64,000 bases of DNA from Rhizobium sp. ZPR4 (GTDB taxonomy: Bacteria; Pseudomonadota; Alphaproteobacteria; Rhizobiales; Rhizobiaceae), in contig NZ_CP157968.1 in assembly GCF_040215725.1 (NCBI RefSeq), positions 1,364,001 to 1,428,000 of the forward strand, in the 5' to 3' direction. Under the pieces are notes generated by a model that had not been told where the DNA came from, did not search any database, and saw only the letters and a list, made by a program, of their open reading frames with translations. A program made the position numbers and the translations under genes. This document shows, piece after piece, positions 1 to 64,000 of this stretch; position 1 is the stretch's first letter, and each line of letters starts with the position of its first letter.

Positions 1-188
1 CGGTCTATGACCATGCGCGGGAAGCCGGATTGCCCATTTTGCTGGCCATCCGCGACGAAGATTTCGGTCAACGTCATTTCATAACGTCCGATCCGAACGG
101 TGTTTTGATCGACATTATCAAGCCGATACCGCCAAGCGCGGAGTTCGCATCTCTCTATGCCGAGAATGCCTTGCCGCAGGATCGTTAA
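1..188 (+). CDS. VOC/glyoxalase-family protein, C-terminal part (cut by window edge)
   Basis: Only the last 61 codons are present, read in frame from base 3 to a TAA at 186-188. The peptide contains the segment [19 protein letters not shown] followed by a proline-rich tail. This is the typical last beta-strand pair of the vicinal-oxygen-chelate fold (glyoxalase/bleomycin-resistance/dioxygenase superfamily), where a residue on the final strand often binds metal. The substrate cannot be told from this fragment; many rhizobial members are annotated simply as glyoxalase/bleomycin resistance protein. It runs in the same direction as the next gene but about 115 bases separate them. Confidence 0.65.
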
Positions 189-304
189 AGTGTTGGGTGC
201 AATCGATAAAATCGAACGATGCAACTCTATCTTTGATTAACTAGGTCGCTTCACCCAATATTTCGCTTTTCATGCGACAAAACCGGCCAAAGGTAAGGTG
301 ACCC

Positions 305-511
305 ATGCAAGAGCTCCCGGTTTCGTCAAAAATCATCAAATCAGTCTATTTTCGCCCGGACGACGGGCGGCTTTATATCCGCTTCAGAAATGGCGAGGAG
401 CGTCAATTCACCGGCGTTCCGCAGAAGGCGGCGATCGCCATGGTGAAGGCGTCGTCGCCCGGCCAGCACTATATCGAGCATATCCGCACCCAGTTCGAAC
501 GCGTCGCTTGA
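305..511 (+). CDS. KTSC domain small protein
   Basis: This 68-residue protein is almost entirely one KTSC domain. Hallmarks are SSKIIKSVYF near residues 7-16, an LYIRFRNGEE strand, the VP-x4-A-x2-MVKA segment and the S-x-G-x-Y-x3-IR ending. KTSC domains are small and often found alone or fused to lysyl-tRNA synthetase-like or nuclease proteins; their biochemical role is unknown. The start was chosen because AAGGTG lies a few bases upstream of ATG 305; a longer reading in another frame from 298 has no family match. It stands alone between the VOC gene and the MFS gene. Confidence 0.75.
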   Translation: MQELPVSSKIIKSVYFRPDDGRLYIRFRNGEERQFTGVPQKAAIAMVKASSPGQHYIEHIRTQFERVA

Positions 512-603
512 AGCGCGAGATGAGCTTTGTTTCTTGGCGCATTGATAAACGCTGAGTTGCGCTATCTATATCAATCATAACCATCTTTCAGGGAGGAAGA
601 GGC

Positions 604-1914
604 GTGATTGATGAGAAGCAGCTTATATCCAAGATCACCTGGAGGCTCATGCCCTTTCTGGGCATCCTCTACCTGATCGCCTATATCGACCGTCAGAACG
701 TCAGTTACGCCAAGCTTGAGATGGTCGATGCGCTCGGCATGAGCGAATATGCCTATGGCCTTGGCGCGTCGCTGTTCTTTATCGGCTATTTCATCTTCGA
801 GGTGCCGAGCAACCTGCTTCTCGACAGGTTCGGAGCCAGCAAGTGGTTCGCGCGTATCCTGATCTCTTGGGGAGCGGTGACGGTCGCACTGGCCTATACG
901 CAGAATGCGACCATGTTCTATATTCTGCGCTTCCTGCTCGGTGCCTGCGAGGCCGGCTTCTTTCCAGGCGTGCTCTATCTGCTGACCCTTTGGTATCCTT
1001 CGGCCTATCGCGGCACGATGGTCGGGCTTTTCATGATTTTCAGCGCCTTTGCCAATGCGATCGGCGCACCGCTCGGCGGGGTGCTGCTGGATTTGAATGG
1101 GCTCTATGGTATTGCCGGTTGGCAATGGGTCTTTCTGGTGACCGGCATTCCCGCCATCATTGCCGGCTTCATCACCCTGTTTTATCTGCCGGACCTGCCA
1201 TCCAAGGCGACGTTCCTCGACGATACGGAAAAGAATTGGCTGAAGGATCGGATCGCGGCGGAAAATTCCGGCATGGAGCAGAACGCCGCCGATGGCTTCA
1301 AGGCGCTGATCAATCCGCGCGTATTGCTGATGTCGCTTTGCTATATCGGTTTTCCGCTGGCAGCCTATGGTCTCAGCTACTGGCTGCCGACCATCGTCAA
1401 GAATTTCGGTGTCAGCAATACGACGAACGGATTCCTGAACATCATCCCCTGGATTCTCGTCGCCATCGCTCTTTATGCCGTCCCGCGGGCGGCTGATAGG
1501 GCTGAGTCCAAGACGCCCTATATTGTCATTCCGGCACTGATCGGTGCCGCGAGCCTGGTCTTATCCGCCGTTATTCCAGACCACACGCTGCAATTTGCTT
1601 TCCTCTCCGTTGCCGCCGCCGGCATCTTTGCGGGCCAGCCGGTATTCTGGAGTCTTCCCTCGCGCTTCCTGCAGGGAGCGGGTGCCGCAGCGGGCCTTGC
1701 CGCGATCAATTCCGTCGGCAATCTCGGCGGCTTCATCGCCCAGAACGTCGTCCCTTGGATCAAGGATTCCACAGGAAGCACGATCGCACCGATGTTCTTC
1801 CTGGCTGCCTGCCTTCTGATTGCGGTGCTGTTGGTCCTTGTGATCGGACGCATGATACCGCGTGCGCCGCAGCCGGAAGATCTTGGCAATCCGAACGCAG
1901 CCCGCGTGAAGTGA
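604..1914 (+). CDS. MFS transporter, anion:cation symporter (sugar-acid/phthalate permease) family
   Basis: A 436-residue inner-membrane permease with about 12 hydrophobic segments. The first loop carries YIDRQNVSYAKLEM, typical of the ACS family (tartrate, glucarate, galactonate and phthalate permeases), followed by LLDRFGASKW in the loop between helices 2 and 3. A GTG start at 604 is used, with GGGAGG ending about 7 bases upstream. It converges with a galactonate-dehydratase-type gene on the other strand, which suggests uptake of a sugar acid for that enzyme. The exact substrate is inferred from context only. Confidence 0.85.
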   Translation: MIDEKQLISKITWRLMPFLGILYLIAYIDRQNVSYAKLEMVDALGMSEYAYGLGASLFFIGYFIFEVPSNLLLDRFGASKWFARILISWGAVTVALAYTQNATMFYILRFLLGACEAGFFPGVLYLLTLWYPSAYRGTMVGLFMIFSAFANAIGAPLGGVLLDLNGLYGIAGWQWVFLVTGIPAIIAGFITLFYLPDLPSKATFLDDTEKNWLKDRIAAENSGMEQNAADGFKALINPRVLLMSLCYIGFPLAAYGLSYWLPTIVKNFGVSNTTNGFLNIIPWILVAIALYAVPRAADRAESKTPYIVIPALIGAASLVLSAVIPDHTLQFAFLSVAAAGIFAGQPVFWSLPSRFLQGAGAAAGLAAINSVGNLGGFIAQNVVPWIKDSTGSTIAPMFFLAACLLIAVLLVLVIGRMIPRAPQPEDLGNPNAARVK

Positions 1915-1952
1915 TTGCGCTCAGGTTTGCAAAGGCAGCTTCCAAATGAGAA

Positions 1953-1980
1953 GGGCGGCCTGATGGCCGCCCCAATTTTT
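1953..1980. terminator. Rho-independent terminator between convergent genes
   Basis: GGGCGGCC (1953-1960), loop TGAT, GGCCGCCC (1965-1972), then a T-run at 1976-1980. It is a perfect 8-bp GC stem 39 bases after the MFS stop codon and 30 bases before the stop of the opposing dehydratase gene, so it can serve both. Confidence 0.8.
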
Positions 1981-2002
1981 CAGATCGCTGCTGATACCAA
2001 GC

Positions 2003-3190
2003 TTACGCAAAGGCGTAGGAACCGTCCGGGCGCTTAGGCACGCGCCGTTGCCAATGGATGTAGCCTTCCTCTTCCATTGCCTTTTCATCCATCTCGACAC
2101 CCCAACCGGGTCGGTCGGGCCGAAGCTCGAGATAGCCGTCCTTCGGCAGATAAGGATCGACGACATAACGGGTTTCGCCCTGTCGCTGTTCGACCTCGTT
2201 GCCGCCATAGACATAGGCTTGACCCTTGGGCAAACGATATTCGAGGATCTTGAAGTTCTGCGCGGCAGCCGAGAAATGCACGTTGACGGCGGTCGCGAGT
2301 GGTCCCATCGGGTTGTGCGGAGCAACGCCGACGAAATGCGCCTCGGCGATCGTTGCAATGCGCCGCATCTCGCTGATGCCGCCGACGACGCAGATATCCG
2401 GCTGGATGAGGTCGGCGCCCTTGACCTGCAGCAGACGCAGGAACTCGTTGCGGTTATAAAGGGACTCGCCCGTCGCCAATACGCAATTGAGACCCTGCTT
2501 CAGCTCGCCCCACATCTCGATATTTTCGGGGCGCAACGGCTCTTCGTAAAAGAGCGGGTCATAAGGTGCGAGCGCATTGCCGAGCTGGCGGGCTGCAACC
2601 GGCTCGAAGATCTTCGCATGGGCGTCGAAGGCGATCTCATAATCATCACGCACGGTTTCGCGCAGCGAGCGGAAATAGTCTGCCGATGCCTTGACGACGT
2701 TGCCCCAGCGATGGGCGTGCATGTCGATGCGCCAGGGGCTAAGTTTGAATGCGGTAAAGCCCCATTCGGCATTCAAGCGGTCGAGCTCGTCGCGCGCAGC
2801 CGGTGCGTCCGGTGCGGTATAGACGCCGGCATAGACCTTGATGCGATCACGCACCGCGCCGCCGAGCAATTTATAGACCGGAACATTCAGGGCCTTTGCC
2901 GAGAGATCCCAAAGGCAATGGTCGAGCGCGGAAATGGCCGAGAGGCCAAGCGCGCCCGGCGGGAAGCGGCTCTGCTGGATCAAGAGGTTGATGAGATAAT
3001 CGATGCGGCTCGGATCCTGGCCGGCGATGAAGCCGTAGAGATAATCGAGGATCGGCGGCAGTGCCAAATCGGGGCCGTGATTGTAGCACTCGCCCCAGCC
3101 CGTCAGTCCGTCATCCGTATCCAGCGCCACGATGACGCGCGGGCGATCCTTGTCGCGGGTCATGAATACCCGCATGCGGTCGATCTTCAT
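2003..3190 (-). CDS. Enolase-superfamily sugar-acid dehydratase (galactonate dehydratase type)
   Basis: A 395-residue member of the mandelate racemase/muconate lactonizing enzyme group. Visible active-site pieces are DAHAKIF (first metal Asp, with a His two residues on), YEEPL (second metal Glu), ATGESLY (third metal Glu), QPD, and APHNPMGP with the His that in D-galactonate dehydratase acts as acid/base. The DxH plus HxP arrangement is the DgoD pattern rather than the KxK pattern of racemases. Such enzymes turn a six-carbon sugar acid into a 2-keto-3-deoxy acid in the cytoplasm. Neighbouring permeases and a DapA-type aldolase fit that route. The substrate is not fixed by sequence; related family members act on galactonate, arabinonate, gluconate or galactarate lactone. 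Confidence 0.8.
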   Translation of the reverse strand: MKIDRMRVFMTRDKDRPRVIVALDTDDGLTGWGECYNHGPDLALPPILDYLYGFIAGQDPSRIDYLINLLIQQSRFPPGALGLSAISALDHCLWDLSAKALNVPVYKLLGGAVRDRIKVYAGVYTAPDAPAARDELDRLNAEWGFTAFKLSPWRIDMHAHRWGNVVKASADYFRSLRETVRDDYEIAFDAHAKIFEPVAARQLGNALAPYDPLFYEEPLRPENIEMWGELKQGLNCVLATGESLYNRNEFLRLLQVKGADLIQPDICVVGGISEMRRIATIAEAHFVGVAPHNPMGPLATAVNVHFSAAAQNFKILEYRLPKGQAYVYGGNEVEQRQGETRYVVDPYLPKDGYLELRPDRPGWGVEMDEKAMEEEGYIHWQRRVPKRPDGSYAFA

Positions 3191-3318
3191 CTTATCTTCC
3201 TTCTATCGGTGGTTATGAATGCGGCATGGGAGGTGCCGCAGGTGGGGGAATCGTTGCGGCGCCACGGCGAAGTCTGATCCGCGGCACATGGGCGTTACGG
3301 CGCTACCGAGTGGAGCCA

Positions 3319-5040
3319 TCACGCTGCGCTGCCGTTCTTCACGGTTTCGGGCTCGACATAGCGGAAACGTCGCGAGCGATCCCGATCGCGGGGATCGGGG
3401 CGCGGGATCGCCGAAATCAATGCCTGCGTATAGGCATGTTCTGGTGAATTGCAGACCTTGTCGGCATCGCCGACCTCGACCAGCCGACCCTTGTACATGA
3501 CGCCGACGCGGTCGCACATATAGCGGATGACGCCGATATCATGGCTGATGAAGATATAGGCAAGACCGAGCTCATCCTGCAGGCGCATCAGGAGATCGAG
3601 CACTTGCGAGCGCACGGAGACATCGAGAGCCGATGTCGCCTCGTCGGCGACGATCACGCGCGGATTGAGTGTTATGGCGCGGGCGATACCGATGCGCTGG
3701 CGCTGGCCGCCGGAAAAGGCATGAGGATAGCGCTCGCGCGCCCTCGGATCGAGCCCGACCTGCTCCATCAGATGGCAAACGCGCTCGTCGAGCGCCCGGC
3801 CTTTGGCGATGCCGTTGACGAGCAATGGCTCGCCGATAATCTGCGAGACGGTCATGCGCGGGTTGAGCGAACCGAACGGGTCCTGGAACACCATGCGCAA
3901 TTCGCGGCGCGCTGCCGCAAGGACCGTCCCTTTGGCGCTTGCCAAGTCGGTGACGTCGCCATCGGTACGGCGATAGAGGATTTCGCCGGCGCTCGGATCG
4001 ATAAGGCGCATGATCGAGCGGCCCATCGTGGTCTTGCCCGACCCGCTCTCGCCGACAATGCCGAGCGTTTCGCGCGGCAAAAGCGAGATCGAGACATCGT
4101 CGAGGGCACGGACCTCGCCAAAGGCCATCGACACGTTGCGCAGCTCGAGGATCGGGGCAGCGGTTTTGTCGAGCGGCGGCCGCGCCAATCGAATCTCGGC
4201 CTTCCTCTCGAGCTTCAGCACCGAGCCGATCAGCATGCGAGTATAATCATCCTTCGGCGCATGGAAGATCTGCTCGACCGGGCCGTATTCCTTGACGACA
4301 CCATTGTGCATGACGAGCACATCGTCGGCGATCTGGGCGACCACGCCCATGTCGTGAGTGATGAACAGGACCGCCATGCCGTTGGCCTTCTGCAGCCGGG
4401 CAATAAGGTCGAGGATTTCGGCCTGTGTCGTCACGTCGAGCGCCGTCGTCGGCTCGTCGGCGATCAGAAGCTGCGGCCTGCAGGCAAGCGCCATGGCGAT
4501 CATGGCGCGCTGGCGCATGCCGCCCGAATATTGAAAAGCGTAACGGTCGATCGCTTTTTCCGGGGAGGGGATTTCCACCTGTTTCAAAAGTGAGATCGTT
4601 TCGGCTCGTGCCTCGGCCTTGCTCATTTTCGTGTGGAGGCGCAGCGCTTCCATGATCTGGTCGCCGACCGTATGGACCGGCGAAAGCGATGCCATCGGCT
4701 CCTGAAAGATCATGGCGATATCGCGCCCGCGGATCGACCTGATCTGCCGCCCGCGCGGATTGAGCTTGACGAGATCGACCGAACTGCCGCCAGCGCCATT
4801 CAAAATGATGGAACCGCCGGTGATGCGGCCAGGGGCGTCGACGATCTGCAGGATCGAGCGTGCGGTGACCGATTTGCCCGAGCCGCTCTCTCCGACGACG
4901 CAGAGCGTCTTTCCAGGCTCGATGGCAAAGGAGAGATTATCGACCGCGCGAAACGTGCCGGTTCTTAAGGGAAAGTCGACGGTGAGGTTCTTGACCTGCA
5001 GCAGCGGGCGGGCGGTATTCATGGAAACGATATCGGTCAT
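3319..5040 (-). CDS. Oligopeptide-type ABC importer, fused double ATPase (DppD-DppF fusion)
   Basis: 573 residues holding two complete ABC ATPase domains. The first has Walker [10 protein letters not shown] near residue 50 and signature YSGGMRQR; the second has GESGSGKTT and FSGGQRQR. Each is followed by a Walker B ending in DEPT or DEAT. The start at 5040 (MTDIVSM) was chosen over the upstream ATG at 5091 because GAGGTGGGC precedes it and the longer reading would overlap the permease gene. It lies 7 bases after the permease stop, in one operon with two permeases and a binding protein. It would power uptake of a peptide- or oligosaccharide-like substrate; the neighbouring sugar-acid genes favour a carbohydrate. 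Confidence 0.9.
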
Positions 5041-5047
5041 GCCCACC

Positions 5048-6169
5048 TCATTTGTTGTAGGGATCGGCCGCATCGCGCAGGCCATCGCCAAGAAGGTTCA
5101 GCGCCATGACGGCGATGACGACGGCGACGCCCGGCAGAAAGAGCCATGGTGCGGTTGCGATCGAGCGGATGTTCTGTGCCTCGCGCAGCAGTACCCCCCA
5201 GGAAATGGTCGGCGGCTGCAGGCCGAGGCCTAAGAAGGAGAGGGATGTCTCGGCCAGGATCATCGCCGGCACGGCAAGCGTGATGGAGGCGATGATGTGG
5301 CTCGCAAAACTTGGCAGCATATGGCGGAAGATGATCCGCGCCTCGCTGGCGCCGTCGAGCCTGGCCGCGGCAACAAACTCTTCCGTGCGCAGCGACAGGA
5401 AGCGGCCGCGCACGACACGGGCGAGCTGCGCCCAGCCGGTCAGCGACAGGATGATGGTAATCATCATATATTGCAGCGCCGCGGGCCAGCCTTGCGGTAG
5501 GGCGGCCGCCATGGCGAGCCAGATCGGAATGGTCGGCAGCGATAGCACGAAGTCGATCAGGCGCTGGATGAAGAAGTCGAGCTTTCCGCCGTAATAGCCT
5601 GAAATTCCTCCAAGAACGATGCCGAGTAGAAGCGAAAAGAACACGCCGACGAGGCCGATCGACAGCGAAATCTGCGCGCCCTGGACCGTGCGGCTGAAGA
5701 CGTCGCGGCCGAGCCGATCCGCGCCGAACAGAAGCAGAGGCGTCGACTTGTCCGAGGATGCCAGCAGATGGATGTTGCTCGTGAAGAGACCGAGCACGGA
5801 ATATTCGTAGCCGCGACCGAACAGGCTGATGGAGACACGCTTCGTCGTGTCCTCCTTGAAGATCGCCGCAAGCGTTTCGGGATCGCGGGTTAGCTTCAGC
5901 GGGTAATAGTGTAGCCCAATGGAGAAGCCGTTCTCCATATCGATGAAATGCACTCTTTGCGGCGGGTGGAAGGTCGCACGCGCATTTTGCTGATTGGGAT
6001 CGTTGATGGCAAAGAATCCTGGCACGATCGCCACGATGTACATCAGCACGGTAACGACGAGGGCGACCATCGCGAGCTTATGGCGACGGAATGCCCACCA
6101 GATCAACTGCCATTGCGAGGCGACCGCGTTGCGGTCAGGGCGCAGGTTTGTGACGGCGATATCGGCCAT
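5048..6169 (-). CDS. Oligopeptide-type ABC permease (DppC/YejE-like)
   Basis: A 373-residue inner-membrane permease. It has an N-terminal anchor helix (about residues 33-55), a roughly 100-residue periplasmic insert, then the binding-protein-dependent transport domain. The EAA loop reads FVAAARLDGASEARIIFRHMLPS, where the ATPase docks, and the C-terminal LGLGLQPPTISWG motif is typical of DppC proteins. The long insert after helix 1 resembles YejE-type permeases. It lies 9 bases downstream of the partner permease and 7 bases before the ATPase. Confidence 0.88.
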   Translation of the reverse strand: MADIAVTNLRPDRNAVASQWQLIWWAFRRHKLAMVALVVTVLMYIVAIVPGFFAINDPNQQNARATFHPPQRVHFIDMENGFSIGLHYYPLKLTRDPETLAAIFKEDTTKRVSISLFGRGYEYSVLGLFTSNIHLLASSDKSTPLLLFGADRLGRDVFSRTVQGAQISLSIGLVGVFFSLLLGIVLGGISGYYGGKLDFFIQRLIDFVLSLPTIPIWLAMAAALPQGWPAALQYMMITIILSLTGWAQLARVVRGRFLSLRTEEFVAAARLDGASEARIIFRHMLPSFASHIIASITLAVPAMILAETSLSFLGLGLQPPTISWGVLLREAQNIRSIATAPWLFLPGVAVVIAVMALNLLGDGLRDAADPYNK

Positions 6170-6178
6170 GGGCTGCTC

Positions 6179-7165
6179 CTATTCCAACCGGATGCGGGGA
6201 TCTACGAGGGCAAGCAGAATGTCACTGATAAGTGACCCGATCAGCGTCAGCGCGCAGATCAAAAGCACGAAGGCGCCAGCAAGATACATGTCCTGCGCCA
6301 TCAGGGCCTGGAGCAGCAATGGCGCCGCCGTCGGCAGATTGAGAACGATTGCAACGACGACGGATCCGGAAATGAGATTGGGCAGCAACCAGGCAATCGT
6401 CGAGATGAACGGATTGAGCGCGATACGCAGCGGGTATTTCACGAGCAGCCGAAACTCGGAGAGGCCTTTTGCCCGCGCCGTTGTCACATAGGGTTTCGGC
6501 AGCTCGTCGAGCATGTTGGCGCGCATGACGCGAATGAGGCTTGCGGTTGAAGAAACGGCAAGGATGACGACCGGCAGCCACAAATGTGACAGGAGATCCA
6601 GCATCTTGGCGATGCTCCAGGGAGCCGTCTCGAATTCGGAGGAAAACAAACCGCCAACATCCTGGCCGAACTCGACGGCGGCGACATACATCAGCACGAG
6701 CGCCAGCAGGAACGAGGGAATGGCAAGGCCTAAAAACGTGAAGGCGGTAAAGAAATAATCGCCGATCGAGTATTTCTTGACGGCGGAGTAGACGCCGATC
6801 GGTAGCGCGATCGCCCAGGTCGCGATCAGCGCCGCAAGCGCCAGAATGAGCGTCAGTGCCATGCGCTCCCAGATAAGGCCGGAGACAGGCTGCTGCCATT
6901 CGAACGAGATACCGAAATCGCCGCGCGAGAGAATGCCCCACATCCATTTCAGATATTGGATGAGCATCGGCTGATCGAGGCCGAAGCGTTCGCGCAATTG
7001 TGCGGCCGTATTCTGGTCGACCACTTCATTCGAGGAGGCGAGCGTGGCGATATAGGTCGTCACGTAGTCGCCGGGAGGCAGCTGGATCAGCACGAAGGCA
7101 AGGAAGCTGATGGCGAAAAGGGATGGGATCATCCACAAAAGGCGTTTACCGATGAAGGCCAGCAT
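6179..7165 (-). CDS. Oligopeptide-type ABC permease (DppB/YejB-like)
   Basis: A 328-residue permease with the DppB N-terminus (MLAFIGKRLLWMIPSLFAIS), the PGD-x-V motif of the first periplasmic loop (residues about 31-40), six predicted membrane helices and an EAA loop ending in ...AKGLSEFRLLVKYPLR. The ATG at 7165 was chosen over 7381 because the extra 72 residues are low-complexity, lack family similarity and would overlap the binding-protein gene. It precedes its partner permease by 9 bases. Confidence 0.88.
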   Translation of the reverse strand: MLAFIGKRLLWMIPSLFAISFLAFVLIQLPPGDYVTTYIATLASSNEVVDQNTAAQLRERFGLDQPMLIQYLKWMWGILSRGDFGISFEWQQPVSGLIWERMALTLILALAALIATWAIALPIGVYSAVKKYSIGDYFFTAFTFLGLAIPSFLLALVLMYVAAVEFGQDVGGLFSSEFETAPWSIAKMLDLLSHLWLPVVILAVSSTASLIRVMRANMLDELPKPYVTTARAKGLSEFRLLVKYPLRIALNPFISTIAWLLPNLISGSVVVAIVLNLPTAAPLLLQALMAQDMYLAGAFVLLICALTLIGSLISDILLALVDPRIRLE

Positions 7166-7251
7166 GGCTGTTTCTCGCAGTAAGTGCTGCCACGGGCAGC
7201 TCCGCATGAAGGATAGCGCCGCCCATGAAAGGCGGCGCTTGATCGGCGTAA

Positions 7252-9198
7252 TCAGCTGGTGAAGAAGAATTGCTGTGGCATGGCCGGTCCCGGATTGGGC
7301 CAGGACCAGCTGTCCGGCTGCTTTTCGGGAACATTGTGCAGATTGTTGCGGATGATGCCGAAGCCGCCGACGGCAAGGCAAAGTCCAACGGTTTCGAATT
7401 CTTCGGCCGCGATGTCAAAAATCTGCTTCATGACGGCGCCGCGCTTGTCGAGATCGGCCGTCGAGCGCGCTTCATCGAAGAGCTTCATGCGCTTCTTCTG
7501 GCTTTCCGGCGGCTCTTCGCCCTGTTTGCCGTTCGATGTGTACCAGACCGACCACGGAATGGCGTAGCGCGAACCCTGCGGATGGAAGGCGAAGAAGTCA
7601 CGCGGATCGAGCATGGGGTCGAGACCGCCAGGTCCTGGCCAGACCTGGGCATCGTGAGCGTTGTCGTCGCCACGGGTGTAGTAAAGCGCGCGCTCGATCG
7701 TGTTGACCTTCATGTCGACGCCGATCTGGGCCCAATGCGCCTTCACCAGTTCAAGGGCATCGACCAGATCGGGATAGAGGGTCGGAATGACGTCGACGGC
7801 GAAGAAGACCTTCTGGCCGTCCGGTCTCAGCCGAAAGCCGTTCGCGTCCTTCTTGCCGTAGCCGGCCTGATCGAGCATGGCGCCGGCCTTGTCTGGATCG
7901 TAGTTGGTGAATTGGCGGGCATATTTTTCATTGTACCAGGGATGCTCCGGCCGCGGTCCGGCTTGATATCCCTCGCTCTGGCCGAAATAGACGATGTCGA
8001 TTATTTCCTGCCGATTGATGCCGAGCGAGAGCGCCTGCCGGACCGACTTGTCGGCAAACATTTTGCGCATGGCTGGATCTTTATGGGTGATATTGAAGTA
8101 GATCTGGCATTGCTGCGAGGTGGAAGGGACAAGAGTTAGAAGGCGATAGTCGCCCTTCTTCATGTTTTGCGAGAGCGTGGGCTTGTTGGCGAGCACGCTG
8201 ATATGGCGCTCCTGAATATCGATCTTGCCGGAAATGACGTTCAGCATCAGCGATTCCACGTCCTGCGAGATGCCGAAATTGATCTCGTCGACATAGGGAA
8301 GCTGGTTGCCTGATGTATCGACCTGCCAGAAGTATGGGTTGCGGGTCATGACGACGCGGGTCGCACCACCGGTATAGGGTTCCTTGACGACCCAGGGATC
8401 GAGCGTCGGCTTATCCGGATTGCCCCAGCGCGAGGGAATTTCGATGTCGCCGCAGCGGGCGCGGAAAAGTTCGGGCCAACTGCTGACGCCAGCCTTCTTC
8501 GCATCCTCGGCGACGTTCGGATTGTATTTCGGCAGGAACTGGCTGCAATAGTGCTTCGGAAACAGCGTCGGATGCTGACCGAGCGGGGTTGCGAGATTTT
8601 CCAGATAAAGCGCGTTCGGTGCGGCAAAGGTGAATTTCACCGTATAGTCGTCGATCTTCGTGACATCGACTGCCTTGCCGGCAACGGACAACTGGGCCGG
8701 CGTCGCGCTGTAGAGATCGGTATTCTTGACGCAGTCCTCGATGGCGAAAACGACGTCATCTGCCGTGAACGGCTGGCCGTCGGACCAGCGGGCACCTTGA
8801 ATAAGGTAGAAGGTGAATTGCGAGGCGTCGGCATTGACGTCCCAGCGCTCGGCGAGGTTCGGCAGGACCTGAGTGAACTCAAGGTTCCAGCGCACCAGAC
8901 TCTGATTGCCCACCATGCGCAGAATGCCGTTATGGTCGGACGAGCCTCGCAGGCCGCGTCGTAAGGTGCCGCCGTAAGTGCCGACTTTTTCGTAAGGGGT
9001 AACGACCATAGGCTTCTTCGGCAGTCGGTCGGCAAGTGCCGGCAGCTTGCCGTCCTTGACGAGCTGCGCCAGTGCGGGCGCCTCGCCGCCTGGGTCGGCG
9101 GCGTTGACCCGACCGGCCAGAGACAGGGCTGCCATTCCCGCCATGCCGCCGAGGACGGCACGCCTGCTCACGCCGCGGGACAATATTTCATCACGCAT
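7252..9198 (-). CDS. ABC substrate-binding protein, family 5, Tat-type signal peptide
   Basis: A 648-residue periplasmic binding protein of the peptide/nickel/oligosaccharide type (SBP family 5). The N-terminus carries a twin-arginine motif (SRRAVLGG) followed by a hydrophobic stretch and AGRVNA cleavage region, so export through Tat is likely. The ATG at 9198 has GGGAGGG 6 bases upstream; the ORF can be extended to 9270 but without a good ribosome site. The body has the family segments WSDGQPFTADDVVFAIED and ALSLGINRQEI. It is well above the roughly 500-540 residues of peptide binders, as seen in some oligosaccharide binders. It is the first gene of the importer operon and faces the GntR-type regulator. 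Confidence 0.88.
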   Translation of the reverse strand: MRDEILSRGVSRRAVLGGMAGMAALSLAGRVNAADPGGEAPALAQLVKDGKLPALADRLPKKPMVVTPYEKVGTYGGTLRRGLRGSSDHNGILRMVGNQSLVRWNLEFTQVLPNLAERWDVNADASQFTFYLIQGARWSDGQPFTADDVVFAIEDCVKNTDLYSATPAQLSVAGKAVDVTKIDDYTVKFTFAAPNALYLENLATPLGQHPTLFPKHYCSQFLPKYNPNVAEDAKKAGVSSWPELFRARCGDIEIPSRWGNPDKPTLDPWVVKEPYTGGATRVVMTRNPYFWQVDTSGNQLPYVDEINFGISQDVESLMLNVISGKIDIQERHISVLANKPTLSQNMKKGDYRLLTLVPSTSQQCQIYFNITHKDPAMRKMFADKSVRQALSLGINRQEIIDIVYFGQSEGYQAGPRPEHPWYNEKYARQFTNYDPDKAGAMLDQAGYGKKDANGFRLRPDGQKVFFAVDVIPTLYPDLVDALELVKAHWAQIGVDMKVNTIERALYYTRGDDNAHDAQVWPGPGGLDPMLDPRDFFAFHPQGSRYAIPWSVWYTSNGKQGEEPPESQKKRMKLFDEARSTADLDKRGAVMKQIFDIAAEEFETVGLCLAVGGFGIIRNNLHNVPEKQPDSWSWPNPGPAMPQQFFFTS

Positions 9199-9417
9199 CG
9201 AATCCCTCCCGTTTTGACTTTGGCCGGGCTTTGCCTCGGCCGATGCGACAGGTTCCCGTCCCGTCGCCATGCACCCCTCTGGCGCAGCGTCGAGACCATA
9301 TTACGTTCTCAGATAATTACAAGAGTTGACAGATTTTTACAGATTTAGTAGCCCTGTCGCGCAGGAAATGCACTATGGCTGTCGCCTGTCGCCTGTCGGC
9401 ATTTACAAAGGATGATG
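9199..9417. promoter_or_regulatory. Divergent control region between importer operon and GntR/FadR regulator
   Basis: This 219-base non-coding gap sits between the two divergent starts. It contains a TTGACA hexamer at 9326-9331 on the + strand and an AT-rich core (9300-9350). Just ahead of the regulator are three head-to-tail 7-base units, TGTCGCC, TGTCGCC and TGTCGGC (9380-9400), with a fourth TGTCGC at 9355-9360. The repeats are candidate sites for the adjacent GntR-type regulator, but no binding site is proven by sequence. Confidence 0.4.
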
Positions 9418-10131
9418 ATGAAACTCTCTGTCGCCAATGATTCCGGTATGGGCGCGACGCGCTTCGGCGACATCATCTATGAGAAGATCGTCGCCATGAT
9501 TGCGGATGGAACCTTTCCGGTGAATGAGCGACTGCCGGCGGAAGCGAAGCTCGCGGAGATGTTCGGCGCGTCACGACCCGTTGTGCGCGACGCTCTGGAG
9601 CGGCTGCGCATGGACGGCTTGATCGTGTCGCGCAAGGGGTCGGGTTCCTATGTCAGGCAAAGGCCGGATTCCTCTGTCCTGAAAATGGTACCTGTAGGGT
9701 CGCTTGCGGATGTCCAGCGCTTTTTCGAATTTCGTGCCGGGCTTGAGGCCGAAGCAGCCGAACTCGCAGCGCGCAACTGGCAGCCGACCGACAAGGAACG
9801 GATCACGGCAGCGCTCCAGAAGATCGAACAGTGTCTTGACGAAGGCCGCCTCGGTGCCGAGGAAGATCAGGAACTGCACGATGCCATTGCGATCGCGACA
9901 GGCAATCAGTTCCATATCACTGCCCGTGAATTGTTCCGGCCGCATTTCGCCATCGGTCATTCCGTGACCCGCAGCCTCAGCCTCAAGCGGACGCCCGAGC
10001 AGATCCGCAGCGTTCAGGATGAGCATGCCGTTATCGTGCAGGCGATTTTCGCGCGTCAGGAGACCGAGGCTCACGATGCCATGAAGCGACATATCTTGAA
10101 TGCACGTGCCCGCATGTTCCAGGGCGTATAG
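9418..10131 (+). CDS. GntR/FadR-family transcriptional regulator (FCD domain)
   Basis: About 237 residues. The N-terminal winged helix (residues about 15-80) has the GntR signature LPAEAKLAEMFGASRPVVRDALERL and the wing SRKGSGSYV. The C-terminal part (about 90-235) is an all-helical FCD ligand-binding domain with conserved acidic and His residues (ELHDAIAIA and MKRHILNAR) that bind metal or a carboxylate in this family. Three in-frame ATGs occur (9412, 9415, 9418); AAAGG at 9407-9411 best fits 9418. It likely senses a sugar acid or 2-keto-3-deoxy intermediate and controls the divergent importer operon and the downstream aldolase. Confidence 0.85.
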   Translation: MKLSVANDSGMGATRFGDIIYEKIVAMIADGTFPVNERLPAEAKLAEMFGASRPVVRDALERLRMDGLIVSRKGSGSYVRQRPDSSVLKMVPVGSLADVQRFFEFRAGLEAEAAELAARNWQPTDKERITAALQKIEQCLDEGRLGAEEDQELHDAIAIATGNQFHITARELFRPHFAIGHSVTRSLSLKRTPEQIRSVQDEHAVIVQAIFARQETEAHDAMKRHILNARARMFQGV

Positions 10132-10218
10132 GGAATTGGATGAGACGAGGGCGAGGTGACGGCTTCTGTACGCCTCCTCGTTTGTGTTTCGATGGATGAT
10201 GAAGGTAAGGGTAGGAAG

Positions 10219-11139
10219 ATGAGCATTGAAACCATGCGGCAGGTGCTGACCGGCGTCTCTGGCGTTCCAGTCACGGCCTATGATGGAAGTGGCGAGGTGG
10301 AACCGCGCGTCACCGCTCTAGTCTATCAGCGGGTAGCGGCTGCCGGCATTCACAATATCGTTGCGGCGGGCAATACGGGTGAGTTCTACGCACTCACTCC
10401 GCAAGAGATCCGCCGCGTCCATGATGCGGCGATATCCGGTGTCGATGGCAAGGCGCCCGTGACGGCGGCAATCGGCCGTTCATTACGGGAGGCGATCCAG
10501 ATGGCGAAGGACGCTGCTTCGATTGGTGCTTCGGCTGTCATGTCTCATCAACCGGTGGACCCATTCGCCGCACCTGGTTCGCAGATCGATTATTTTCGTG
10601 ATCTGGCGGAGGCCTCGCCGCTCCCGCTCGTCGCCTATGTCCGTGCCGAAGGCTTCAGCGTCGACGATATGGTCCGTCTGGCCGGTCACGGCAATATTGC
10701 CGGTATCAAGTTTGCGACGACGGATCTCATGCTGCTTTCACGGGCGATCGCGGCTTCCGATCCGAACGGCGCGCTATTCGTCTGCGGTCTCGCCGAAAGC
10801 TGGGCTCCGACATTCGCCGCTGCGGGCGCAAAGGGCTTCACCTCGGGCCTCGTCAATGTTGCTCCGAAGCTGTCGCTTGCCGTGCATGCGGCTTTGGAGA
10901 AAGGCGATTTCGCCGCTGCCCGCGCCATCGTCAACAAGCTCGAGCCTTTCGAACGCATGCGCACCAAGTTCCGCAATGGAACAAACGTTACCGTCGTCAA
11001 GGAAGCCGTCACCTATTCCGGCCTGAAGGTCGGCCCTGTTCGCGTTCCAGGCGTGCCGCAACTCGATGCGAAGGACCGCGAGGAGCTGTTTGCGTTGTTG
11101 CGCAATTGGCAGGAAGCAGGCGAACTGTCCACCGCCTGA
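10219..11139 (+). CDS. DapA-family class I aldolase/dehydratase for 2-keto-3-deoxy sugar acids
   Basis: A 306-residue TIM-barrel enzyme of the dihydrodipicolinate synthase/N-acetylneuraminate lyase family. It shows the substrate-carboxylate loop GNTGEFYALT near residue 50, a conserved Tyr in YVRAEGF, and the Schiff-base Lys in AGIKFATTD. The start at 10219 (MSIETMRQ) has GTAGGAAG directly upstream; the ORF opens earlier at 10156 without one. Together with the enolase-type dehydratase it would split or dehydrate a 2-keto-3-deoxy acid. It could be a KDG/KDGal aldolase, or a 5-keto-4-deoxyglucarate dehydratase, which belongs to the same family. Confidence 0.8.
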   Translation: MSIETMRQVLTGVSGVPVTAYDGSGEVEPRVTALVYQRVAAAGIHNIVAAGNTGEFYALTPQEIRRVHDAAISGVDGKAPVTAAIGRSLREAIQMAKDAASIGASAVMSHQPVDPFAAPGSQIDYFRDLAEASPLPLVAYVRAEGFSVDDMVRLAGHGNIAGIKFATTDLMLLSRAIAASDPNGALFVCGLAESWAPTFAAAGAKGFTSGLVNVAPKLSLAVHAALEKGDFAAARAIVNKLEPFERMRTKFRNGTNVTVVKEAVTYSGLKVGPVRVPGVPQLDAKDREELFALLRNWQEAGELSTA

Positions 11140-11252
11140 TGCCGGTATCAGGCGTGCTTGATATATGTGACAAAGGATATTGTCATATATTTCAGCGGCT
11201 TGGCGATTTGATTGAGATCGGTCGGCCTTGCGGCGATCCGTAAGATAATGTT

Positions 11253-11285
11253 GGTCGCCCCGGCGGCTTTTGCTGCGGGGCGGCC
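11253..11285. terminator. GC-rich hairpin between convergent aldolase and ampC genes
   Basis: GGTCGCCCCG pairs with CGGGGCGGCC (one G-U wobble) across a T-containing loop. There is no clear T-run, so it may be a weak or Rho-assisted terminator. Confidence 0.45.
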
Positions 11286-11320
11286 GTTCGCTGAAGCGGA
11301 CCAATCTTCAAGCCCGGTCT

Positions 11321-12514
11321 CTACTTCGCCTCATTCGATCCTGGCAGGTTTTCTACGGTGGTCAGGATCTTGTAGGCCGACGAAACGCGCGCAGGGATCG
11401 GAAAATTCCTGTTCGCCAACAGGACGATGCCGACCTGCCGCGCGGGAATGAAGGCCGCATAAGCGCCGAAGCCGTTCGTCGAACCCGTCTTGTTTAGCAG
11501 GACATCCTTGCGCGGCTGCTGCGGGGGATCGAGGCGGGTGACCTTGTGTGGCTCCAGTGCCATGTCGGATGAATTACCGGCAAGCAGCCTGGCGAGCGTC
11601 GTTGGATAGGCATAGATTTCCCAACCGAGCGCCTGTGTCATATTGTCGACGCGGTAGTAGCCGACATGCGTCGCATCGATCGCCTGCTGAAGTCTGCCGT
11701 CGAGCTTTGCTTCGCCCATATTCGCTTCTAGAAAGGCAAGCATGTCCGAGGCGGTGGTCTTGATGCCATAGGCCTGCGTGTCGAGAACGCCGGGATTGAC
11801 GCGGATCGGCTTGCCCTGCTTCGAATAGCCATAGGCATAGTTGCCCATCTCAGCCGGCGGAACGCGGACATAGGTGTGGCTGAGGCCCAGGCCGGAAAGA
11901 ATTTCTTCCTGCATCAGCATATCGAACGGCTGGCCCATGACCTGCGCTGCCAGGTAGCCGAACAGGCCGATGCTGGGGTTGGAATATTGCCGATACGTGC
12001 CAGGCGCAAAGGACGGATGCCAATTGCGATAATAGGCAACCATCTTGTCCTGATCCGTCACGCCATTGGGGAATTGGAGAGGCAGCCCGCCTGCTGTATA
12101 GGTGCCGAGATTGAGAAGGCTGATCCTGTCGAAAGTGCTGCCCGCAAGTTCCGGCATGTACTTCGTCGCCTTGTCGGAGAAGGACAGCTTTCCGCTGATC
12201 TGAGCGTAGGAGCCGAGCGCTGCCGTAAAGGTCTTGCTGATGGATCCGAGTTCGAAGATCGTGTCGTTCGTCACCTTCTGGCCGCTCTCCTTCGAGGCGA
12301 CGCCGTAGTTGAAGATGTAGCGCTTGCCCTTGACGGTAATCGCGATTGCCATGCCCGGCACATCGTTATCCTTCATGAGGGGACGAATGATCTCGTTGAC
12401 GGCTCGCTCCAGCTGATCCCGGTCATTGCCTTCGGCGGCGTGGGCACCGATCCCATAGAAAAGGCAGCCAGCGACGATACTGAGCTTCTGCAGAGAATTG
12501 CTACGTATATTCAA
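11321..12514 (-). CDS. ampC: Class C (AmpC-type) beta-lactamase
   Basis: A 397-residue secreted serine beta-lactamase. An N-terminal signal peptide ends near GIGAHAAE (about residue 28). Catalytic motifs are all present: SISK (Ser nucleophile and Lys), YSN (Tyr-x-Asn) within YRQYSNPS, and KTGS in NKTGSTNGFG. Length and motif spacing match AmpC cephalosporinases. GAGGATATC precedes the ATG at 12514. It lies 94 bases downstream of a class A beta-lactamase on the same strand; a 7-bp hairpin (CGACCGT 12538-12544 with ACGGTCG 12555-12561) sits between them. Regulation through the nearby AmpR-like protein is likely. Confidence 0.92.
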   Translation of the reverse strand: MNIRSNSLQKLSIVAGCLFYGIGAHAAEGNDRDQLERAVNEIIRPLMKDNDVPGMAIAITVKGKRYIFNYGVASKESGQKVTNDTIFELGSISKTFTAALGSYAQISGKLSFSDKATKYMPELAGSTFDRISLLNLGTYTAGGLPLQFPNGVTDQDKMVAYYRNWHPSFAPGTYRQYSNPSIGLFGYLAAQVMGQPFDMLMQEEILSGLGLSHTYVRVPPAEMGNYAYGYSKQGKPIRVNPGVLDTQAYGIKTTASDMLAFLEANMGEAKLDGRLQQAIDATHVGYYRVDNMTQALGWEIYAYPTTLARLLAGNSSDMALEPHKVTRLDPPQQPRKDVLLNKTGSTNGFGAYAAFIPARQVGIVLLANRNFPIPARVSSAYKILTTVENLPGSNEAK

Positions 12515-12608
12515 GATGATATCCTCATTATGATGATCGACCGTGCAGGATCGTACGGTCGAAAAGGAGGCGATGATTGGTGGCGGTTGTTATCCGGCGC
12601 GCATGATC

Positions 12609-13502
12609 TCAGATCGCCGCAGCGATCCGGCCGATCTCGGCAATGATGGCATTGCGTTCATCGGTTGCGATTTCCGGTATCTCGCAATAGGCCGTCGCGA
12701 TGATGGGCGCGCGGTTCGATGGCCACAGCACCGCGATGTCATTGGCATTGCCGGCCTTGTCGCCGTTTGTTCCCGTCTTGTCGCCAACCAGCCAATCCTT
12801 CGCAAGGCCGGCGCGCAGGCGGGTGTCGCCCGTCTTGTTGGTGATCAGCCAAGCGGCCAGCTGCGATCGCGAGGCGGCTGTCAGCACATCAGTGAACAGG
12901 AGCCGCCGCAGGTTTTCCAGCATGGCCGAAGCCGTCGTCGTGTCGCGCTGGTCGTCCGGAGTGTCGTGATAGTTCAGCGTGGGTTCGGTGCGGTCGAGGC
13001 GGGTGATCTCGTCGCCCATGCTGCGGCAAAAGGTCGTGATTGCCTCCGGGCCGCCAAAGCTCGCAAGCAGTAGGTTGGCCGCGGTATTGTCGCTGAGCGT
13101 CACTGCCGCAGCGCAAAGTTCGCCGATGGTCATGCCATTTTCTCCGGCGTTGGGCGCGGTTGCCGGGGAATAGTCGATGAGCTCGCTTTTCGCGTAGCGA
13201 ATACGTCGATCGAGCTTCTCTTCTCCCTTGTCGACGCGGGCAAGCACGAGAGCTGCCGTCAGCATCTTGAAGGTGCTGCACATCAGGATGCGCTCGCTGG
13301 CGCGGTGCTCGATGCGCTTGCCACTTGCCATGTCGAGAATGCTGACGCAGATGCGGCCCGGATGCCTGCTTTCGAGTGCGGCAAGCTGCGCCTCCCCGGC
13401 ATTATCGTCTGCAGTGCGTCCAACTGCGCTGAGCCCTGCCAGAACAGGCAGCGCAAGCAAGCTGCCGGCAAGGCTTTGCCGGCGCGACAATAAGATCGTC
13501 AT
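12609..13502 (-). CDS. Class A serine beta-lactamase
   Basis: A 297-residue enzyme with the full class A set: C-S-T-F-K (Ser70/Lys73, preceded by Cys69), S-D-N (Ser130) in TLSDNTAAN, E-P-T-L-N (Glu166/Asn170) and K-T-G (234-236) in VGDKTGTNG. The N-terminus has an arginine pair before a hydrophobic stretch (SRRQSLAGSLL), which suggests Tat export, as reported for several soil-bacterium class A enzymes. Cys69 is shared with several carbapenemase/L2-type enzymes, but a partner Cys at 238 is not apparent (KTGTNG), so the disulphide of true carbapenemases is not supported. It is the promoter-proximal gene, divergent from the AmpR-like regulator. Confidence 0.92.
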   Translation of the reverse strand: MTILLSRRQSLAGSLLALPVLAGLSAVGRTADDNAGEAQLAALESRHPGRICVSILDMASGKRIEHRASERILMCSTFKMLTAALVLARVDKGEEKLDRRIRYAKSELIDYSPATAPNAGENGMTIGELCAAAVTLSDNTAANLLLASFGGPEAITTFCRSMGDEITRLDRTEPTLNYHDTPDDQRDTTTASAMLENLRRLLFTDVLTAASRSQLAAWLITNKTGDTRLRAGLAKDWLVGDKTGTNGDKAGNANDIAVLWPSNRAPIIATAYCEIPEIATDERNAIIAEIGRIAAAI

Positions 13503-13672
13503 CTTGTTTCCACTTCGATTTTACGTTGGGCAAAGGTGCGCCTTTTGGCCCCGTGGATGTCGTTGGGATCAGGCAAATCACCTTGCGAGGCAGACTATGG
13601 CTCCGCTTCCTACCCTAGACAAACGATCAATTCTGGGCTTAGACATGAGAAAAACTTGGCCTTAGGACATAA
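13503..13672. promoter_or_regulatory. Divergent promoter/operator region of beta-lactamase genes and AmpR-like regulator
   Basis: The 170-base gap between divergent starts is where AmpR proteins bind in known ampR-bla pairs. A TAGACA element occurs twice, at 13616-13621 and 13640-13645, 24 bases apart, near the regulator start. The second copy is followed by an A-rich stretch (GAGAAAAAC). These are candidate operator halves; the assignment rests on position and repeat only. Confidence 0.4.
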
Positions 13673-14551
13673 ATGGACATCTCACAGCTGCCGCTGAACG
13701 CGCTGCGCGTTTTCGAGGCCTCGGCGCGACATTGCAGTTTTACGCGGGCTGGCCTGGAGCTCCGGGTCACGCAGACGGCGATCAGCCATCAGGTCAAGGC
13801 GCTGGAAGACGTGTTGGGTGTGACCCTCTTCAAGCGCCTGCCGCGCGGTCTTGCGCTGACCGATGAAGGGCATGCGCTGCTGCCGGTGCTGACGGATGCC
13901 TTTCGACGCATGAGCGCCACGCTCAGCCAGCTGGAGGAGGGGAATTTCGCCGAGATCCTGACGATCGGTGTCGTCGGCACCTTCGCCATCGGCTGGCTAA
14001 TGCCGCGTCTCGCGAGCTTCAAGGCGCAGCATCCGCACGTCGATCTGCGCCTAAAGACTAATAACAATCGCGCCGACATGGTGCTCGACGGGCTGGATTT
14101 CTTCCTGCGCTTCGGCGATGGCGCCTGGCATGGAACGGAGGCGATCCATCTGATGGACGCGCCGCTCTCCCCGGTCTGCACGCCCGATATCGGCAAGCGA
14201 TTGCGTACGCCCGCCGATCTTGCCGATGTTGAGCTTTTGCGATCCTACCGGGTCGATGAATGGGCGCTCTGGTTCAGGGCTGCGGGCCTGCAGCCTCCCC
14301 ATCTTCGCGGCTGGATGTTCGATTCCTCGCTCACGCTGGTGGAGGCCGCAGCGCGCGGCGTCGGCGTCGCGCTCGTGCCGGTCGCGATGTTTTCCCATGA
14401 CATCGAGGCCGGTAGGATCATGCAGCCGTTCCAAATCACCGCGATGACGGGAAGCTACTGGCTGACACGGCTGAAATCGCGGGCCGAGACGGCGTCAATG
14501 AAAGTGTTCCGCCAGTGGCTGCTGGCGGAAATCGAGAATATGCCGGGGTAG
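13673..14551 (+). CDS. ampR: LysR-family regulator, AmpR-like (beta-lactamase inducer)
   Basis: 292 residues, the usual AmpR length. The N-terminal HTH (about 6-65) reads LPLNALRVFEASARHCSFTRAGLEL then VTQTAISHQVKALE, the AmpR/GcvA pattern. The effector domain begins with GVVGTFAIGWLMPRL, which matches the Gly-Thr-Phe-Ala-x-Gly-Trp segment that lines the muropeptide pocket in AmpR. In known systems AmpR is held off by UDP-MurNAc-pentapeptide and switched on by anhydro-muropeptides when beta-lactams disturb the wall. Its position facing two beta-lactamase genes supports the same job here. Confidence 0.85.
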   Translation: MDISQLPLNALRVFEASARHCSFTRAGLELRVTQTAISHQVKALEDVLGVTLFKRLPRGLALTDEGHALLPVLTDAFRRMSATLSQLEEGNFAEILTIGVVGTFAIGWLMPRLASFKAQHPHVDLRLKTNNNRADMVLDGLDFFLRFGDGAWHGTEAIHLMDAPLSPVCTPDIGKRLRTPADLADVELLRSYRVDEWALWFRAAGLQPPHLRGWMFDSSLTLVEAAARGVGVALVPVAMFSHDIEAGRIMQPFQITAMTGSYWLTRLKSRAETASMKVFRQWLLAEIENMPG

Positions 14552-14640
14552 ACTGCTCAGCCAAAGCGGCCCCGGACTTGCGTCTGGAGCCGATTGAAAT
14601 GAACCGGCTAGAATGCAAACGATGACGGAGGTTGGCTGTC

Positions 14641-16143
14641 TCAGCTCGCGAGCTTTAACCTCACGGCCCCAGTCCGCGTTCCCGAACGCACCGTCTTGAA
14701 CCGGCCGACCAGGCCGGCGAGCTCGTTGCTGATATCGGCGAGGTGCCGTGTCGAGGCATTCGTCTCTTCCATCAGCGCCACGTTCTGCTGGGTCATCTGA
14801 TCCATGTTGCGCACTGCGGAGTTGATCTCGCTGATGCCAACGGCCTGTTCCTGCGTCGAGCGCGCGATGGCGCCGACATTCCGGTCGATGGAGGCGACCT
14901 GATTACCGATCAGGGCGAGTGCCTCGCCGGTTCTGTTGACCAGCTCAACGCCGCGACGAACGTCGTTGGATGACCTGTCGATCAGATCCTTGATTTCCTT
15001 TGCCGCCGTTGCCGAGCGCTGCGCCAGCTCGCGGACTTCCTGGGCGACGACGGCAAAGCCCTTGCCCTGTTCGCCGGCTCTTGCCGCCTCGACACCGGCG
15101 TTCAGCGCCAGAAGGTTGGTCTGGAACGCGATGTCGTCGATGACGGAGATGATATCGGTCATCTTGCGAGACGAGGTTTCGATATCGCCCATGGCGGACA
15201 CGGCCTGCTGAACGACTTCGCGGGAGTGCTCTGCTTCCGAGGCGGATTCCTTGACGATCGCCTGCACTTCGCGTGTCCGCTCGGCCGTCTGTTCGGAAAT
15301 GGTGGTGATCTGGTCGATCGCAGCTGCACTTTCCTCGAGCGCGGATGCCTGCTGCTCCGTGCGCCGCGCCATGTTGTCGGCGGCAGACGAGATCGAGCCG
15401 GCTTCGTCGCGAACGCGCGTCACCGAATCCTCGATGCGTTGCATTGCTGTGCCGAGGGATGCGAGCGATTCGTTGTAATTGCTCTTCAGAACTTCGAACT
15501 CGGTGGAAAGGGCTTCCGTGATGTCAGCCGTCAGGTCGCCGTTCGCAAGGCCGTTCAGCGCGATGCCGAGCGCATTGAGCGCGCGCTCCTGCTCGTGCTG
15601 TGCGGCGGCCCGCTCGGCCTCGGCGCGGTCGCGCTCATCGGCGAGCACCTGCAGATAGACGGAAATGCCGTAATCCATATCCACGAGTGCGGCCTTGACG
15701 ATCGCCGACAGCCGACGCGACAGGGCCTGCTCGTGCTTGCGCTGCATGAAGCCCGACAGCTGCTGCGCGACGATCGAGCGTACCATGCCTTCGAGGATCA
15801 GCGCATAACCACCGATGTACCAGCGCGGTTCCAGCCCCAGGCGCGCATGGGTTCTGCCGACGGCCGAGACCGCCTCGACATAGTCGGGTCCGTATTTGCC
15901 TGATGCGATCGTCTTCCAATGATCCTGCTGCTTGGATTTGGCATGCGCCACATGCTGCTGCGACGAGAAGAACTTCGACATTTCCGGATGTTTGACGATC
16001 CTCTGGTAGAAAACATCGAGGGAGCCTTTGACGGCAGATTCGATGGTTGGCTGCAGTTCCGAGAGAGCCTGTCGGGCATCCTGCCCCAGTCCAACAAAGT
16101 CGAGCCGATCATTCAACTCGTCCATTTTCGATGCGCGTACCAT
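14641..16143 (-). CDS. Globin-coupled methyl-accepting chemotaxis protein (HemAT-type aerotaxis sensor)
   Basis: A 500-residue soluble chemoreceptor with no membrane helices. Residues about 10-175 form a protoglobin-type heme sensor; the proximal His is probably that of [14 protein letters not shown] (near residue 95), typical of globin-coupled sensors. A short HAMP-like linker (about 195-245, [10 protein letters not shown]) leads to an MCP signalling domain (about 250-490) with the hairpin tip [20 protein letters not shown], where CheA/CheW dock. GGAG lies 8 bases before ATG 16143. It would sense oxygen and feed a chemotaxis phosphorelay. No other chemotaxis gene is in the window. Confidence 0.9.
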
Positions 16144-16350
16144 AACCTGCTCCGATGAAGAAATTACAAGCAGTTAGGGCATGGGCATGGTTAAAAATTT
16201 ATTAGAATATCAGCCTATTTTCGCGGCATGATTGTCGCGGCCCCACATGGCCGGGTTGCAGCCGCTGGCGCGTTGCAATGTCATTGCTCGCCTTGCCGGC
16301 ATCTGCTAAAGGCTGGTGATCATTACGTATCTCGCCATGGGGCAATTGGC

Positions 16351-16380
16351 ATGGGGAACTCCAAGTCAGCAGATAGATAA
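16351..16380 (+). CDS. Nine-residue leader peptide of CmlA-type attenuator
   Basis: A short frame ATG-TAA encodes M-G-N-S-K-S-A-D-R. It ends directly before a hairpin and lies 100 bases ahead of a CmlA/FloR-type exporter. The chloramphenicol-inducible cmlA gene of Tn1696 is known to be controlled by a nine-codon leader recalled as M-S-T-S-K-N-A-D-K. The length, the S-K-x-A-D core and the basic last residue match. In that system the nascent peptide and chloramphenicol stall the ribosome near the leader's end. GGGG at 16339-16342 could be its ribosome site. Confidence 0.75.
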   Translation: MGNSKSADR

Positions 16381-16471
16381 GCCGCAACAGCTTTTTGTTG
16401 TTGCGGCGTGCTGTCGAATTCATTGCAATTGAAGCCAGTGGCAGACGCCGCCCGAACTCTCTTTCGAGCGG
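16381..16471 (+). promoter_or_regulatory. Predicted chloramphenicol-responsive translational attenuator
   Basis: Three pairings can be drawn. Hairpin 1: GCCGCAACA (16381-16389, just after the leader stop) with TGTTGCGGC (16399-16407). Hairpin 2: CCGCCCGAA (16448-16456) with TTCGAGCGG (16463-16471), one C-A mismatch, which hides GAGCGG (16466-16471), the only ribosome-site-like sequence before ATG 16481. Alternative: GCGGCGT (16403-16409) with ACGCCGC (16445-16451), using one arm of each. A ribosome stalled on the leader covers 16381-16389, frees 16403-16409, and would open hairpin 2. The RNA logic is inferred from pairing only. Confidence 0.65.
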
Positions 16472-16480
16472 ATTTTTCTC

Positions 16481-17683
16481 ATGTCTGATATACGCCCATC
16501 CTGGGCCTACTCGCTGCCGGCGGCACTGCTGCTGATGGCGCCTTTTGACATCCTCGCCTCGCTGGCCATGGATATCTACCTTCCCGTCGTCCCGTCGATG
16601 CCGGGCATATTGAACACGACGCCGCCGATAGTTCAGCTGACGTTGAGCCTCTATATGGTCATGCTGGGTCTCGGCCAGGTCGCGTTCGGCCCGCTTTCGG
16701 ATCGCATCGGGCGTCGTCCCGTCCTGCTGTCGGGTGCGCTTCTGTTCGCCGCCGCATCCCTTGGAGCGGCGCTTTCATCGGATGCGACCGCCTTCGTACT
16801 TTGCCGATTGCTGCAAGCGACCGGCGCCTCAGCGGCTTTGGTCGCGACCTTTGCGACCGTCCGGGATGTCTATGGCAATCGCCCGGAGCAGGCAATCATC
16901 TATGCCGCCTTCGGCTCGATCCTCTCCTTCGTACCGGCGCTTGGGCCGATCGCCGGGGCGATGATTGCCGATCATTTCGGGTGGCGAGCGATCTTCATGC
17001 TGTTGGCGCTCCTTGCCCTGGTCGCAACGGTCAACGCCATGGCATGCTGGCACGAAACGCGACCGGCAGCTTCGGCCGGGCTGCGTCGCTCCATCTGGCC
17101 AATCTTCGCAAGCTTTCCATTCTGGACCTACACGCTGGCCTTCAGTGCGTGCATGGGCACGTTCTTCGTGTTCTTCTCGACCGCGCCACGCGTGTTGATC
17201 GGCCGGGCCGGCTATTCGGAATTTGGCTTCAGCATGGCATTCGCAACGGTCGCCGTTGTGATGATCGCGACGGCGCGCTTTGCCGGCGTGTTCGTCGGGA
17301 GGTGGGGTATCCCCGGCTGCGTTGGGCGGGGTATGGCATTGCTTCTTGCCGGTGCAGCCATGCTTGCGATCGGCCAGATTTATGGATCGCCGTCTTTTGG
17401 GAACTTCGTGCTGCCGATGTGGATCATGGCTGTCGGCATTGTCTTTGCGGCATCGGTGACGGCGAACGGGGCGCTCGCGGAATTTGGCGATATCGCCGGA
17501 TCGGCCGTGGCCTTCTACTTCTGCATCCAGAGCCTGATCGTAAGCCTCGTCGGGACGCTGGCTGTAACGGCGCTGGATGGTGACAGTGCATGGCCTCTGG
17601 TGGCGTTCTCGACCCTGATGCCATTGCTGGTACTGGCAGCGCTTCATGTCTTGATGCGACTGCCTGAGAAGGCATCCATCTGA
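16481..17683 (+). CDS. cmlA: CmlA/FloR-type MFS chloramphenicol/florfenicol exporter
   Basis: A 400-residue 12-helix drug:proton antiporter. It resembles CmlA along its whole length: an N-terminus MS-x4-SW-x-YSL, MAPFDILASLAMDIYLP, QLTLSLYMVMLGLGQVAFGPLSDRIGRRPV with the MFS loop 2-3 motif, LLQATGASAALVATFATVRDVY in helix 4-5, and MGTFFVFFSTAP. This similarity fixes the ATG at 16481 even though its ribosome site (GAGCGG) is weak. It would pump phenicol drugs from the cytoplasm. It follows a leader peptide and hairpins that suggest inducible translation. Confidence 0.88.
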   Translation: MSDIRPSWAYSLPAALLLMAPFDILASLAMDIYLPVVPSMPGILNTTPPIVQLTLSLYMVMLGLGQVAFGPLSDRIGRRPVLLSGALLFAAASLGAALSSDATAFVLCRLLQATGASAALVATFATVRDVYGNRPEQAIIYAAFGSILSFVPALGPIAGAMIADHFGWRAIFMLLALLALVATVNAMACWHETRPAASAGLRRSIWPIFASFPFWTYTLAFSACMGTFFVFFSTAPRVLIGRAGYSEFGFSMAFATVAVVMIATARFAGVFVGRWGIPGCVGRGMALLLAGAAMLAIGQIYGSPSFGNFVLPMWIMAVGIVFAASVTANGALAEFGDIAGSAVAFYFCIQSLIVSLVGTLAVTALDGDSAWPLVAFSTLMPLLVLAALHVLMRLPEKASI

Positions 17684-17686
17684 AAC

Positions 17687-17720
17687 AACTGCCCGCGAAA
17701 GCCAGATTTCGCGGGCAGTT
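17687..17720. terminator. Strong inverted repeat after the cmlA-type gene
   Basis: A perfect 14-bp stem: 17687-17700 pairs with 17707-17720, loop GCCAGA. It starts 4 bases after the exporter stop and lies between two convergent genes. The stem ends in AA/TT pairs but there is no long T-run beyond it. Confidence 0.7.
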
Positions 17721-17768
17721 CAGGCTGGGTTTCAGCGTTCGTTTTGTCTGCTGCCGTTAGCAAACGAT

Positions 17769-18791
17769 TTAGCGCCACCCCAAGGCCGGCGCGACATGGG
17801 TGAGGATGCTTTCGATGACATGGGCGTTGTAATCGACTCCGAGCTGGTTCGGCACGGTCAGAAGCAGCGTATCTGCGGCGGCGATGGCCTCGTCTTTCGC
17901 TAGCTGCTCGATCAGCACATCCGGCTCGGCGGCATAGCTGCGGCCGAAGATGGCGCGCGTCTTCTCATCGATGAAGCCAACCTTGTCGTCATCCTGGCCG
18001 CTGCGGCCGAAATAGGCGCGATCGAGATCGTTCACCAGCGCGAAGATACTGCGACTGACCGAGACCCGCGGTTCGCGCTTGTGCCCGGCTTCCTTCCAGG
18101 CTTCGCGATAGGCACGGATCTGGTCGGCCTGCTGGACGTGGAAGGGCAGGCCGCTTTCATCATCCTTCAGCGTCGAGCTTTGCAGGTTCATGCCGAGTTT
18201 TGCTGCCCATACGGCCGTAGCATTGGAGGATGCCCCCCACCAGATCCGGTCGCGCAAGCCTTCGGAATGCGGCTCCAGGCGTAGGAGCCCGGGAGGGTTG
18301 GGAAACATCGGCCGCGGATTTGGCTGTGCAAATCCCTCTCCGCGCAAGAGATCGAGCAGCACTTCGGCGTGCCGGCGGCCCATGTCGGCGTCGCTTTCGC
18401 CCTCCATCGGCGTGTAGCCGAAGTGGCGCCAGCCATCGATCACCTGTTCCGGCGAGCCGCGGCTGATGCCGAGCTGCAGTCGCCCGCCGGCGATGAGATC
18501 GGCAGCGCCCGCATCCTCGGCCATATAGAACGGGTTCTCATAGCGCATGTCGATGACGGCGGTGCCGGTTTCGATGCGGCTGGTCTTGGCACCGACCGCT
18601 GCCAGCAGAGGGAAGGGGGAGGCAAGCTGACGCGCAAAATGATGCACGCGAAAATAGGCGCCATCCGCACCCAATTGCTCGGCGGCGACGGCAAGGTCGA
18701 TCGACTGTAGCAGTGTATCGGCTGCCGAGCGCGTCTGCGATTGCGGTGAGGGCGTCCAGTGGCCGAAGGAAAGGAAACCGATCTTCTTCAT
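17769..18791 (-). CDS. Luciferase-like flavin monooxygenase (LLM family)
   Basis: A 340-residue bacterial-luciferase-type TIM barrel. It begins KKIGFLSFGHW, has AEQLGADGAYFRVHHF, TGTAVIDMRYENPFYMAEDAGAADLIAGGRLQLGISRGSP (the family's cofactor/substrate region), and a C-terminal helix set. Such enzymes use reduced flavin (or F420 in other taxa) and oxygen. The substrate is not recognisable. It stands alone, transcribed towards the cmlA-type gene; the 283-base stretch upstream (18792-19074) shows no gene. Confidence 0.8.
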   Translation of the reverse strand: MKKIGFLSFGHWTPSPQSQTRSAADTLLQSIDLAVAAEQLGADGAYFRVHHFARQLASPFPLLAAVGAKTSRIETGTAVIDMRYENPFYMAEDAGAADLIAGGRLQLGISRGSPEQVIDGWRHFGYTPMEGESDADMGRRHAEVLLDLLRGEGFAQPNPRPMFPNPPGLLRLEPHSEGLRDRIWWGASSNATAVWAAKLGMNLQSSTLKDDESGLPFHVQQADQIRAYREAWKEAGHKREPRVSVSRSIFALVNDLDRAYFGRSGQDDDKVGFIDEKTRAIFGRSYAAEPDVLIEQLAKDEAIAAADTLLLTVPNQLGVDYNAHVIESILTHVAPALGWR

Positions 18792-19074
18792 GGTGTTATC
18801 CTACTATATCCGGTTAACACGGCTCGATTTTGCGTCATGCACGTCTACGAAGATGCAAGCTGAATGCATTTTTGCTCCGTTGCTCCGTCTTCATGCCATG
18901 GCTCGCAAAAGCCGCAAGTTTATGCGCCTATATGTGCATGGATGTAACTGGATGGAACAGCACAATTTGTGAACTGATCGTCAATGACGATAGAGGCAGC
19001 GGATGAGGCCCTGACTATTCTGTGGGTTCAAACTGCTCGTTTCGGATGCAACTGTTTGATTTCGGTGCCGAGGA

Positions 19075-19497
19075 TCAGAAGATCTTGCGATAAAAGAAGC
19101 GCGTCATGCCTTTCGGATAGTTTTCGAGCGTGCCGAAACGTTCATAGCCTTGGCGCTCATAGAAGCCGGGAGCCTGAAAGCTGAATGTATCGAGCCATAC
19201 GCCGACGGCGCCTTTTGCCCTGATGATCTCTTCCGCTTCGCGGATCAGTTTCGATCCGAAATCCCCGCCGCGCAGGCTTTCGGGCACGAAAAGCAGTTCG
19301 ATAAAAGCCCAATCGAAATAAAGCTGCGCCCAGATGCCGCCAACGATATTGCCCGTTTCGTCGCGCAGCACGACGGCAATCGGCTCGTAATTCTCATTGC
19401 CCGCCTTCGTCTTATTGAAGGCGTCCAGAGGTGCAAGAATCGCGCGGCGGTCGGCGTCCGTCGGGCTGTCCAGGACCGAAATTGTGGCGCTCGACAT
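19075..19497 (-). CDS. GNAT-family N-acetyltransferase
   Basis: 140 residues from the ATG at 19497 (MSSATISV), preceded by GGAG; the frame extends to 19548 without a good ribosome site. The GNAT core is visible: GGIWAQLYFDWAFIELLFV (strands 3-4), then R-G-G-D-F-G-S-K-L in the acetyl-CoA loop, and FQAPGFYERQGYERFG in the last helix-strand pair. Similar short proteins are annotated as acetyltransferases of unknown substrate, some acting on small molecules or antibiotics. Monocistronic. Confidence 0.8.
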   Translation of the reverse strand: MSSATISVLDSPTDADRRAILAPLDAFNKTKAGNENYEPIAVVLRDETGNIVGGIWAQLYFDWAFIELLFVPESLRGGDFGSKLIREAEEIIRAKGAVGVWLDTFSFQAPGFYERQGYERFGTLENYPKGMTRFFYRKIF

Positions 19498-19657
19498 GGT
19501 TGCATTCTTCTCCGATATGATTTCCTGCGTGTTTTCTAACATGAACAAATTTTAAGGAACACGTTAACAATCGGATAACGCACCGCACCGAAACTGCCGC
19601 GTGTGTGAGTGCATCTCTCGCTTTCAACGTCCTTGAAACAAGAAATGGCAGGAAACT

Positions 19658-20158
19658 ATGTTTGCAAGAAATTTCGCCCCCGTTCTGGTCTTCGTCGCAT
19701 TCAGCGCCGGTATTGCGCATGCGGAAGTGCCCGTCCGTATCGATCAATTCGATCATTGGGGTGCATATTCTTATAAATCCGGCGACGACGTCAGTTGCTA
19801 TGTTTTATCGAAACCGGTTGCGCAGCAGCCCGCCAGTGTCGACCACGGCGATAACTTCTTCATCGTCTCGCGCCTGTCTCCCGGCGACAAACTGGTTCCC
19901 GAGGCCGCGATGGGCTATGACCTGAAAGACGGTGCGCAGATGACGGCGACGGTTGGCGACAAGACGTTCCCGATGTTTACGAAAGACCGGCACGGCTGGG
20001 TAAGGAACGAGGCGCAGGAGCCGACCATGGTCAACGCCATGAAGGGCGGCGCACAGCTGCAGCTGCAGGCAACCTCGAAGCGAGGCACCGAGACGAGCTA
20101 TTCCTACTCTCTCTCCGGCATTACGGCCGCGTTGAAGCGGATAGAGACTTGCCAGTGA
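19658..20158 (+). CDS. IalB-family exported protein (invasion-associated locus B like)
   Basis: A 166-residue protein with a signal peptide (residues 1-22, cut near IAHAE). The mature part has the IalB family plan: a W near the start, CYVLSKP, F-I-V-S-R, a GYDLKDGAQ strand, F-P-M-F-T, AW-like GWVRN, V-N-A-M-K-G-G, S-K-R-G-T-E-T and a Cys near the end (IETCQ). The two Cys (about residues 47 and 165) could form a disulphide. In Bartonella IalB helps erythrocyte entry; in free-living rhizobia the role is unknown. It stands alone. Confidence 0.75.
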   Translation: MFARNFAPVLVFVAFSAGIAHAEVPVRIDQFDHWGAYSYKSGDDVSCYVLSKPVAQQPASVDHGDNFFIVSRLSPGDKLVPEAAMGYDLKDGAQMTATVGDKTFPMFTKDRHGWVRNEAQEPTMVNAMKGGAQLQLQATSKRGTETSYSYSLSGITAALKRIETCQ

Positions 20159-20271
20159 GATCGGCGGCTTTTGGGGATAGGCCGGGGTTTTCGCTGCGGC
20201 GAGTTGTGTAGCTAGCGGGCGGATTGGCGTCTTCTCATTCCGCGGAGAAGGCGTCAGCCGGGGCTTTCGAA

Positions 20272-20310
20272 CTGATATCTCTTGTGAAATCAAAAATCCT
20301 GATATAAATG
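20272..20310. promoter_or_regulatory. Candidate operator upstream of the arabinan regulator
   Basis: CTGATATC (20272-20279) and CTGATATAAATG (20299-20310) flank an A-rich spacer 30-70 bases before the regulator start. The second copy is almost identical to CTGATATATATG at 21466-21477 ahead of the arabinofuranosidase, and ATGATATATAG recurs at 21281-21291. The repeated ATAT-rich element is a plausible site for the ArsR-type regulator encoded between them. Confidence 0.45.
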
Positions 20311-20339
20311 AAACCTGTTGATGGGGAATTCAGGATTCG

Positions 20340-21269
20340 ATGAAGCGCGGCTTTCTGACAATTTATGCGGGTGAGAATGCTGCGGTCTTCAGGGCGCTTT
20401 CGGCGCCGGCGCGCGTTGACATGCTGAAGCTGCTCTGCGCCAGGGGTTCGCTGAATGTCAACGAGATCGCCCGGGAACTGGACCTGCCGCAATCCACTGT
20501 CGCAACAGGCATCATGATCCTGGAAGAGGCCGGTCTTGTCGAGACCAAGGCCGCAAAAGCGCGCAAAGGCTACCAGAAGATCTGCACCGCGCTTTACGAC
20601 GAAATCCTGTTGAGCTTCGAGGATCAGGCCTTCAAGCATGATGAGGACGTGATCGAAGTCGCCATGCCGATCGGCCTCTATACGAGCTGCGAGACACACG
20701 CGCCATGTGGTCTGTGTTCCACCGAAGGCGTCATCGGTCTGCTCGATGTTCCCGACTATTTCCTTGATCCGCAGCGCATGCAGGCAGGTCTTCTCTGGTT
20801 CGGCCGCGGCCATGTCGAATATAAATTCCCGAACAATGCCAAGATCTTGAACAGGAATGTCAATGCCATCGAATTCTCGATGGAGCTCTCATCCGAAGTG
20901 CCCGGCACCAATCCGGACTGGCCGTCCGACATTACCGTGTGGATCAACGGTGTTGCTGTGGGCACATGGACCTCTCCCGGCGACTACGGCGACAAGCGCG
21001 GAGCCTTTACGCCAAGCTGGTGGAAGCTGGAAGGCTCACAATATGGCAAGCTCAAGACTTGGCGAATCTCCAAGAAGGGCACGTTCATCGATGGGGTTGC
21101 CGCTTCCGATGTGACGATCGATGATCTCGCCATCGGCCAGCATTCCTCGATCCGCCTGCGGATCGGGATCGCCGAGGATGCGCGCAACACCGGCGGCATC
21201 AATATTTTCGGCCGAGGCTTCGGCAATTATGGCCGCGATATCCTTATGCGTATCGACTTGGCGCAATAA
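20340..21269 (+). CDS. ArsR-type HTH regulator with large C-terminal domain
   Basis: 309 residues. Residues about 10-80 are a winged helix (FRALSAPARVDMLKLL, then VNEIARELDLPQSTVATGIMILEEAGLVE), ArsR/SmtB style. The remaining 220 residues form a beta-rich domain with a Cys cluster C-E-T-H-A-P-C-G-L-C near residue 118 and many aromatic residues (SWWKLEGSQYG, TWTSPGDYG) suggestive of a sugar-binding surface. This architecture recurs beside glycosidase loci in rhizobia. It is followed by a GH51 arabinofuranosidase and its importer, which it likely controls in response to an oligosaccharide. Whether the Cys cluster binds metal is not known. Confidence 0.7.
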   Translation: MKRGFLTIYAGENAAVFRALSAPARVDMLKLLCARGSLNVNEIARELDLPQSTVATGIMILEEAGLVETKAAKARKGYQKICTALYDEILLSFEDQAFKHDEDVIEVAMPIGLYTSCETHAPCGLCSTEGVIGLLDVPDYFLDPQRMQAGLLWFGRGHVEYKFPNNAKILNRNVNAIEFSMELSSEVPGTNPDWPSDITVWINGVAVGTWTSPGDYGDKRGAFTPSWWKLEGSQYGKLKTWRISKKGTFIDGVAASDVTIDDLAIGQHSSIRLRIGIAEDARNTGGINIFGRGFGNYGRDILMRIDLAQ

Positions 21270-21280
21270 TATCTCGATTT

Positions 21281-21477
21281 ATGATATATAGCATATGATC
21301 GGAGCGAAATTCCGATAAGTCATATTTTTTTGTAAATAGCTGTTTTTGCGGGAAATTTTGTGCCGTTCTGGGTGCTGTCCCGATGACTTTTGCGCTATTT
21401 TCTGTTTTGGGCGCGTTGACGACCTTCCAAAAGTGTATCAAGATCAAGGTATAAGAACGAAATATCTGATATATATG
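21281..21477. promoter_or_regulatory. Control region of the arabinofuranosidase operon
   Basis: This AT-rich gap between regulator and GH51 gene carries ATGATATATAG (21281-21291) and CTGATATATATG (21466-21477). The second lies immediately before the ribosome site GGGAGGAAGG, so a protein bound there would block transcription or translation start. Confidence 0.45.
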
Positions 21478-21488
21478 GGAGGAAGGCC

Positions 21489-22997
21489 GTGAAGGCGCAT
21501 GTGATCGTCCACCGTGATTTCCGAATTGCCGACATCGATGATCGGCTTTACAGCTCTTTTCTGGAGCATCTGGGCCGGGCGATTTATGGCGGCATCTATG
21601 AGCCGGGCCATCCGACGGCTGACGAGCACGGTTTTCGCAAGGATGTGATTGAGCTCGTACGCGAGCTCAACTCGCCCTACTGCCGCTATCCGGGTGGTAA
21701 TTTCGTTTCCGCCTATAATTGGGAAGATGGCGTCGGGCCTCGTTCCGAGCGACCGGTGCGTCTCGACCTTGCCTGGCGGACGCGCGAGGCTAACCAGATC
21801 GGCGTCAATGAATTCGTCGATTGGTGCAAGAAGGCCAACACCAAGCCGATGCTTGCAGTCAACCTCGGCTCACGCGGCCTGGATGCGGCGAGAAACTTCC
21901 TCGAATATTGCAATCATCCGGGCGGTACCTATTGGTCGGATCTGCGGCGCAAGCACGGCTGGGCCGATCCGCATGGGGTGAAGCTCTGGTGCCTCGGCAA
22001 TGAAATGGATGGCCCCTGGCAGGTCGGTCACAAGTCTGCCTATGAATATGGACGCCTGGCAGATGAAACCGCGAAGGCGATGCGCGGCTTCGACAAGTCG
22101 CTCGAACTCGTCGTCTGCGGCTCGTCCAATTCCGATATGAAGACCTATCCCGATTGGGAGGCTGAGGTCCTGGATCAGTGCTACGACAGCGCCGACCATA
22201 TTTCGCTGCACATGTATTTCGCCAATCGCGAGAGAAACACGCTCAACTATCTGGCCAAGGCCGAGAAGCTCGATCGCTACATCGTCACCATCGGCGGCGT
22301 CATCGACTATATCAAGGCGAAGAAGCGCTCAAAGAAGACCATCGGCATTTCCTTCGACGAGTGGAACGTCTGGTATCATTCCAACCAGCAGGACAAGGAG
22401 ATTCTGGCGCGAAACGAATGGCCGGATGCTCCGCATCTGCTTGAAGATGTCTATAATTTCGAGGACGTGCTGCAGGTCGGGGGCATTCTCAACACCTTCA
22501 TTCGCCGCTCCGATCGCGTGCGCATTGCCTGTATCGCCCAGCTCGTCAACGTGATCGCGCCGATCATGACCGAGGACGGCGGCCCGGCATGGCGGCAGAC
22601 GATCTACTATCCGCTTTATTTCGCCTCGAAATACGGCCGCGGCTACGCGCTGCGCCTGGTCACCGACGGCCCGACCTATGACAGCGACGAGGCCGATGAC
22701 GTACCCTATCTCGATGTGTCGGCCGTTCACGATGACCTCGGCAAGATGGTCACGCTGTTTGCCGTTAACCGCCATCCCGACAGCGCGCTCGATCTCGACA
22801 CGCGTCTCGAAGGCTTTGCCGGAGCCCGTGTCGTCGAACAGCATGAGATGGTCCACAGCGATCTGCGGGCAGTCAACACGGCAGCGCAGCCGAATGCTGT
22901 CGTTCCGACCCAGACGGGCGATGCCAAGATCGAGGATGGCCGGCTTCGTGCGACGTTGAAGCCGCTATCCTACACGGTGATCCGGCTAGCGGTGTAA
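21489..22997 (+). CDS. Alpha-L-arabinofuranosidase, glycoside hydrolase family 51
   Basis: A 502-residue cytoplasmic enzyme with no signal peptide. The (beta/alpha)8 barrel shows SSFLEHLGRAIYGGIYEPGHP at the N-terminus, SPYCRYPGGNFVSAYNW, the acid/base Glu in LGNEMDGPW (about residue 173), and the nucleophile Glu in SFDEWNVWY (about residue 293). The C-terminal 130 residues form the beta-sandwich usual for GH51. It starts with GTG at 21489 after GGGAGGAAGG. It removes arabinofuranosyl residues from arabino-oligosaccharides brought in by the downstream ABC importer. GH51 members can also include endoglucanases, but the match to arabinofuranosidases is close. Confidence 0.92.
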   Translation: MKAHVIVHRDFRIADIDDRLYSSFLEHLGRAIYGGIYEPGHPTADEHGFRKDVIELVRELNSPYCRYPGGNFVSAYNWEDGVGPRSERPVRLDLAWRTREANQIGVNEFVDWCKKANTKPMLAVNLGSRGLDAARNFLEYCNHPGGTYWSDLRRKHGWADPHGVKLWCLGNEMDGPWQVGHKSAYEYGRLADETAKAMRGFDKSLELVVCGSSNSDMKTYPDWEAEVLDQCYDSADHISLHMYFANRERNTLNYLAKAEKLDRYIVTIGGVIDYIKAKKRSKKTIGISFDEWNVWYHSNQQDKEILARNEWPDAPHLLEDVYNFEDVLQVGGILNTFIRRSDRVRIACIAQLVNVIAPIMTEDGGPAWRQTIYYPLYFASKYGRGYALRLVTDGPTYDSDEADDVPYLDVSAVHDDLGKMVTLFAVNRHPDSALDLDTRLEGFAGARVVEQHEMVHSDLRAVNTAAQPNAVVPTQTGDAKIEDGRLRATLKPLSYTVIRLAV

Positions 22998-23185
22998 CGC
23001 CTTGCCGCTGGGGCCATGCGCTCCAGCATCGAAAACGGTCGAACGGTCGCGAGGAGGCGGCCGGCGGCCTTTTGCAGGCCCGGACCGCACGCAGCTTGCG
23101 TGGCCAGCCGGGAAAAGGGGTGAAATCGCGGTCTGCTCACCATCGCTTGGGTGCGCCGCGCAGTCGATAAAAATGGGAGGAGATC

Positions 23186-25084
23186 ATGCAGCAGTGGAAG
23201 AAGCTTGCCTTCGGCGTCGCACTGGCCACGTTCGGCCTCGTTGCGGCGGCCAAGGCCCAAGATTATACCGCCTTGCCGCGCAAGGAGACCTTGATCGTTG
23301 AAAACCCTGAGGGAACGATCAAGAATCCTGGCTGGTTCAACGTCTGGGTCAATGGCGGTGGCGGCGTTTCGACCGGCATTCAGCAATTGACCATGGATAC
23401 GCTCTGGTACATCGATCCGGAGAAGGGCCTGGGCGGTTCGGCCTGGGACAACTCACTTGCTGCAGACAAGCCGCAATATAATGACGATTTCACCCAGATG
23501 ACGGTGAAACTGCGCAAGGGCATCTACTGGAGCGACGGCGTCGAATTCACCGCCGATGACGTGGTCTACACCGTCAAGACACAGATGGACCATCCGGGCA
23601 TGAACTGGAGCGCGGCCTTCTCGGTCCAGGTCGCGAGTGTCGAAGCGCCGGATCCCTATACGGTCGTCTTCAAGCTGAAGAAGCCGAATTCGCGCTTCCA
23701 TGCGATCTTCACCGTTCGCTGGAATGGCGCCTGGATCATGCCGAAGCATGTCTTCGAAAAGGTTGCCGATCCGGTTCGCTATGATTTTGCCAATCCCGTT
23801 TCGCTCGGCGCCTACAAGCTGAAGGCGTTCGACCCGCAAGGCAAATGGTACACCTGGGAGAAGCGCGACGACTGGCAGCGCACCTCGCTTGCCCGCTTCG
23901 GCGAGCCGGCTCCGAAATATGTGAGCTATGTCGATCCCGGTCCGCCGGATAAGCGCACGATTGCGCAGCTCGAACACAATCTCGATATCATTCATGACAA
24001 CACGCCCGAGGGCATGTTCACGCTGAAGGAAAAGTCGAAGACGGTCGAAAGCTGGTTCCCCGGCTTCCCCTTCGCTCATCCCGATCCGACGCTGCCGGCC
24101 GTGATCTTCAATACGCAGGACCCGCTGTTCCAGAATCCTGACGTACGCTGGGCGCTGGCTTTGCTCATCGATATCAAGGCCGTCGACATGGCAAGCTATC
24201 GTGGGGCCGCGACGCTATCGGCACTCGGAGTTCCGCCGACGGCAATCGCGATGACGGACTATCAGGCGCCGATGCAGGATTGGCTGAAGAATTTCGAGAT
24301 CGATACCGGCAAGCGCAAGATCAGGCCTTACGATCCGACGATCGGCCAGCAGATCGCCGACCTGCTGCGCAAACAGCCGAAGTACAAGGATCAGATCCCG
24401 ACCGATCCGGCAGCGATCAGCAGCGCCTTCGGCTACGGCTGGTGGAAGCCTGATCCGCAGGCCGCCGCCGAGCTCCTGGAAAAGGCCGGCTTCAAGAAGT
24501 CAGGCGGCAAATGGATGACGCCTGACGGCCAGCCGTTCAAGATCCGTATGACGGTCGAGGGCGACACCCGCTCGGTCTTCACCCGCGCCGGCACTTTGAT
24601 TGCACAGCAATGGGCCGCCTTCGGCATCGACGCCAAGGCCGTTCCCTCTTCGGCTGTCTGGCAAGGGCTGGCAACCGGTGACTTCCAGTGCGCCATCGCC
24701 TGGAGCGTCGAGACCTGGGGCGGCGATCCCGATCTGTCCTTCTTCTTGGACAGTTGGCATTCGGATTTCGTTGCCAAGAAGGGTGAGAACCAGGCGCCGC
24801 GCAATTGGCAGCGCTGGTCCAATCCGGATCTCGACAAAATCATCGAGAACATCCGCCGCGTCAGTGCCGATGATCCGAAGGGCATCGAACTCGGCAAGGA
24901 CTATCTCAAGCTGGTAGCGCAGCAAATGCCGACCATTCCTCTGATGTCCTATAACGTCTTCACCTCGATGGATACGACCTACTGGAAGGGCTATCCGACC
25001 ATTGCCGACCCCTATACGGACCCCGTTCCCAATTGGGCGAACTCCCGGTTGATGATGGTCAAGCTGAAGCCGGCCCAGCCCTGA
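23186..25084 (+). CDS. ABC substrate-binding protein, family 5 (likely arabino-oligosaccharide)
   Basis: 632 residues with a Sec signal peptide ending at AAAKAQD (about residue 24). The family 5 segment YWSDGVEFTADDVVYTVK and the C-terminal PNWANSR region are present. The length resembles binders of oligosaccharides rather than dipeptides. GGGAGGAG precedes ATG 23186. It is the first gene of the importer downstream of the arabinofuranosidase; a hairpin pair follows it. Substrate is inferred from context. Confidence 0.87.
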   Translation: MQQWKKLAFGVALATFGLVAAAKAQDYTALPRKETLIVENPEGTIKNPGWFNVWVNGGGGVSTGIQQLTMDTLWYIDPEKGLGGSAWDNSLAADKPQYNDDFTQMTVKLRKGIYWSDGVEFTADDVVYTVKTQMDHPGMNWSAAFSVQVASVEAPDPYTVVFKLKKPNSRFHAIFTVRWNGAWIMPKHVFEKVADPVRYDFANPVSLGAYKLKAFDPQGKWYTWEKRDDWQRTSLARFGEPAPKYVSYVDPGPPDKRTIAQLEHNLDIIHDNTPEGMFTLKEKSKTVESWFPGFPFAHPDPTLPAVIFNTQDPLFQNPDVRWALALLIDIKAVDMASYRGAATLSALGVPPTAIAMTDYQAPMQDWLKNFEIDTGKRKIRPYDPTIGQQIADLLRKQPKYKDQIPTDPAAISSAFGYGWWKPDPQAAAELLEKAGFKKSGGKWMTPDGQPFKIRMTVEGDTRSVFTRAGTLIAQQWAAFGIDAKAVPSSAVWQGLATGDFQCAIAWSVETWGGDPDLSFFLDSWHSDFVAKKGENQAPRNWQRWSNPDLDKIIENIRRVSADDPKGIELGKDYLKLVAQQMPTIPLMSYNVFTSMDTTYWKGYPTIADPYTDPVPNWANSRLMMVKLKPAQP

Positions 25085-25095
25085 TTTCTCCCGAC

Positions 25096-25161
25096 CCCGA
25101 TGCGGCAATCGCCGCATCGGGCACCTTTCGCCGGACACTAGGCACGTCCGGCGAATCTTTT
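25096..25161 (+). terminator. Two intercistronic hairpins, the second terminator-like
   Basis: Hairpin A: CCCGATGCGGC (25096-25106), loop AATC, GCCGCATCGGG (25111-25121). Hairpin B: TTCGCCGGAC (25127-25136), 9-base loop, GTCCGGCGAA (25146-25155), then TCTTTT. They sit between the binding-protein gene and the first permease, a common place for partial termination or mRNA protection that makes binding protein more abundant than permease. Confidence 0.7.
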
Positions 25162-25201
25162 GAATTGATGATGAAGCGCAAGCAGCGAGGAAGACGGCGG
25201 C

Positions 25202-26206
25202 ATGACGTCCTATCCAGTTTTCGTATTGAAACGATTTGGCCAATTCCTGCTCGTTGTCTTCCTCGGCATTTCCGCGACGTTCTTCATCACCCATATGACG
25301 CCGATCGATCCCGTCGAGGAAAGCATCGGCGCCATTCAGCAAATGGGGGCATCCGATCCCCGTGCCGTCGAGCTGATGCGCCAGTCGCTCAGAGAACTCT
25401 ATGGTCTCGAGGGCTCCATCTGGCAGCAATATCTGCATTTCTGGGGGCGGCTTGCGACCGGCGATCTCGGGCCGTCACTCTCTGCATTTCCCACGCCCGT
25501 TTCGGCCATCATCATGAGGGCACTGCCCTGGACGATCGGCCTGATGACCGTTTCCGTCATCATCACATTCCTCCTCGGCAACATGATCGGCGCGCTCGCG
25601 GGCTATTACCGCAAGAGCATGGTGCTGAAGGCCGTCAGCCTCGTCTTCATAGCCATGCAGCCGATCCCCTATTATATCCTGGCCTTCGTTCTCATCATCC
25701 TCTTTGGCTATGTCTGGCCGATCCTGCCGATCAATGGCGGCTATGAGATGAACACCAATCTGCAGCTGTCCTTTGCATTGGTGCTCGATATTCTGCGCCA
25801 CTCCATCCTGCCGGCGCTCTCGCTGATCCTTGTCGGGACGGGCGGCTGGCTGATCGGGATGCGGGCGCTCGTCTCCAATATCATCACCGAGGACTATGTG
25901 GTTTTCGCCGAGCTGGGCGGCGTGCCGAAGCGCAAGATCCTGCGCTCCTATATCGCCCGTAATGCCATGGTGCCGCAGTTTACCGGCCTTGCCATGTCGC
26001 TCGGCGCCGTCTTCAACGGCACGGTCATTACGGAGATCGTCTTCGGCTATCCCGGCATCGGCAATCTGCTGATTTCGGCCGTGCATGCCGGCGACTACAG
26101 CCTCGTGTTGGGGCTCAGCGCGCTCTCGATCGCCGGTGTCGCCGCCGCGGTCTTCATCATCGACATATTGGGTCCGCTGATCGACCCGCGCATCAAGGTG
26201 GAGTAG
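25202..26206 (+). CDS. Oligopeptide-type ABC permease (DppB-like)
   Basis: 334 residues with six predicted membrane helices. The N-terminus (VFVLKRFGQFLLVVFLGISATFFI) and the first periplasmic loop are DppB-like; the EAA loop reads YVVFAELGGVPKRKILRSYIARNA, and VFGYPGIGNLL near the C-terminus is a family hallmark. AGGAAGACGGCGGC precedes the ATG. Three bases separate it from the partner permease. Confidence 0.88.
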   Translation: MTSYPVFVLKRFGQFLLVVFLGISATFFITHMTPIDPVEESIGAIQQMGASDPRAVELMRQSLRELYGLEGSIWQQYLHFWGRLATGDLGPSLSAFPTPVSAIIMRALPWTIGLMTVSVIITFLLGNMIGALAGYYRKSMVLKAVSLVFIAMQPIPYYILAFVLIILFGYVWPILPINGGYEMNTNLQLSFALVLDILRHSILPALSLILVGTGGWLIGMRALVSNIITEDYVVFAELGGVPKRKILRSYIARNAMVPQFTGLAMSLGAVFNGTVITEIVFGYPGIGNLLISAVHAGDYSLVLGLSALSIAGVAAAVFIIDILGPLIDPRIKVE

Positions 26207-26209
26207 GCC

Positions 26210-27067
26210 ATGCTGACGATCGTTCGCGACCTTGCTCGCCAGAATATGGAATTCCTTTTTGGTCTCCTGCTGCTCGCAATCATCGTCGGGCTGGTGATCC
26301 TGTCCTACTTTTCGCCCTATGGCCCTTCAGATCTCTATCTGTTGCCGCCGGATATGCCGCCGGATGGGCAATACTGGCTGGGTACGACATCGCGCGGTCA
26401 GGATGTTTTCTGGCAGCTCACGACAGCGCTCCGCAACACGCTTTATTTCGGCATCGGCGTCGCCATTCTGTCGCGCATCATCTCGCTGGTTGTGGGGCTG
26501 GTGGCGGGCTATGCCGGCGGGGTCGTCGATCGCGTGCTGATGGCGATCAATGACAGCATCATGGTCATTCCGCAATTTCCGCTGCTGATCCTGTTCTATT
26601 TCGTGCTGAAGGACGAAATGACGTGGACGGTACTGATCGTCGTCATGGCCTCGCTCGGCTGGTCCTACGATGCGCGCTTGATCCGCTCGGTGGCAATCAG
26701 CCTCAAGACGCGGCCATTTACCACGCAGAGCGTCTATTCCGGCATGAGCATGTCCAAGATCCTCGTCCAGGAGCATCTGCCCTATGTGCTGCCGATCGTC
26801 TTTGCCACGACGATGAATAACATGATCTGGTCGATCGGCATGGAGATCACCCTGTCGGTGCTCGGTTTCACCGATATCGAGACACCGACCATGGGCATGA
26901 TGATCTATTGGGCGAACGCGCATTCGGCCCTGATCGCCGGTACATGGTGGTGGGTCGCAGCGCCGGTGGCCGCCATCGTCGTGCTGTTCATGGCGCTCTT
27001 CCTGCTGTCAATGTCGATGAATGAATACAACGATCCCCGCAGTCGCTTGAACAGGATGGGAGGCTAG
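26210..27067 (+). CDS. Oligopeptide-type ABC permease (DppC-like)
   Basis: 285 residues. The DppC pattern includes LGTTSRGQDVFWQL (usually LGTDxxGRDxxSR), five to six helices and the ending NEYNDPRSRL. The EAA loop is less canonical (FTTQSVYSGMSMSKILVQEHLPYV) but correctly placed. GGAGTAGGCC provides the ribosome site inside the end of the upstream gene. Confidence 0.86.
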   Translation: MLTIVRDLARQNMEFLFGLLLLAIIVGLVILSYFSPYGPSDLYLLPPDMPPDGQYWLGTTSRGQDVFWQLTTALRNTLYFGIGVAILSRIISLVVGLVAGYAGGVVDRVLMAINDSIMVIPQFPLLILFYFVLKDEMTWTVLIVVMASLGWSYDARLIRSVAISLKTRPFTTQSVYSGMSMSKILVQEHLPYVLPIVFATTMNNMIWSIGMEITLSVLGFTDIETPTMGMMIYWANAHSALIAGTWWWVAAPVAAIVVLFMALFLLSMSMNEYNDPRSRLNRMGG

Positions 27068-27069
27068 GC

Positions 27070-28059
27070 ATGGAGGCTGTCGTCGAAGTCAACAACCTCA
27101 AGGCCTATTACCGGGCCTTCCTTTACGGCGTCGATCGCGAAGTGCGGGCGGTTGACGATGTCAGCCTGTCGATCGGCCGCGGCGAGATTTACGGGGTTGC
27201 CGGTGAATCAAGCAGCGGCAAGACGACGCTGATCAAGACCATCGCGGGCGCCATCCGGCCGCCGCTTCGCGTCGTCTCCGGCGCTGTCAAGTTCCACTTC
27301 AACAGCGGCACGCAGGATATCTACGCCATGACGCCGGAGCAGCGGGCGTCGCTTCGCTGGCGCCATCTCTCCTACATCATGCAGGGATCGATGAATGTGC
27401 TCAATCCCGTGCGGCGCATCCGGCACTCGTTCACGGATTTTGCTTTCCGCCACATGAAAGCCGATCGCGGCACGTTCTTTGATCGGGTTGGTACACATCT
27501 CCAGCGGCTGAAGCTGGATGCCCACCTGCTCGATGCCTATCCGCATGAATTGTCCGGCGGCATGCGTCAGCGCATGACGATCGCGCTCGCCACCATCCTC
27601 ACGCCGGAATTCATCATTGCCGACGAACCGACGACAGCGCTCGATGTCATCGTCCAGCGCGACGTGCTGTCGATGATCCGCGAGATACAGCGCGAAATGG
27701 GCTCCTCTTTCTTGTTCGTTACCCATGACATGGGCGTTCACGCCGCCGTCTCCGATCGCATTGGTATCGTCTATGCCGGTCGGCTGGTGGAGGAAGCTCC
27801 GACACGCAAGCTTTTTCAAATACCGCTGCATCCCTATACGCAGCATCTGGTCTCAAGCCTGCCGCGGATCGGGGATGTTTCGACGCGCCCCTCGCTCGAA
27901 GGCAGGCCGCCCAATCTCGCCATGCCACCGGAGGGATGCCGCTTTCACCCGCGCTGTCCGAAGCGCATGGATATCTGTAGCCGCGAAGCGCCGCCTATGG
28001 TGGCTGTCGAGCCGGATCGGCGTGTCGCCTGCTTCGCGGTGACGGGAGGCGCGCGATGA
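27070..28059 (+). CDS. Oligopeptide-type ABC ATPase (DppD-like)
   Basis: 329 residues. Walker A is GESSSGKTT (about residue 43), signature LSGGMRQRM, Walker [12 protein letters not shown], and H-loop THDM. The C-terminal extension has the oligopeptide-ATPase zinc-finger-like motif C-x-F-H-P-R-C-P-x6-C. It starts 2 bases after the permease and overlaps the next ATPase gene by 4 bases. Confidence 0.9.
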   Translation: MEAVVEVNNLKAYYRAFLYGVDREVRAVDDVSLSIGRGEIYGVAGESSSGKTTLIKTIAGAIRPPLRVVSGAVKFHFNSGTQDIYAMTPEQRASLRWRHLSYIMQGSMNVLNPVRRIRHSFTDFAFRHMKADRGTFFDRVGTHLQRLKLDAHLLDAYPHELSGGMRQRMTIALATILTPEFIIADEPTTALDVIVQRDVLSMIREIQREMGSSFLFVTHDMGVHAAVSDRIGIVYAGRLVEEAPTRKLFQIPLHPYTQHLVSSLPRIGDVSTRPSLEGRPPNLAMPPEGCRFHPRCPKRMDICSREAPPMVAVEPDRRVACFAVTGGAR

Positions 28060-28880
28060 GCGATCTTCTTGCCCTCTCGCATGTCAGCAAAATCTTCCGG
28101 CAGGGCGGGATGCTCAGCCGTCGCCAGATCGTGGCGGTAAACGATGTCAGTCTGAGCTTGGGAGAGGAGCCGGAAATCCTCTCCATCGTCGGCGAGTCAG
28201 GCTCCGGCAAATCCACCATTGCCTCGATGATCCTCGGCCAGACGGCGCCGACATCGGGTGATCTCACCTTTCGCGGCAAACCCGTCGCCATTCACGGACG
28301 GTCCGAGCGCCGCGCCTTCATGCGCGAAGTGCAGCCGGTTCTTCAGAACCCGTTCGAGGCATTCAACCCGCTGAAGAGGGTCGATCGATATCTCTTTGAA
28401 ACAGCGAAAAGTTTTGCACCGACGGGCGCACGGCCGAGCCGAGCTGATGTCGAGCGCATGGCCGACGAGGCGCTCGCTCATATTGGCTTGACGCTTGCCG
28501 AGATAAAGGGGCGTTTTCCGCATGAGCTTTCAGGCGGCCAGTTACAGCGAACCGCCATCGCGCGGGCACTCATCCCGCAGCCACGCTTGCTGGTTGCCGA
28601 CGAACCCGTCTCGATGGTCGACGCTTCGCTTAGAATGGCGATCGTCAATCTCTTCGGCCAGCTGAAGAGGGACCTTGGGCTGTCGATCATCTACATCACC
28701 CATGATCTGGCAACCGCCTATTACATCAGCGATCGGATCATCATCATGAAGAAGGGTGAGATCGTCGAGCAGGGCGGCGCGCGTGCCGTCCTCGACAATC
28801 CGCAGCATCCTTATTCGCAGGCTTTGAAGGAAGCCGTGCTTTCCACGACGCCGGAGATGGAGCCGGCGGCGCTTAGCTGA
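28056..28880 (+). CDS. Oligopeptide-type ABC ATPase (DppF-like)
   Basis: 274 residues with Walker [10 protein letters not shown] (about residue 47), signature LSGGQLQRTA, Walker B LVADEPVSMVD and H-loop THDLA. It lacks the long C-terminal oligo_HPY extension, ending at PAALS. The overlapping ATGA with its partner points to translational coupling. It completes the importer and ends 10 bases before the convergent Lrp gene stop. Confidence 0.89.
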   Translation: MSDLLALSHVSKIFRQGGMLSRRQIVAVNDVSLSLGEEPEILSIVGESGSGKSTIASMILGQTAPTSGDLTFRGKPVAIHGRSERRAFMREVQPVLQNPFEAFNPLKRVDRYLFETAKSFAPTGARPSRADVERMADEALAHIGLTLAEIKGRFPHELSGGQLQRTAIARALIPQPRLLVADEPVSMVDASLRMAIVNLFGQLKRDLGLSIIYITHDLATAYYISDRIIIMKKGEIVEQGGARAVLDNPQHPYSQALKEAVLSTTPEMEPAALS

Positions 28881-28890
28881 TCTGCAGACT

Positions 28891-29322
28891 TCAACGCGAG
28901 ATCCGCGTCGAAAGGATGATGGACGACAAGGTGCGCTCGACGCCATCAATGGTGCCGATTCCGTCGATCAGTTGATCCAGCTGGGAGATCGACGGCGCCG
29001 CGATGATCGCGATCAGATCGAACGTGCCGCTCACCGAATGTAGCGTCGTTACCTCAGGGATGGCATCCAGTGACGCCGTCACGGCTGACAGTGCTTTCGG
29101 AGCGATCGTGATCAGCACATGCGCCCGAATGAGGCCGGACGAATAGGTCTCCGAGAGCTGCACACCATAGCCCGCAATCACGCCTTCTCGCTCCAGCCGC
29201 TCAAGCCTGGCTTGAACGGTGGTGCGCGACAGCGACAGCTTCTTGGCGAGCGTCGCGACCGGCATACGGGCATTCTGTCCGAGCAAGGCGATCAGTTCGC
29301 GATCCTTATCGGTAACCTGCAT
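28891..29322 (-). CDS. Lrp/AsnC-family regulator of lysine degradation
   Basis: 143 residues from ATG 29322 (MQVTDKDREL), which has TAGGAAA upstream; the frame extends to 29376 without a site. The N-terminal HTH reads DKDRELIALLGQNARMPVATLAKKLSLSRTTVQARLERLEREGVI. The C-terminal RAM domain (about 65-140) has the ligand-binding strand pattern HSVSGTFDLIAII. It faces lysine 6-dehydrogenase, with palindromic AT-rich sites between, so it probably activates that gene in response to lysine. Confidence 0.88.
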   Translation of the reverse strand: MQVTDKDRELIALLGQNARMPVATLAKKLSLSRTTVQARLERLEREGVIAGYGVQLSETYSSGLIRAHVLITIAPKALSAVTASLDAIPEVTTLHSVSGTFDLIAIIAAPSISQLDQLIDGIGTIDGVERTLSSIILSTRISR

Positions 29323-29334
29323 GGCGTTTCCTAC

Positions 29335-29362
29335 ATTTTGCAAAATTGCTTCGTCATTTTGC
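29335..29362. promoter_or_regulatory. Candidate Lrp operator between lrp and lysine 6-dehydrogenase
   Basis: A perfect 12-base palindrome ATTTTGCAAAAT (29335-29346), followed 9 bases later by ATTTTGC (29356-29362). The latter also forms an inverted repeat with GCAAAAT (29340-29346). Lrp-type proteins bind such AT-rich dyads in multiple phased copies. Confidence 0.55.
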
Positions 29363-29460
29363 TTATATTTATACAACGAAATGCGTTTTTTGTCGCTATG
29401 AATCGTTCAACTCCTGCCTACACTTATAAAAATCTTATCAATGAAATGCAGGGGAGTCAT

Positions 29461-30564
29461 ATGAAAGACATAGTGGTCATTGGCGCAGGCAAGATCGGTG
29501 GGGCGATCGCTCTGATGCTGGCCGAAACGGGCGATTACAAGGTCGTCGTCGCCGACCGTAGCCAGGAACAGCTCGATAAGATCGATCGTCACCCTGCAAT
29601 TTCCATCGCCGCCGTCGACATTGCCGACCGGGCCGGGCTTGTCGGCGTTCTGAAGGGCAAGTTTGCCGTCCTGTCGGCCGCACCGTTCCATCTCACTGGT
29701 TTCGTTGCGGAAGCGGCACTTGAAGCCGGCGTGCATTATCTCGACCTCACCGAAGACGTCGCCACCACGAAGAAGGTGGAAGAGCTGGCTCAGGGGGCAA
29801 ACACCGCCTTCATCCCGCAATGCGGCCTGGCGCCGGGCTTCATCTCCATCGTCGCCAATGATCTCGCCAAGCGTTTCGACAGCCTCGACAGCGTCCGCAT
29901 GCGCGTCGGCGCGCTGCCGCAATATCCGTCCAATGCCCTGAACTACAATCTGACCTGGAGCACGGACGGCCTCATCAACGAATATATCGAGCCGTGCGAG
30001 GCGATCGTTGAGGGCAAGCTCGTGACCGTGCCGGCTATGGAAGAGCGCGAAGAGTTCTCCCTCGACGGTGTCACCTATGAGGCCTTCAACACCTCGGGCG
30101 GCCTGGGTACGCTTGCCAAGACGCTGGCCGGCCGCGTGCGTACGATGAACTACCGCACTATCCGCTACCCCGGTCACCAGGCCATTATCAAGGCGCTGCT
30201 CAACGACCTGAACCTCAAGAACCGCCGTGACGTGCTGAAGGATCTCTTCGAAAACGCACTGCCCGCCACCATGCAGGACGTGGTCGTTGTTTTCGTCACT
30301 GTCTGCGGCTGGCGCGAGGGCCGCTACATGCAGGAGACCTATGCGAACAAGGTTTATGCCGGCATCGTTGCGGGCAAGAAGATGAGCGCCATCCAGATCA
30401 CCACGGCCGCTGGCATCACCACCGTTCTCGATCTGCTCGCTCAAGGCAAGTTGCCCGCCAAGGGCTTCGTCTGCCAGGAAGAAATCGATCTCGGCGATTT
30501 CCTCGCCAATCGCTTCGGGCAGGTCTACAGCCTGGAGAAAATCAGGATGAGAGAAGCCGTCTAA
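29461..30564 (+). CDS. L-lysine 6-dehydrogenase (saccharopine-dehydrogenase-like family)
   Basis: 367 residues from ATG 29461, with AGGGGAG upstream; a longer frame from 29119 overlaps the divergent regulator. The N-terminal Rossmann fold has VVIGAGKIGGAIALML. The C-terminal domain is of the saccharopine dehydrogenase type (QCGLAPGFISIVANDLAK, LRVGALP-like MRVGALPQYPSNALNYNLTWSTDGLINEY). A stand-alone protein of this size without a ketoglutarate reductase partner matches lysine 6-dehydrogenase, an enzyme described from Agrobacterium. It deaminates lysine to 2-aminoadipate 6-semialdehyde with NAD+. Saccharopine dehydrogenase activity is the alternative, but no partner gene is nearby. Confidence 0.8.
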   Translation: MKDIVVIGAGKIGGAIALMLAETGDYKVVVADRSQEQLDKIDRHPAISIAAVDIADRAGLVGVLKGKFAVLSAAPFHLTGFVAEAALEAGVHYLDLTEDVATTKKVEELAQGANTAFIPQCGLAPGFISIVANDLAKRFDSLDSVRMRVGALPQYPSNALNYNLTWSTDGLINEYIEPCEAIVEGKLVTVPAMEEREEFSLDGVTYEAFNTSGGLGTLAKTLAGRVRTMNYRTIRYPGHQAIIKALLNDLNLKNRRDVLKDLFENALPATMQDVVVVFVTVCGWREGRYMQETYANKVYAGIVAGKKMSAIQITTAAGITTVLDLLAQGKLPAKGFVCQEEIDLGDFLANRFGQVYSLEKIRMREAV

Positions 30565-30590
30565 GCGGCTATTCTTCCTGTTGTTTTTAT

Positions 30591-30614
30591 ATGTGGCGCC
30601 TTCGGGCGCCACAT
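30591..30614. terminator. Terminator hairpin between convergent lysine-pathway genes
   Basis: ATGTGGCGCC, loop TTCG, GGCGCCACAT: a perfect 10-bp stem capped by a very stable UUCG tetraloop. It lies 26 bases after the lysine dehydrogenase stop and ahead of the opposing oxidase stop. Confidence 0.75.
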
Positions 30615-30647
30615 GTGTTTTGGCCCTTGGAAATGGCTCCTCGGCGA

Positions 30648-33600
30648 CTAGCCAATCAGTCGCACGAGGATCTCGACCGGGTGCGGGATGGTCTGGCGAT
30701 CGATCTTGGCGACCTGAGAGCGACAGGAGAAACCGGTTGCCATGACCACGGTCTGATTGCCGTTCTCAGCGATCCGGTCCTGCCAGCTCATTTCGTAGAG
30801 CTCTTCCGAGATGGCGCGATTGCGCACCTCATGACCGAAGGTGCCGGCCATGCCGCAACAGCCGACATCGGGCATATCGAGCTTGATACCCAATTTCCCG
30901 AAGAGATCAGACCATTGCTTAAGGGCAGCCGGCGCATTCGTCCGTTCCGTGCAATGGACAAGCAGTGCGAAACGCTCCTGCGGCAAGGCCCGTGCTGGCA
31001 ACAAGCGGTCGAGATTGGTCGCGAGCCATTCCTGAAGCAGCAGCACCGGCACCTGTAGCCTAGCAGACGGCAGGGCCGCATATTCGCTGCGATAGGTCAG
31101 CGTCATCGACGGATCGATGCCGACGAGCGGGATGCCCATTTGCGACATGCGATCGAGATAGTCGCGCGATTTCGCCGCCACCTTCTCGAAGCGGCCAAGA
31201 TAGCCATGCACGTGCAGGGCCTTGCCGTTGTTCTGTGATACGGCAAGCCACGGCTTGAAGCCCATTTTCAGTGCAAGCTTGAGAGTTGCGATAACGACAC
31301 CCGGATCGAAATGGGTGGAGAAGACATCAGCAATGATGACGACAGCTTGCGCGCGCTCGTTTTCCGAGAGCTTCGCCAGACGCTCTGGCGTGGCGATCCG
31401 AACACCGAGCCGAGCGGCCTCCCGTTCGAGCGATATCGCCGGCATGGCCGGAAGCGCGGTCAGGCCGGCAAGCCGCATCAAGGCCTGGCCGGAGGCCGAT
31501 CCGGTCAGCAGATTGTAGCCGGGCCGGAAACGCGCCATCAGCGGCAAAGTCGTTTCGATGGCCGCGACGATTGGGTCCTTGAGCGGCCTAAGGTATCGAC
31601 CGTAGTAGAGCTCAAGGAATTTCGATCTGAACGCCGGCACGCTGACCTTGACGGGACATTGGCCAGCACAGGCCTTGCAGGCGAGGCAGGTATCCATTGC
31701 TGCCCGCACCTCGTGAGAAAAGTCGTCCCGATTGGCCGGATTGAGGGAGTTGGCCACCCGCTGCAGGAGATTGCCGAAAGGATTGGCGCGGCGCAGTGCT
31801 TCCGCCTCTCGCCGGGAATCGACCTTCCGCTCGGCAAGCAGGCGCAGCCACTCACGCATCAGCGCCGCGCGCCCCTTCGGCGAATAGCGCCGATCGCCCG
31901 TTGCCTTGAAGGAGGGACACATCGGGCTTGTGGCATCGAAATCGAAACAGGCGCCATTGCCATTGCAATAAGCAGCATTGTCGAAGGCAGCGCGGATATC
32001 ATTGCCGATGATACGATCGAAGTCACCGCGCAGTGATATCTCGTCGATCTTCAGCAACGGACGCGATGCGCCCGAGGCGATCTTGCCAGGATTGAGGCGA
32101 TCGCCGGGATCGAAAGCGCGCTTGATATCCTGCAGGCTGGGATAGAGGTCGCCGAAGTAATCAGGCACATATTCCGAGCGCACGCCCTTGCCATGTTCCC
32201 CCCAGAGCACGCCGCCATATTTGCGGGTGAGGGCAACGACGCCGTCGCTGATCTTGCGGACGAGCGGCTGATGGTCGGTGCGGGTGAGATCAAGCGCCGG
32301 GCGGACATGCAGAACGCCGGCGTCGACATGGCCGAACATGCCGTAGTCCAGCCCCTCGGCATCGAGAAGTGCGCGGAATTCGCCTATGTAGGCAGCCAGA
32401 TTCTCAGGTGGAACGGCGGTGTCCTCGACAAAGGGCACCGGCCGCACCGGTCCCTCGACATTGCCGAGCAGACCGACGGCGCGCTTGCGCATCGACCAGA
32501 TCGCCTCGATCTCGGCCTTGTCGCGGGCGACCGTATAGCCCTTGTGGCGTGCCGACGAGAGGTCATCAAGAGCGGCGGTCACATCCGCCAGCTTCCGTTC
32601 CAGCTCGTCGCGATTGTCGGCCAGCACCTCGACGATGTTGATACCATTGGCGGCGCCGGAAGCATCCTCGGGAAAGAAGCGTGCGATGCCGCTCCAGACG
32701 ATATCGCCCTTTGCCAGACCCAGCACCTTCTCGTCGACCGTCTCGACGGAAGCGACCTTCAGCGCCACCAGCCGCCGCGCATCCTCAAGCGCGGTGTTGA
32801 AGTTGTCATAGCGGATGTTGATGAGGGCCGATTGTGCCGGGATCGGCAGCACGTTGAGCTCGGCTTCGGCGATCATCGCCAGCGTGCCTTCCGAGCCGCA
32901 CAGCACCGCGTTCAGATCGAAGCGGCCGTCCTCACGCCTGATATGGGCGAGGTCGTAGCCGGTCATGTAGCGGTTGAGCTTCGGGAAGGTCGCGGCGATC
33001 AGCTCGCTTTTGTCCCGGGCAATCGCATCGACCACGCGATGAATTTCACCGATCCGATCGTCACGCGCCTTGATCTCCTCCAGCTCGGTCCCGGCAAGCG
33101 GGCGCGACCACCAATCGCTGCCATCCGAGAGCACCACATGCAGGCCGAGAACATGGTTGCTGGTCTTGCCGTAAAGACAAGAACCTTGGCCGCAGGCATC
33201 GGTGGAGATCATGCCGCCGATGGTGGCACGATTGGAGGTGGAAAGTTCGGGTGCGAAGAACAGCCCGTATGGTTTCAGCGCCTTGTTGAGCTGATCCTTG
33301 ACGACGCCAGCCTCGACACGGGCGACCCCTCGAACCGGATCGATCTCCAGAATGCGGTTCATATGCCGGGAGCAATCGACGATGATGCCCGAGGTTAGGG
33401 ACTGACCATTGGTTCCGGTTCCGCCGCCGCGCGGGGCGATGGCGAGATCGGAAAAGGCAGGCTCGGATATGACTCTGGCGATGATTTGCAGATCATCGCT
33501 GCCGCGTGGGTAGAGGATGGCGGCCGGCTTGACCTGATAGATGGAGTTGTCGGTCGAGGCGACCGTCCGCGCGCCGTCATCCGTCTCAACATCGCCTTGA

Positions 33601-33683
33601 AAGCCAAGTGCGGCCAGTCGGCGGCCGAAGGCGCCGATCTGATGTTGCGAACTGTCTTTCGCCGAAACGAGGCGTGGTATCAT
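30648..33683 (-). CDS. FAD/iron-sulfur oxidoreductase, YdiJ-type D-2-hydroxyglutarate dehydrogenase
   Basis: 1011 residues, close to the 1018 of E. coli YdiJ. An N-terminal FAD-binding domain (PCMH type; APRGGGTGTNGQS and TIGGMISTDACGQGS) is followed by a D-lactate-dehydrogenase-like substrate domain (FGHVDAGVLHVRP), a ferredoxin domain with C-x2-C-x2-C-x3-CP (CLACKACAGQCP), and a C-terminal Cys-rich region (CCGMAGTFGHE). YdiJ and relatives oxidise D-2-hydroxyglutarate to 2-oxoglutarate, passing electrons to the respiratory chain. That is the product made by the HglS enzyme of this locus. It is separated from the aminotransferase by 135 bases, so it may have its own promoter. Confidence 0.82.
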   Translation of the reverse strand: MIPRLVSAKDSSQHQIGAFGRRLAALGFQGDVETDDGARTVASTDNSIYQVKPAAILYPRGSDDLQIIARVISEPAFSDLAIAPRGGGTGTNGQSLTSGIIVDCSRHMNRILEIDPVRGVARVEAGVVKDQLNKALKPYGLFFAPELSTSNRATIGGMISTDACGQGSCLYGKTSNHVLGLHVVLSDGSDWWSRPLAGTELEEIKARDDRIGEIHRVVDAIARDKSELIAATFPKLNRYMTGYDLAHIRREDGRFDLNAVLCGSEGTLAMIAEAELNVLPIPAQSALINIRYDNFNTALEDARRLVALKVASVETVDEKVLGLAKGDIVWSGIARFFPEDASGAANGINIVEVLADNRDELERKLADVTAALDDLSSARHKGYTVARDKAEIEAIWSMRKRAVGLLGNVEGPVRPVPFVEDTAVPPENLAAYIGEFRALLDAEGLDYGMFGHVDAGVLHVRPALDLTRTDHQPLVRKISDGVVALTRKYGGVLWGEHGKGVRSEYVPDYFGDLYPSLQDIKRAFDPGDRLNPGKIASGASRPLLKIDEISLRGDFDRIIGNDIRAAFDNAAYCNGNGACFDFDATSPMCPSFKATGDRRYSPKGRAALMREWLRLLAERKVDSRREAEALRRANPFGNLLQRVANSLNPANRDDFSHEVRAAMDTCLACKACAGQCPVKVSVPAFRSKFLELYYGRYLRPLKDPIVAAIETTLPLMARFRPGYNLLTGSASGQALMRLAGLTALPAMPAISLEREAARLGVRIATPERLAKLSENERAQAVVIIADVFSTHFDPGVVIATLKLALKMGFKPWLAVSQNNGKALHVHGYLGRFEKVAAKSRDYLDRMSQMGIPLVGIDPSMTLTYRSEYAALPSARLQVPVLLLQEWLATNLDRLLPARALPQERFALLVHCTERTNAPAALKQWSDLFGKLGIKLDMPDVGCCGMAGTFGHEVRNRAISEELYEMSWQDRIAENGNQTVVMATGFSCRSQVAKIDRQTIPHPVEILVRLIG

Positions 33684-33818
33684 GATGCGAAGACTTCCGG
33701 CGTTTTACGCGATGACGAGAGCGTTCCTGTTTTTAAACAGAATTACGGAAATGCTCTATCTCTTTGTTTTCACGCAATTCCGGATGCATGACTGCTTTGC
33801 GCTTCGGCTGGAATTGCT

Positions 33819-36592
<2,774 letters not shown>

Positions 36593-36649
36593 CTCATGAA
36601 ACTCCAATTGTCTTTGATCCCGGCGAGCGATTGTTGGCGTCGCTACGCC

Positions 36650-38044
36650 TCACTCGGCGGCGTCTTGTTTGGAAAGTGCCCGCAGGCAGGCGTCGATCGA
36701 TGCCTGTTCGATGCCGGCGTAATGGTCGAATTCGTTCAGCACCTTCATGCCGAGATCGGCTTCGAAGCGTTGCTGGTTCGGGCTGGCGACAAAATCCTGC
36801 TGTGCGCCATCGCCAAGATTGGACTGAAAGATGCCGGCGGCACTGACGGGGAGGAAATCCTCGTAGACGATCGGATCGAACTGGATCAGGCCTTGGTCGA
36901 TCAGCGCGTCGATATCGCCACGGTTCGTTGTGGCAGTCTTGCCCTTGGCCGTCAGCGAATAGGTGAAATAGCCGAGGCCCTCGGCGCGGATTGCCGCCCA
37001 GTCATCCGGGAATTCGGCGAAGCGCTGAGCAAGCGCTGCCTCATAATCGCGTGCGTTCGATCCGTCGGCAGCCGGGCGGACGATCTTGCGGGATTGATCC
37101 AGCAGCGTGTCGTAAAGCGCGCGGCCCTTCGGCGTCAGCGCAATGCCGCGTTGCTCGATTTCGCCGAAGCGGGCGGTGTGCGAGCCGTCTTCCCAGACGC
37201 CATCGGCGTTGCGGAAGGAAACGGCCTCTTCAAGCGCCTTGAACGAGGTCTGGCGCAACAGGATCGGGCAGGAGCGCGTCGGCGGCCCCTCGACGACGGC
37301 CTTCGGTGCGATGTCGTAATCCGGCATCAGTGCCTGGACGCGATCGATATCGAGCGTGCGCGGCGTCAAATGGTTGATGTGCGGCCCCTTGAACGACACG
37401 ACATCGGCGATCAGGCGATGAGCATCGTGGAGGCGGTGGTACATGCCGGCATCGACATTGGCTTCGTCATGCCAGCGGAAGGTTTCCAGCACCTCGTCGA
37501 CGAACCGGCTCGCATCGGCCATGGTCAACCCGCCTTCGCGCTCGGCCTTTTCGGTGAGTGCAACGGCGCCATCGGTGAAAATCTGGCGCTCGGCGAGAAT
37601 GTCCGCAGCCGCCTTGCGAAGGTCTTCATCGGCAATGAGATCGAGCCGGAGCAGCGAGGTGAAGACGCGGAAGGGATTGCGCTTCAGTTCCGCATCGCCG
37701 GTCGGGCGGAATGCCGTCGAATGAACCGGCACGCCGGCGGTCGAGAGATCGTAATAACCGACCGGATACATGCCCATGACGGCGAAGACGCGCGCCATCA
37801 TCTCAAGCTCCGCCGCCGTGCCGAGCCGGATGGCGCCGTGGCGCTCCTCGGAAATGCGATCGAGATAATCGGTCGCCTCCAGCCGCTCCTTCAGCTTGGG
37901 CTGGGCGATGAGCGTTTCATCGTTGACGCGGGCGACCAGCTCCATGAGCGTGCCGTAGGCGGGGACTTCCTCGCGATACATCGCCGACATGGCGGCGGAA
38001 AAAGCGCTGCGAATATCGCTGGTCGAAACGTGGTCAGGCTTCAT
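36650..38044 (-). CDS. hglS: 2-oxoadipate dioxygenase/decarboxylase (HglS, DUF1338)
   Basis: 464 residues of the DUF1338 family. Fe(II) enzymes of this family turn 2-oxoadipate into D-2-hydroxyglutarate plus CO2 (described for Pseudomonas putida HglS). Expected ligands can be seen: His69 in ERHGAIR with the substrate Arg73 four residues on, a second His in INHLTPRTLDID, and a Glu in FKALEEAVSF; these correspond to recalled P. putida positions His70, Arg74, His226 and Glu294. It is the first gene of the minus-strand operon and is divergent from a LysR gene. AGGAAGAG precedes the ATG. Confidence 0.87.
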   Translation of the reverse strand: MKPDHVSTSDIRSAFSAAMSAMYREEVPAYGTLMELVARVNDETLIAQPKLKERLEATDYLDRISEERHGAIRLGTAAELEMMARVFAVMGMYPVGYYDLSTAGVPVHSTAFRPTGDAELKRNPFRVFTSLLRLDLIADEDLRKAAADILAERQIFTDGAVALTEKAEREGGLTMADASRFVDEVLETFRWHDEANVDAGMYHRLHDAHRLIADVVSFKGPHINHLTPRTLDIDRVQALMPDYDIAPKAVVEGPPTRSCPILLRQTSFKALEEAVSFRNADGVWEDGSHTARFGEIEQRGIALTPKGRALYDTLLDQSRKIVRPAADGSNARDYEAALAQRFAEFPDDWAAIRAEGLGYFTYSLTAKGKTATTNRGDIDALIDQGLIQFDPIVYEDFLPVSAAGIFQSNLGDGAQQDFVASPNQQRFEADLGMKVLNEFDHYAGIEQASIDACLRALSKQDAAE

Positions 38045-38148
38045 GTGCGATCTCTTCCTGAAAGGCTATATCATTCCTATTTGGCAGGATATCTCTTGTT
38101 TGATGGCCAGTGTTGTGAGAGAGAATTCTAACTTGATGCGGAAATGGA

Positions 38149-39069
38149 ATGAATATGCGCCGACGCCTCATCCCTGACATCGTCAATCTGCAGGCGTTCG
38201 AATGCGCCGCGCGCCATCAGAATTTTTCGCGCGCGGCCGAAGAGCTAAACCTCACGCAAAGCGCCGTCAGTCGGCAGATCAGCGATCTCGAGCAGCAGAC
38301 GGGCTTGAAATTGTTCGAGCGCGTCCGTCAGCGTGTCGTGCTGTCGGAGGCCGGACTTCGGCTGTTGCCGGAGGTCAAGGACCTGCTCTTACGCTCGGAG
38401 CGGTTGATGATTGGCGCCGTCGCCGCCGGCCAGATGAAACTATCATTGAAGGTCGCGACGTTGCCGACCTTCGGTACGCGCTGGCTGGTGCCCCGCCTCG
38501 GCCGTTTCCTGGACGAGCATCGCGACGTTGCCGTCACGGTGGAATCACGCTCCAAGCCCTTCAATTTTGATGAGGATAATTTCGATCTCGCCATTCACTA
38601 TGGCCTGCCGGCCTGGGCCGGGGCGGTTTCCACCTTTCTTTGCAACGAAACCGTATTGCCTGTCGCCAGTCGGGTGCTTGCCGGGCGACTGAGCCTCGTA
38701 TTGCCGGAGGAGCTCTCGGGAGCGCCGCTGCTGCATCTGACGACTCGCCCGAAGCTCTGGGCGCAATGGTTCGATCTGCAGGAGCTGCCGACGGAGAATG
38801 CCTATCCTGGCGCACGCTTCGACCAGTTCTCCATGATTATCGCAGCAGCCATCGCCGGGCTCGGCGTGGCGCTTCTGCCGACCTATCTGATCGAGGATGA
38901 GCTCAAGGCCGGCACGCTGCTGCCGCTGTTTGATCTGCCGATGCCGACCGAGAACAGCTACTACGTCGTCATGCCGGAAAAGAAGCAGACGAACGAGACG
39001 GCGACATTATTTCAGCATTGGTTGCTGAGCGAGGTCACGCCGCAATCGCAGGGGATGACGCCGCGCTGA
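38149..39069 (+). CDS. LysR-family regulator, probable controller of the 2-oxoadipate operon
   Basis: 306 residues (304 if the second ATG at 38155 is used; neither ribosome site is strong). The HTH at about 10-65 reads IVNLQAFECAARHQNFSRAAEELNLTQSAVSRQISDLE. The effector domain follows the GcvA-like type (TFGTRWLVPRLGRFLDEHRDV). It is divergent from hglS with a 104-base shared gap, the usual arrangement for a LysR protein controlling its neighbour; the effector may be 2-oxoadipate or an upstream intermediate. Confidence 0.82.
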   Translation: MNMRRRLIPDIVNLQAFECAARHQNFSRAAEELNLTQSAVSRQISDLEQQTGLKLFERVRQRVVLSEAGLRLLPEVKDLLLRSERLMIGAVAAGQMKLSLKVATLPTFGTRWLVPRLGRFLDEHRDVAVTVESRSKPFNFDEDNFDLAIHYGLPAWAGAVSTFLCNETVLPVASRVLAGRLSLVLPEELSGAPLLHLTTRPKLWAQWFDLQELPTENAYPGARFDQFSMIIAAAIAGLGVALLPTYLIEDELKAGTLLPLFDLPMPTENSYYVVMPEKKQTNETATLFQHWLLSEVTPQSQGMTPR

Positions 39070-39252
39070 TTTGCGTCCAATGATGCGAGGCGAAAAGGAT
39101 TGCCGCGGGGAAGCCAATCCGAACGGATTTTAATCGCCGGAGATTCAAGGTGATTTTCATTTGTAGTGCAAGGATATTCGGCTGGGCCCGATCGCTCCGC
39201 TGATAGAACGGCGTTGCAGGAATTAAACATCCGTATCGGACGGGAGGACGCT

Positions 39253-39822
39253 TTGCCAAACTACGTTCTGCTACCTGAGGCTGCCGCGTTGCTTGCTGGC
39301 GCGAAAAGGGTACTTGTCATCGGCTGCTCCGGTGGCGGTAAGACGACCTATTCACAGAAGATCGCGGCTACATTCGATTTGGAGTTTCAATCGCTCGATC
39401 GAGATGTCCGATGGCTACCGGGTTGGAAAGAGCGCGAAAGGGATGAGCAGCGGTCGATTATCGTCGAGTTGGCGCGACGGGAGAGGTGGGTCATGGATGG
39501 CAGCGGTGCATCCGCTTTGGATCTAAGATTGCCGCGTACCGATCTCATCCTTTGGGTTCGAGTGCCGAGACATGTCGCATTATTTGGTCTGGCTAAGCGG
39601 GTTTCACGGCACTATGGAACAGTTCGACCTGCGATGGCCGAAGGTTGTCCTGAACCGCTGCCAGACAGGGCTTTCTTATCCTATATCTGGAATTTCGAGA
39701 GAAAATACGCGCCTCTGTTCGTTCGAAGTATCGACCTGCATGGACCACAAGTACCTGTCGCCCTTTTGAATTCGCACGGTGAGATGAACCGGCTGCTACG
39801 GCTTGCAGGCAACGGCAGATGA
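39253..39822 (+). CDS. P-loop nucleoside kinase-like protein (topology-modulation/FlaR-like)
   Basis: 189 residues if the TTG at 39253 is used; GGGAGG (39242-39247) is ideally placed for it, whereas the ATG at 39166 adds 29 residues without similarity. Walker A is GCSGGGKTTYS near residue 22. The rest resembles adenylate-kinase-like proteins often called DNA topology modulation protein FlaR: LDRDVRWLPGW, WVMDGSG and a W-x-F-x-R-K-Y motif. The true substrate is unknown. A nucleotidyltransferase follows 108 bases later. Confidence 0.72.
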   Translation: MPNYVLLPEAAALLAGAKRVLVIGCSGGGKTTYSQKIAATFDLEFQSLDRDVRWLPGWKERERDEQRSIIVELARRERWVMDGSGASALDLRLPRTDLILWVRVPRHVALFGLAKRVSRHYGTVRPAMAEGCPEPLPDRAFLSYIWNFERKYAPLFVRSIDLHGPQVPVALLNSHGEMNRLLRLAGNGR

Positions 39823-39930
39823 AGGGCAGCGGTGATGCGCTGACCAAGTCTACAGCTACGGCCGAGAATCGTGCTTGAATGCAGAAGGCAAAGTCATGGC
39901 CGCATGGTCGTTTCCAAGAGGATGGGGGCA

Positions 39931-40509
39931 ATGAGGATGAGCGAACAAGCGGAATTGGAGGATATCGTCTTCAAGAGCCCTTTGCTCATGCCGCTTCTCA
40001 AACGCTGGGATGAGATTGCGCTGCCAGATTGCTGGCTGGTGGCAGGAGCCATTGCCCAAACCGTTTGGAACCACGCCTTCGGATTGCCTTCGTCTCACGG
40101 GATCAATGACCTCGATATCGTTTATTTCGACGCCGATGATTTGTCTGAACAAGCGGAGGCCGACCATGCAACTCGGGTCCGAGAGATGTTTTCCGATTTA
40201 CCGGTCTGGATCGATGTGAAGAACGAAGCCCGTGTGCACTGCTGGTACGAGGCGAAGTTCGGATACCCGATCCCGCCTTACAAATCGACCCTGGATGCCA
40301 TCACCACTTTCCCGACCACGGCAACCGCCGTGGGCTTGCGTCCCAATGGCGAGGGCCTGGAATGCTGCGCCCCATTCGGTCTTTCCGATCTGCTGAATGG
40401 TATCGTGCGCCCCAACAAGAAGCAGATAACCCAGGCGATCTATGAGCAGAAAGTCCATCGCTGGACCGCAGTCTGGCCGAGGCTAACGGTCATGGACTGG
40501 GACGGCTGA
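39931..40509 (+). CDS. Nucleotidyltransferase-like protein (NTP_transf_6 family)
   Basis: 192 residues from ATG 39931 (MRMSEQAELED); upstream in-frame ATGs reach 39871. The family's features are clear: LPDCWLVAGAIAQTVWNHAFG (the G-S equivalent), GINDLDIVYFDADDLS with the catalytic D-x-D, WIDVKNEARVHCWYEAKFG, and FPTTATAVGLR followed by the FGLSDLLNGIVRPNK block. Members are widespread in rhizobia and of unknown function; they may transfer nucleotides to small molecules. Confidence 0.8.
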   Translation: MRMSEQAELEDIVFKSPLLMPLLKRWDEIALPDCWLVAGAIAQTVWNHAFGLPSSHGINDLDIVYFDADDLSEQAEADHATRVREMFSDLPVWIDVKNEARVHCWYEAKFGYPIPPYKSTLDAITTFPTTATAVGLRPNGEGLECCAPFGLSDLLNGIVRPNKKQITQAIYEQKVHRWTAVWPRLTVMDWDG

Positions 40510-40546
40510 AGAATTTCGAGGCACAGCCGCGCGATTCCATGAGATG

Positions 40547-41464
40547 TCAGATCGCGTCGAATATGGCGGCTGCTACGATGACTTCCGTACCCGCGAGGCC
40601 GACCGAACAGAAGAGCGTGATGTCGAGGGGCGACGTTCTGCCGGAGGCATGACCGGCAATTATGGCCGCAAGATCGAGCATTCGCTCTTCGTGCATGGTC
40701 CCGGAAAGGAAAAATGGCGATGCATAAGCGCGTGTTTGCTCGGGAGAATCCGTGGCGATGATGCTGGCCATGTCCGCGACATCCAGGCCGAGTTCATGCC
40801 CCTTGAGCGTCTTCGGGCCGATCGTATTGATATGGACGCCGGCTCTTAATTCCGAAGCTTCGATCACCGGCATGTCGCTGCTTGTTGCGCATAACACGAT
40901 ATCAGCATCGGCCACGGCTTTTGCGGCGCTCGTGACCGGTTCAACGGCAATGCCGAGTTGTAATTGCATCTCTTCAGCAAAGGCGGCGCAGTTTCTCGAG
41001 TTTCGGCTGAAGACCCGGGCGGAGCTTATGTTGCGAACCGCGGCCGCGGCAATGAGCTGCGTTCGTGCCTGCGCGCCACTGCCAACGATGCCGACCGTGC
41101 GGGCGGTCGGAGCGCTGAGGTGACGGATGGCCACGCCTCCGATTGCCCCCGTCCTGATCTGGCCGAGCCGTTCGCCCAATATGATGCCCTGCGGCTCCGC
41201 AGTGTCAGCACGCCAAACGGCGACGACCTGTGAATGCTGCCCGCCAGCAAAGGTTTCGTAGGCACGAAAGCCGGCAAGCGGTCGCTCGCCATCGATACCG
41301 CCGACCGTAAACACGACGTCTCCACGCTTGGGAAAGGAGACGTGATGCCGGGGTGGCGATACCAACTCGCCCGCCGCCTTGGCCCGGAAGGCTGTTTCCA
41401 AGGCATTGATTGCTCCACGCATGATATCGACAGGGGATAAATCCTCGTCTTTCAATATCTTCAT
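40547..41464 (-). CDS. Ornithine cyclodeaminase/mu-crystallin family protein
   Basis: 305 residues from ATG 41464, with GGAGGT upstream. The Rossmann motif VGIVGSGAQARTQLIAAAA is in the centre; HHVSFPKRGD, GFRAYETF and GERLGQIRTGAIGGVAIRHL match the family. Members convert ornithine to proline, or work as lysine cyclodeaminases, alanine dehydrogenases or opine-type dehydrogenases. It lies 155 bases downstream of an argG paralogue, which makes an arginine/ornithine substrate plausible but not proven. Confidence 0.82.
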   Translation of the reverse strand: MKILKDEDLSPVDIMRGAINALETAFRAKAAGELVSPPRHHVSFPKRGDVVFTVGGIDGERPLAGFRAYETFAGGQHSQVVAVWRADTAEPQGIILGERLGQIRTGAIGGVAIRHLSAPTARTVGIVGSGAQARTQLIAAAAVRNISSARVFSRNSRNCAAFAEEMQLQLGIAVEPVTSAAKAVADADIVLCATSSDMPVIEASELRAGVHINTIGPKTLKGHELGLDVADMASIIATDSPEQTRAYASPFFLSGTMHEERMLDLAAIIAGHASGRTSPLDITLFCSVGLAGTEVIVAAAIFDAI

Positions 41465-41619
41465 TGCTAGTCGACCTCCGTGTGTCCGGCCACTCTGCAA
41501 CCTCAAGCGCACTTTAGGTCAATAGCGGCCGGCAACAGCAGGTCTGAAAACGATAGACGCAGGGTGTCCGTTGGGCATGAATTATGCTGCTGGACCTATC
41601 TGCGTCTTCACAGCCGCTC

Positions 41620-42846
41620 TCATGATACGGCTATTCTGGCGTTTCGCATTGCCCAGCTCTTCAAGCGCAGGCCATTGAGTTTGATGAAGCCCTCGGCGTC
41701 GTGGTGATCGTATGCTCCTGAGCTTTCCTCGAAGGTAACGAGATCGGTCGAGTAGAGCGAGGCAGGCGAGATGCGGGCGATCACACTGGCCGAACCCTTG
41801 TAGAGCCTCAGCGTTACTTCGCCGCTGACATGCGTTTGACTCCGATCGATCAGTGCCTGCAGCATTTCCCGCTCGGGCGAGTACCAAAATCCGTTATAGA
41901 TGAGCGCAGCGTAGCGCGGCATCATCTCATCCTTTAAATGTGCCGCGGCGCGGTCGAGCGTGATGGATTCGATCCCGCGATGAGCGGCGAGCAGGATCGT
42001 GCCGCCGGGAGTTTCGTAAACGCCGCGCGATTTCATCCCGACGAAGCGGTTTTCGACAAGGTCGATCCTCCCGATCCCATGCCTGCCGCCCAATTCGTTG
42101 AGCTTCGTCAGCAGCGCCGCAGGTGCCATTGCTTCGCCATTCAGGAAAACCGCATCGCCCTTTTCAAAGCCGATGATGACGATCTCCGGCTCGTCGGGTG
42201 CGTCCAGCGGATCGACGGTGCGTTGATAGATATAGGATGGTGCGACTTCGGCGGGGTCTTCCAGGACCTTACCCTCGGTGGATGTGTGTAGGAGATTTGC
42301 ATCGGTCGAAAAGGGGGCCTCGCCACGCTTATCCTTCGGCACGGGAATTTGATGCGCTTCGGCGTATTGGATCAGCTGAGTGCGAGATTGGATTGCCCAC
42401 TCGCGCCATGGCGCGATGATCTTGATCGATGGATCGAGGGCATTGGCCGCCAGTTCGAAACGCACCTGGTCATTGCCCTTGCCCGTGGAGCCGTGGGCAA
42501 TGGCATCGGCACCCACTTCCCGTGCGATATTGATGAGATGCTTGGCGATGAGCGGACGGGCGATGGAGGAGCCAAGAAGATATTGCCCCTCATATAGCGC
42601 GTTTGCCCGAAACATCGGGAAGACGAAATCCCGAACGAATTCCTCGCGGACATCCTCGATGCGAATATCTGTGATGCCCAATTGCTCGGCTTTTCGGCGG
42701 GCGGGCTCAAGCTCCTCGCCTTGGCCAAGGTCGGCAGTAAAGGTCACGACTTCGCAGCCGTGGGTTTGCTGCAGCCATTTCAGGATGATGGATGTGTCCA
42801 GGCCTCCGGAATAGGCGAGCACGACTTTCTTGAGCTTTTTCGACAT
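41620..42846 (-). CDS. argG: Argininosuccinate synthase
   Basis: 408 residues from ATG 42846 with GGAG upstream; the frame extends to 42939 but the family begins at [17 protein letters not shown]-binding PP-loop [46 protein letters not shown] and [12 protein letters not shown] are all diagnostic. It joins citrulline and aspartate. Rhizobia normally carry argG on the chromosome, so a copy beside an ornithine-cyclodeaminase-like gene and a divergent Lrp regulator may be a dedicated paralogue. Confidence 0.93.
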
Positions 42847-42973
42847 CAGCTTTCGTCTCCATGTTGATGCATGAAACGATAGGCCAATCCCTGCGCAATG
42901 AGCTTGCAAAGAGTTCAAGGATACGACAGAATTTGGCACATTATACTACTTTATTGATAATCGGAGCTATATT

Positions 42974-43444
42974 GTGTCGCCGACTTTGGATGAGATCGAC
43001 CGGCGTATCCTCAAGGTGCTGCAGCGTGATGGACGCATTTCCAATGTGGATCTCGCTAGGGAAGTGGGGTTGTCGCCATCACCCTGTCTTCGCCGCGTGC
43101 GATTGCTGGAAGATGCAGGCATTATCGATCGCTACGTTGCCGTTCTGGATCCGGCAAAGGTGGGGGCAGGCCTCACCGTGTTTGCCCGCGTCTGGTTTAA
43201 GACACAGGATGCGCAAGTCACCCTGCAATTCGCGGAAGCGGTTAGGCGGTTTCCCGAAGTCATGGAATGTTATCTGACCACTGGCGAGTGCGACGCTATC
43301 CTGCGCATCGTCACGGCTGATCTGCACAGCTATTGGCGGTTTCAGGCCGACCATTTGACTCGCATTCCGAGCGTATTGAACGTCAAGACCGATGTGCCGA
43401 TGGAAACATTGAAGCGAAGCTTCGAGTTACCTCTGGCCTCTTAG
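42974..43444 (+). CDS. Lrp/AsnC-family regulator, probable controller of argG-ocd pair
   Basis: 156 residues starting with GTG 42974; GGAG lies 7 bases upstream. The HTH reads LDEIDRRILKVLQRDGRISNVDLAREVGLSPSPCLRRVRLLEDAGII. The RAM domain follows with VMECYLTTGECDAILRIV. It is divergent from argG across a 127-base AT-rich gap, so it likely senses an amino acid and controls that gene. Confidence 0.87.
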   Translation: MSPTLDEIDRRILKVLQRDGRISNVDLAREVGLSPSPCLRRVRLLEDAGIIDRYVAVLDPAKVGAGLTVFARVWFKTQDAQVTLQFAEAVRRFPEVMECYLTTGECDAILRIVTADLHSYWRFQADHLTRIPSVLNVKTDVPMETLKRSFELPLAS

Positions 43445-43573
43445 TATTGGAGCCAGCCGTCGGCTAATTATGGCGGCAGTGAAGCGTCGTTCAGCTTACG
43501 GAGCCGACTTCTATTTGCTCGGACCTCGGCGGGCATATGGGACCAGCAAGACAATCGATGTTTGGAGAGCAAG

Positions 43574-44323
43574 ATGAGCATATTCGAAACGGCAACGCGG
43601 GCGACCAGCTCGGTTCTTGCAAGCCGCTTTCCGGGCTATTCCTATGCCTTTGCGTCAGGGTCGATCATACGAGGCGAGGGAAGAAAGGGCTCTGACATCG
43701 ATCTGGTCGTGGTCTTTGATCGGCTCGAAACCGCTTGGCGCGAAACCTTTATCGAGGGCGACTTTCCATTCGAAGTGTTTGTCCATGACTCCGAGACGCT
43801 CAGCTGGTTCTTTGAGAGCGATATTGCGCGCGGCTATCCCGTCATCATTCATATGGTTGCGACAGGCCAGATCCTCGGGCCAGATCTAGACAAGGGACAG
43901 GTCTGGAAGGACTATGCCGCCAGCATTCTCCACGCCAGCCCGCCCGAGTTGGTAGGCGAGAAGCTGAATGCTTTGAAATATCAGATCACCGATCTTCTCG
44001 ATGACCTGCGTGGGGAGCCGGCGGCTCCAGAGGCATGCGCGATTGCCACGCAACTTTATCAGCCTTTGGCCGACCTTATGCTGCTTGGACGAGGAAGATG
44101 GTCGGGCAAGGGCAAATGGATTCCCCGCCTGCTTCGAGAGGTGGATCTGAAACTGGCCGATAGCTTCGATGGCGCGTTCAAGCGAGCCTCGGTCGGAGAG
44201 GTTGAGGCACTGTGCAACCTGACGCATAGCGAACTGGACCGGCATGGTGGACCGTTTTTCGCAGGTGACAAGCGCATGGCATCGCAACAGGCGAGACGAA
44301 AGAGCCTTGTGGAGCTGGGTTGA
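43574..44323 (+). CDS. Minimal nucleotidyltransferase-domain protein
   Basis: 249 residues from ATG 43574 with GGAG 7 bases upstream (an earlier TTG at 43562 is possible). Residues about 20-75 carry the polymerase-beta-type motif A-S-G-S-x2-R-G-x4-G-S-D-I-D-L-V-V-V and a third acidic residue in FEVFVHD. The helical C-terminal half (about 120-240) resembles the HEPN-like or aminoglycoside nucleotidyltransferase partner region. The substrate is unknown; an antibiotic or small molecule is possible, but it is not close to a named resistance enzyme. Confidence 0.7.
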   Translation: MSIFETATRATSSVLASRFPGYSYAFASGSIIRGEGRKGSDIDLVVVFDRLETAWRETFIEGDFPFEVFVHDSETLSWFFESDIARGYPVIIHMVATGQILGPDLDKGQVWKDYAASILHASPPELVGEKLNALKYQITDLLDDLRGEPAAPEACAIATQLYQPLADLMLLGRGRWSGKGKWIPRLLREVDLKLADSFDGAFKRASVGEVEALCNLTHSELDRHGGPFFAGDKRMASQQARRKSLVELG

Positions 44324-44451
44324 TTGTTGTGTGCCGATCGAAAAATTTTAAGCTTGAAATTCTTCATCGCAACGCTAACACATTCCTGTCGGGTCGCTGC
44401 AGATTTTCAGCAGGATAGACGCGAGGTGAACTCAGGGAGGAGGAAGCCGCC

Positions 44452-45543
44452 ATGAAGACGCATCCGCTGAAGGGGCCGAACCGGCTGAAGCTCGGTGTTT
44501 TCTCGACCAATGCGGATGGCGGCCTTGCCATTACCGATGTGCCGGAGCGCTGGGCGGCAGGCTGGCAGGATAATCTGACCGCGGCACAAATCGCTGACCG
44601 GGCGGGGCTCGAATTCTTTCTGCCGATTGCGCGCTGGCGCGGTTTCGGCGGCAAGAACCGCGTGCGCGAATGGTCGTTCGAGACCTTCACCTGGGCGGCC
44701 GCGCTTTCCGCCGCGACCGATCGCATCGGACTGTTCATGACCGTGCATGTGCCGCTCGTCCATCCGCTATATGCCGCCAAGTCGCTCGCAACGGTCGACC
44801 ATATCAGTCAGGGGCGGGCAGGACTGAACATCGTCTGCGGCTGGAATCCAAAGGAATTCGGCATGTTCGGTGTACCGTTGGTCGAAAAGGGCTACGACCA
44901 GGCAGCCGAATGGCTCGAAATCGTCGAGAGGCTCTATGCGTCCGATGAGCCGATCGACTATGTGGGCAGCTACTATAATCTGAAAGAAGCCGTCAGCCGT
45001 CCCGCAAGCCTGCAGGCACCACGGCCGGTAACGATGAATGCGGCTTTCGGCGGCCCCGGCCGAGACTTCGCCGCCGCGCATTGCGATTATCTCTTCACCA
45101 CCTTTACCGAAATCGATGGAGCCGGAAAACACGTGGCCGACATCGCCAGGCGGGCGGAAGGCGCGGGCAGGCAGGTCGGCGTCTACACGGTTTGTCATGT
45201 CGTGTGCCGCGAGACCCAGGCCGAGGCGGAGGATTATTATACCCGCTATGCCGTCACCATGGCCGATCACGCCGCTGTCGATCAGCACATGGCTGGCAAG
45301 AAGGAGTTCTCGCAATCCCATGATCGTGACGCCTATGACCGCTACCGCCAGCGTTTTGCCGGTGGAGCAGGCAGCTATCCGCTGGTTGGCACGCCGCAGC
45401 GCATCGCCGAAGAGATGATCGCCATCGCCGAGCAAGGCTATGCCGGCATCGCCCTGTCCTTCGTCAACTATACGCAGGAACTGCCCTATTTCTGCGATCG
45501 GGTGCTTCCGATTCTGAAGAAGGCTGGGCTCCGGGTGGAGTGA
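44452..45543 (+). CDS. LLM flavin monooxygenase, RutA/dimethylsulfone monooxygenase-like
   Basis: 363 residues. It has LKLGVFSTNADGGLAITDVPERW, ARWRGFGGKNRVREWSFETFTWAAALSA, TVDHISQGRAGLNIVCGWNPKEFGMFG and VTMNAAFGGPGRDFAA, the layout shared by pyrimidine oxygenase RutA and dimethylsulfone monooxygenase SfnG. No rut genes are nearby. A sulfone or sulfonate substrate would suit the rest of the window, but this is inference. GGAGGAGG sits before ATG 44452. Confidence 0.8.
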   Translation: MKTHPLKGPNRLKLGVFSTNADGGLAITDVPERWAAGWQDNLTAAQIADRAGLEFFLPIARWRGFGGKNRVREWSFETFTWAAALSAATDRIGLFMTVHVPLVHPLYAAKSLATVDHISQGRAGLNIVCGWNPKEFGMFGVPLVEKGYDQAAEWLEIVERLYASDEPIDYVGSYYNLKEAVSRPASLQAPRPVTMNAAFGGPGRDFAAAHCDYLFTTFTEIDGAGKHVADIARRAEGAGRQVGVYTVCHVVCRETQAEAEDYYTRYAVTMADHAAVDQHMAGKKEFSQSHDRDAYDRYRQRFAGGAGSYPLVGTPQRIAEEMIAIAEQGYAGIALSFVNYTQELPYFCDRVLPILKKAGLRVE

Positions 45544-45960
45544 ACACCGCTTCGATGCTTCGCGGCGGCGCCGCTCGCGGGAATGTGATCATCCCTCGAT
45601 GGCGACATAGCTGTCCGGCCAAGGTCGGTTTTTCAGGCTACTCGCGGCGATGTCGCTTTCATGCCGCGGCGTCGCAGGTGCGACATGTGTGCAACGCAGC
45701 AAAAAACGTGAGGTCAAGGGGTTTACAAGCGTGGCCCCGGATGGGATTCTTTTGGACGAAGGGCGCTGCTTGATTTGAAGCGGCACCATTCCCTTCAACC
45801 GGATGCTGTAAATCCTGGCTCCGATGCGCCGCAATTTTGCTGGTGCTTAACCGAACAAAATCAATCCGAAGCCAGAATGCGGCGTTCTTCCGTTTCTGGC
45901 TGTTGTCTTGGTGCGCCCCGAACATCTGAGGTCGGGGTATAGGGAAATGCGAGCTTTAAC
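45544..45960. other. 417-base non-coding gap
   Basis: No open frame here has codon usage or similarity suggesting a gene. It should hold the promoter of the secreted-protein gene that starts at 45961. No clear operator, RNA or terminator was recognised. Confidence 0.4.
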
Positions 45961-46623
45961 ATGGGCTTCAAGTCAAAACGCGTCCTTCGCGGCGTTCTTG
46001 GTCTTCTTGCGAGTGTCAGCTTGCCACAGGTTACCAAAGCCAGCGATCTGATGATCTGGTCGCCGGTCAAATTGGCGCCGCGAACATATAAGACGACGCT
46101 CGGTTTTCGACTGCCAATGGCTTGGGAAGTCAGTGCAGGCATGGATCTGGGCCTGGGTGGAGCGGCCAGTGGCGCGATCTTGCGCAGCAGCAGCCTGGCA
46201 ACGCTCTGGGGCACCGCAATCGACGATCACAAGCGTTTTTCGACGGTCTGGCGTCGCGAAGTCGCCTTGAGGGTGGACACTCTCAACAGCACGGGAACGC
46301 TTTGCCTCGAGCGCTCGCGGAGCTGGACGGTGTCGGAAAATCTGGACATGCGTACCTCGAGGTCGCTGAACGTCAACTATGCGGGATCGCGGAATGCGGC
46401 AAACTCCATTACCGCGACGCAGGCCGTTACGCTTGCTGTTCCCTGGACGGGAACCTCCATATCCGCGATCGGCAATCTGAAGGACGTGGGCAGCGCCTTT
46501 TCCAGCACGGTCTCGTTTCAGCAGCCATTGGCGCCGAACCTCAATTTCTCCGCTTCCTTTGCCGACCCGCAGACGCTGACGCCAGCCGGCAATGTGCGCG
46601 TGGACTACCGCATCAAATGGTAG
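45961..46623 (+). CDS. Exported beta-rich protein of unknown function
   Basis: 220 residues with a signal peptide (about 1-27, ending VTKAS). The mature part is rich in Ser/Thr/Asn and alternating hydrophobic residues (for example LGFRLPMAWEVSAGMDLGLGG and FSTVWRREVALRVDT) and ends in ...VRVDYRIKW, an aromatic-ended strand. This suggests a beta-barrel or beta-sandwich outer-membrane or periplasmic protein. I do not recognise a family. It stands alone between a monooxygenase and an MscS channel gene. Confidence 0.6.
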   Translation: MGFKSKRVLRGVLGLLASVSLPQVTKASDLMIWSPVKLAPRTYKTTLGFRLPMAWEVSAGMDLGLGGAASGAILRSSSLATLWGTAIDDHKRFSTVWRREVALRVDTLNSTGTLCLERSRSWTVSENLDMRTSRSLNVNYAGSRNAANSITATQAVTLAVPWTGTSISAIGNLKDVGSAFSSTVSFQQPLAPNLNFSASFADPQTLTPAGNVRVDYRIKW

Positions 46624-46785
46624 ATTGCTAAGTTGGCCTTTTGCATATCGAAGCGGGGAACAAATGCTCCTGATGGAAGTTTAGAACGGGCAGGACATCG
46701 ATCCTGTTCGAGGTGTCATGACCTCGCGAAGCCTGCCGCTGGTTCAACTCCCTGCCGGCGGCAGGCTTAGCGTTCGATCGAGAGT

Positions 46786-47625
46786 TCAGTCGGCTGCTCC
46801 TATCGCTTCCGAAGGCGATTTGATCGTTATGTCGGGCTCGGCAAGCTTGGCCTTCAGCTTCAACACGACATCGTGCCGGACATCCGACCAGGATGAGGTG
46901 ACCGCCCAATATTCGATGTTGAGCACGGCTTGGTCGACGGCCAATTCGTCGAGAAAAACCTTAGGCGCGGGCACGGTCTTGATGCGCTGATCCGCTTTCA
47001 AGATGTCGAGGATTGTTTTGCGGGCGAGATCGATGTCGACCTTTTCACCCAAGGCGACGGACAATTGCTGGCGGCGATCCGGTTCGCGGCTGTGGTTGAT
47101 GATAGGCGTATTCCAGAGCGTCGAATTCGGCGCCATCAGATAGAGGCCGTCCGCCGTTTTCATCTCCGTGGCAAAGAGCCCTATCTCCTTGATGTAGCCT
47201 TTGACATTCGCCGTCTCGATATATTCGCCGACCCGGAATGGCCGCAGGATCAGCAGCATGATGCCGGCGGCGATGTTTTGAAGCGTACCTTGCAGGGCCA
47301 GGCCGACCGCCAGGCCGGCAGCACCGAGAGCAGCGATGATGGAGGCTGTTTGAACACCGAATTGACCAAGCACGGTGATGAAGACGAGGATCAGCAAGCT
47401 GTAGTGCAGGACGTTCTGGAAGAAACTTGCGAGCGTTTCGTCTATGCCGCGAATGCGCGAGATGACGCGGTAGGCCGAGCGGCTGATAACACCCGCAAGA
47501 AGCCAGCCGCCGATCAGGAGAATGATCGCGCCGAGAAGCGAGAAGCCATATTGAACCGCGAGCGCCGAGGCCTGGTCGAGTGCAGTCCGGGTGGCGACGA
47601 CGATATTGGTCGTTTGATCTTCCAT
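46786..47625 (-). CDS. mscS: Small-conductance mechanosensitive channel (MscS family)
   Basis: 279 residues from ATG 47625 with TGGAG upstream. Three membrane helices (about 22-47, 63-85, 88-120) precede the beta domain. The pore helix TM3 reads ASIIAALGAAGLAVGLALQG, followed by NIAAGIMLLILRPFRVGEYIE, both diagnostic. It releases solutes on osmotic downshock. Monocistronic. Confidence 0.92.
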   Translation of the reverse strand: MEDQTTNIVVATRTALDQASALAVQYGFSLLGAIILLIGGWLLAGVISRSAYRVISRIRGIDETLASFFQNVLHYSLLILVFITVLGQFGVQTASIIAALGAAGLAVGLALQGTLQNIAAGIMLLILRPFRVGEYIETANVKGYIKEIGLFATEMKTADGLYLMAPNSTLWNTPIINHSREPDRRQQLSVALGEKVDIDLARKTILDILKADQRIKTVPAPKVFLDELAVDQAVLNIEYWAVTSSWSDVRHDVVLKLKAKLAEPDITIKSPSEAIGAAD

Positions 47626-47745
47626 GTCAAAACTCCATCTTTCCCAGAGAGCCAAATGAGAAGTCGCGTTTTTTGTTCCCGACTATCGGGTGCATGAAAC
47701 TCAACCGTTTCAATGGATTGTGCAGGTCGGTTTCTACGCCGGGCG

Positions 47746-49215
47746 TCAGGCGCCGTGCTTTGCCTGGTGCGGGCCCATGATGGCAGCCGCGGCGTAATGA
47801 GCCTTTTTCTGCTCGTACATGCCGAGATCAGCGCGCTTGATCATGGCTTCCATGGTTTCCCCGGGCAGGCTCGTAGCAACGCCGATGGAGACGCTGAGCG
47901 GCGCGCTGGAATAGAACTGATTGTTGATCTTCAGCAGTTCGTTGATCGTCTCGACCATCGCGGTGGCCGTGATTTCATCCGCGCCCGGCATGAGAATGGC
48001 AAATTCGTCGCCGCCGATGCGAGCGGCATGGTTCGGCAGGGAGACGACGCTGTTCAGCACCTCGCCCATACGGCGCAACAGCGCGTCGCCGGCGTCATGG
48101 CCGCTTTCGTCATTGGCCTCCTTCAGGCCGTTGAGATCGAGAATGATGGCCGATACCGGCCGAAGCGATTTGCGCTCCAGCCTGTTGAGCTCCTCCATGT
48201 AGAAGGCGCGGTTGTAAAGCCTGGTCAGCACATCGTGCTTGCCGAGATATTCGAGATAGGCTTCCGCCTTCTTGCGCGCGGTAATATCGGTCAGCGCCAC
48301 CTGCACCAGCGACCAGTCGTTTTCATAACCGGGAAAGACTGAAAACTGCAGGAGGACGTGGCGCTCCGATCCGTCGAGTGCATAGTTCAGCACTTCGCGC
48401 TGATGGAAGAGGCGGCCGTTCCACAATTCCACCAATTGCCCGCGAAAATGCTTCTCCATGTCATCGCGGAACACGTCACCGATCCGCTGATGCAGGGTCT
48501 GGCGATCCGGTGCGCAGAAGAGATCGAGTGTTGCCTGATTGACGTCGAGCACGCTGATTTCGCTCATGCATTGCTGAACGAATTCCGGATGCACGTCGAG
48601 AAACACCTGAAAGTCGATGATGCCGCGGTGGCGGATCTCATCGAGCAGGATCTTGATGCGGCTGAAATCCTCGACCCACAAGGAGACGGGCGAATGCTCG
48701 AACATCCCTTCCGCATAGCGGCGTTGCCGCTCTTCCTGCCGTCTCGCCTCCTCGCGGGCCGTCACGTCTTCTGTCGTCAGCAGCAACCTGCTCCAGGAGG
48801 TCTCATGACCTGGCAGGATGACGCCGCGAAGCTGGATGTCGAGCCTCTTGCCGCCGAGCGAGTAGTTGATGGCCGTGCCTGAAAACTCGGTCTTGCCTTC
48901 CCAAAGCGTCACAAGCTCATTCACATGGCTTTGCAGCATCTCGTCCCGGAAGACCCGTGAGAGATTTCCGACAAGCGCCTCGAAGGACGGCGCCTCAAAA
49001 AGCTCCAGCGTCCTGGCATTGACGGCAAGAAGCTTGATCTTTTGCGAGCAGGCCGCGACGCGCTGCACGTCGGCGAGCAGATAGGAACGCAGGTCCGTTA
49101 CGCCTTCAGCGCGCCAGAGTTCGAATTGCTCCTTAACGCCGCTGAAATCCTCCAGCCACATGGCGACGGGGGCAAGATCGAAGATGGTGCTGCTGAAGTC
49201 CTGGGCGTTCATCAT
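47746..49215 (-). CDS. Diguanylate cyclase with duplicated PAS-like sensor
   Basis: 489 residues with no membrane helix. Two copies of the same PAS-like unit are seen: residues about 12-155 (APVAMWLEDFSGVKEQFELW ... AVNARTLELFEAP) and about 172-315 (SPVSLWVEDFSRIKILLDEI ... DVNQATLDLFCAP). A GGDEF domain follows (about 325-480) with RIGGDEFAILMPG, an intact catalytic motif. An RxxD inhibitory site is not obvious before it. It would make cyclic di-GMP in response to an intracellular cue. A 10-bp hairpin lies in its 5' region. Confidence 0.88.
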   Translation of the reverse strand: MMNAQDFSSTIFDLAPVAMWLEDFSGVKEQFELWRAEGVTDLRSYLLADVQRVAACSQKIKLLAVNARTLELFEAPSFEALVGNLSRVFRDEMLQSHVNELVTLWEGKTEFSGTAINYSLGGKRLDIQLRGVILPGHETSWSRLLLTTEDVTAREEARRQEERQRRYAEGMFEHSPVSLWVEDFSRIKILLDEIRHRGIIDFQVFLDVHPEFVQQCMSEISVLDVNQATLDLFCAPDRQTLHQRIGDVFRDDMEKHFRGQLVELWNGRLFHQREVLNYALDGSERHVLLQFSVFPGYENDWSLVQVALTDITARKKAEAYLEYLGKHDVLTRLYNRAFYMEELNRLERKSLRPVSAIILDLNGLKEANDESGHDAGDALLRRMGEVLNSVVSLPNHAARIGGDEFAILMPGADEITATAMVETINELLKINNQFYSSAPLSVSIGVATSLPGETMEAMIKRADLGMYEQKKAHYAAAAIMGPHQAKHGA

Positions 49216-49266
49216 GATTCCCTGCGCCGGCTATAAAAATCAGTATGCGCAATGCAAAGACCGGCA

Positions 49267-49291
49267 GCTCGCTAAGTTCTGCTTAGCGAGC
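49267..49291. promoter_or_regulatory. Perfect hairpin upstream of the diguanylate cyclase
   Basis: GCTCGCTAAG (49267-49276), loop TTCTG, CTTAGCGAGC (49282-49291), 52 bases before the gene start. It may be an operator dyad or a 5'-leader stem; there is no T-run on the cyclase strand. Confidence 0.45.
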
Positions 49292-49432
49292 ATTGGTAAA
49301 CCTTGCGTTGATATCAGGTAGCGGGTCAAGCCGGACAGTCAATGTCCACTTCTTTTCAACTCATTCTTGCCGAAACTGTGCCCTAAATGGCTCTCTAGCC
49401 GATCGTTATCGGATTTATCCGATGTGTAGCGG

Positions 49433-49882
49433 TCATGTCCTCAAAAAACGCTCAAAAGCTTCGAGGGTCTTTTCGCTGACATGGTGTTCGATACCCTCGG
49501 CATCATTCCTTGCGGTGTCTGGATCGACGCCGAGACGGCAGAGAACCGCCTCCACGATTTCATGGCGCCGGCGAGTTGCCACGGCAAGGCGCTGGCCTTC
49601 GCCGGTCAGAAAGACGCCGCGATAGGGGCGCTGCGTGATCAGGTTTTCCTCCGCGAGCCGCTTGAGCATTTTTGCAACCGTCGGCTGCGTTACTCCCAGT
49701 CTTTGGGCAATGTCGGTCTGGCGCGCTTCGCCGGCATGTTCTATCAGATCGGCGATGAGTTCGATGTAGTCTTCCATCAATTCCGTACGTCGGTCGTTGC
49801 GGCTTTTCTGGAATGCCTCGGCATGTGTCTCGATCTCGGTTGAAGAAAGACGGCTTTCCGGGGCGGCAGGCAATTTCGTCAA
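49433..49882 (-). CDS. mntR: Manganese-responsive regulator MntR (DtxR family)
   Basis: 149 residues from a TTG start at 49882 with GGGAG upstream. The HTH reads [45 protein letters not shown], then the dimer domain with [33 protein letters not shown], which holds the metal-binding Glu/His residues (E-x2-HH pattern). It would repress Mn uptake when Mn(II) is high. No mntH or sit genes are in the window, so it acts in trans or controls only itself here. Confidence 0.87.
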
Positions 49883-50034
49883 GGCAGCTCAACTCCCTTA
49901 TGATTAAGAGTCGTGTAATGATGTTTAGCCTCGACTATAAATAATTCCGCGACGTTATGAAACCCCGGCTGCCGATCCCGGCCAGCCGTGAAATCGAAAT
50001 TCCCGCGTTTCAATTGGCTCGTCGCGCCGCGCCT

Positions 50035-51105
50035 TCAGGCGCGTAGAAGCGGCAGCAGTTGCTCACCCTGCCGCTTGATTTCCGGGAGATAGGGCGTGTC
50101 CGAAAGAACGAAATGCGTGATGCCGAGATCACGGTATTTGCGCAGGGACTTGGCGACATCCTCTGGCGAGCCGACGAGCCAGGTGGTGCCCGCGCCGCCA
50201 CCGCCAAATTTGCCCGGCGCGGTATAGAGATTGTCGTCGAGCACGTCACCACGGGCGGCAAGATCGAACAGTCGTTTCTGGCCCACGGCGATCGATTGCC
50301 GGTGATCGTTCCAGCCGATACCCTTATTCTCAGCCATCTCGGCGACTTTCGCCTCGGCATCGGTCCAGGCCTGCTCCGTCGTGTCGCGCACCAGCGTCGT
50401 AATGCGCAGCCCGAACTCCAGCGGCGGCAGATCGCGATCAAGGTCTCTGCTTAGTGCTTTGAGCCGACTGATCCGCTCGGCGATGTCGGCGAGTGGCTCG
50501 CCCCAGAAAAGCTGAACATCGGCCTCCGTGGCCGAAACGCGTTCTGCCGCATCCGAAGCGCCGCCGAAATAGAGCCGGGGGTGCAGGCGTTTACCGCGAG
50601 GCTCAATGCGTGGCGCTGCCGTGGAGTCGCTGACGCGAAAGTGTTCTCCCTCATAGGTGACGTTCTCTTCGGTCCAGAGCTTGCGGGTGAGCCGCATGAA
50701 TTCCTTGGTGCGGCCGTAGCGATGGGCCTGATCGCCCTCGCTGTCACCATAGGCGGCAAGATTGTCCTTGCCGGAAACAATGTTGACGCGCACGCGGCCG
50801 CCGCTCAGTTGATCGAGCGTAGCCGCGGCGGAGGCGAAGTGCGCCGGGCGCCAGTAGCCGGGGCGGATTGCGATGAGCGGCTCGAAGGTGGTGGTGCGCG
50901 CAGCAAGTGCGGCCGCGACGGTGAAGGTGTCGGGTCGGCCCCAGCCGGTACCGATCAATGCGCCCTTCCAGCCGTGATCTTCCAGTGCCCTGGCATGGCT
51001 GGTGAGCGTTTCCAGGCTGTTATGGTTCTCGACGGCGGAATCGCCGCGATGACCCGGTTTGACATCATTGGGGATGTACCAAAGAAATTCGCAATTGCTG
51101 CTCAT
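50035..51105 (-). CDS. LLM flavin monooxygenase, alkanesulfonate monooxygenase-like
   Basis: 356 residues from ATG 51105 (MSSNCEFLWYIPND); the frame extends to 51180 without support. SsuD-like features include GWKGALIGTGWGRPDTFTVAAALAARTTTFEPLIAIRPG, ATLDQLSGGRVRVNIVSG and YGDSEGDQAHRYGRTKEFM. SsuD releases sulfite from alkanesulfonates with FMNH2 and oxygen. It is the last gene of the sulfonate importer operon, in the place where TauD would be in enteric tau operons. Confidence 0.85.
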   Translation of the reverse strand: MSSNCEFLWYIPNDVKPGHRGDSAVENHNSLETLTSHARALEDHGWKGALIGTGWGRPDTFTVAAALAARTTTFEPLIAIRPGYWRPAHFASAAATLDQLSGGRVRVNIVSGKDNLAAYGDSEGDQAHRYGRTKEFMRLTRKLWTEENVTYEGEHFRVSDSTAAPRIEPRGKRLHPRLYFGGASDAAERVSATEADVQLFWGEPLADIAERISRLKALSRDLDRDLPPLEFGLRITTLVRDTTEQAWTDAEAKVAEMAENKGIGWNDHRQSIAVGQKRLFDLAARGDVLDDNLYTAPGKFGGGGAGTTWLVGSPEDVAKSLRKYRDLGITHFVLSDTPYLPEIKRQGEQLLPLLRA

Positions 51106-51192
51106 GCCTGCGCCTGTAAGTCTTTCTGGATCGAATGACGGATTTCGCGGTGAAGAAGACCGTGAGCCACATCGGCTCACAATCCGTTGCTG

Positions 51193-52047
51193 TTAAAGCT
51201 TGCCCTTCCAGGGAACGAGGACGGCCTCGAGGATACGGACGGCGGTAGAGAAGGCGAAGGCACAGGCCGCAATGATGCCGATGCCGACGAAGACGACGTC
51301 GGTGGCAAGGAACTGTGATGCCGACATAATCATAAAGCCGATGCCGCGGGTCGAGGCGATGAGTTCGGCTGCCACCAATGTTCCCCAGCCGATACCGAAG
51401 GCGATCCGGATACCGGTAAGGATTTCCGGCAGGGCCGAGGGCAGGACGACCGTGAAGAAAAGCTGCAGCCGGTTTGCACCGAGAGATCGCGCGGCATTGA
51501 CACGCTCGAGCGGCAGCGAACGGACGCCGGCCTGGGCGGACAGGCAGATCGGCGCGAACATGGCGAGCACGAGCAGCGTGATCTTCGAGGTCTCGCCGAT
51601 GCCGAGCCATATGATCATCAGCGGCAGGTAGGAAAGGGGCGGCAGCGGCCAATAGAATTCGATCGGCGTATCCAGAATTCCCTTTGCCCATCGGTTGAGG
51701 CCCATCAGCAGACCGACGGGAATGCCGACCCCGATCGCGATGGCTGCGGCAACGACGATGCGAAACAGGCTCGATAAAATGTGCTCGGAAAGCGAGGCGC
51801 CGGCATAGCCGTCGCGATAGACGACGCCGATCTGCGTCAGCACTTCGTCGGGGCGAGGCAGGAAGAGGTGAGATACCAGGCCGAGCTTGGCAACGAGCCA
51901 CCATAATGCGAGGCAGGCGATTGCAGTTGCGATGCTGATGGCGATGGTGGATTTGTCGCCAACGCCGAAGCCGGGAACCCGAACCAGCTTCGGTTGCGTT
52001 TCCCTTTGAGAAACGGTGACAGAGTGCGTTTCGATGATGTCGCTCAT
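51193..52047 (-). CDS. tauC: Taurine/sulfonate ABC permease (TauC/SsuC type)
   Basis: 284 residues with about six helices. The EAA-like loop is in [38 protein letters not shown], and [25 protein letters not shown] follows, both typical of TauC/SsuC. It overlaps the ATPase gene by 4 bases (translational coupling). Confidence 0.88.
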
Positions 52048-52832
52048 GCCGCGCTCCTGATGTTGTCAGCACTGTGGAGGATGGCGCGAATTTCTTCCCG
52101 CAGGCTACTGAACTCAGGCGACGAGACAATCTCCTTTGTATCGCCGTCGGCGGCAAAACGATGGACGAAATCAAGCTCGAAGCGGGCAACGATACGCCCT
52201 GGCCTCGGAGACATGACCAGTACTTCGGTGCCAAGGAACAACGCCTCTTCGATCGAGTGCGTAATGAAGAAGATGCGTTTGTCGGTTCTGGCCCAGAGCG
52301 AGACCAGCAGTTCCTGCATCTGCTCACGCGTCAGGCTGTCGAGAGCGCCGAATGGTTCGTCCATCAGCAGTATGTCCGGATCCGTAGCCAGCGCCCGGGC
52401 AATGCCGACGCGCTGGCGCATGCCGCCCGACAGTTCATAGGGCAAGGCATTGGCAAAATCTGACAGCCCGACGAGCCGCAAAAGCTCGGATGCGCGTTCC
52501 CGGCGCTCCCGCTTGCCCAATCCGGCAAATTGCAAACCAAGCGCCACATTATCGATGACGGATTTCCACGGCAGCAGCGAATCCTTCTGGAAGACGACGC
52601 CGCGGTCGGCGCCCGGACCGGAAACGGGCCGGCCGTCGAGCGTGATCTTCCCCTCCGATAGCGGCAGGAAACCGGCGATCGCATTGAGCAGGGTCGACTT
52701 ACCGCAGCCGGATGCACCAAGCGCCACGACGATACCGCGCTCGGGAATGTTGAAGGAAACGCGATCGAGCGCGTGGACGGTTCTGCCGTCACGCGCCGCA
52801 AAGAAGACGCTGGCATGGTCGACTTGAAGCAT
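52044..52832 (-). CDS. tauB: Taurine/sulfonate ABC ATPase (TauB type)
   Basis: 262 residues. Walker A is GASGCGKST (about residue 40), signature [10 protein letters not shown], Walker [13 protein letters not shown]-loop THSIEEA. The segment [18 protein letters not shown] matches TauB closely. It lies between the permease and the binding protein of the operon. Confidence 0.89.
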
Positions 52833-52887
52833 GAGGCCCTCAAGAAATGCGACACCGACGCGACCAGCGCGCCGGCGTCAGGGAGGA

Positions 52888-53901
52888 TCAGTTGCTGGCG
52901 CGGTCAAGCGCGTCAGCAGTGACGAATGCGCCGTAATTCGGCAGGACTTCGGAGACTTTTCCCTGGCTCTTCAGGAAAGTCGCGGTGTCCTTTAGGATCT
53001 TGGAAGCGCCGGATTGGTCGCCACCGCCGAGCCATGCCGCCGACGCCTGTACATCCGGGGTTAGGAGCGTCAGGTTCTTGAGCGCTGCTGCCTGCTGGTC
53101 TGCCGTGCCGCCCAGAAGCTTGGCAAGCGCCTTGGCATTGTCGCTCTCCGGTCCCCAGGCCGCCTTGTCGGCTGCGAACGAGGCGTAGTATTTGTTGATC
53201 ACCGAGGCGTAAGACTTCAGGAATTGCGGATTGTCTGCTGCGAATTTCGAGGTTGCGACCCAGGCGGAAAATGTCGGGGCGCCCTTGTCGGCGACATCCT
53301 TCGATGTCACCAGCACCTTGCCGTTCTTCTTCAGCTCGGTCAGCGCCGGGTCCCAGACGAAGCCGCCGTCGATATCGCCGCGATTGTAGCTTGCGACGAT
53401 TTCCGGCTGCGGGACGGCGAAGACCTGCACGTCCTTTTCGCTCAGGCCAAGGGATTTGATGAGGGCGAGCAATTGATAATGGTCGGTAGAGACCGGTGCT
53501 GCCGCGAGCTTCTTGCCCTTCAGATCGGCGAGCGTGTTGATGCCGGAGCCATTGCGCACCACGAGAGCTTCATCAACGCCCGAAATGGACGAGAGGTAGA
53601 AGGCCTTCACCTCTAGCCCGCGCGACGCGGCAGCGGCAAACGGGCTTGAGCCGACATAGCCGATCTGGACGTCGCCGGATGCGATAGCCGCGAAGATCTC
53701 GGCTCCCGAATTGAATTTACGGAAGTCGATCTCATAGCCGGTATCCTTGGCGAATTCGCCGTTGGCGATCGCGACTGAGGAGGGCAGGGCATCGGTCTGA
53801 TAGGCGACGACGACCTTCTTGTCGGCTGCGGCCGCGCCGATCGTCATCGAAATGCTGGCGACGCCTAAGACGGCCGCAGCGATCAGTGTGTTGAATTTCA
53901 T
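52888..53901 (-). CDS. tauA: Taurine/sulfonate substrate-binding protein (TauA type)
   Basis: 337 residues with a signal peptide (1-25, ending IGAAAADK). The mature part has YQTDALPSSVAIANGEFAKDTGYEIDFRKFNSGAEIFAAIASGDVQIGYVGSSPFAAAASRG, the TauA pattern, and the GGFVWDPAL ligand loop. It is the first gene of the operon; an AT-rich dyad about 85 bases upstream may control it. Confidence 0.88.
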   Translation of the reverse strand: MKFNTLIAAAVLGVASISMTIGAAAADKKVVVAYQTDALPSSVAIANGEFAKDTGYEIDFRKFNSGAEIFAAIASGDVQIGYVGSSPFAAAASRGLEVKAFYLSSISGVDEALVVRNGSGINTLADLKGKKLAAAPVSTDHYQLLALIKSLGLSEKDVQVFAVPQPEIVASYNRGDIDGGFVWDPALTELKKNGKVLVTSKDVADKGAPTFSAWVATSKFAADNPQFLKSYASVINKYYASFAADKAAWGPESDNAKALAKLLGGTADQQAAALKNLTLLTPDVQASAAWLGGGDQSGASKILKDTATFLKSQGKVSEVLPNYGAFVTADALDRASN

Positions 53902-53985
53902 AACTAGTCCCCTTGGCCGGATCAGATTTTCCGGCGGTTCCCTGAATGCAATGCGCAGAGCCTAGCGAAATCGGGGGTACGATCG

Positions 53986-54021
53986 ATAGAAATAGCAAAC
54001 TATTTTTATAGATTATAATAG
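53986..54021. promoter_or_regulatory. AT-rich dyad upstream of tauA, shared with the downstream sulfur cluster
   Basis: ATAGAAATAG (53986-53995), spacer CAAA, CTATTTTTAT (54000-54009), then AGATTATAATAG. The CTAT-T-run-ATAGA core reappears at 55200-55215 ahead of the next sulfur-related operon. A LysR-type sulfur regulator of the CysB/Cbl kind is the natural candidate. Confidence 0.45.
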
Positions 54022-54169
54022 GAATTGTTTGTCTGAATTGACAGAGACAACGGCGCTGACGCCTTTCCGCGAACGAAACGGACGTGCCGCCAATCGAAAC
54101 TACGCAGGCCCCGAATACCGATGAGGACTGGTCTTTCCTACAAGGGCAAAGCGAAGAGCCACGCCCAGG

Positions 54170-54298
54170 CTAACTGGTGCTTTCGCGCTCGTTGAGATCG
54201 ATCTGGCCCTTTTCGGCCAGGATCGGCAGGGCGATATTATGCTGTGCCTCGTTCATTTCCTGCGCCGTGACAAGCGCCCGTCCCCGTTCGAGAGCGGC
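54170..54298 (-). pseudogene. 3' tail of a lost minus-strand gene
   Basis: The last 42 codons of a minus-strand frame read like a real protein end (LERGRALVTAQEMNEAQ, then HNIALPILAEKGQIDLNE, stop at 54170), with normal codon bias. Upstream of about 54298 the same frame turns into the antisense of an EmrB-type fragment. I do not recognise the family. The 5' part is missing. Confidence 0.35.
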
Positions 54299-54664
54299 TG
54301 CATCGCATCGAATGTCCTGGCGTACCGCGAGCAGTGGCATCAGAGCCGCTTGGTGGAGCATGTCATGCCATCGTCGCCGGCCTATCAAGAAACGCTGCGA
54401 ACCATGACGCGCTATTTTGCCGAGAAAGGCGCGACCACGGCGGATGCCCAGGCGCAGGCGGCGGCCTGGATAGGGCAGCAGGTGCAAACCCAGGCGAGCT
54501 TCCTCGCCTATATCGATGTATTCCATGTGCTGATGCTGATCGTGCTCTGCGCCATTCCGCTTGCGCTGATCCTAAGCAATGTCGATCTCAAGGAGGGCGG
54601 GGCAGCGGTATGCATTGAGCGCCACAAGATCGATCCTCCCGCATGTAGACGGCAGACTGATTAG
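54296..54664 (+). pseudogene. C-terminal remnant of an EmrB/DHA2-family MFS efflux pump
   Basis: The frame encodes IASNVLAYREQWHQSRLVEH, PSSPAYQETLRTMTRYFAEKG, DAQAQAAAWIGQQVQTQASF, then a final helix YIDVFHVLMLIVLCAIPLALI. That is the last periplasmic loop and helix 14 of EmrB-like 14-helix exporters, normally over 500 residues. About 400 residues are missing on the 5' side, so it is a remnant and not functional. Confidence 0.75.
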
Positions 54665-54894
54665 GTCATCCGCCGCAACAGCGCGATCAGCGCGTCGGTA
54701 TTGTCATGGGTTTCAAGCGAGAGCAAATGCTTGTCCGCAAGCTCGGCAATCGCCAAGGCAACTTCACGCTCCGCCCATCCAGCCAAGGTCGCAGCACTCA
54801 GCAACTCGCGAAAAGCGGCTTGTAGTGCGTCCTGGCAGCGGACGTCCCGGTCGGGATCATCATCGGTCACGAATGGTCGTGCGATATCGGGCAT
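54661..54894 (-). CDS. Small helical protein of unknown function
   Basis: 77 residues, predicted mostly helical and acidic at the N-terminus (DDDPDRDVRCQDAL), followed by LAGWAEREVALAIAELADKHLLSLE, a pattern seen in small rhizobial hypothetical proteins. The ribosome site is weak. It overlaps the end of the efflux remnant by 4 bases tail to tail. Confidence 0.5.
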   Translation of the reverse strand: MPDIARPFVTDDDPDRDVRCQDALQAAFRELLSAATLAGWAEREVALAIAELADKHLLSLETHDNTDALIALLRRMT

Positions 54895-55100
54895 GACTGA
54901 AAGGTGAACTGATTTGCGGTTTTTGGCAATCTATTGCGTTCGATCGCTGTCGATTGCGCCTTTTCTTTGCGTAGTCGGAGGTGTCGCAGCCGTCAAACGA
55001 TCGGTGGTCTGCATCTTAGCTACATGACACCGCGCTCTCCTTTTACCAAGCATAGTCTCAACGGGTGCATCGATCATGTCATCGCAGCCTGCAGGAGGGG

Positions 55101-55187
55101 ATGTCCTTCGATGCCGTTACGCTGGTTCTCTTGGCCACTGCCGATTTTTTCCGCATCAGACGGAAGAAAAAGAAAGCTGTTTCTTAA
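55101..55187 (+). CDS. Possible 28-residue basic membrane peptide
   Basis: An ATG frame preceded by AGGAGGGG encodes M-S-F-D-A then a hydrophobic stretch (VTLVLLATADFF) and a basic tail (RIRRKKKK). The ribosome-site spacing is very short (2-3 bases). It sits inside the 367-base gap upstream of the sulfur cluster and could be a leader peptide, a small membrane protein or chance. Confidence 0.2.
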   Translation: MSFDAVTLVLLATADFFRIRRKKKKAVS

Positions 55188-55199
55188 ATAACTTAAAAT

Positions 55200-55221
55200 C
55201 TATGTTTTTTATAGACTATGG
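55200..55221. promoter_or_regulatory. AT-rich dyad upstream of the sulfur salvage operon
   Basis: TCTAT at 55199-55203 and ATAGA at 55211-55215 flank a G plus T6 spacer, and CTATGG follows. It lies about 45 bases before the operon's first start codon and resembles the element ahead of tauA (54000-54021). Confidence 0.4.
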
Positions 55222-55261
55222 CGTCGTGATCGGCATCGGGCGCAAACATGGATGAAACGGC

Positions 55262-56254
55262 ATGACCTACCTTCTTAGCCTTCTTGACAAGAGCCCGATC
55301 GAACAGGGGCTCAGCGCCACTGACGCCCTCGGCGCCACGACACGTTTGGCCATCAGGGCCGAGGAGCTCGGCTATCATCGCTTCTGGGTCGCCGAGCACC
55401 ACAACATGGCGAACCTCGCAAGTTCGGCGCCGGAAGTTCTGATCGCTTATCTTCTGGCCAGGACCTCGAAAATCCGCCTCGGCTCGGGCGGCGTCATGCT
55501 GCAGCACTACAGCGCCTATAAGGTCGCCGAAGCCTTCAATCTGCTAGCCTCGCTGGCACCCGGCCGTGTCGATCTCGGCGTCGGCAAGGCGCCGGGCGGA
55601 TTTCCGCTCTCGACCCGCGCGCTACAGCTTTCCTTCGATCCCGAGAAGAAGCCCGATTTCGCGGATCAGCTTTCTGACATCAACACCTATCTCGCGGCCG
55701 ATCCTCATTCCGACGGTGCCCTGGCGACGCCTTTTCCGCCGCGCTCGCCGGAGCGCTTCCTCCTTGGCGCCAGCGTCGAAAGCGCAAAGCTTGCAGCGGA
55801 AAAGGGTTGGAGGCTGGTCTTTGCCGGGCATCTGAACGGCGATCCGGAAAATCTGCAAAAGACGTTTGAAGCCTATGGGAATGCAACAGGCGGCAAGGTG
55901 CCGATCCTGGCGCTCGCAGCCTTCGCCGCTGAAAGCGAGGCTTATGCGCGCGAGCGCGTCGGCCAGCTGCGCATCGTCAAACTCTTCCTGCCCAATGGCC
56001 AGAGCGTTAACGTCGGCACCCAGGAACAGGCAGCGGAATTCGCGCGTCAGGCGGGCTTTTCGGATTTCCGGACCGAGGAGAAGGTGCCGGGCGTGCTGCA
56101 TGGCACAGCGGCGCAGATCCGCGACGAACTCGACACGCTCCATCGTCGCTACGGCGTCGAGGAATTCGTGCTCGACACGCCGGCCCTGACCGCAGCCGAA
56201 CGGCTCAACTCCATCGAATTGCTCGCCAAAGAGCGCCTTTCCCTCGTTGCCTGA
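55262..56254 (+). CDS. LLM flavin monooxygenase, MsnO8/YtmO-like
   Basis: 330 residues. It starts YLLSLLDKSPIEQG and has FWVAEHHNMANLASSAPEVLIAYLLARTSKIRLGSGGVMLQHYS and VDLGVGKAPGG, diagnostic of the MsnO8 group of luciferase-like proteins, to which Bacillus YtmO belongs. It opens an operon with an NtaA-type monooxygenase, an M20 amidohydrolase and an acetyltransferase. In B. subtilis a similar set salvages sulfur from S-(2-succino)cysteine or S-alkylcysteines. Confidence 0.83.
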   Translation: MTYLLSLLDKSPIEQGLSATDALGATTRLAIRAEELGYHRFWVAEHHNMANLASSAPEVLIAYLLARTSKIRLGSGGVMLQHYSAYKVAEAFNLLASLAPGRVDLGVGKAPGGFPLSTRALQLSFDPEKKPDFADQLSDINTYLAADPHSDGALATPFPPRSPERFLLGASVESAKLAAEKGWRLVFAGHLNGDPENLQKTFEAYGNATGGKVPILALAAFAAESEAYARERVGQLRIVKLFLPNGQSVNVGTQEQAAEFARQAGFSDFRTEEKVPGVLHGTAAQIRDELDTLHRRYGVEEFVLDTPALTAAERLNSIELLAKERLSLVA

Positions 56255-56276
56255 GCGCTATCCCAGGAGGATCATC

Positions 56277-57626
56277 ATGGTTCAAAAACACGTCACCTTC
56301 GGTATCATGCTGCAAGGCCCCGGCGGCCACATGAATGCCTGGAAACACCCGAGCGTACCGGCCGATGCCAGTACCAATCTCAACTTCTTCGTCAAGACGG
56401 CGCGCAAGGCCGAAGAGGCCGGTATTGCCTTCGCTTTCGTCGCGGACGGACTCTATATCAACGAGCAATCGATCCCGCATTTCCTCAATCGCTTTGAGCC
56501 GTTGACCATTCTTTCGGCGCTTGCTGCCTTTACGACGAAGCTCGGCCTGGTGGGTACGGTTTCGACCTCCTATAGCGATCCATTCACCATCGCACGGCAG
56601 TTTGCCTCGCTTGATCTTATCAGCGGCGGCCGCGCCGGCTGGAATGCGGTGACGTCGCCGCTCGAAGGCTCCGGCCGCAACTACAGCCGCGAACATCCGG
56701 AACACGAGCTGCGCTACGAGATTGCCGACGAATATCTGGACGCCATCAAGGGCCTATGGGATTCCTGGGACGACGATGCCTTCGTGCGTGACCGCGAGGC
56801 CGGCGTTTATGCGGACAAATCCAAGCTGCATCGCCTGGACCACAAGGGCCGGTTCTTCCGCATCGAGGGACCCCTCAATATTGGCCGTTCCAAGCAAGGC
56901 CAGCCGGTGGTGTTCCAGGCCGGTGCCTCCGATTCCGGCATCCGGCTCGCGGGCAAGCACGCCGATGCCGTTTTCACCAATGGCGGGCCGCTCGAAGATG
57001 CCAAGACCTTCTACAAGCAGGTGAAGCAGAGCGCGATTGCGCATGGCCGCAGTGCCGCCGATATCGGCATCTTCCCCGGTATCGGCCCGATCGTCGGCGC
57101 GACGCAGGAGGAGGCGGAGGCCAAATATCAGGCGATCCGCGGTCTCGTCACCATCGAGGAGGCGCTCGCCTATCTCGGCCGTTTCTTCGATCATCACGAT
57201 TTCAGCGCCTATCCGCTGGATGAACAGTTTCCCGATCTCGGCGACATCGGTCGCAATAATTTCCGCGCCACGACCGACCGCATCAAGAAGACCGCACGTG
57301 AGAAGGGACTGACTTTACGTGAAGTCGCGCTCGATGCAGCCACGCCGCGCACCTCCTTCATCGGCACGGCCGGGCACATTGCCGACGAAATCATCCGCTG
57401 GGTGGATGAAGAGGGCGCGGACGGCTTCATCCTCGGCTTCCCGGTCATCGGCGAAGGCTTTAACGATTTCTCCAGGCATGTCCTGCCGATCTTGACGGAG
57501 CGCGGCTATTTCGATCCGGCGCTGAAAGGCGAGACGCTGCGCGATCACCTTGGCCTGCCGTTCCGCGAAAGCCGCCATGCAGCGGAGGCCGAAGGCATCG
57601 AGCCCGCACGGGCCGTCGGCGCCTGA
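56277..57626 (+). CDS. NtaA/SnaA/DszA-family FMN-dependent monooxygenase (YtnJ/YxeK-like)
   Basis: 449 residues from ATG 56277 with AGGAGG 6 bases upstream. Family hallmarks are GPGGHMNAWKHP, ARKAEEAGIAFAFVADGLYI, TVSTSYSDPFTIARQFASLD, SGGRAGWNAVTS, NYSREHPEHELRYEIADEYL, and IGRSKQGQPVVFQAGAS. Members act on nitrilotriacetate, dibenzothiophene sulfone or S-substituted N-acetylcysteines. Here the neighbours favour cleavage of the C-S bond of an N-acetylated cysteine adduct. Confidence 0.87.
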   Translation: MVQKHVTFGIMLQGPGGHMNAWKHPSVPADASTNLNFFVKTARKAEEAGIAFAFVADGLYINEQSIPHFLNRFEPLTILSALAAFTTKLGLVGTVSTSYSDPFTIARQFASLDLISGGRAGWNAVTSPLEGSGRNYSREHPEHELRYEIADEYLDAIKGLWDSWDDDAFVRDREAGVYADKSKLHRLDHKGRFFRIEGPLNIGRSKQGQPVVFQAGASDSGIRLAGKHADAVFTNGGPLEDAKTFYKQVKQSAIAHGRSAADIGIFPGIGPIVGATQEEAEAKYQAIRGLVTIEEALAYLGRFFDHHDFSAYPLDEQFPDLGDIGRNNFRATTDRIKKTAREKGLTLREVALDAATPRTSFIGTAGHIADEIIRWVDEEGADGFILGFPVIGEGFNDFSRHVLPILTERGYFDPALKGETLRDHLGLPFRESRHAAEAEGIEPARAVGA

Positions 57627-57641
57627 GCCAGGACGATCACC

Positions 57642-58841
57642 ATGAACGCCATCATCAAGACCCCTTCAGCCGCAGATCAAATCGAGGCAGGGATCGCCGC
57701 CTATCTCGATGAGATCATCGCGCTCAGGCACGATCTGCACCAATATCCCGAACTCGCCTTTCAAGAGCATCGCACCGCCAAGAAGGTGGCCTCGCTGCTT
57801 GCGGAATGGGGCTATGAAGTCGCAACAGGTATCGCCGGTACCGGCGTAGTCGCAACCCTGAGGCGGGGCAATGGCAACCGCAGTATCGGCATCCGCGCCG
57901 ACATGGATGCCTTGCCGATCGAGGAGGCGACCGGGCTCGAGTATCAGAGTGCCAATCCCGGCGTCATGCATGCCTGCGGACACGACGGACATACATCGAT
58001 CCTGCTGGCGGCTGCCCGTTATCTTGCCGAAAGCGGCAATTTCAGCGGCACCCTGCGGCTGATATTCCAGCCGGCCGAAGAGATTGGCGCAGGTGCGCGC
58101 AAGATGTTGTCGGAGGGACTTTTCGATCGCTTCCCGGTCGATGCGGTCTTCGGCCTGCACAATTGGCCCGGCGTGCCGACGGGGCAGTTGGGGTTCGTTG
58201 CCGGCCCGGCGATGGCTTCCGTCGACAAGGCGGTCATCAAGATCGTCGGAAAGGGCGGGCATGGTGCCGAGCCGCATCGTGCGGTCGATCCGGTGCTGGC
58301 CTCGGCCTCATTCATCACGGCCCTGCAAAGCGTTGTCTCGCGCAATATCGATCCTCAGGAGATGGCGGTCGCAACGGTTGGTTCCATTCATGCCGGTTCG
58401 GCGTCCAACGTCATCCCGGAAAGCGTGGAGATGAAGCTGACCATGCGGGCCTACAATGAGGCCGTCCGTACCAGGCTGCAGGAACGAATTCCTGCTTTGG
58501 CGCGGGCGCAGGCGGAAAGTTTCGGTGCTGCGGCCGAAGTCGACTACCGTCTCGGTTTTCCCGCACTCTTCAATCATGCCGAAGAAACCGAATTCGCCCG
58601 CAATGTCGCCTTGCAGGCGCTTGGGCCCTCTGCCGTCGAGGCGGATTTCCGGCCGCGGACGGCGAGCGAAGACTTTGCCTTCCTGCTGCAGGCCAAGCCC
58701 GGAAGCTATCTCTTCGTCGGCAATGGCGACAGCGCGCCGCTGCACAGCGCCCGCTACGATTTCAACGACGCCATCATAGCGCCCGCAGCCCGCTACTGGG
58801 TGCGGCTCGCCGAAGCTTTCCTTGCGAACGACAACGGGTGA
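57642..58841 (+). CDS. M20-family amidohydrolase/deacetylase (HipO/YxeP-like)
   Basis: 399 residues. Metal-binding motifs are all visible: HACGHDGHT (near residue 108), QPAEEIGAGARKM, LHNWPGVPTG, and ASEDFAFLL. A dimerisation lid domain lies between about 190 and 305 (GKGGHGAEPH). Enzymes of this group remove acyl groups from amino acids; YxeP-type members deacetylate N-acetylcysteine in the succinocysteine pathway. It is 15 bases after the monooxygenase. Confidence 0.87.
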   Translation: MNAIIKTPSAADQIEAGIAAYLDEIIALRHDLHQYPELAFQEHRTAKKVASLLAEWGYEVATGIAGTGVVATLRRGNGNRSIGIRADMDALPIEEATGLEYQSANPGVMHACGHDGHTSILLAAARYLAESGNFSGTLRLIFQPAEEIGAGARKMLSEGLFDRFPVDAVFGLHNWPGVPTGQLGFVAGPAMASVDKAVIKIVGKGGHGAEPHRAVDPVLASASFITALQSVVSRNIDPQEMAVATVGSIHAGSASNVIPESVEMKLTMRAYNEAVRTRLQERIPALARAQAESFGAAAEVDYRLGFPALFNHAEETEFARNVALQALGPSAVEADFRPRTASEDFAFLLQAKPGSYLFVGNGDSAPLHSARYDFNDAIIAPAARYWVRLAEAFLANDNG

Positions 58842-58849
58842 CGAACGAC

Positions 58850-59398
58850 ATGAGCGACACGTTTCTTTACACGACCACGCTGGACCCGCGCGCCAAGCCG
58901 TTGATCGACGAGCTGATCTATGAATACGACAGCCGCTACGGCAGCTATTTCAGTACCGAGGGGGCTGCGGCCGAACTCAATCGCTATCCGCCGGAAGCCT
59001 TTGCGCCGCCGCATGGCAACTTCCTGCTCCTGTTGCGTAATGGCGAGGCGATCGGCGGCGGCGCGTTCAAGCACTACGACGATCGGACAGCCGAGTTCAA
59101 ACGCATCTGGACACGGCATGACCTGCGCCGGCAGGGACTGGCGCGTGCGGTCCTCGTCGAACTGGAGGCGCAAGCAGTGCGGCAAGGCTATCGGCGCATC
59201 TATCTGACGACGGGCTTTCGCCAACCGGAAGCCGTCGGTCTTTATCTCAATAATGGCTACACGGCGCTCTTCGATACTTCGGTCGATCCGGAAGTCCATA
59301 AAATCCTGCCTTTCGAGAAGGATGTCAGTCATCTGGCTTTGCGCGATGTCGTTGACGTCTCGGGCTCCCGGCAACGTCTGGTCGCCGCCGGCAGGTAA
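58850..59398 (+). CDS. GNAT N-acetyltransferase (SnaB/YxeL-like role)
   Basis: 182 residues from ATG 58850 (an overlapping GTG at 58838 is also possible). The acetyl-CoA motif is R-R-Q-G-L-A-R-A in TRHDLRRQGLARAVL (about residue 93), followed by YLTTGFRQPEAVGLYLNNGYTALF. In Bacillus succinocysteine operons an acetyltransferase first N-acetylates the S-substituted cysteine, which then becomes the monooxygenase substrate. Position immediately after the deacetylase fits that role. Confidence 0.82.
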   Translation: MSDTFLYTTTLDPRAKPLIDELIYEYDSRYGSYFSTEGAAAELNRYPPEAFAPPHGNFLLLLRNGEAIGGGAFKHYDDRTAEFKRIWTRHDLRRQGLARAVLVELEAQAVRQGYRRIYLTTGFRQPEAVGLYLNNGYTALFDTSVDPEVHKILPFEKDVSHLALRDVVDVSGSRQRLVAAGR

Positions 59399-59438
59399 TG
59401 GCGAGCCGGAGCAACGACAATCATAAGGGGTAAGCATC

Positions 59439-61220
59439 ATGGCGCTAACGACAGATTTCGCGGGTATCGATCCGGGCACGACAACTACCGAGGCCAAGAC
59501 TGACTATTCACGCTATCGCATCGTGCCGGCGAGGCACCCCGGACGCGCGGCCGGCACGATCTTTGCCGCGCTCGTCATAGCGATCGTCCTCTACTCCACC
59601 TTCACCAATCCGCGTTGGGGCTGGGGTGTCTTTGCCGAATGGTTCTTTGCGGAGCCGGTGCTTGTGGGACTTGGCAGGACGTTGCTTCTGACAGCGCTTG
59701 CAGCGGTGTCAGGCTCCATCCTCGGAACGGCATTGGCGCTGGCGCGCGTATCGAAGTCACCGCTGCTTGCCAGTCTCTCCTGGGGTTACATCTGGCTGCT
59801 GCGTTCGATCCCAATGATCGTGTTGCTGCTGGTTCTCAACAATCTCGGCTATCTCTATGAAACTATTAGTATCGGTGTTCCCTTTACGAATAAAGTGCTG
59901 TTCGATTACCCGACCACGCAGCTCCTGACGCCGTTCGCGGCGGCCTTTCTCGGCCTGACGCTGAACCAGTCCGCTTTCTTTGCCGAAATCGTGCGCGGCG
60001 GCATTTTGTCGGTCGATCAAGGTCAGCTGGAAGCGGCCGCATCCCTCGGCCTGTCTCGCCGCCGCCAGGCGTTCCGCATCGTTCTGCCGCAGGCGATGCG
60101 CTCCATCCTTCCCACGGGCTTCAACGAGATCATCGGCCTCGCCAAAAGCACGTCCATGGTCTACGTGCTGGCCCTGCCGGAGCTTTTCTATACGGTACAG
60201 GTCATCTATCGCCGCAATCTGGAAGTCATTCCGCTGCTGATGGTGGCAACCGTCTGGTATCTCGTCATCATGACCGTGCTGTCGATCGCCCAGCATTATA
60301 TCGAGCGCTATTTCTCCAAGGGCGCGGTGCGCAATCCGACGCCGTTGCCATTTCAGGCATTCTTCCGCCGCTTCCATCGGCCGCTGCCCGCTACGGCAGA
60401 CGGTAGATCGGACACCGGAGCACTCGCCGCTTTTCGCAGCGTGACAGATCTTCGTGCCAAGGGCGGAGCGGTGCGTATCCATGGCATTTCGAAGAGCTTC
60501 GGCGCGCTGAAGGTTCTCGACGATATCGAGCTCAACCTGCCTGCCGGCAGCGTCACGGCCATCATCGGCCCATCGGGCTCTGGGAAATCGACCCTGCTGC
60601 GCGCCATCAATCATCTCGAGCGTGTCGATAGCGGCTTCATCTCCGTGGACGGCGAACTCGTCGGCTACACGCAAAGGGGCGAGGTGCTCTATGAGCTCAA
60701 GGAAAAGGACATTCTGAAGCGCCGGACCGATATCGGTATGGTCTTTCAGAACTTTAACTTGTTCCCACACCTCACTGTTTTGGAAAACATTATCGAGGCG
60801 CCTATACAGGTGCGGGGATTAGGCCGGGACGAAGCTATCGTCTTCGCCAGGGAATTGCTCGCCCGTGTCGGTCTCAGCGACAAGATTGATGCCTATCCCC
60901 GTCAGCTTTCCGGCGGCCAGCAGCAGCGCGTCGCCATCGCTCGCGCCCTGGCGCTGCGACCGAAAGTCCTTCTCTTCGACGAGCCGACCTCAGCACTCGA
61001 TCCTGAACTTGTCGGCGAAGTGCTCGATGTGATCAAGGAACTTGCCCGAACCGGCACGACGCTCGTCATCGTCACCCACGAGATCGGCTTTGCGCGTGAG
61101 GTCGCCGATAGCATCGTCTTCATGGAGGGCGGCCACGTTATCGAAGCAGGCTCACCAACACAGATCCTCAATGATGCGAGACATCCGCGAACGCGCGCTT
61201 TCCTCGCAAAGGTTCTCTAG
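59439..61220 (+). CDS. Polar amino acid ABC transporter, permease fused to ATPase
   Basis: 593 residues. The N-terminal 300 are a His/Glu/Gln/Arg/opine-type permease with an EAA-like loop (LEAAASLGLSRRRQAFRIVLPQAMR) and five or so helices. After a linker rich in Arg and Pro, residues about 343-593 are an ABC ATPase: Walker A GPSGSGKST, Q-loop FQNFNLFPH, signature LSGGQQQRV, Walker B LLFDEPTSALD. Usually these are two genes (TcyB and TcyC, YxeN and YxeO). Two binding proteins follow. It likely imports a cysteine derivative. Confidence 0.88.
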   Translation: MALTTDFAGIDPGTTTTEAKTDYSRYRIVPARHPGRAAGTIFAALVIAIVLYSTFTNPRWGWGVFAEWFFAEPVLVGLGRTLLLTALAAVSGSILGTALALARVSKSPLLASLSWGYIWLLRSIPMIVLLLVLNNLGYLYETISIGVPFTNKVLFDYPTTQLLTPFAAAFLGLTLNQSAFFAEIVRGGILSVDQGQLEAAASLGLSRRRQAFRIVLPQAMRSILPTGFNEIIGLAKSTSMVYVLALPELFYTVQVIYRRNLEVIPLLMVATVWYLVIMTVLSIAQHYIERYFSKGAVRNPTPLPFQAFFRRFHRPLPATADGRSDTGALAAFRSVTDLRAKGGAVRIHGISKSFGALKVLDDIELNLPAGSVTAIIGPSGSGKSTLLRAINHLERVDSGFISVDGELVGYTQRGEVLYELKEKDILKRRTDIGMVFQNFNLFPHLTVLENIIEAPIQVRGLGRDEAIVFARELLARVGLSDKIDAYPRQLSGGQQQRVAIARALALRPKVLLFDEPTSALDPELVGEVLDVIKELARTGTTLVIVTHEIGFAREVADSIVFMEGGHVIEAGSPTQILNDARHPRTRAFLAKVL

Positions 61221-61312
61221 CAGTCGCAGGCATGCATTCGACGCTCTGAGGCAGCAGGCGTTCGGACCATCATAACAACATAAACAACCTATAATTGAAA
61301 TGGAGAAGGGAA

Positions 61313-62257
61313 ATGACATTCATTGAGAGAGCAAAGTATCTTGTTGCCGGCGTTCTGACGGCGGTAGCGATCAGTTGGACACCGACGAACGCGGCCGAGA
61401 AGTTCAACCTGAGCCCGGATACGTCCAATCGCGTCAGGGCGGAAAAGGATGAGGCGGCGATCAAGGCGATCGCACCGGGCTTCAAATTCGTCAATCCCGG
61501 CAAGTTCACCGTGGCCATCAATCCATGGGACCCGCCGATTGCGACTTATGCGACCGATGCGAAGACCGTCGTGGGCGCCGATCCCGATATCGCGCAGTTG
61601 CTTGCCGACTCCCTCGGCCTGCAGCTCGAGCTGGTTCCGGTCGCCTGGGAAGACTGGCCGCTCGGCGTCTCCTCCGGCAAATATGACGCCGTCATCTCCA
61701 ACGTGACAGTCACGGAAGAGCGCAAGTTGAAATTCGATTTCTCCACCTATCGCAGGGACGTGCTCGGCTTCTACGTGAAGGCCGACAGCAAGATCACCTC
61801 GATCAAGGAGCCCAAGGATGTCGCTGGTCTCAAGGTGATCACGGGCGCCGGCACCAACCAGGAGAAGATCATTCTCGAATGGGACCGGCAGAACGTGGCG
61901 GCCGGTTTGAAGCCGATCGACATACAGTATTACGACGATCGTGCCGCCGCTGATCTCGCGCTGCAGTCCGGTCGCGCCGACGTCGAATTCAATCCGAATG
62001 CGACGCAAGCCTATAAGGCCGCCATCAACGGCACCAGGAAGCTTGTCGGCACCGTCTCCGGCGGCTGGCCACTGACGGCCGAAATCGCCGTCACGACGAA
62101 GAAGGGTGCTGGCCTTGCCGACGCCCTCACGCTCGCCATCAATGATCGTATCAAGGACGGCAAGTATGGCGAAGTGCTGAAGCACTGGAGCCTGACTGCC
62201 GAAGGGGTCGATCAATCCAAGACCAACCCACCGGGCCTGCCAAAGAGCGGTTCGTAA
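61313..62257 (+). CDS. Amino-acid ABC substrate-binding protein (family 3), copy 1
   Basis: 314 residues from ATG 61313 with GGAGAAGGG upstream. A signal peptide ends near TNAAEK. The SBP family 3 fold is shown by GADPDIAQLLADSLGLQLELVPVAWEDWPLGVSSGKYDAVISNVTVTEERK and FSTYRRD. It is about 60% alike by eye to the next gene. It ends in ...KTNPPGLPKSGS. Confidence 0.87.
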   Translation: MTFIERAKYLVAGVLTAVAISWTPTNAAEKFNLSPDTSNRVRAEKDEAAIKAIAPGFKFVNPGKFTVAINPWDPPIATYATDAKTVVGADPDIAQLLADSLGLQLELVPVAWEDWPLGVSSGKYDAVISNVTVTEERKLKFDFSTYRRDVLGFYVKADSKITSIKEPKDVAGLKVITGAGTNQEKIILEWDRQNVAAGLKPIDIQYYDDRAAADLALQSGRADVEFNPNATQAYKAAINGTRKLVGTVSGGWPLTAEIAVTTKKGAGLADALTLAINDRIKDGKYGEVLKHWSLTAEGVDQSKTNPPGLPKSGS

Positions 62258-62265
62258 AGTTGGTC

Positions 62266-62304
62266 GAGCGGACCGGTGCCGGTGGGGCCCGCGCCGGTCC
62301 GCTC
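62266..62304 (+). repeat. Intercistronic hairpin between the two binding-protein genes
   Basis: GAGCGGACCGG (62266-62276) pairs perfectly with CCGGTCCGCTC (62294-62304) across a 17-base GC-rich loop. No T-run follows. It may protect the upstream message from exonuclease or reduce read-through. Confidence 0.65.
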
Positions 62305-62334
62305 CCGTCCATCTCAAATGGAGATACAGTTTCC

Positions 62335-63273
62335 GTGACGATCCCTACTATTTTCAGAACTACGCTTGCCGCCATGGTGGCGATTGCCTTGACAGGCTTT
62401 GCTCCGGCAATGGCAGCTGAAGACTTCGACCTGAGCCCGGAACAGCCCGGACGCATCCGCGCTGCGAAAGACGAAGCGGCGATCGTCGCTATTCCAAAGG
62501 ATTTCAAGTTCGTCACGCCCGGCACGTTCACCGTGGCGGTTGCGCCAGGCGGTCCGCCGCTTGCGACCTATGCGACGGATGCCAGGACTGTCGTGGGCGC
62601 CGATCCGGATTATGCCTATGCCGTCGCCGATGCGCTCGGTTTGAAGCTCGAGCTTGTCCCGGTCGCGTGGATCGATTGGCCGCTAGGACTGACTTCGGGC
62701 AAATATGATGCCGTCATCTCCAATGTCGGTGTCACCGAACAGCGCAAGGAAAAGTTCGATTTCTCCACCTATCGTCAGGGCCTGCACGGCTTCTTCGTCA
62801 AAAGCGGCAGCAAGATCACCGGTATCAAGGAGCCGAAGGATGCGGCCGGTCTGCGCATCATCGTCGGCGCCGGCACCAATCAGGAGCGCATCCTGCTGAA
62901 ATGGAGCGACGAGGATGTCGAAGCCGGCCTGAAGCCCATCGAACTACAATATTATGACGACGATGCGGCAAGTCTCCTGGCTCTCCAGTCCAATCGCGCC
63001 GATGTCATCGTGCAGCCGCACGCCCAGCTCGTCTACATCGCCGCTCGCGACAAGAACATCAAGCGCGTGGGTACGTTGAGCGCCGGTTGGCCAGATCGCT
63101 CGGATGTCGCTATCACCACGCGCAAGGGCAGTGGCTTGGCAACTGCACTGACCCTCGCAACGAACGGACTGATCAAGGATGGCACCTACGCCAAGATCCT
63201 CGACCATTGGCATCTTGCAGAAGAAGCCTTGCCGAAATCGGAAACCAATCCGCCGGGCCTGCCGAAGTTTTGA
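62335..63273 (+). CDS. Amino-acid ABC substrate-binding protein (family 3), copy 2
   Basis: 312 residues from a GTG at 62335 (GGAG 11 bases upstream); the frame opens at 62260 but that would run through the hairpin. The signal peptide ends APAMAAED. It parallels copy 1 throughout (DLSPEQPGRIRAAKDEAA, GADPDYAYAVADALGLKLELVPVAW, SGKYDAVISNVGVTEQRK, NPPGLPK), so it arose by tandem duplication and has since diverged. Differences in the ligand loop suggest a second substrate. Confidence 0.85.
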   Translation: MTIPTIFRTTLAAMVAIALTGFAPAMAAEDFDLSPEQPGRIRAAKDEAAIVAIPKDFKFVTPGTFTVAVAPGGPPLATYATDARTVVGADPDYAYAVADALGLKLELVPVAWIDWPLGLTSGKYDAVISNVGVTEQRKEKFDFSTYRQGLHGFFVKSGSKITGIKEPKDAAGLRIIVGAGTNQERILLKWSDEDVEAGLKPIELQYYDDDAASLLALQSNRADVIVQPHAQLVYIAARDKNIKRVGTLSAGWPDRSDVAITTRKGSGLATALTLATNGLIKDGTYAKILDHWHLAEEALPKSETNPPGLPKF

Positions 63274-63285
63274 GGAGATAGCCGC

Positions 63286-64000
63286 ATGAGCCGTAACGAC
63301 GCATCGATCAGCCATATCGGCTTTCTCACCCCCGGAAACTATCCGGATGAGGATCCGCTAGCCGGCCTGGAGCAGACCCTGCAATTGCTCGAATACGGGG
63401 AAGGGAGAGGGTTCAACAGCGCCTGGGTTCGCCAACGGCATTTGGAACCCGGCATTTCCTCGGCGAGTGCTTTTCTCGCCGCCGCGACACAGCGGACGCG
63501 CAAAATCGAGCTAGGCACCGCCGTCATACCCATCGGCTACGAAAGCCCGTATCGGCTCGCCGAGGATTTGGCGACGGTGGATGTACTGTCGCGCGGACGT
63601 TTGAATATCGGTCTGAGCGCCGGCCGGCCGCTGCATGCGGATCTGATCGGGCCGCTTGCTTTCGATGGCGATTGGGAGAGCCACGACTTTTCCCATCAGA
63701 GGGTGCTGCGCTTCGCCGACAATCTGAGGGGCGCCTATCTCGGCAATCAGGATACGGTCATCAAGACGCCCTTCGGTCCGCAGCGTCCGCGGCTTCAGCC
63801 TTATGCGAAAGGCTTGATCGATCGCATTTGGTATGGGGGCGGTTCGCTGCGGTCTGCCGAATGGGCCGGCCACAACGGCTTCAATCTGCTGATCGGCAAT
63901 GTCACCACGGGCGAGCAGACAGACGATTTCTTCGTTGCGCAGCAGCGGCAGCTTGAAACCTATCGCGCTTCCGGCGGCGACACGAGGCGGGTGGCGCTTG
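63286..64000 (+). CDS. LLM flavin monooxygenase, N-terminal part (cut by window edge)
   Basis: At least 238 residues from ATG 63286 with GAGGAGATAGC upstream; it runs off the end of the window. It has ISHIGFLTPGNYPDEDPLAG, GTAVIPIGYESPYRLAEDLA, TVDVLSRGRLNIGLSAGRP and RIWYGGGSLRSAEWAG. This is the third monooxygenase of the cluster and 12 bases after the second binding-protein gene, so it belongs to the same operon. Confidence 0.83.
   Translation, partial: MSRNDASISHIGFLTPGNYPDEDPLAGLEQTLQLLEYGEGRGFNSAWVRQRHLEPGISSASAFLAAATQRTRKIELGTAVIPIGYESPYRLAEDLATVDVLSRGRLNIGLSAGRPLHADLIGPLAFDGDWESHDFSHQRVLRFADNLRGAYLGNQDTVIKTPFGPQRPRLQPYAKGLIDRIWYGGGSLRSAEWAGHNGFNLLIGNVTTGEQTDDFFVAQQRQLETYRASGGDTRRVAL

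What the first reader, a model, noticed from the sequence alone, without database searches (positions are those of the whole stretch)
16351..16483. CmlA-type chloramphenicol attenuator in a rhizobial genome: nine-codon leader plus switching hairpins
Directly visible: a nine-codon frame M-G-N-S-K-S-A-D-R ends right at the base of a 9-bp hairpin (16381-16389/16399-16407). A second hairpin (16448-16456/16463-16471) buries the only ribosome-site-like sequence of the exporter gene, and GCGGCGT (16403-16409) can instead pair with ACGCCGC (16445-16451). Known: integron cmlA is induced by chloramphenicol through a nine-residue leader recalled as M-S-T-S-K-N-A-D-K. Inference: the same stalling logic works here. 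It suggests the attenuator is ancient in environmental CmlA-type genes and not a product of clinical mobile elements. The leader is too short for normal annotation.
Basis: partly seen in the sequence, partly recalled or inferred. Interest (0 to 1): 0.87.

Follow-up and report, generated by a model that had tools for sequence, protein, structure and literature searches.

The report
Ancient chloramphenicol-sensing switch before exporter gene
A soil bacterium's drug-pump gene is preceded by a tiny coding sequence and folding RNA that probably switch the pump on when chloramphenicol stalls the ribosome; the same switch stands before nearly every related pump gene examined here, including those that spread among clinical bacteria.

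Summary
Window 16351-16480 holds a nine-codon leader (MGNSKSADR), an adjoining hairpin (HP1) and a second hairpin (HP2) over the ribosome site of a CmlA/FloR-family phenicol exporter; an alternative helix can replace both. It is a chromosomal member of the known CmlA-type translational attenuator. Leader plus HP1 stand before 135 of 140 exporter loci (a few loci came in twice) and before all 47 exporter genes found in 297 genomes of the family. Related exporters down to about 45% identity in other Pseudomonadota have it too, as do clinical cmlA and floR. Of 66 distinct leaders, 65 keep HP1 in frame, and when the codon nine bases upstream of HP1 is put in the P site the residue before it is always A, S or T, as chloramphenicol's known context preference predicts. 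Published floR work noted the leader and HP1 but not how a hairpin away from the ribosome site could act; HP2 and the switch helix offer an answer. Stalling and induction are untested, and computed opening of the ribosome site is weak.

The parts
16339..16342 (+). GGGG, putative ribosome site of the leader (GGAG at this place in several relatives)
   Evidence: sequence; alignment A1; function inferred
16351..16380 (+). leader ORF MGNSKSADR plus TAA stop
   Evidence: leader plus HP1 in 135 of 140 exporter loci; codon pattern
16372..16374 (+). Asp codon, presumed P-site codon of the stalled ribosome (Ala codon 16369-16371 at -1)
   Evidence: inferred: A/S/T at -1 in 65 of 65 in-phase leaders when this codon is put in the P site, and the chloramphenicol context rule (PMC8987054 passages)
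16381..16407 (+). HP1: 11-bp hairpin 16381-16391/16397-16407
16403..16415 (+). 5' arm of the switch helix (16403-16409 and 16411-16415)
16440..16451 (+). 3' arm of the switch helix
16448..16471 (+). HP2: hairpin 16448-16456/16463-16471 over the ribosome site
16466..16472 (+). GAGCGGA, presumed ribosome site of the exporter gene
   Evidence: position and conservation; function inferred
16481..17683 (+). CmlA/FloR-family phenicol exporter, 400 aa
   Evidence: NF033134 623 bits; Pfam MFS_1

Best explanation
A translational attenuator that senses phenicols. Without drug the leader is translated and released, HP1 and HP2 form, and HP2 hides the exporter's ribosome site. With chloramphenicol bound, the ribosome stalls with the Asp codon (position 8) in the P site and Ala at -1; its footprint (taken as 15 bases past the first P-site base, recalled) covers the first seven bases of HP1, so the HP1 3' arm is free to pair with the 5' arm of HP2, which loosens HP2 and lets the exporter be translated. 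Shown: the leader and its conservation, three helices with compensatory changes, the fixed frame and the A/S/T rule. Inferred: stalling, its site, the drug, and induction. The device is most likely ancestral to the CmlA/FloR exporters sampled here, and clinical cmlA and floR inherited it.
For: Leader plus HP1 in 135 of 140 loci; in 47 of 47 exporter-positive genomes of 297 sampled in the family; in 6 of 6 exporter-positive genomes of 119 in another family, f196. HP1 in frame with the leader in 144 of 145 elements; residue at -1 A43/S17/T5 in the 65 in-phase distinct leaders of 66, with at least 10 changes on the exporter tree, all among A, S and T. The motif keeps its distance to HP1 where the stop codon is lost (L049, L138, L140, L141) or one codon earlier (L204, L210). 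Arm swapping, 60 elements: HP1 0/5000, switch 16/5000, HP2 0/5000 permutations as good. Pair counts on 58 elements: HP1 100%, HP2 lower stem 98.3%, switch 91.5% of cells paired, against 23.8-66.4% and 30.3-54.8% when slid. HP1 3' arm against the downstream leader beats shuffles: median z -3.3, at most 2 of 200 as good in 51 of 64. Masking the footprint moves mean switch pairing from 0.09 to 0.67 and HP2 lower stem from 0.85 to 0.33 (60 elements). floR is reported as inducible (PMC5890775 citing Lang et al., and PMC8256890; passages).
Against: Openness of the ribosome site itself hardly rises: 0.29 to 0.31 in a 12-base window (11 up, 3 down by more than 0.1 of 64), and shuffles of ten elements change as much; for a five-base core 12 of 60 rise by more than 0.2. 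In the window the upper four pairs of HP2 survive, and in the cmlA1 record the ribosome site stays paired in the masked fold. In 11 of 60 the switch helix does not rise by 0.2. Six of 64 elements (L113, L136-L140) have a switch arm that more than 5 of 200 shuffles equal. In the switch count, a slide of -2 gives as many pairs (5) and more cells (14 against 12) with changes on both sides, and 18 of 500 shuffles reach the pair count. RNAalifold by itself predicts HP1 only. Permutation does not remove relatedness. In PMC8256890 mRNA of floR-T1 rose only slightly and that of floR-T2 strongly, which a purely translational switch does not by itself explain. No expression data for rhizobia.
Confidence: 0.88

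Rival explanations
1. Transcription attenuation: HP2 followed by T residues is a terminator, and stalling allows an antiterminator.
For: In the window HP2 is followed by ATTTTTC; induced floR mRNA rises in one report (PMC8256890 passages).
Against: No terminator-like site in 16144-16500; the T run is not kept in relatives; HP2 lies over the ribosome site.
Confidence: 0.06
2. The hairpins matter by themselves (RNA stability or a binding site) and the leader is not translated for sensing.
For: HP1 is the most conserved part and the only helix RNAalifold predicts.
Against: Leader codons vary synonymously: codon 8 GAT or GAC in 48 of 54 distinct nine-codon leaders, codon 6 one of four TCN in 43 of 54; HP1 in frame in 144 of 145 elements.
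Confidence: 0.04
3. The device works as described but its natural signal is another drug that acts at the peptidyl transferase centre, not chloramphenicol.
For: The context rule is shared with linezolid (PMC8987054 passages); nothing here identifies the drug.
Against: The genes controlled are phenicol exporters by family; cmlA and floR are reported to respond to phenicols (PMC8876359, PMC5890775, PMC8256890; passages).
Confidence: 0.15

Closest known systems
cmlA1 attenuator of the Tn1696 integron (Stokes and Hall 1991, not seen; described in review PMC8876359, passages)
   Same: Nine-residue leader (MSTSKNADK in L142, L143, L147), stem-loops, alternative pairing that frees the ribosome site, CmlA/FloR-family exporter. 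The cmlA1 record can form the same switch helix (GCGGCGUUCUC/GGGAGCGCCGC).
   Different: There on a mobile cassette; here in a locus with conserved neighbours. Leader end SADR against NADK. HP2 of cmlA1 does not fit the model built from the others (many non-standard pairs) and pairs differently (fold).
floR attenuator (PMC5890775 and PMC8256890; passages)
   Same: Nine-residue leader and HP1 (MGNSKSADK in L146); inducible gene.
   Different: Those passages describe one inverted repeat that does not overlap the ribosome site and leave its role open; HP2 and the switch helix are not in the passages read.
cat and erm translational attenuators (recalled; review PMC5418344, passages)
   Same: Stalling in a leader frees a hidden ribosome site.
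   Different: Other leaders and genes; no sequence relation tested.

Membership tests
CmlA-type translational attenuator | Short leader ending in the SKxAD-type motif directly before a hairpin | tested here: met
CmlA-type translational attenuator | Second hairpin over the exporter's ribosome site | tested here: met
   Predicted and covarying; not probed
CmlA-type translational attenuator | Alternative helix exclusive with both hairpins | tested here: met
   (computed; weak in some elements)
CmlA-type translational attenuator | Controls a phenicol exporter of the CmlA/FloR family | tested here: met
   NF033134 above cut-off; control itself inferred from position
CmlA-type translational attenuator | Opening of the ribosome site when the ribosome stalls | tested here: inconclusive
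   HP2 lower stem opens in the model but the site itself mostly stays paired or refolds
CmlA-type translational attenuator | Chloramphenicol-dependent stalling and induction | not testable with these tools
   needs toeprinting and reporters
FloR itself (NF000219 exception model) | Score above the curated cut-off for FloR | tested here: not met
   623 bits, cut-off 700: a relative of FloR, not FloR
Rfam families | A match to a curated RNA family | tested here: not met
   0 matches at E up to 1 in 16000-17000

The most novel reading that the evidence does not exclude
The attenuator is ancestral to the whole CmlA/FloR exporter family, long before medical use of phenicols, and its leader is a natural record of chloramphenicol's context rule: what selection holds fixed is an A, S or T codon placed so that the stalled ribosome just opens HP1, while stop codon, leader length and A-site residue drift. 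Clinical floR and cmlA inherited a working natural sensor, and the unexplained floR hairpin is one arm of a three-helix switch.
Probability: 0.65. Interest if true: 0.7.

Novelty: new member of a known kind. Interest (0 to 1): 0.6.

Why it matters
Two papers on floR left open how its leader hairpin could act when it does not touch the ribosome site; HP2 and the switch helix give a model that reporter and toeprint work can test. The family supplies 66 distinct natural leaders as a test set for the chloramphenicol context rule. It places a phenicol-responsive switch in resident genes of soil bacteria, which argues for a natural signal rather than clinical selection. The leader is too short for normal annotation and the region has no Rfam match, so it goes unseen.

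Tried and rejected
A first accessibility measure (openness of a fixed 12-base window) showed no clear change on stalling, in real or shuffled elements; I then used pairing probabilities of the named helices. Both are reported. One search left out L090, L126, L139 and L140 because an anchor was missing. The switch 3' arm was anchored anew: 17 of 60 anchors moved, 15 by three bases as the alignment A1 wants, but L029 and L093 then look wrong, and the HP2 arm of cmlA1 (L142) is missed by the anchor; L126, L138, L139 and L140 were left out. The results hardly differ between the two anchorings. A count of HP1 phase was spoilt by a pattern that matched one base early after TAG stops; redone. One search failed on a script error. 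Terminator reading rejected. The promoter scan found nothing. A second R1 match in G108 lies before a short exporter remnant, not a new kind of gene. R1 matches in G896 and G833 have no exporter in the DNA fetched, and that in G026 no leader-like frame in the match; they look like chance hairpins. A class sample of 385 genomes gave only the own genome. Viral and metagenome collections were not searched.

Full report
What is there. The window lies on a 1.82-Mb contig of a 7.74-Mb genome; the nearest named locus, with 98.75% exporter identity, is from Rhizobium rhizogenes 17-2069-2c. At 16351-16380 a nine-codon frame MGNSKSADR ends in TAA at the base of an 11-bp hairpin, HP1 (16381-16391/16397-16407). 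HP2 (16448-16456/16463-16471, one mismatch) covers GAGCGGA, the presumed ribosome site of the exporter that starts at 16481. The 3' arm of HP1 can instead pair with the 5' arm of HP2 (16403-16409 and 16411-16415 with 16440-16451). The exporter passes the NCBI model for CmlA/FloR exporters (623 bits, cut-off 450) and fails the stricter FloR model (623, cut-off 700). Rfam has no match.

Conservation. Exporter homologues were gathered by protein or by DNA similarity of gene and upstream region: 80 kept of 191 loci in genome contigs, 47 exporter-positive of 297 Rhizobiaceae genomes, and chosen plasmid records. Of 140 loci parsed, 135 carry the leader and HP1; the five without are Bacteroidota copies of floR with other upstream DNA (L067, L070, L084-L086). 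All 47 exporter loci of the family sample have the element. A covariance model of it (R1), built from 48 elements of which many are these same ones, finds 43 of the 47 genomes, so that agreement is partly circular; the four missed have the most divergent elements (L138-L141), seen by eye. More telling, of 250 genomes without an exporter hit only two match R1: G270, which has an exporter that looks broken, and G026, a chance hairpin. In the own genome R1 matches once. In a phylum sample 15 of 398 genomes match: six of the window's family, three with exporters at 72-73% identity (L178-L180), three of a family f196 (L184-L186), one of a family f199 (L187), and two without an exporter in the DNA fetched (L188, L189). 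In f196, 6 of 119 genomes have the exporter and all six have the element. In f199, 6 of 79 match R1, and all six have an exporter of the family downstream, down to 45% identity.

The leader. Across 145 elements there are 66 distinct leaders. HP1 starts in frame with the leader in 144 of 145. If the codon whose first base lies nine bases before HP1 is put in the P site (my choice, fitted to the window), the residue before it is A (43), S (17) or T (5) in all 65 in-phase leaders; the P site is D (52), T (9), V (2), R or S; the next is R (36), K (21), N (2), a stop (2), T, I, Q or E. At other leader positions A, S and T make up 141 of 318 residues (44%); related leaders are not independent. On the exporter tree the -1 residue changed at least 10 times in 84 rows, always within A, S, T; the P site at least 6 and the A site at least 19 times. 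Chloramphenicol stalls best with Ala, then Ser or Thr, at -1 (PMC8987054, passages). The motif keeps this distance where the stop is lost (L049, L138, L140, L141) or one codon earlier (L204, L210); in L139 it is one base shorter. Among 54 distinct nine-codon leaders, codon 8 is GAT or GAC in 48 and codon 6 one of four TCN in 43.

The helices. On 58 aligned elements HP1 pairs in 100% of cells, the lower stem of HP2 in 98.3%, the switch helix in 91.5%; slid partners give 23.8-66.4% and 30.3-54.8%. The count of both-sided changes in the switch is not beyond control: a slide of -2 gives as many pairs and more cells. Swapping arms between elements weakens all three helices: HP1 z -5.0 (0 of 5000 permutations as good), switch z -2.9 (16 of 5000), HP2 z -7.7 (0 of 5000), 60 elements with four left out. 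RNAalifold by itself finds only HP1. The HP1 3' arm pairs with the downstream leader better than with shuffles (mean -19.4 against -12.1 kcal/mol; no shuffle of 200 as good in 30 of 64, at most 2 in 51 of 64, more than 5 in six).

The switch. Folding 60 elements gives mean pairing HP1 0.98, switch 0.09, HP2 lower stem 0.85; masking the bases that a ribosome with Asp in the P site would cover gives 0.15, 0.67 and 0.33. Masking only to the base of HP1 changes little (1.00, 0.17, 0.92). With the earlier anchors the switch rises by more than 0.2 in 49 of 60 and the HP2 lower stem falls by more than 0.2 in 44 of 60. Against this, the ribosome site core opens by more than 0.2 in only 12 of 60, a cruder measure shows almost no change in real or shuffled elements, and in the masked folds the upper pairs of HP2 survive in the window and the site stays paired in cmlA1. 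The step from loosened HP2 to translation is thus inferred.

Age and origin. Of 71 distinct loci tested with the window's neighbours as queries, 18 (L001-L004, L016-L028, L030) keep the LysR regulator and the luciferase-like monooxygenase at 91-100% identity, and 16 of the 18 the chemotaxis gene (the flanks held differ in length): in this rhizobial group the locus is resident. In an exporter tree that does not use the leader (89 rows, quick method, several long branches flagged by the tool) the element is on both sides of the earliest splits; clinical floR (L145, L146) lies among mostly alphaproteobacterial copies, and cmlA1 groups with copies from f199 and f196 genomes. The device is most likely ancestral to the family sampled, though transfer between lineages cannot be excluded.

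What was known. The cmlA attenuator dates from 1991 (through PMC8876359, passages). PMC5890775 reports the floR nine-residue ORF and a perfect inverted repeat that does not overlap the ribosome site; PMC8256890 says it is unclear whether it takes part in induction, with floR-T2 mRNA rising strongly and floR-T1 only slightly (passages). PMC10866021 (2024) says no information on floR regulation is available (passages). Searches for leader strings, for floR with attenuator, attenuation or leader peptide, and for rhizobial CmlA attenuators listed no paper that I recognised as describing HP2, the switch helix or the rhizobial element; only listings were seen, plus passages of nine papers in all, and the library lacks most subscription papers. 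In two floR copies with a six-base insertion (L062, L068), of the kind noted in PMC5890775, the insertion falls in the loop of HP2.

Verdict. A new member of a known kind, well supported as an attenuator by anatomy and evolution, untested for stalling. The value lies in the family-wide rules and in a testable answer to the floR question.

Noticed in passing
window 12609-14551: A class A beta-lactamase gene (minus strand; 442 bits to the BKC/GPC and PAD models, below their cut-off 575, above the general class A cut-off) lies divergent from a LysR gene related to PenR, next to the exporter locus.
   Followed up: partly
L067, L070, L084, L085, L086: Bacteroidota copies of floR lack the leader and hairpins and have other upstream DNA.
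   Followed up: no
L191:1276-1630: An attenuator stands before a short remnant of an exporter gene in G108, which also has a full copy elsewhere.
   Followed up: partly
L193 (G270): Attenuator with leader MGTTESATR before an exporter gene that matches in two pieces.
   Followed up: no
L034:2866-2895: A floR-type exporter in Comamonas testosteroni carries the cmlA-type leader MSTSKNADK, as if the upstream part had been exchanged.
   Followed up: no
L049:2864-2893: Leader without the usual stop before HP1 (TAT in its place) in Rhizobium rhizogenes OV677.
   Followed up: no
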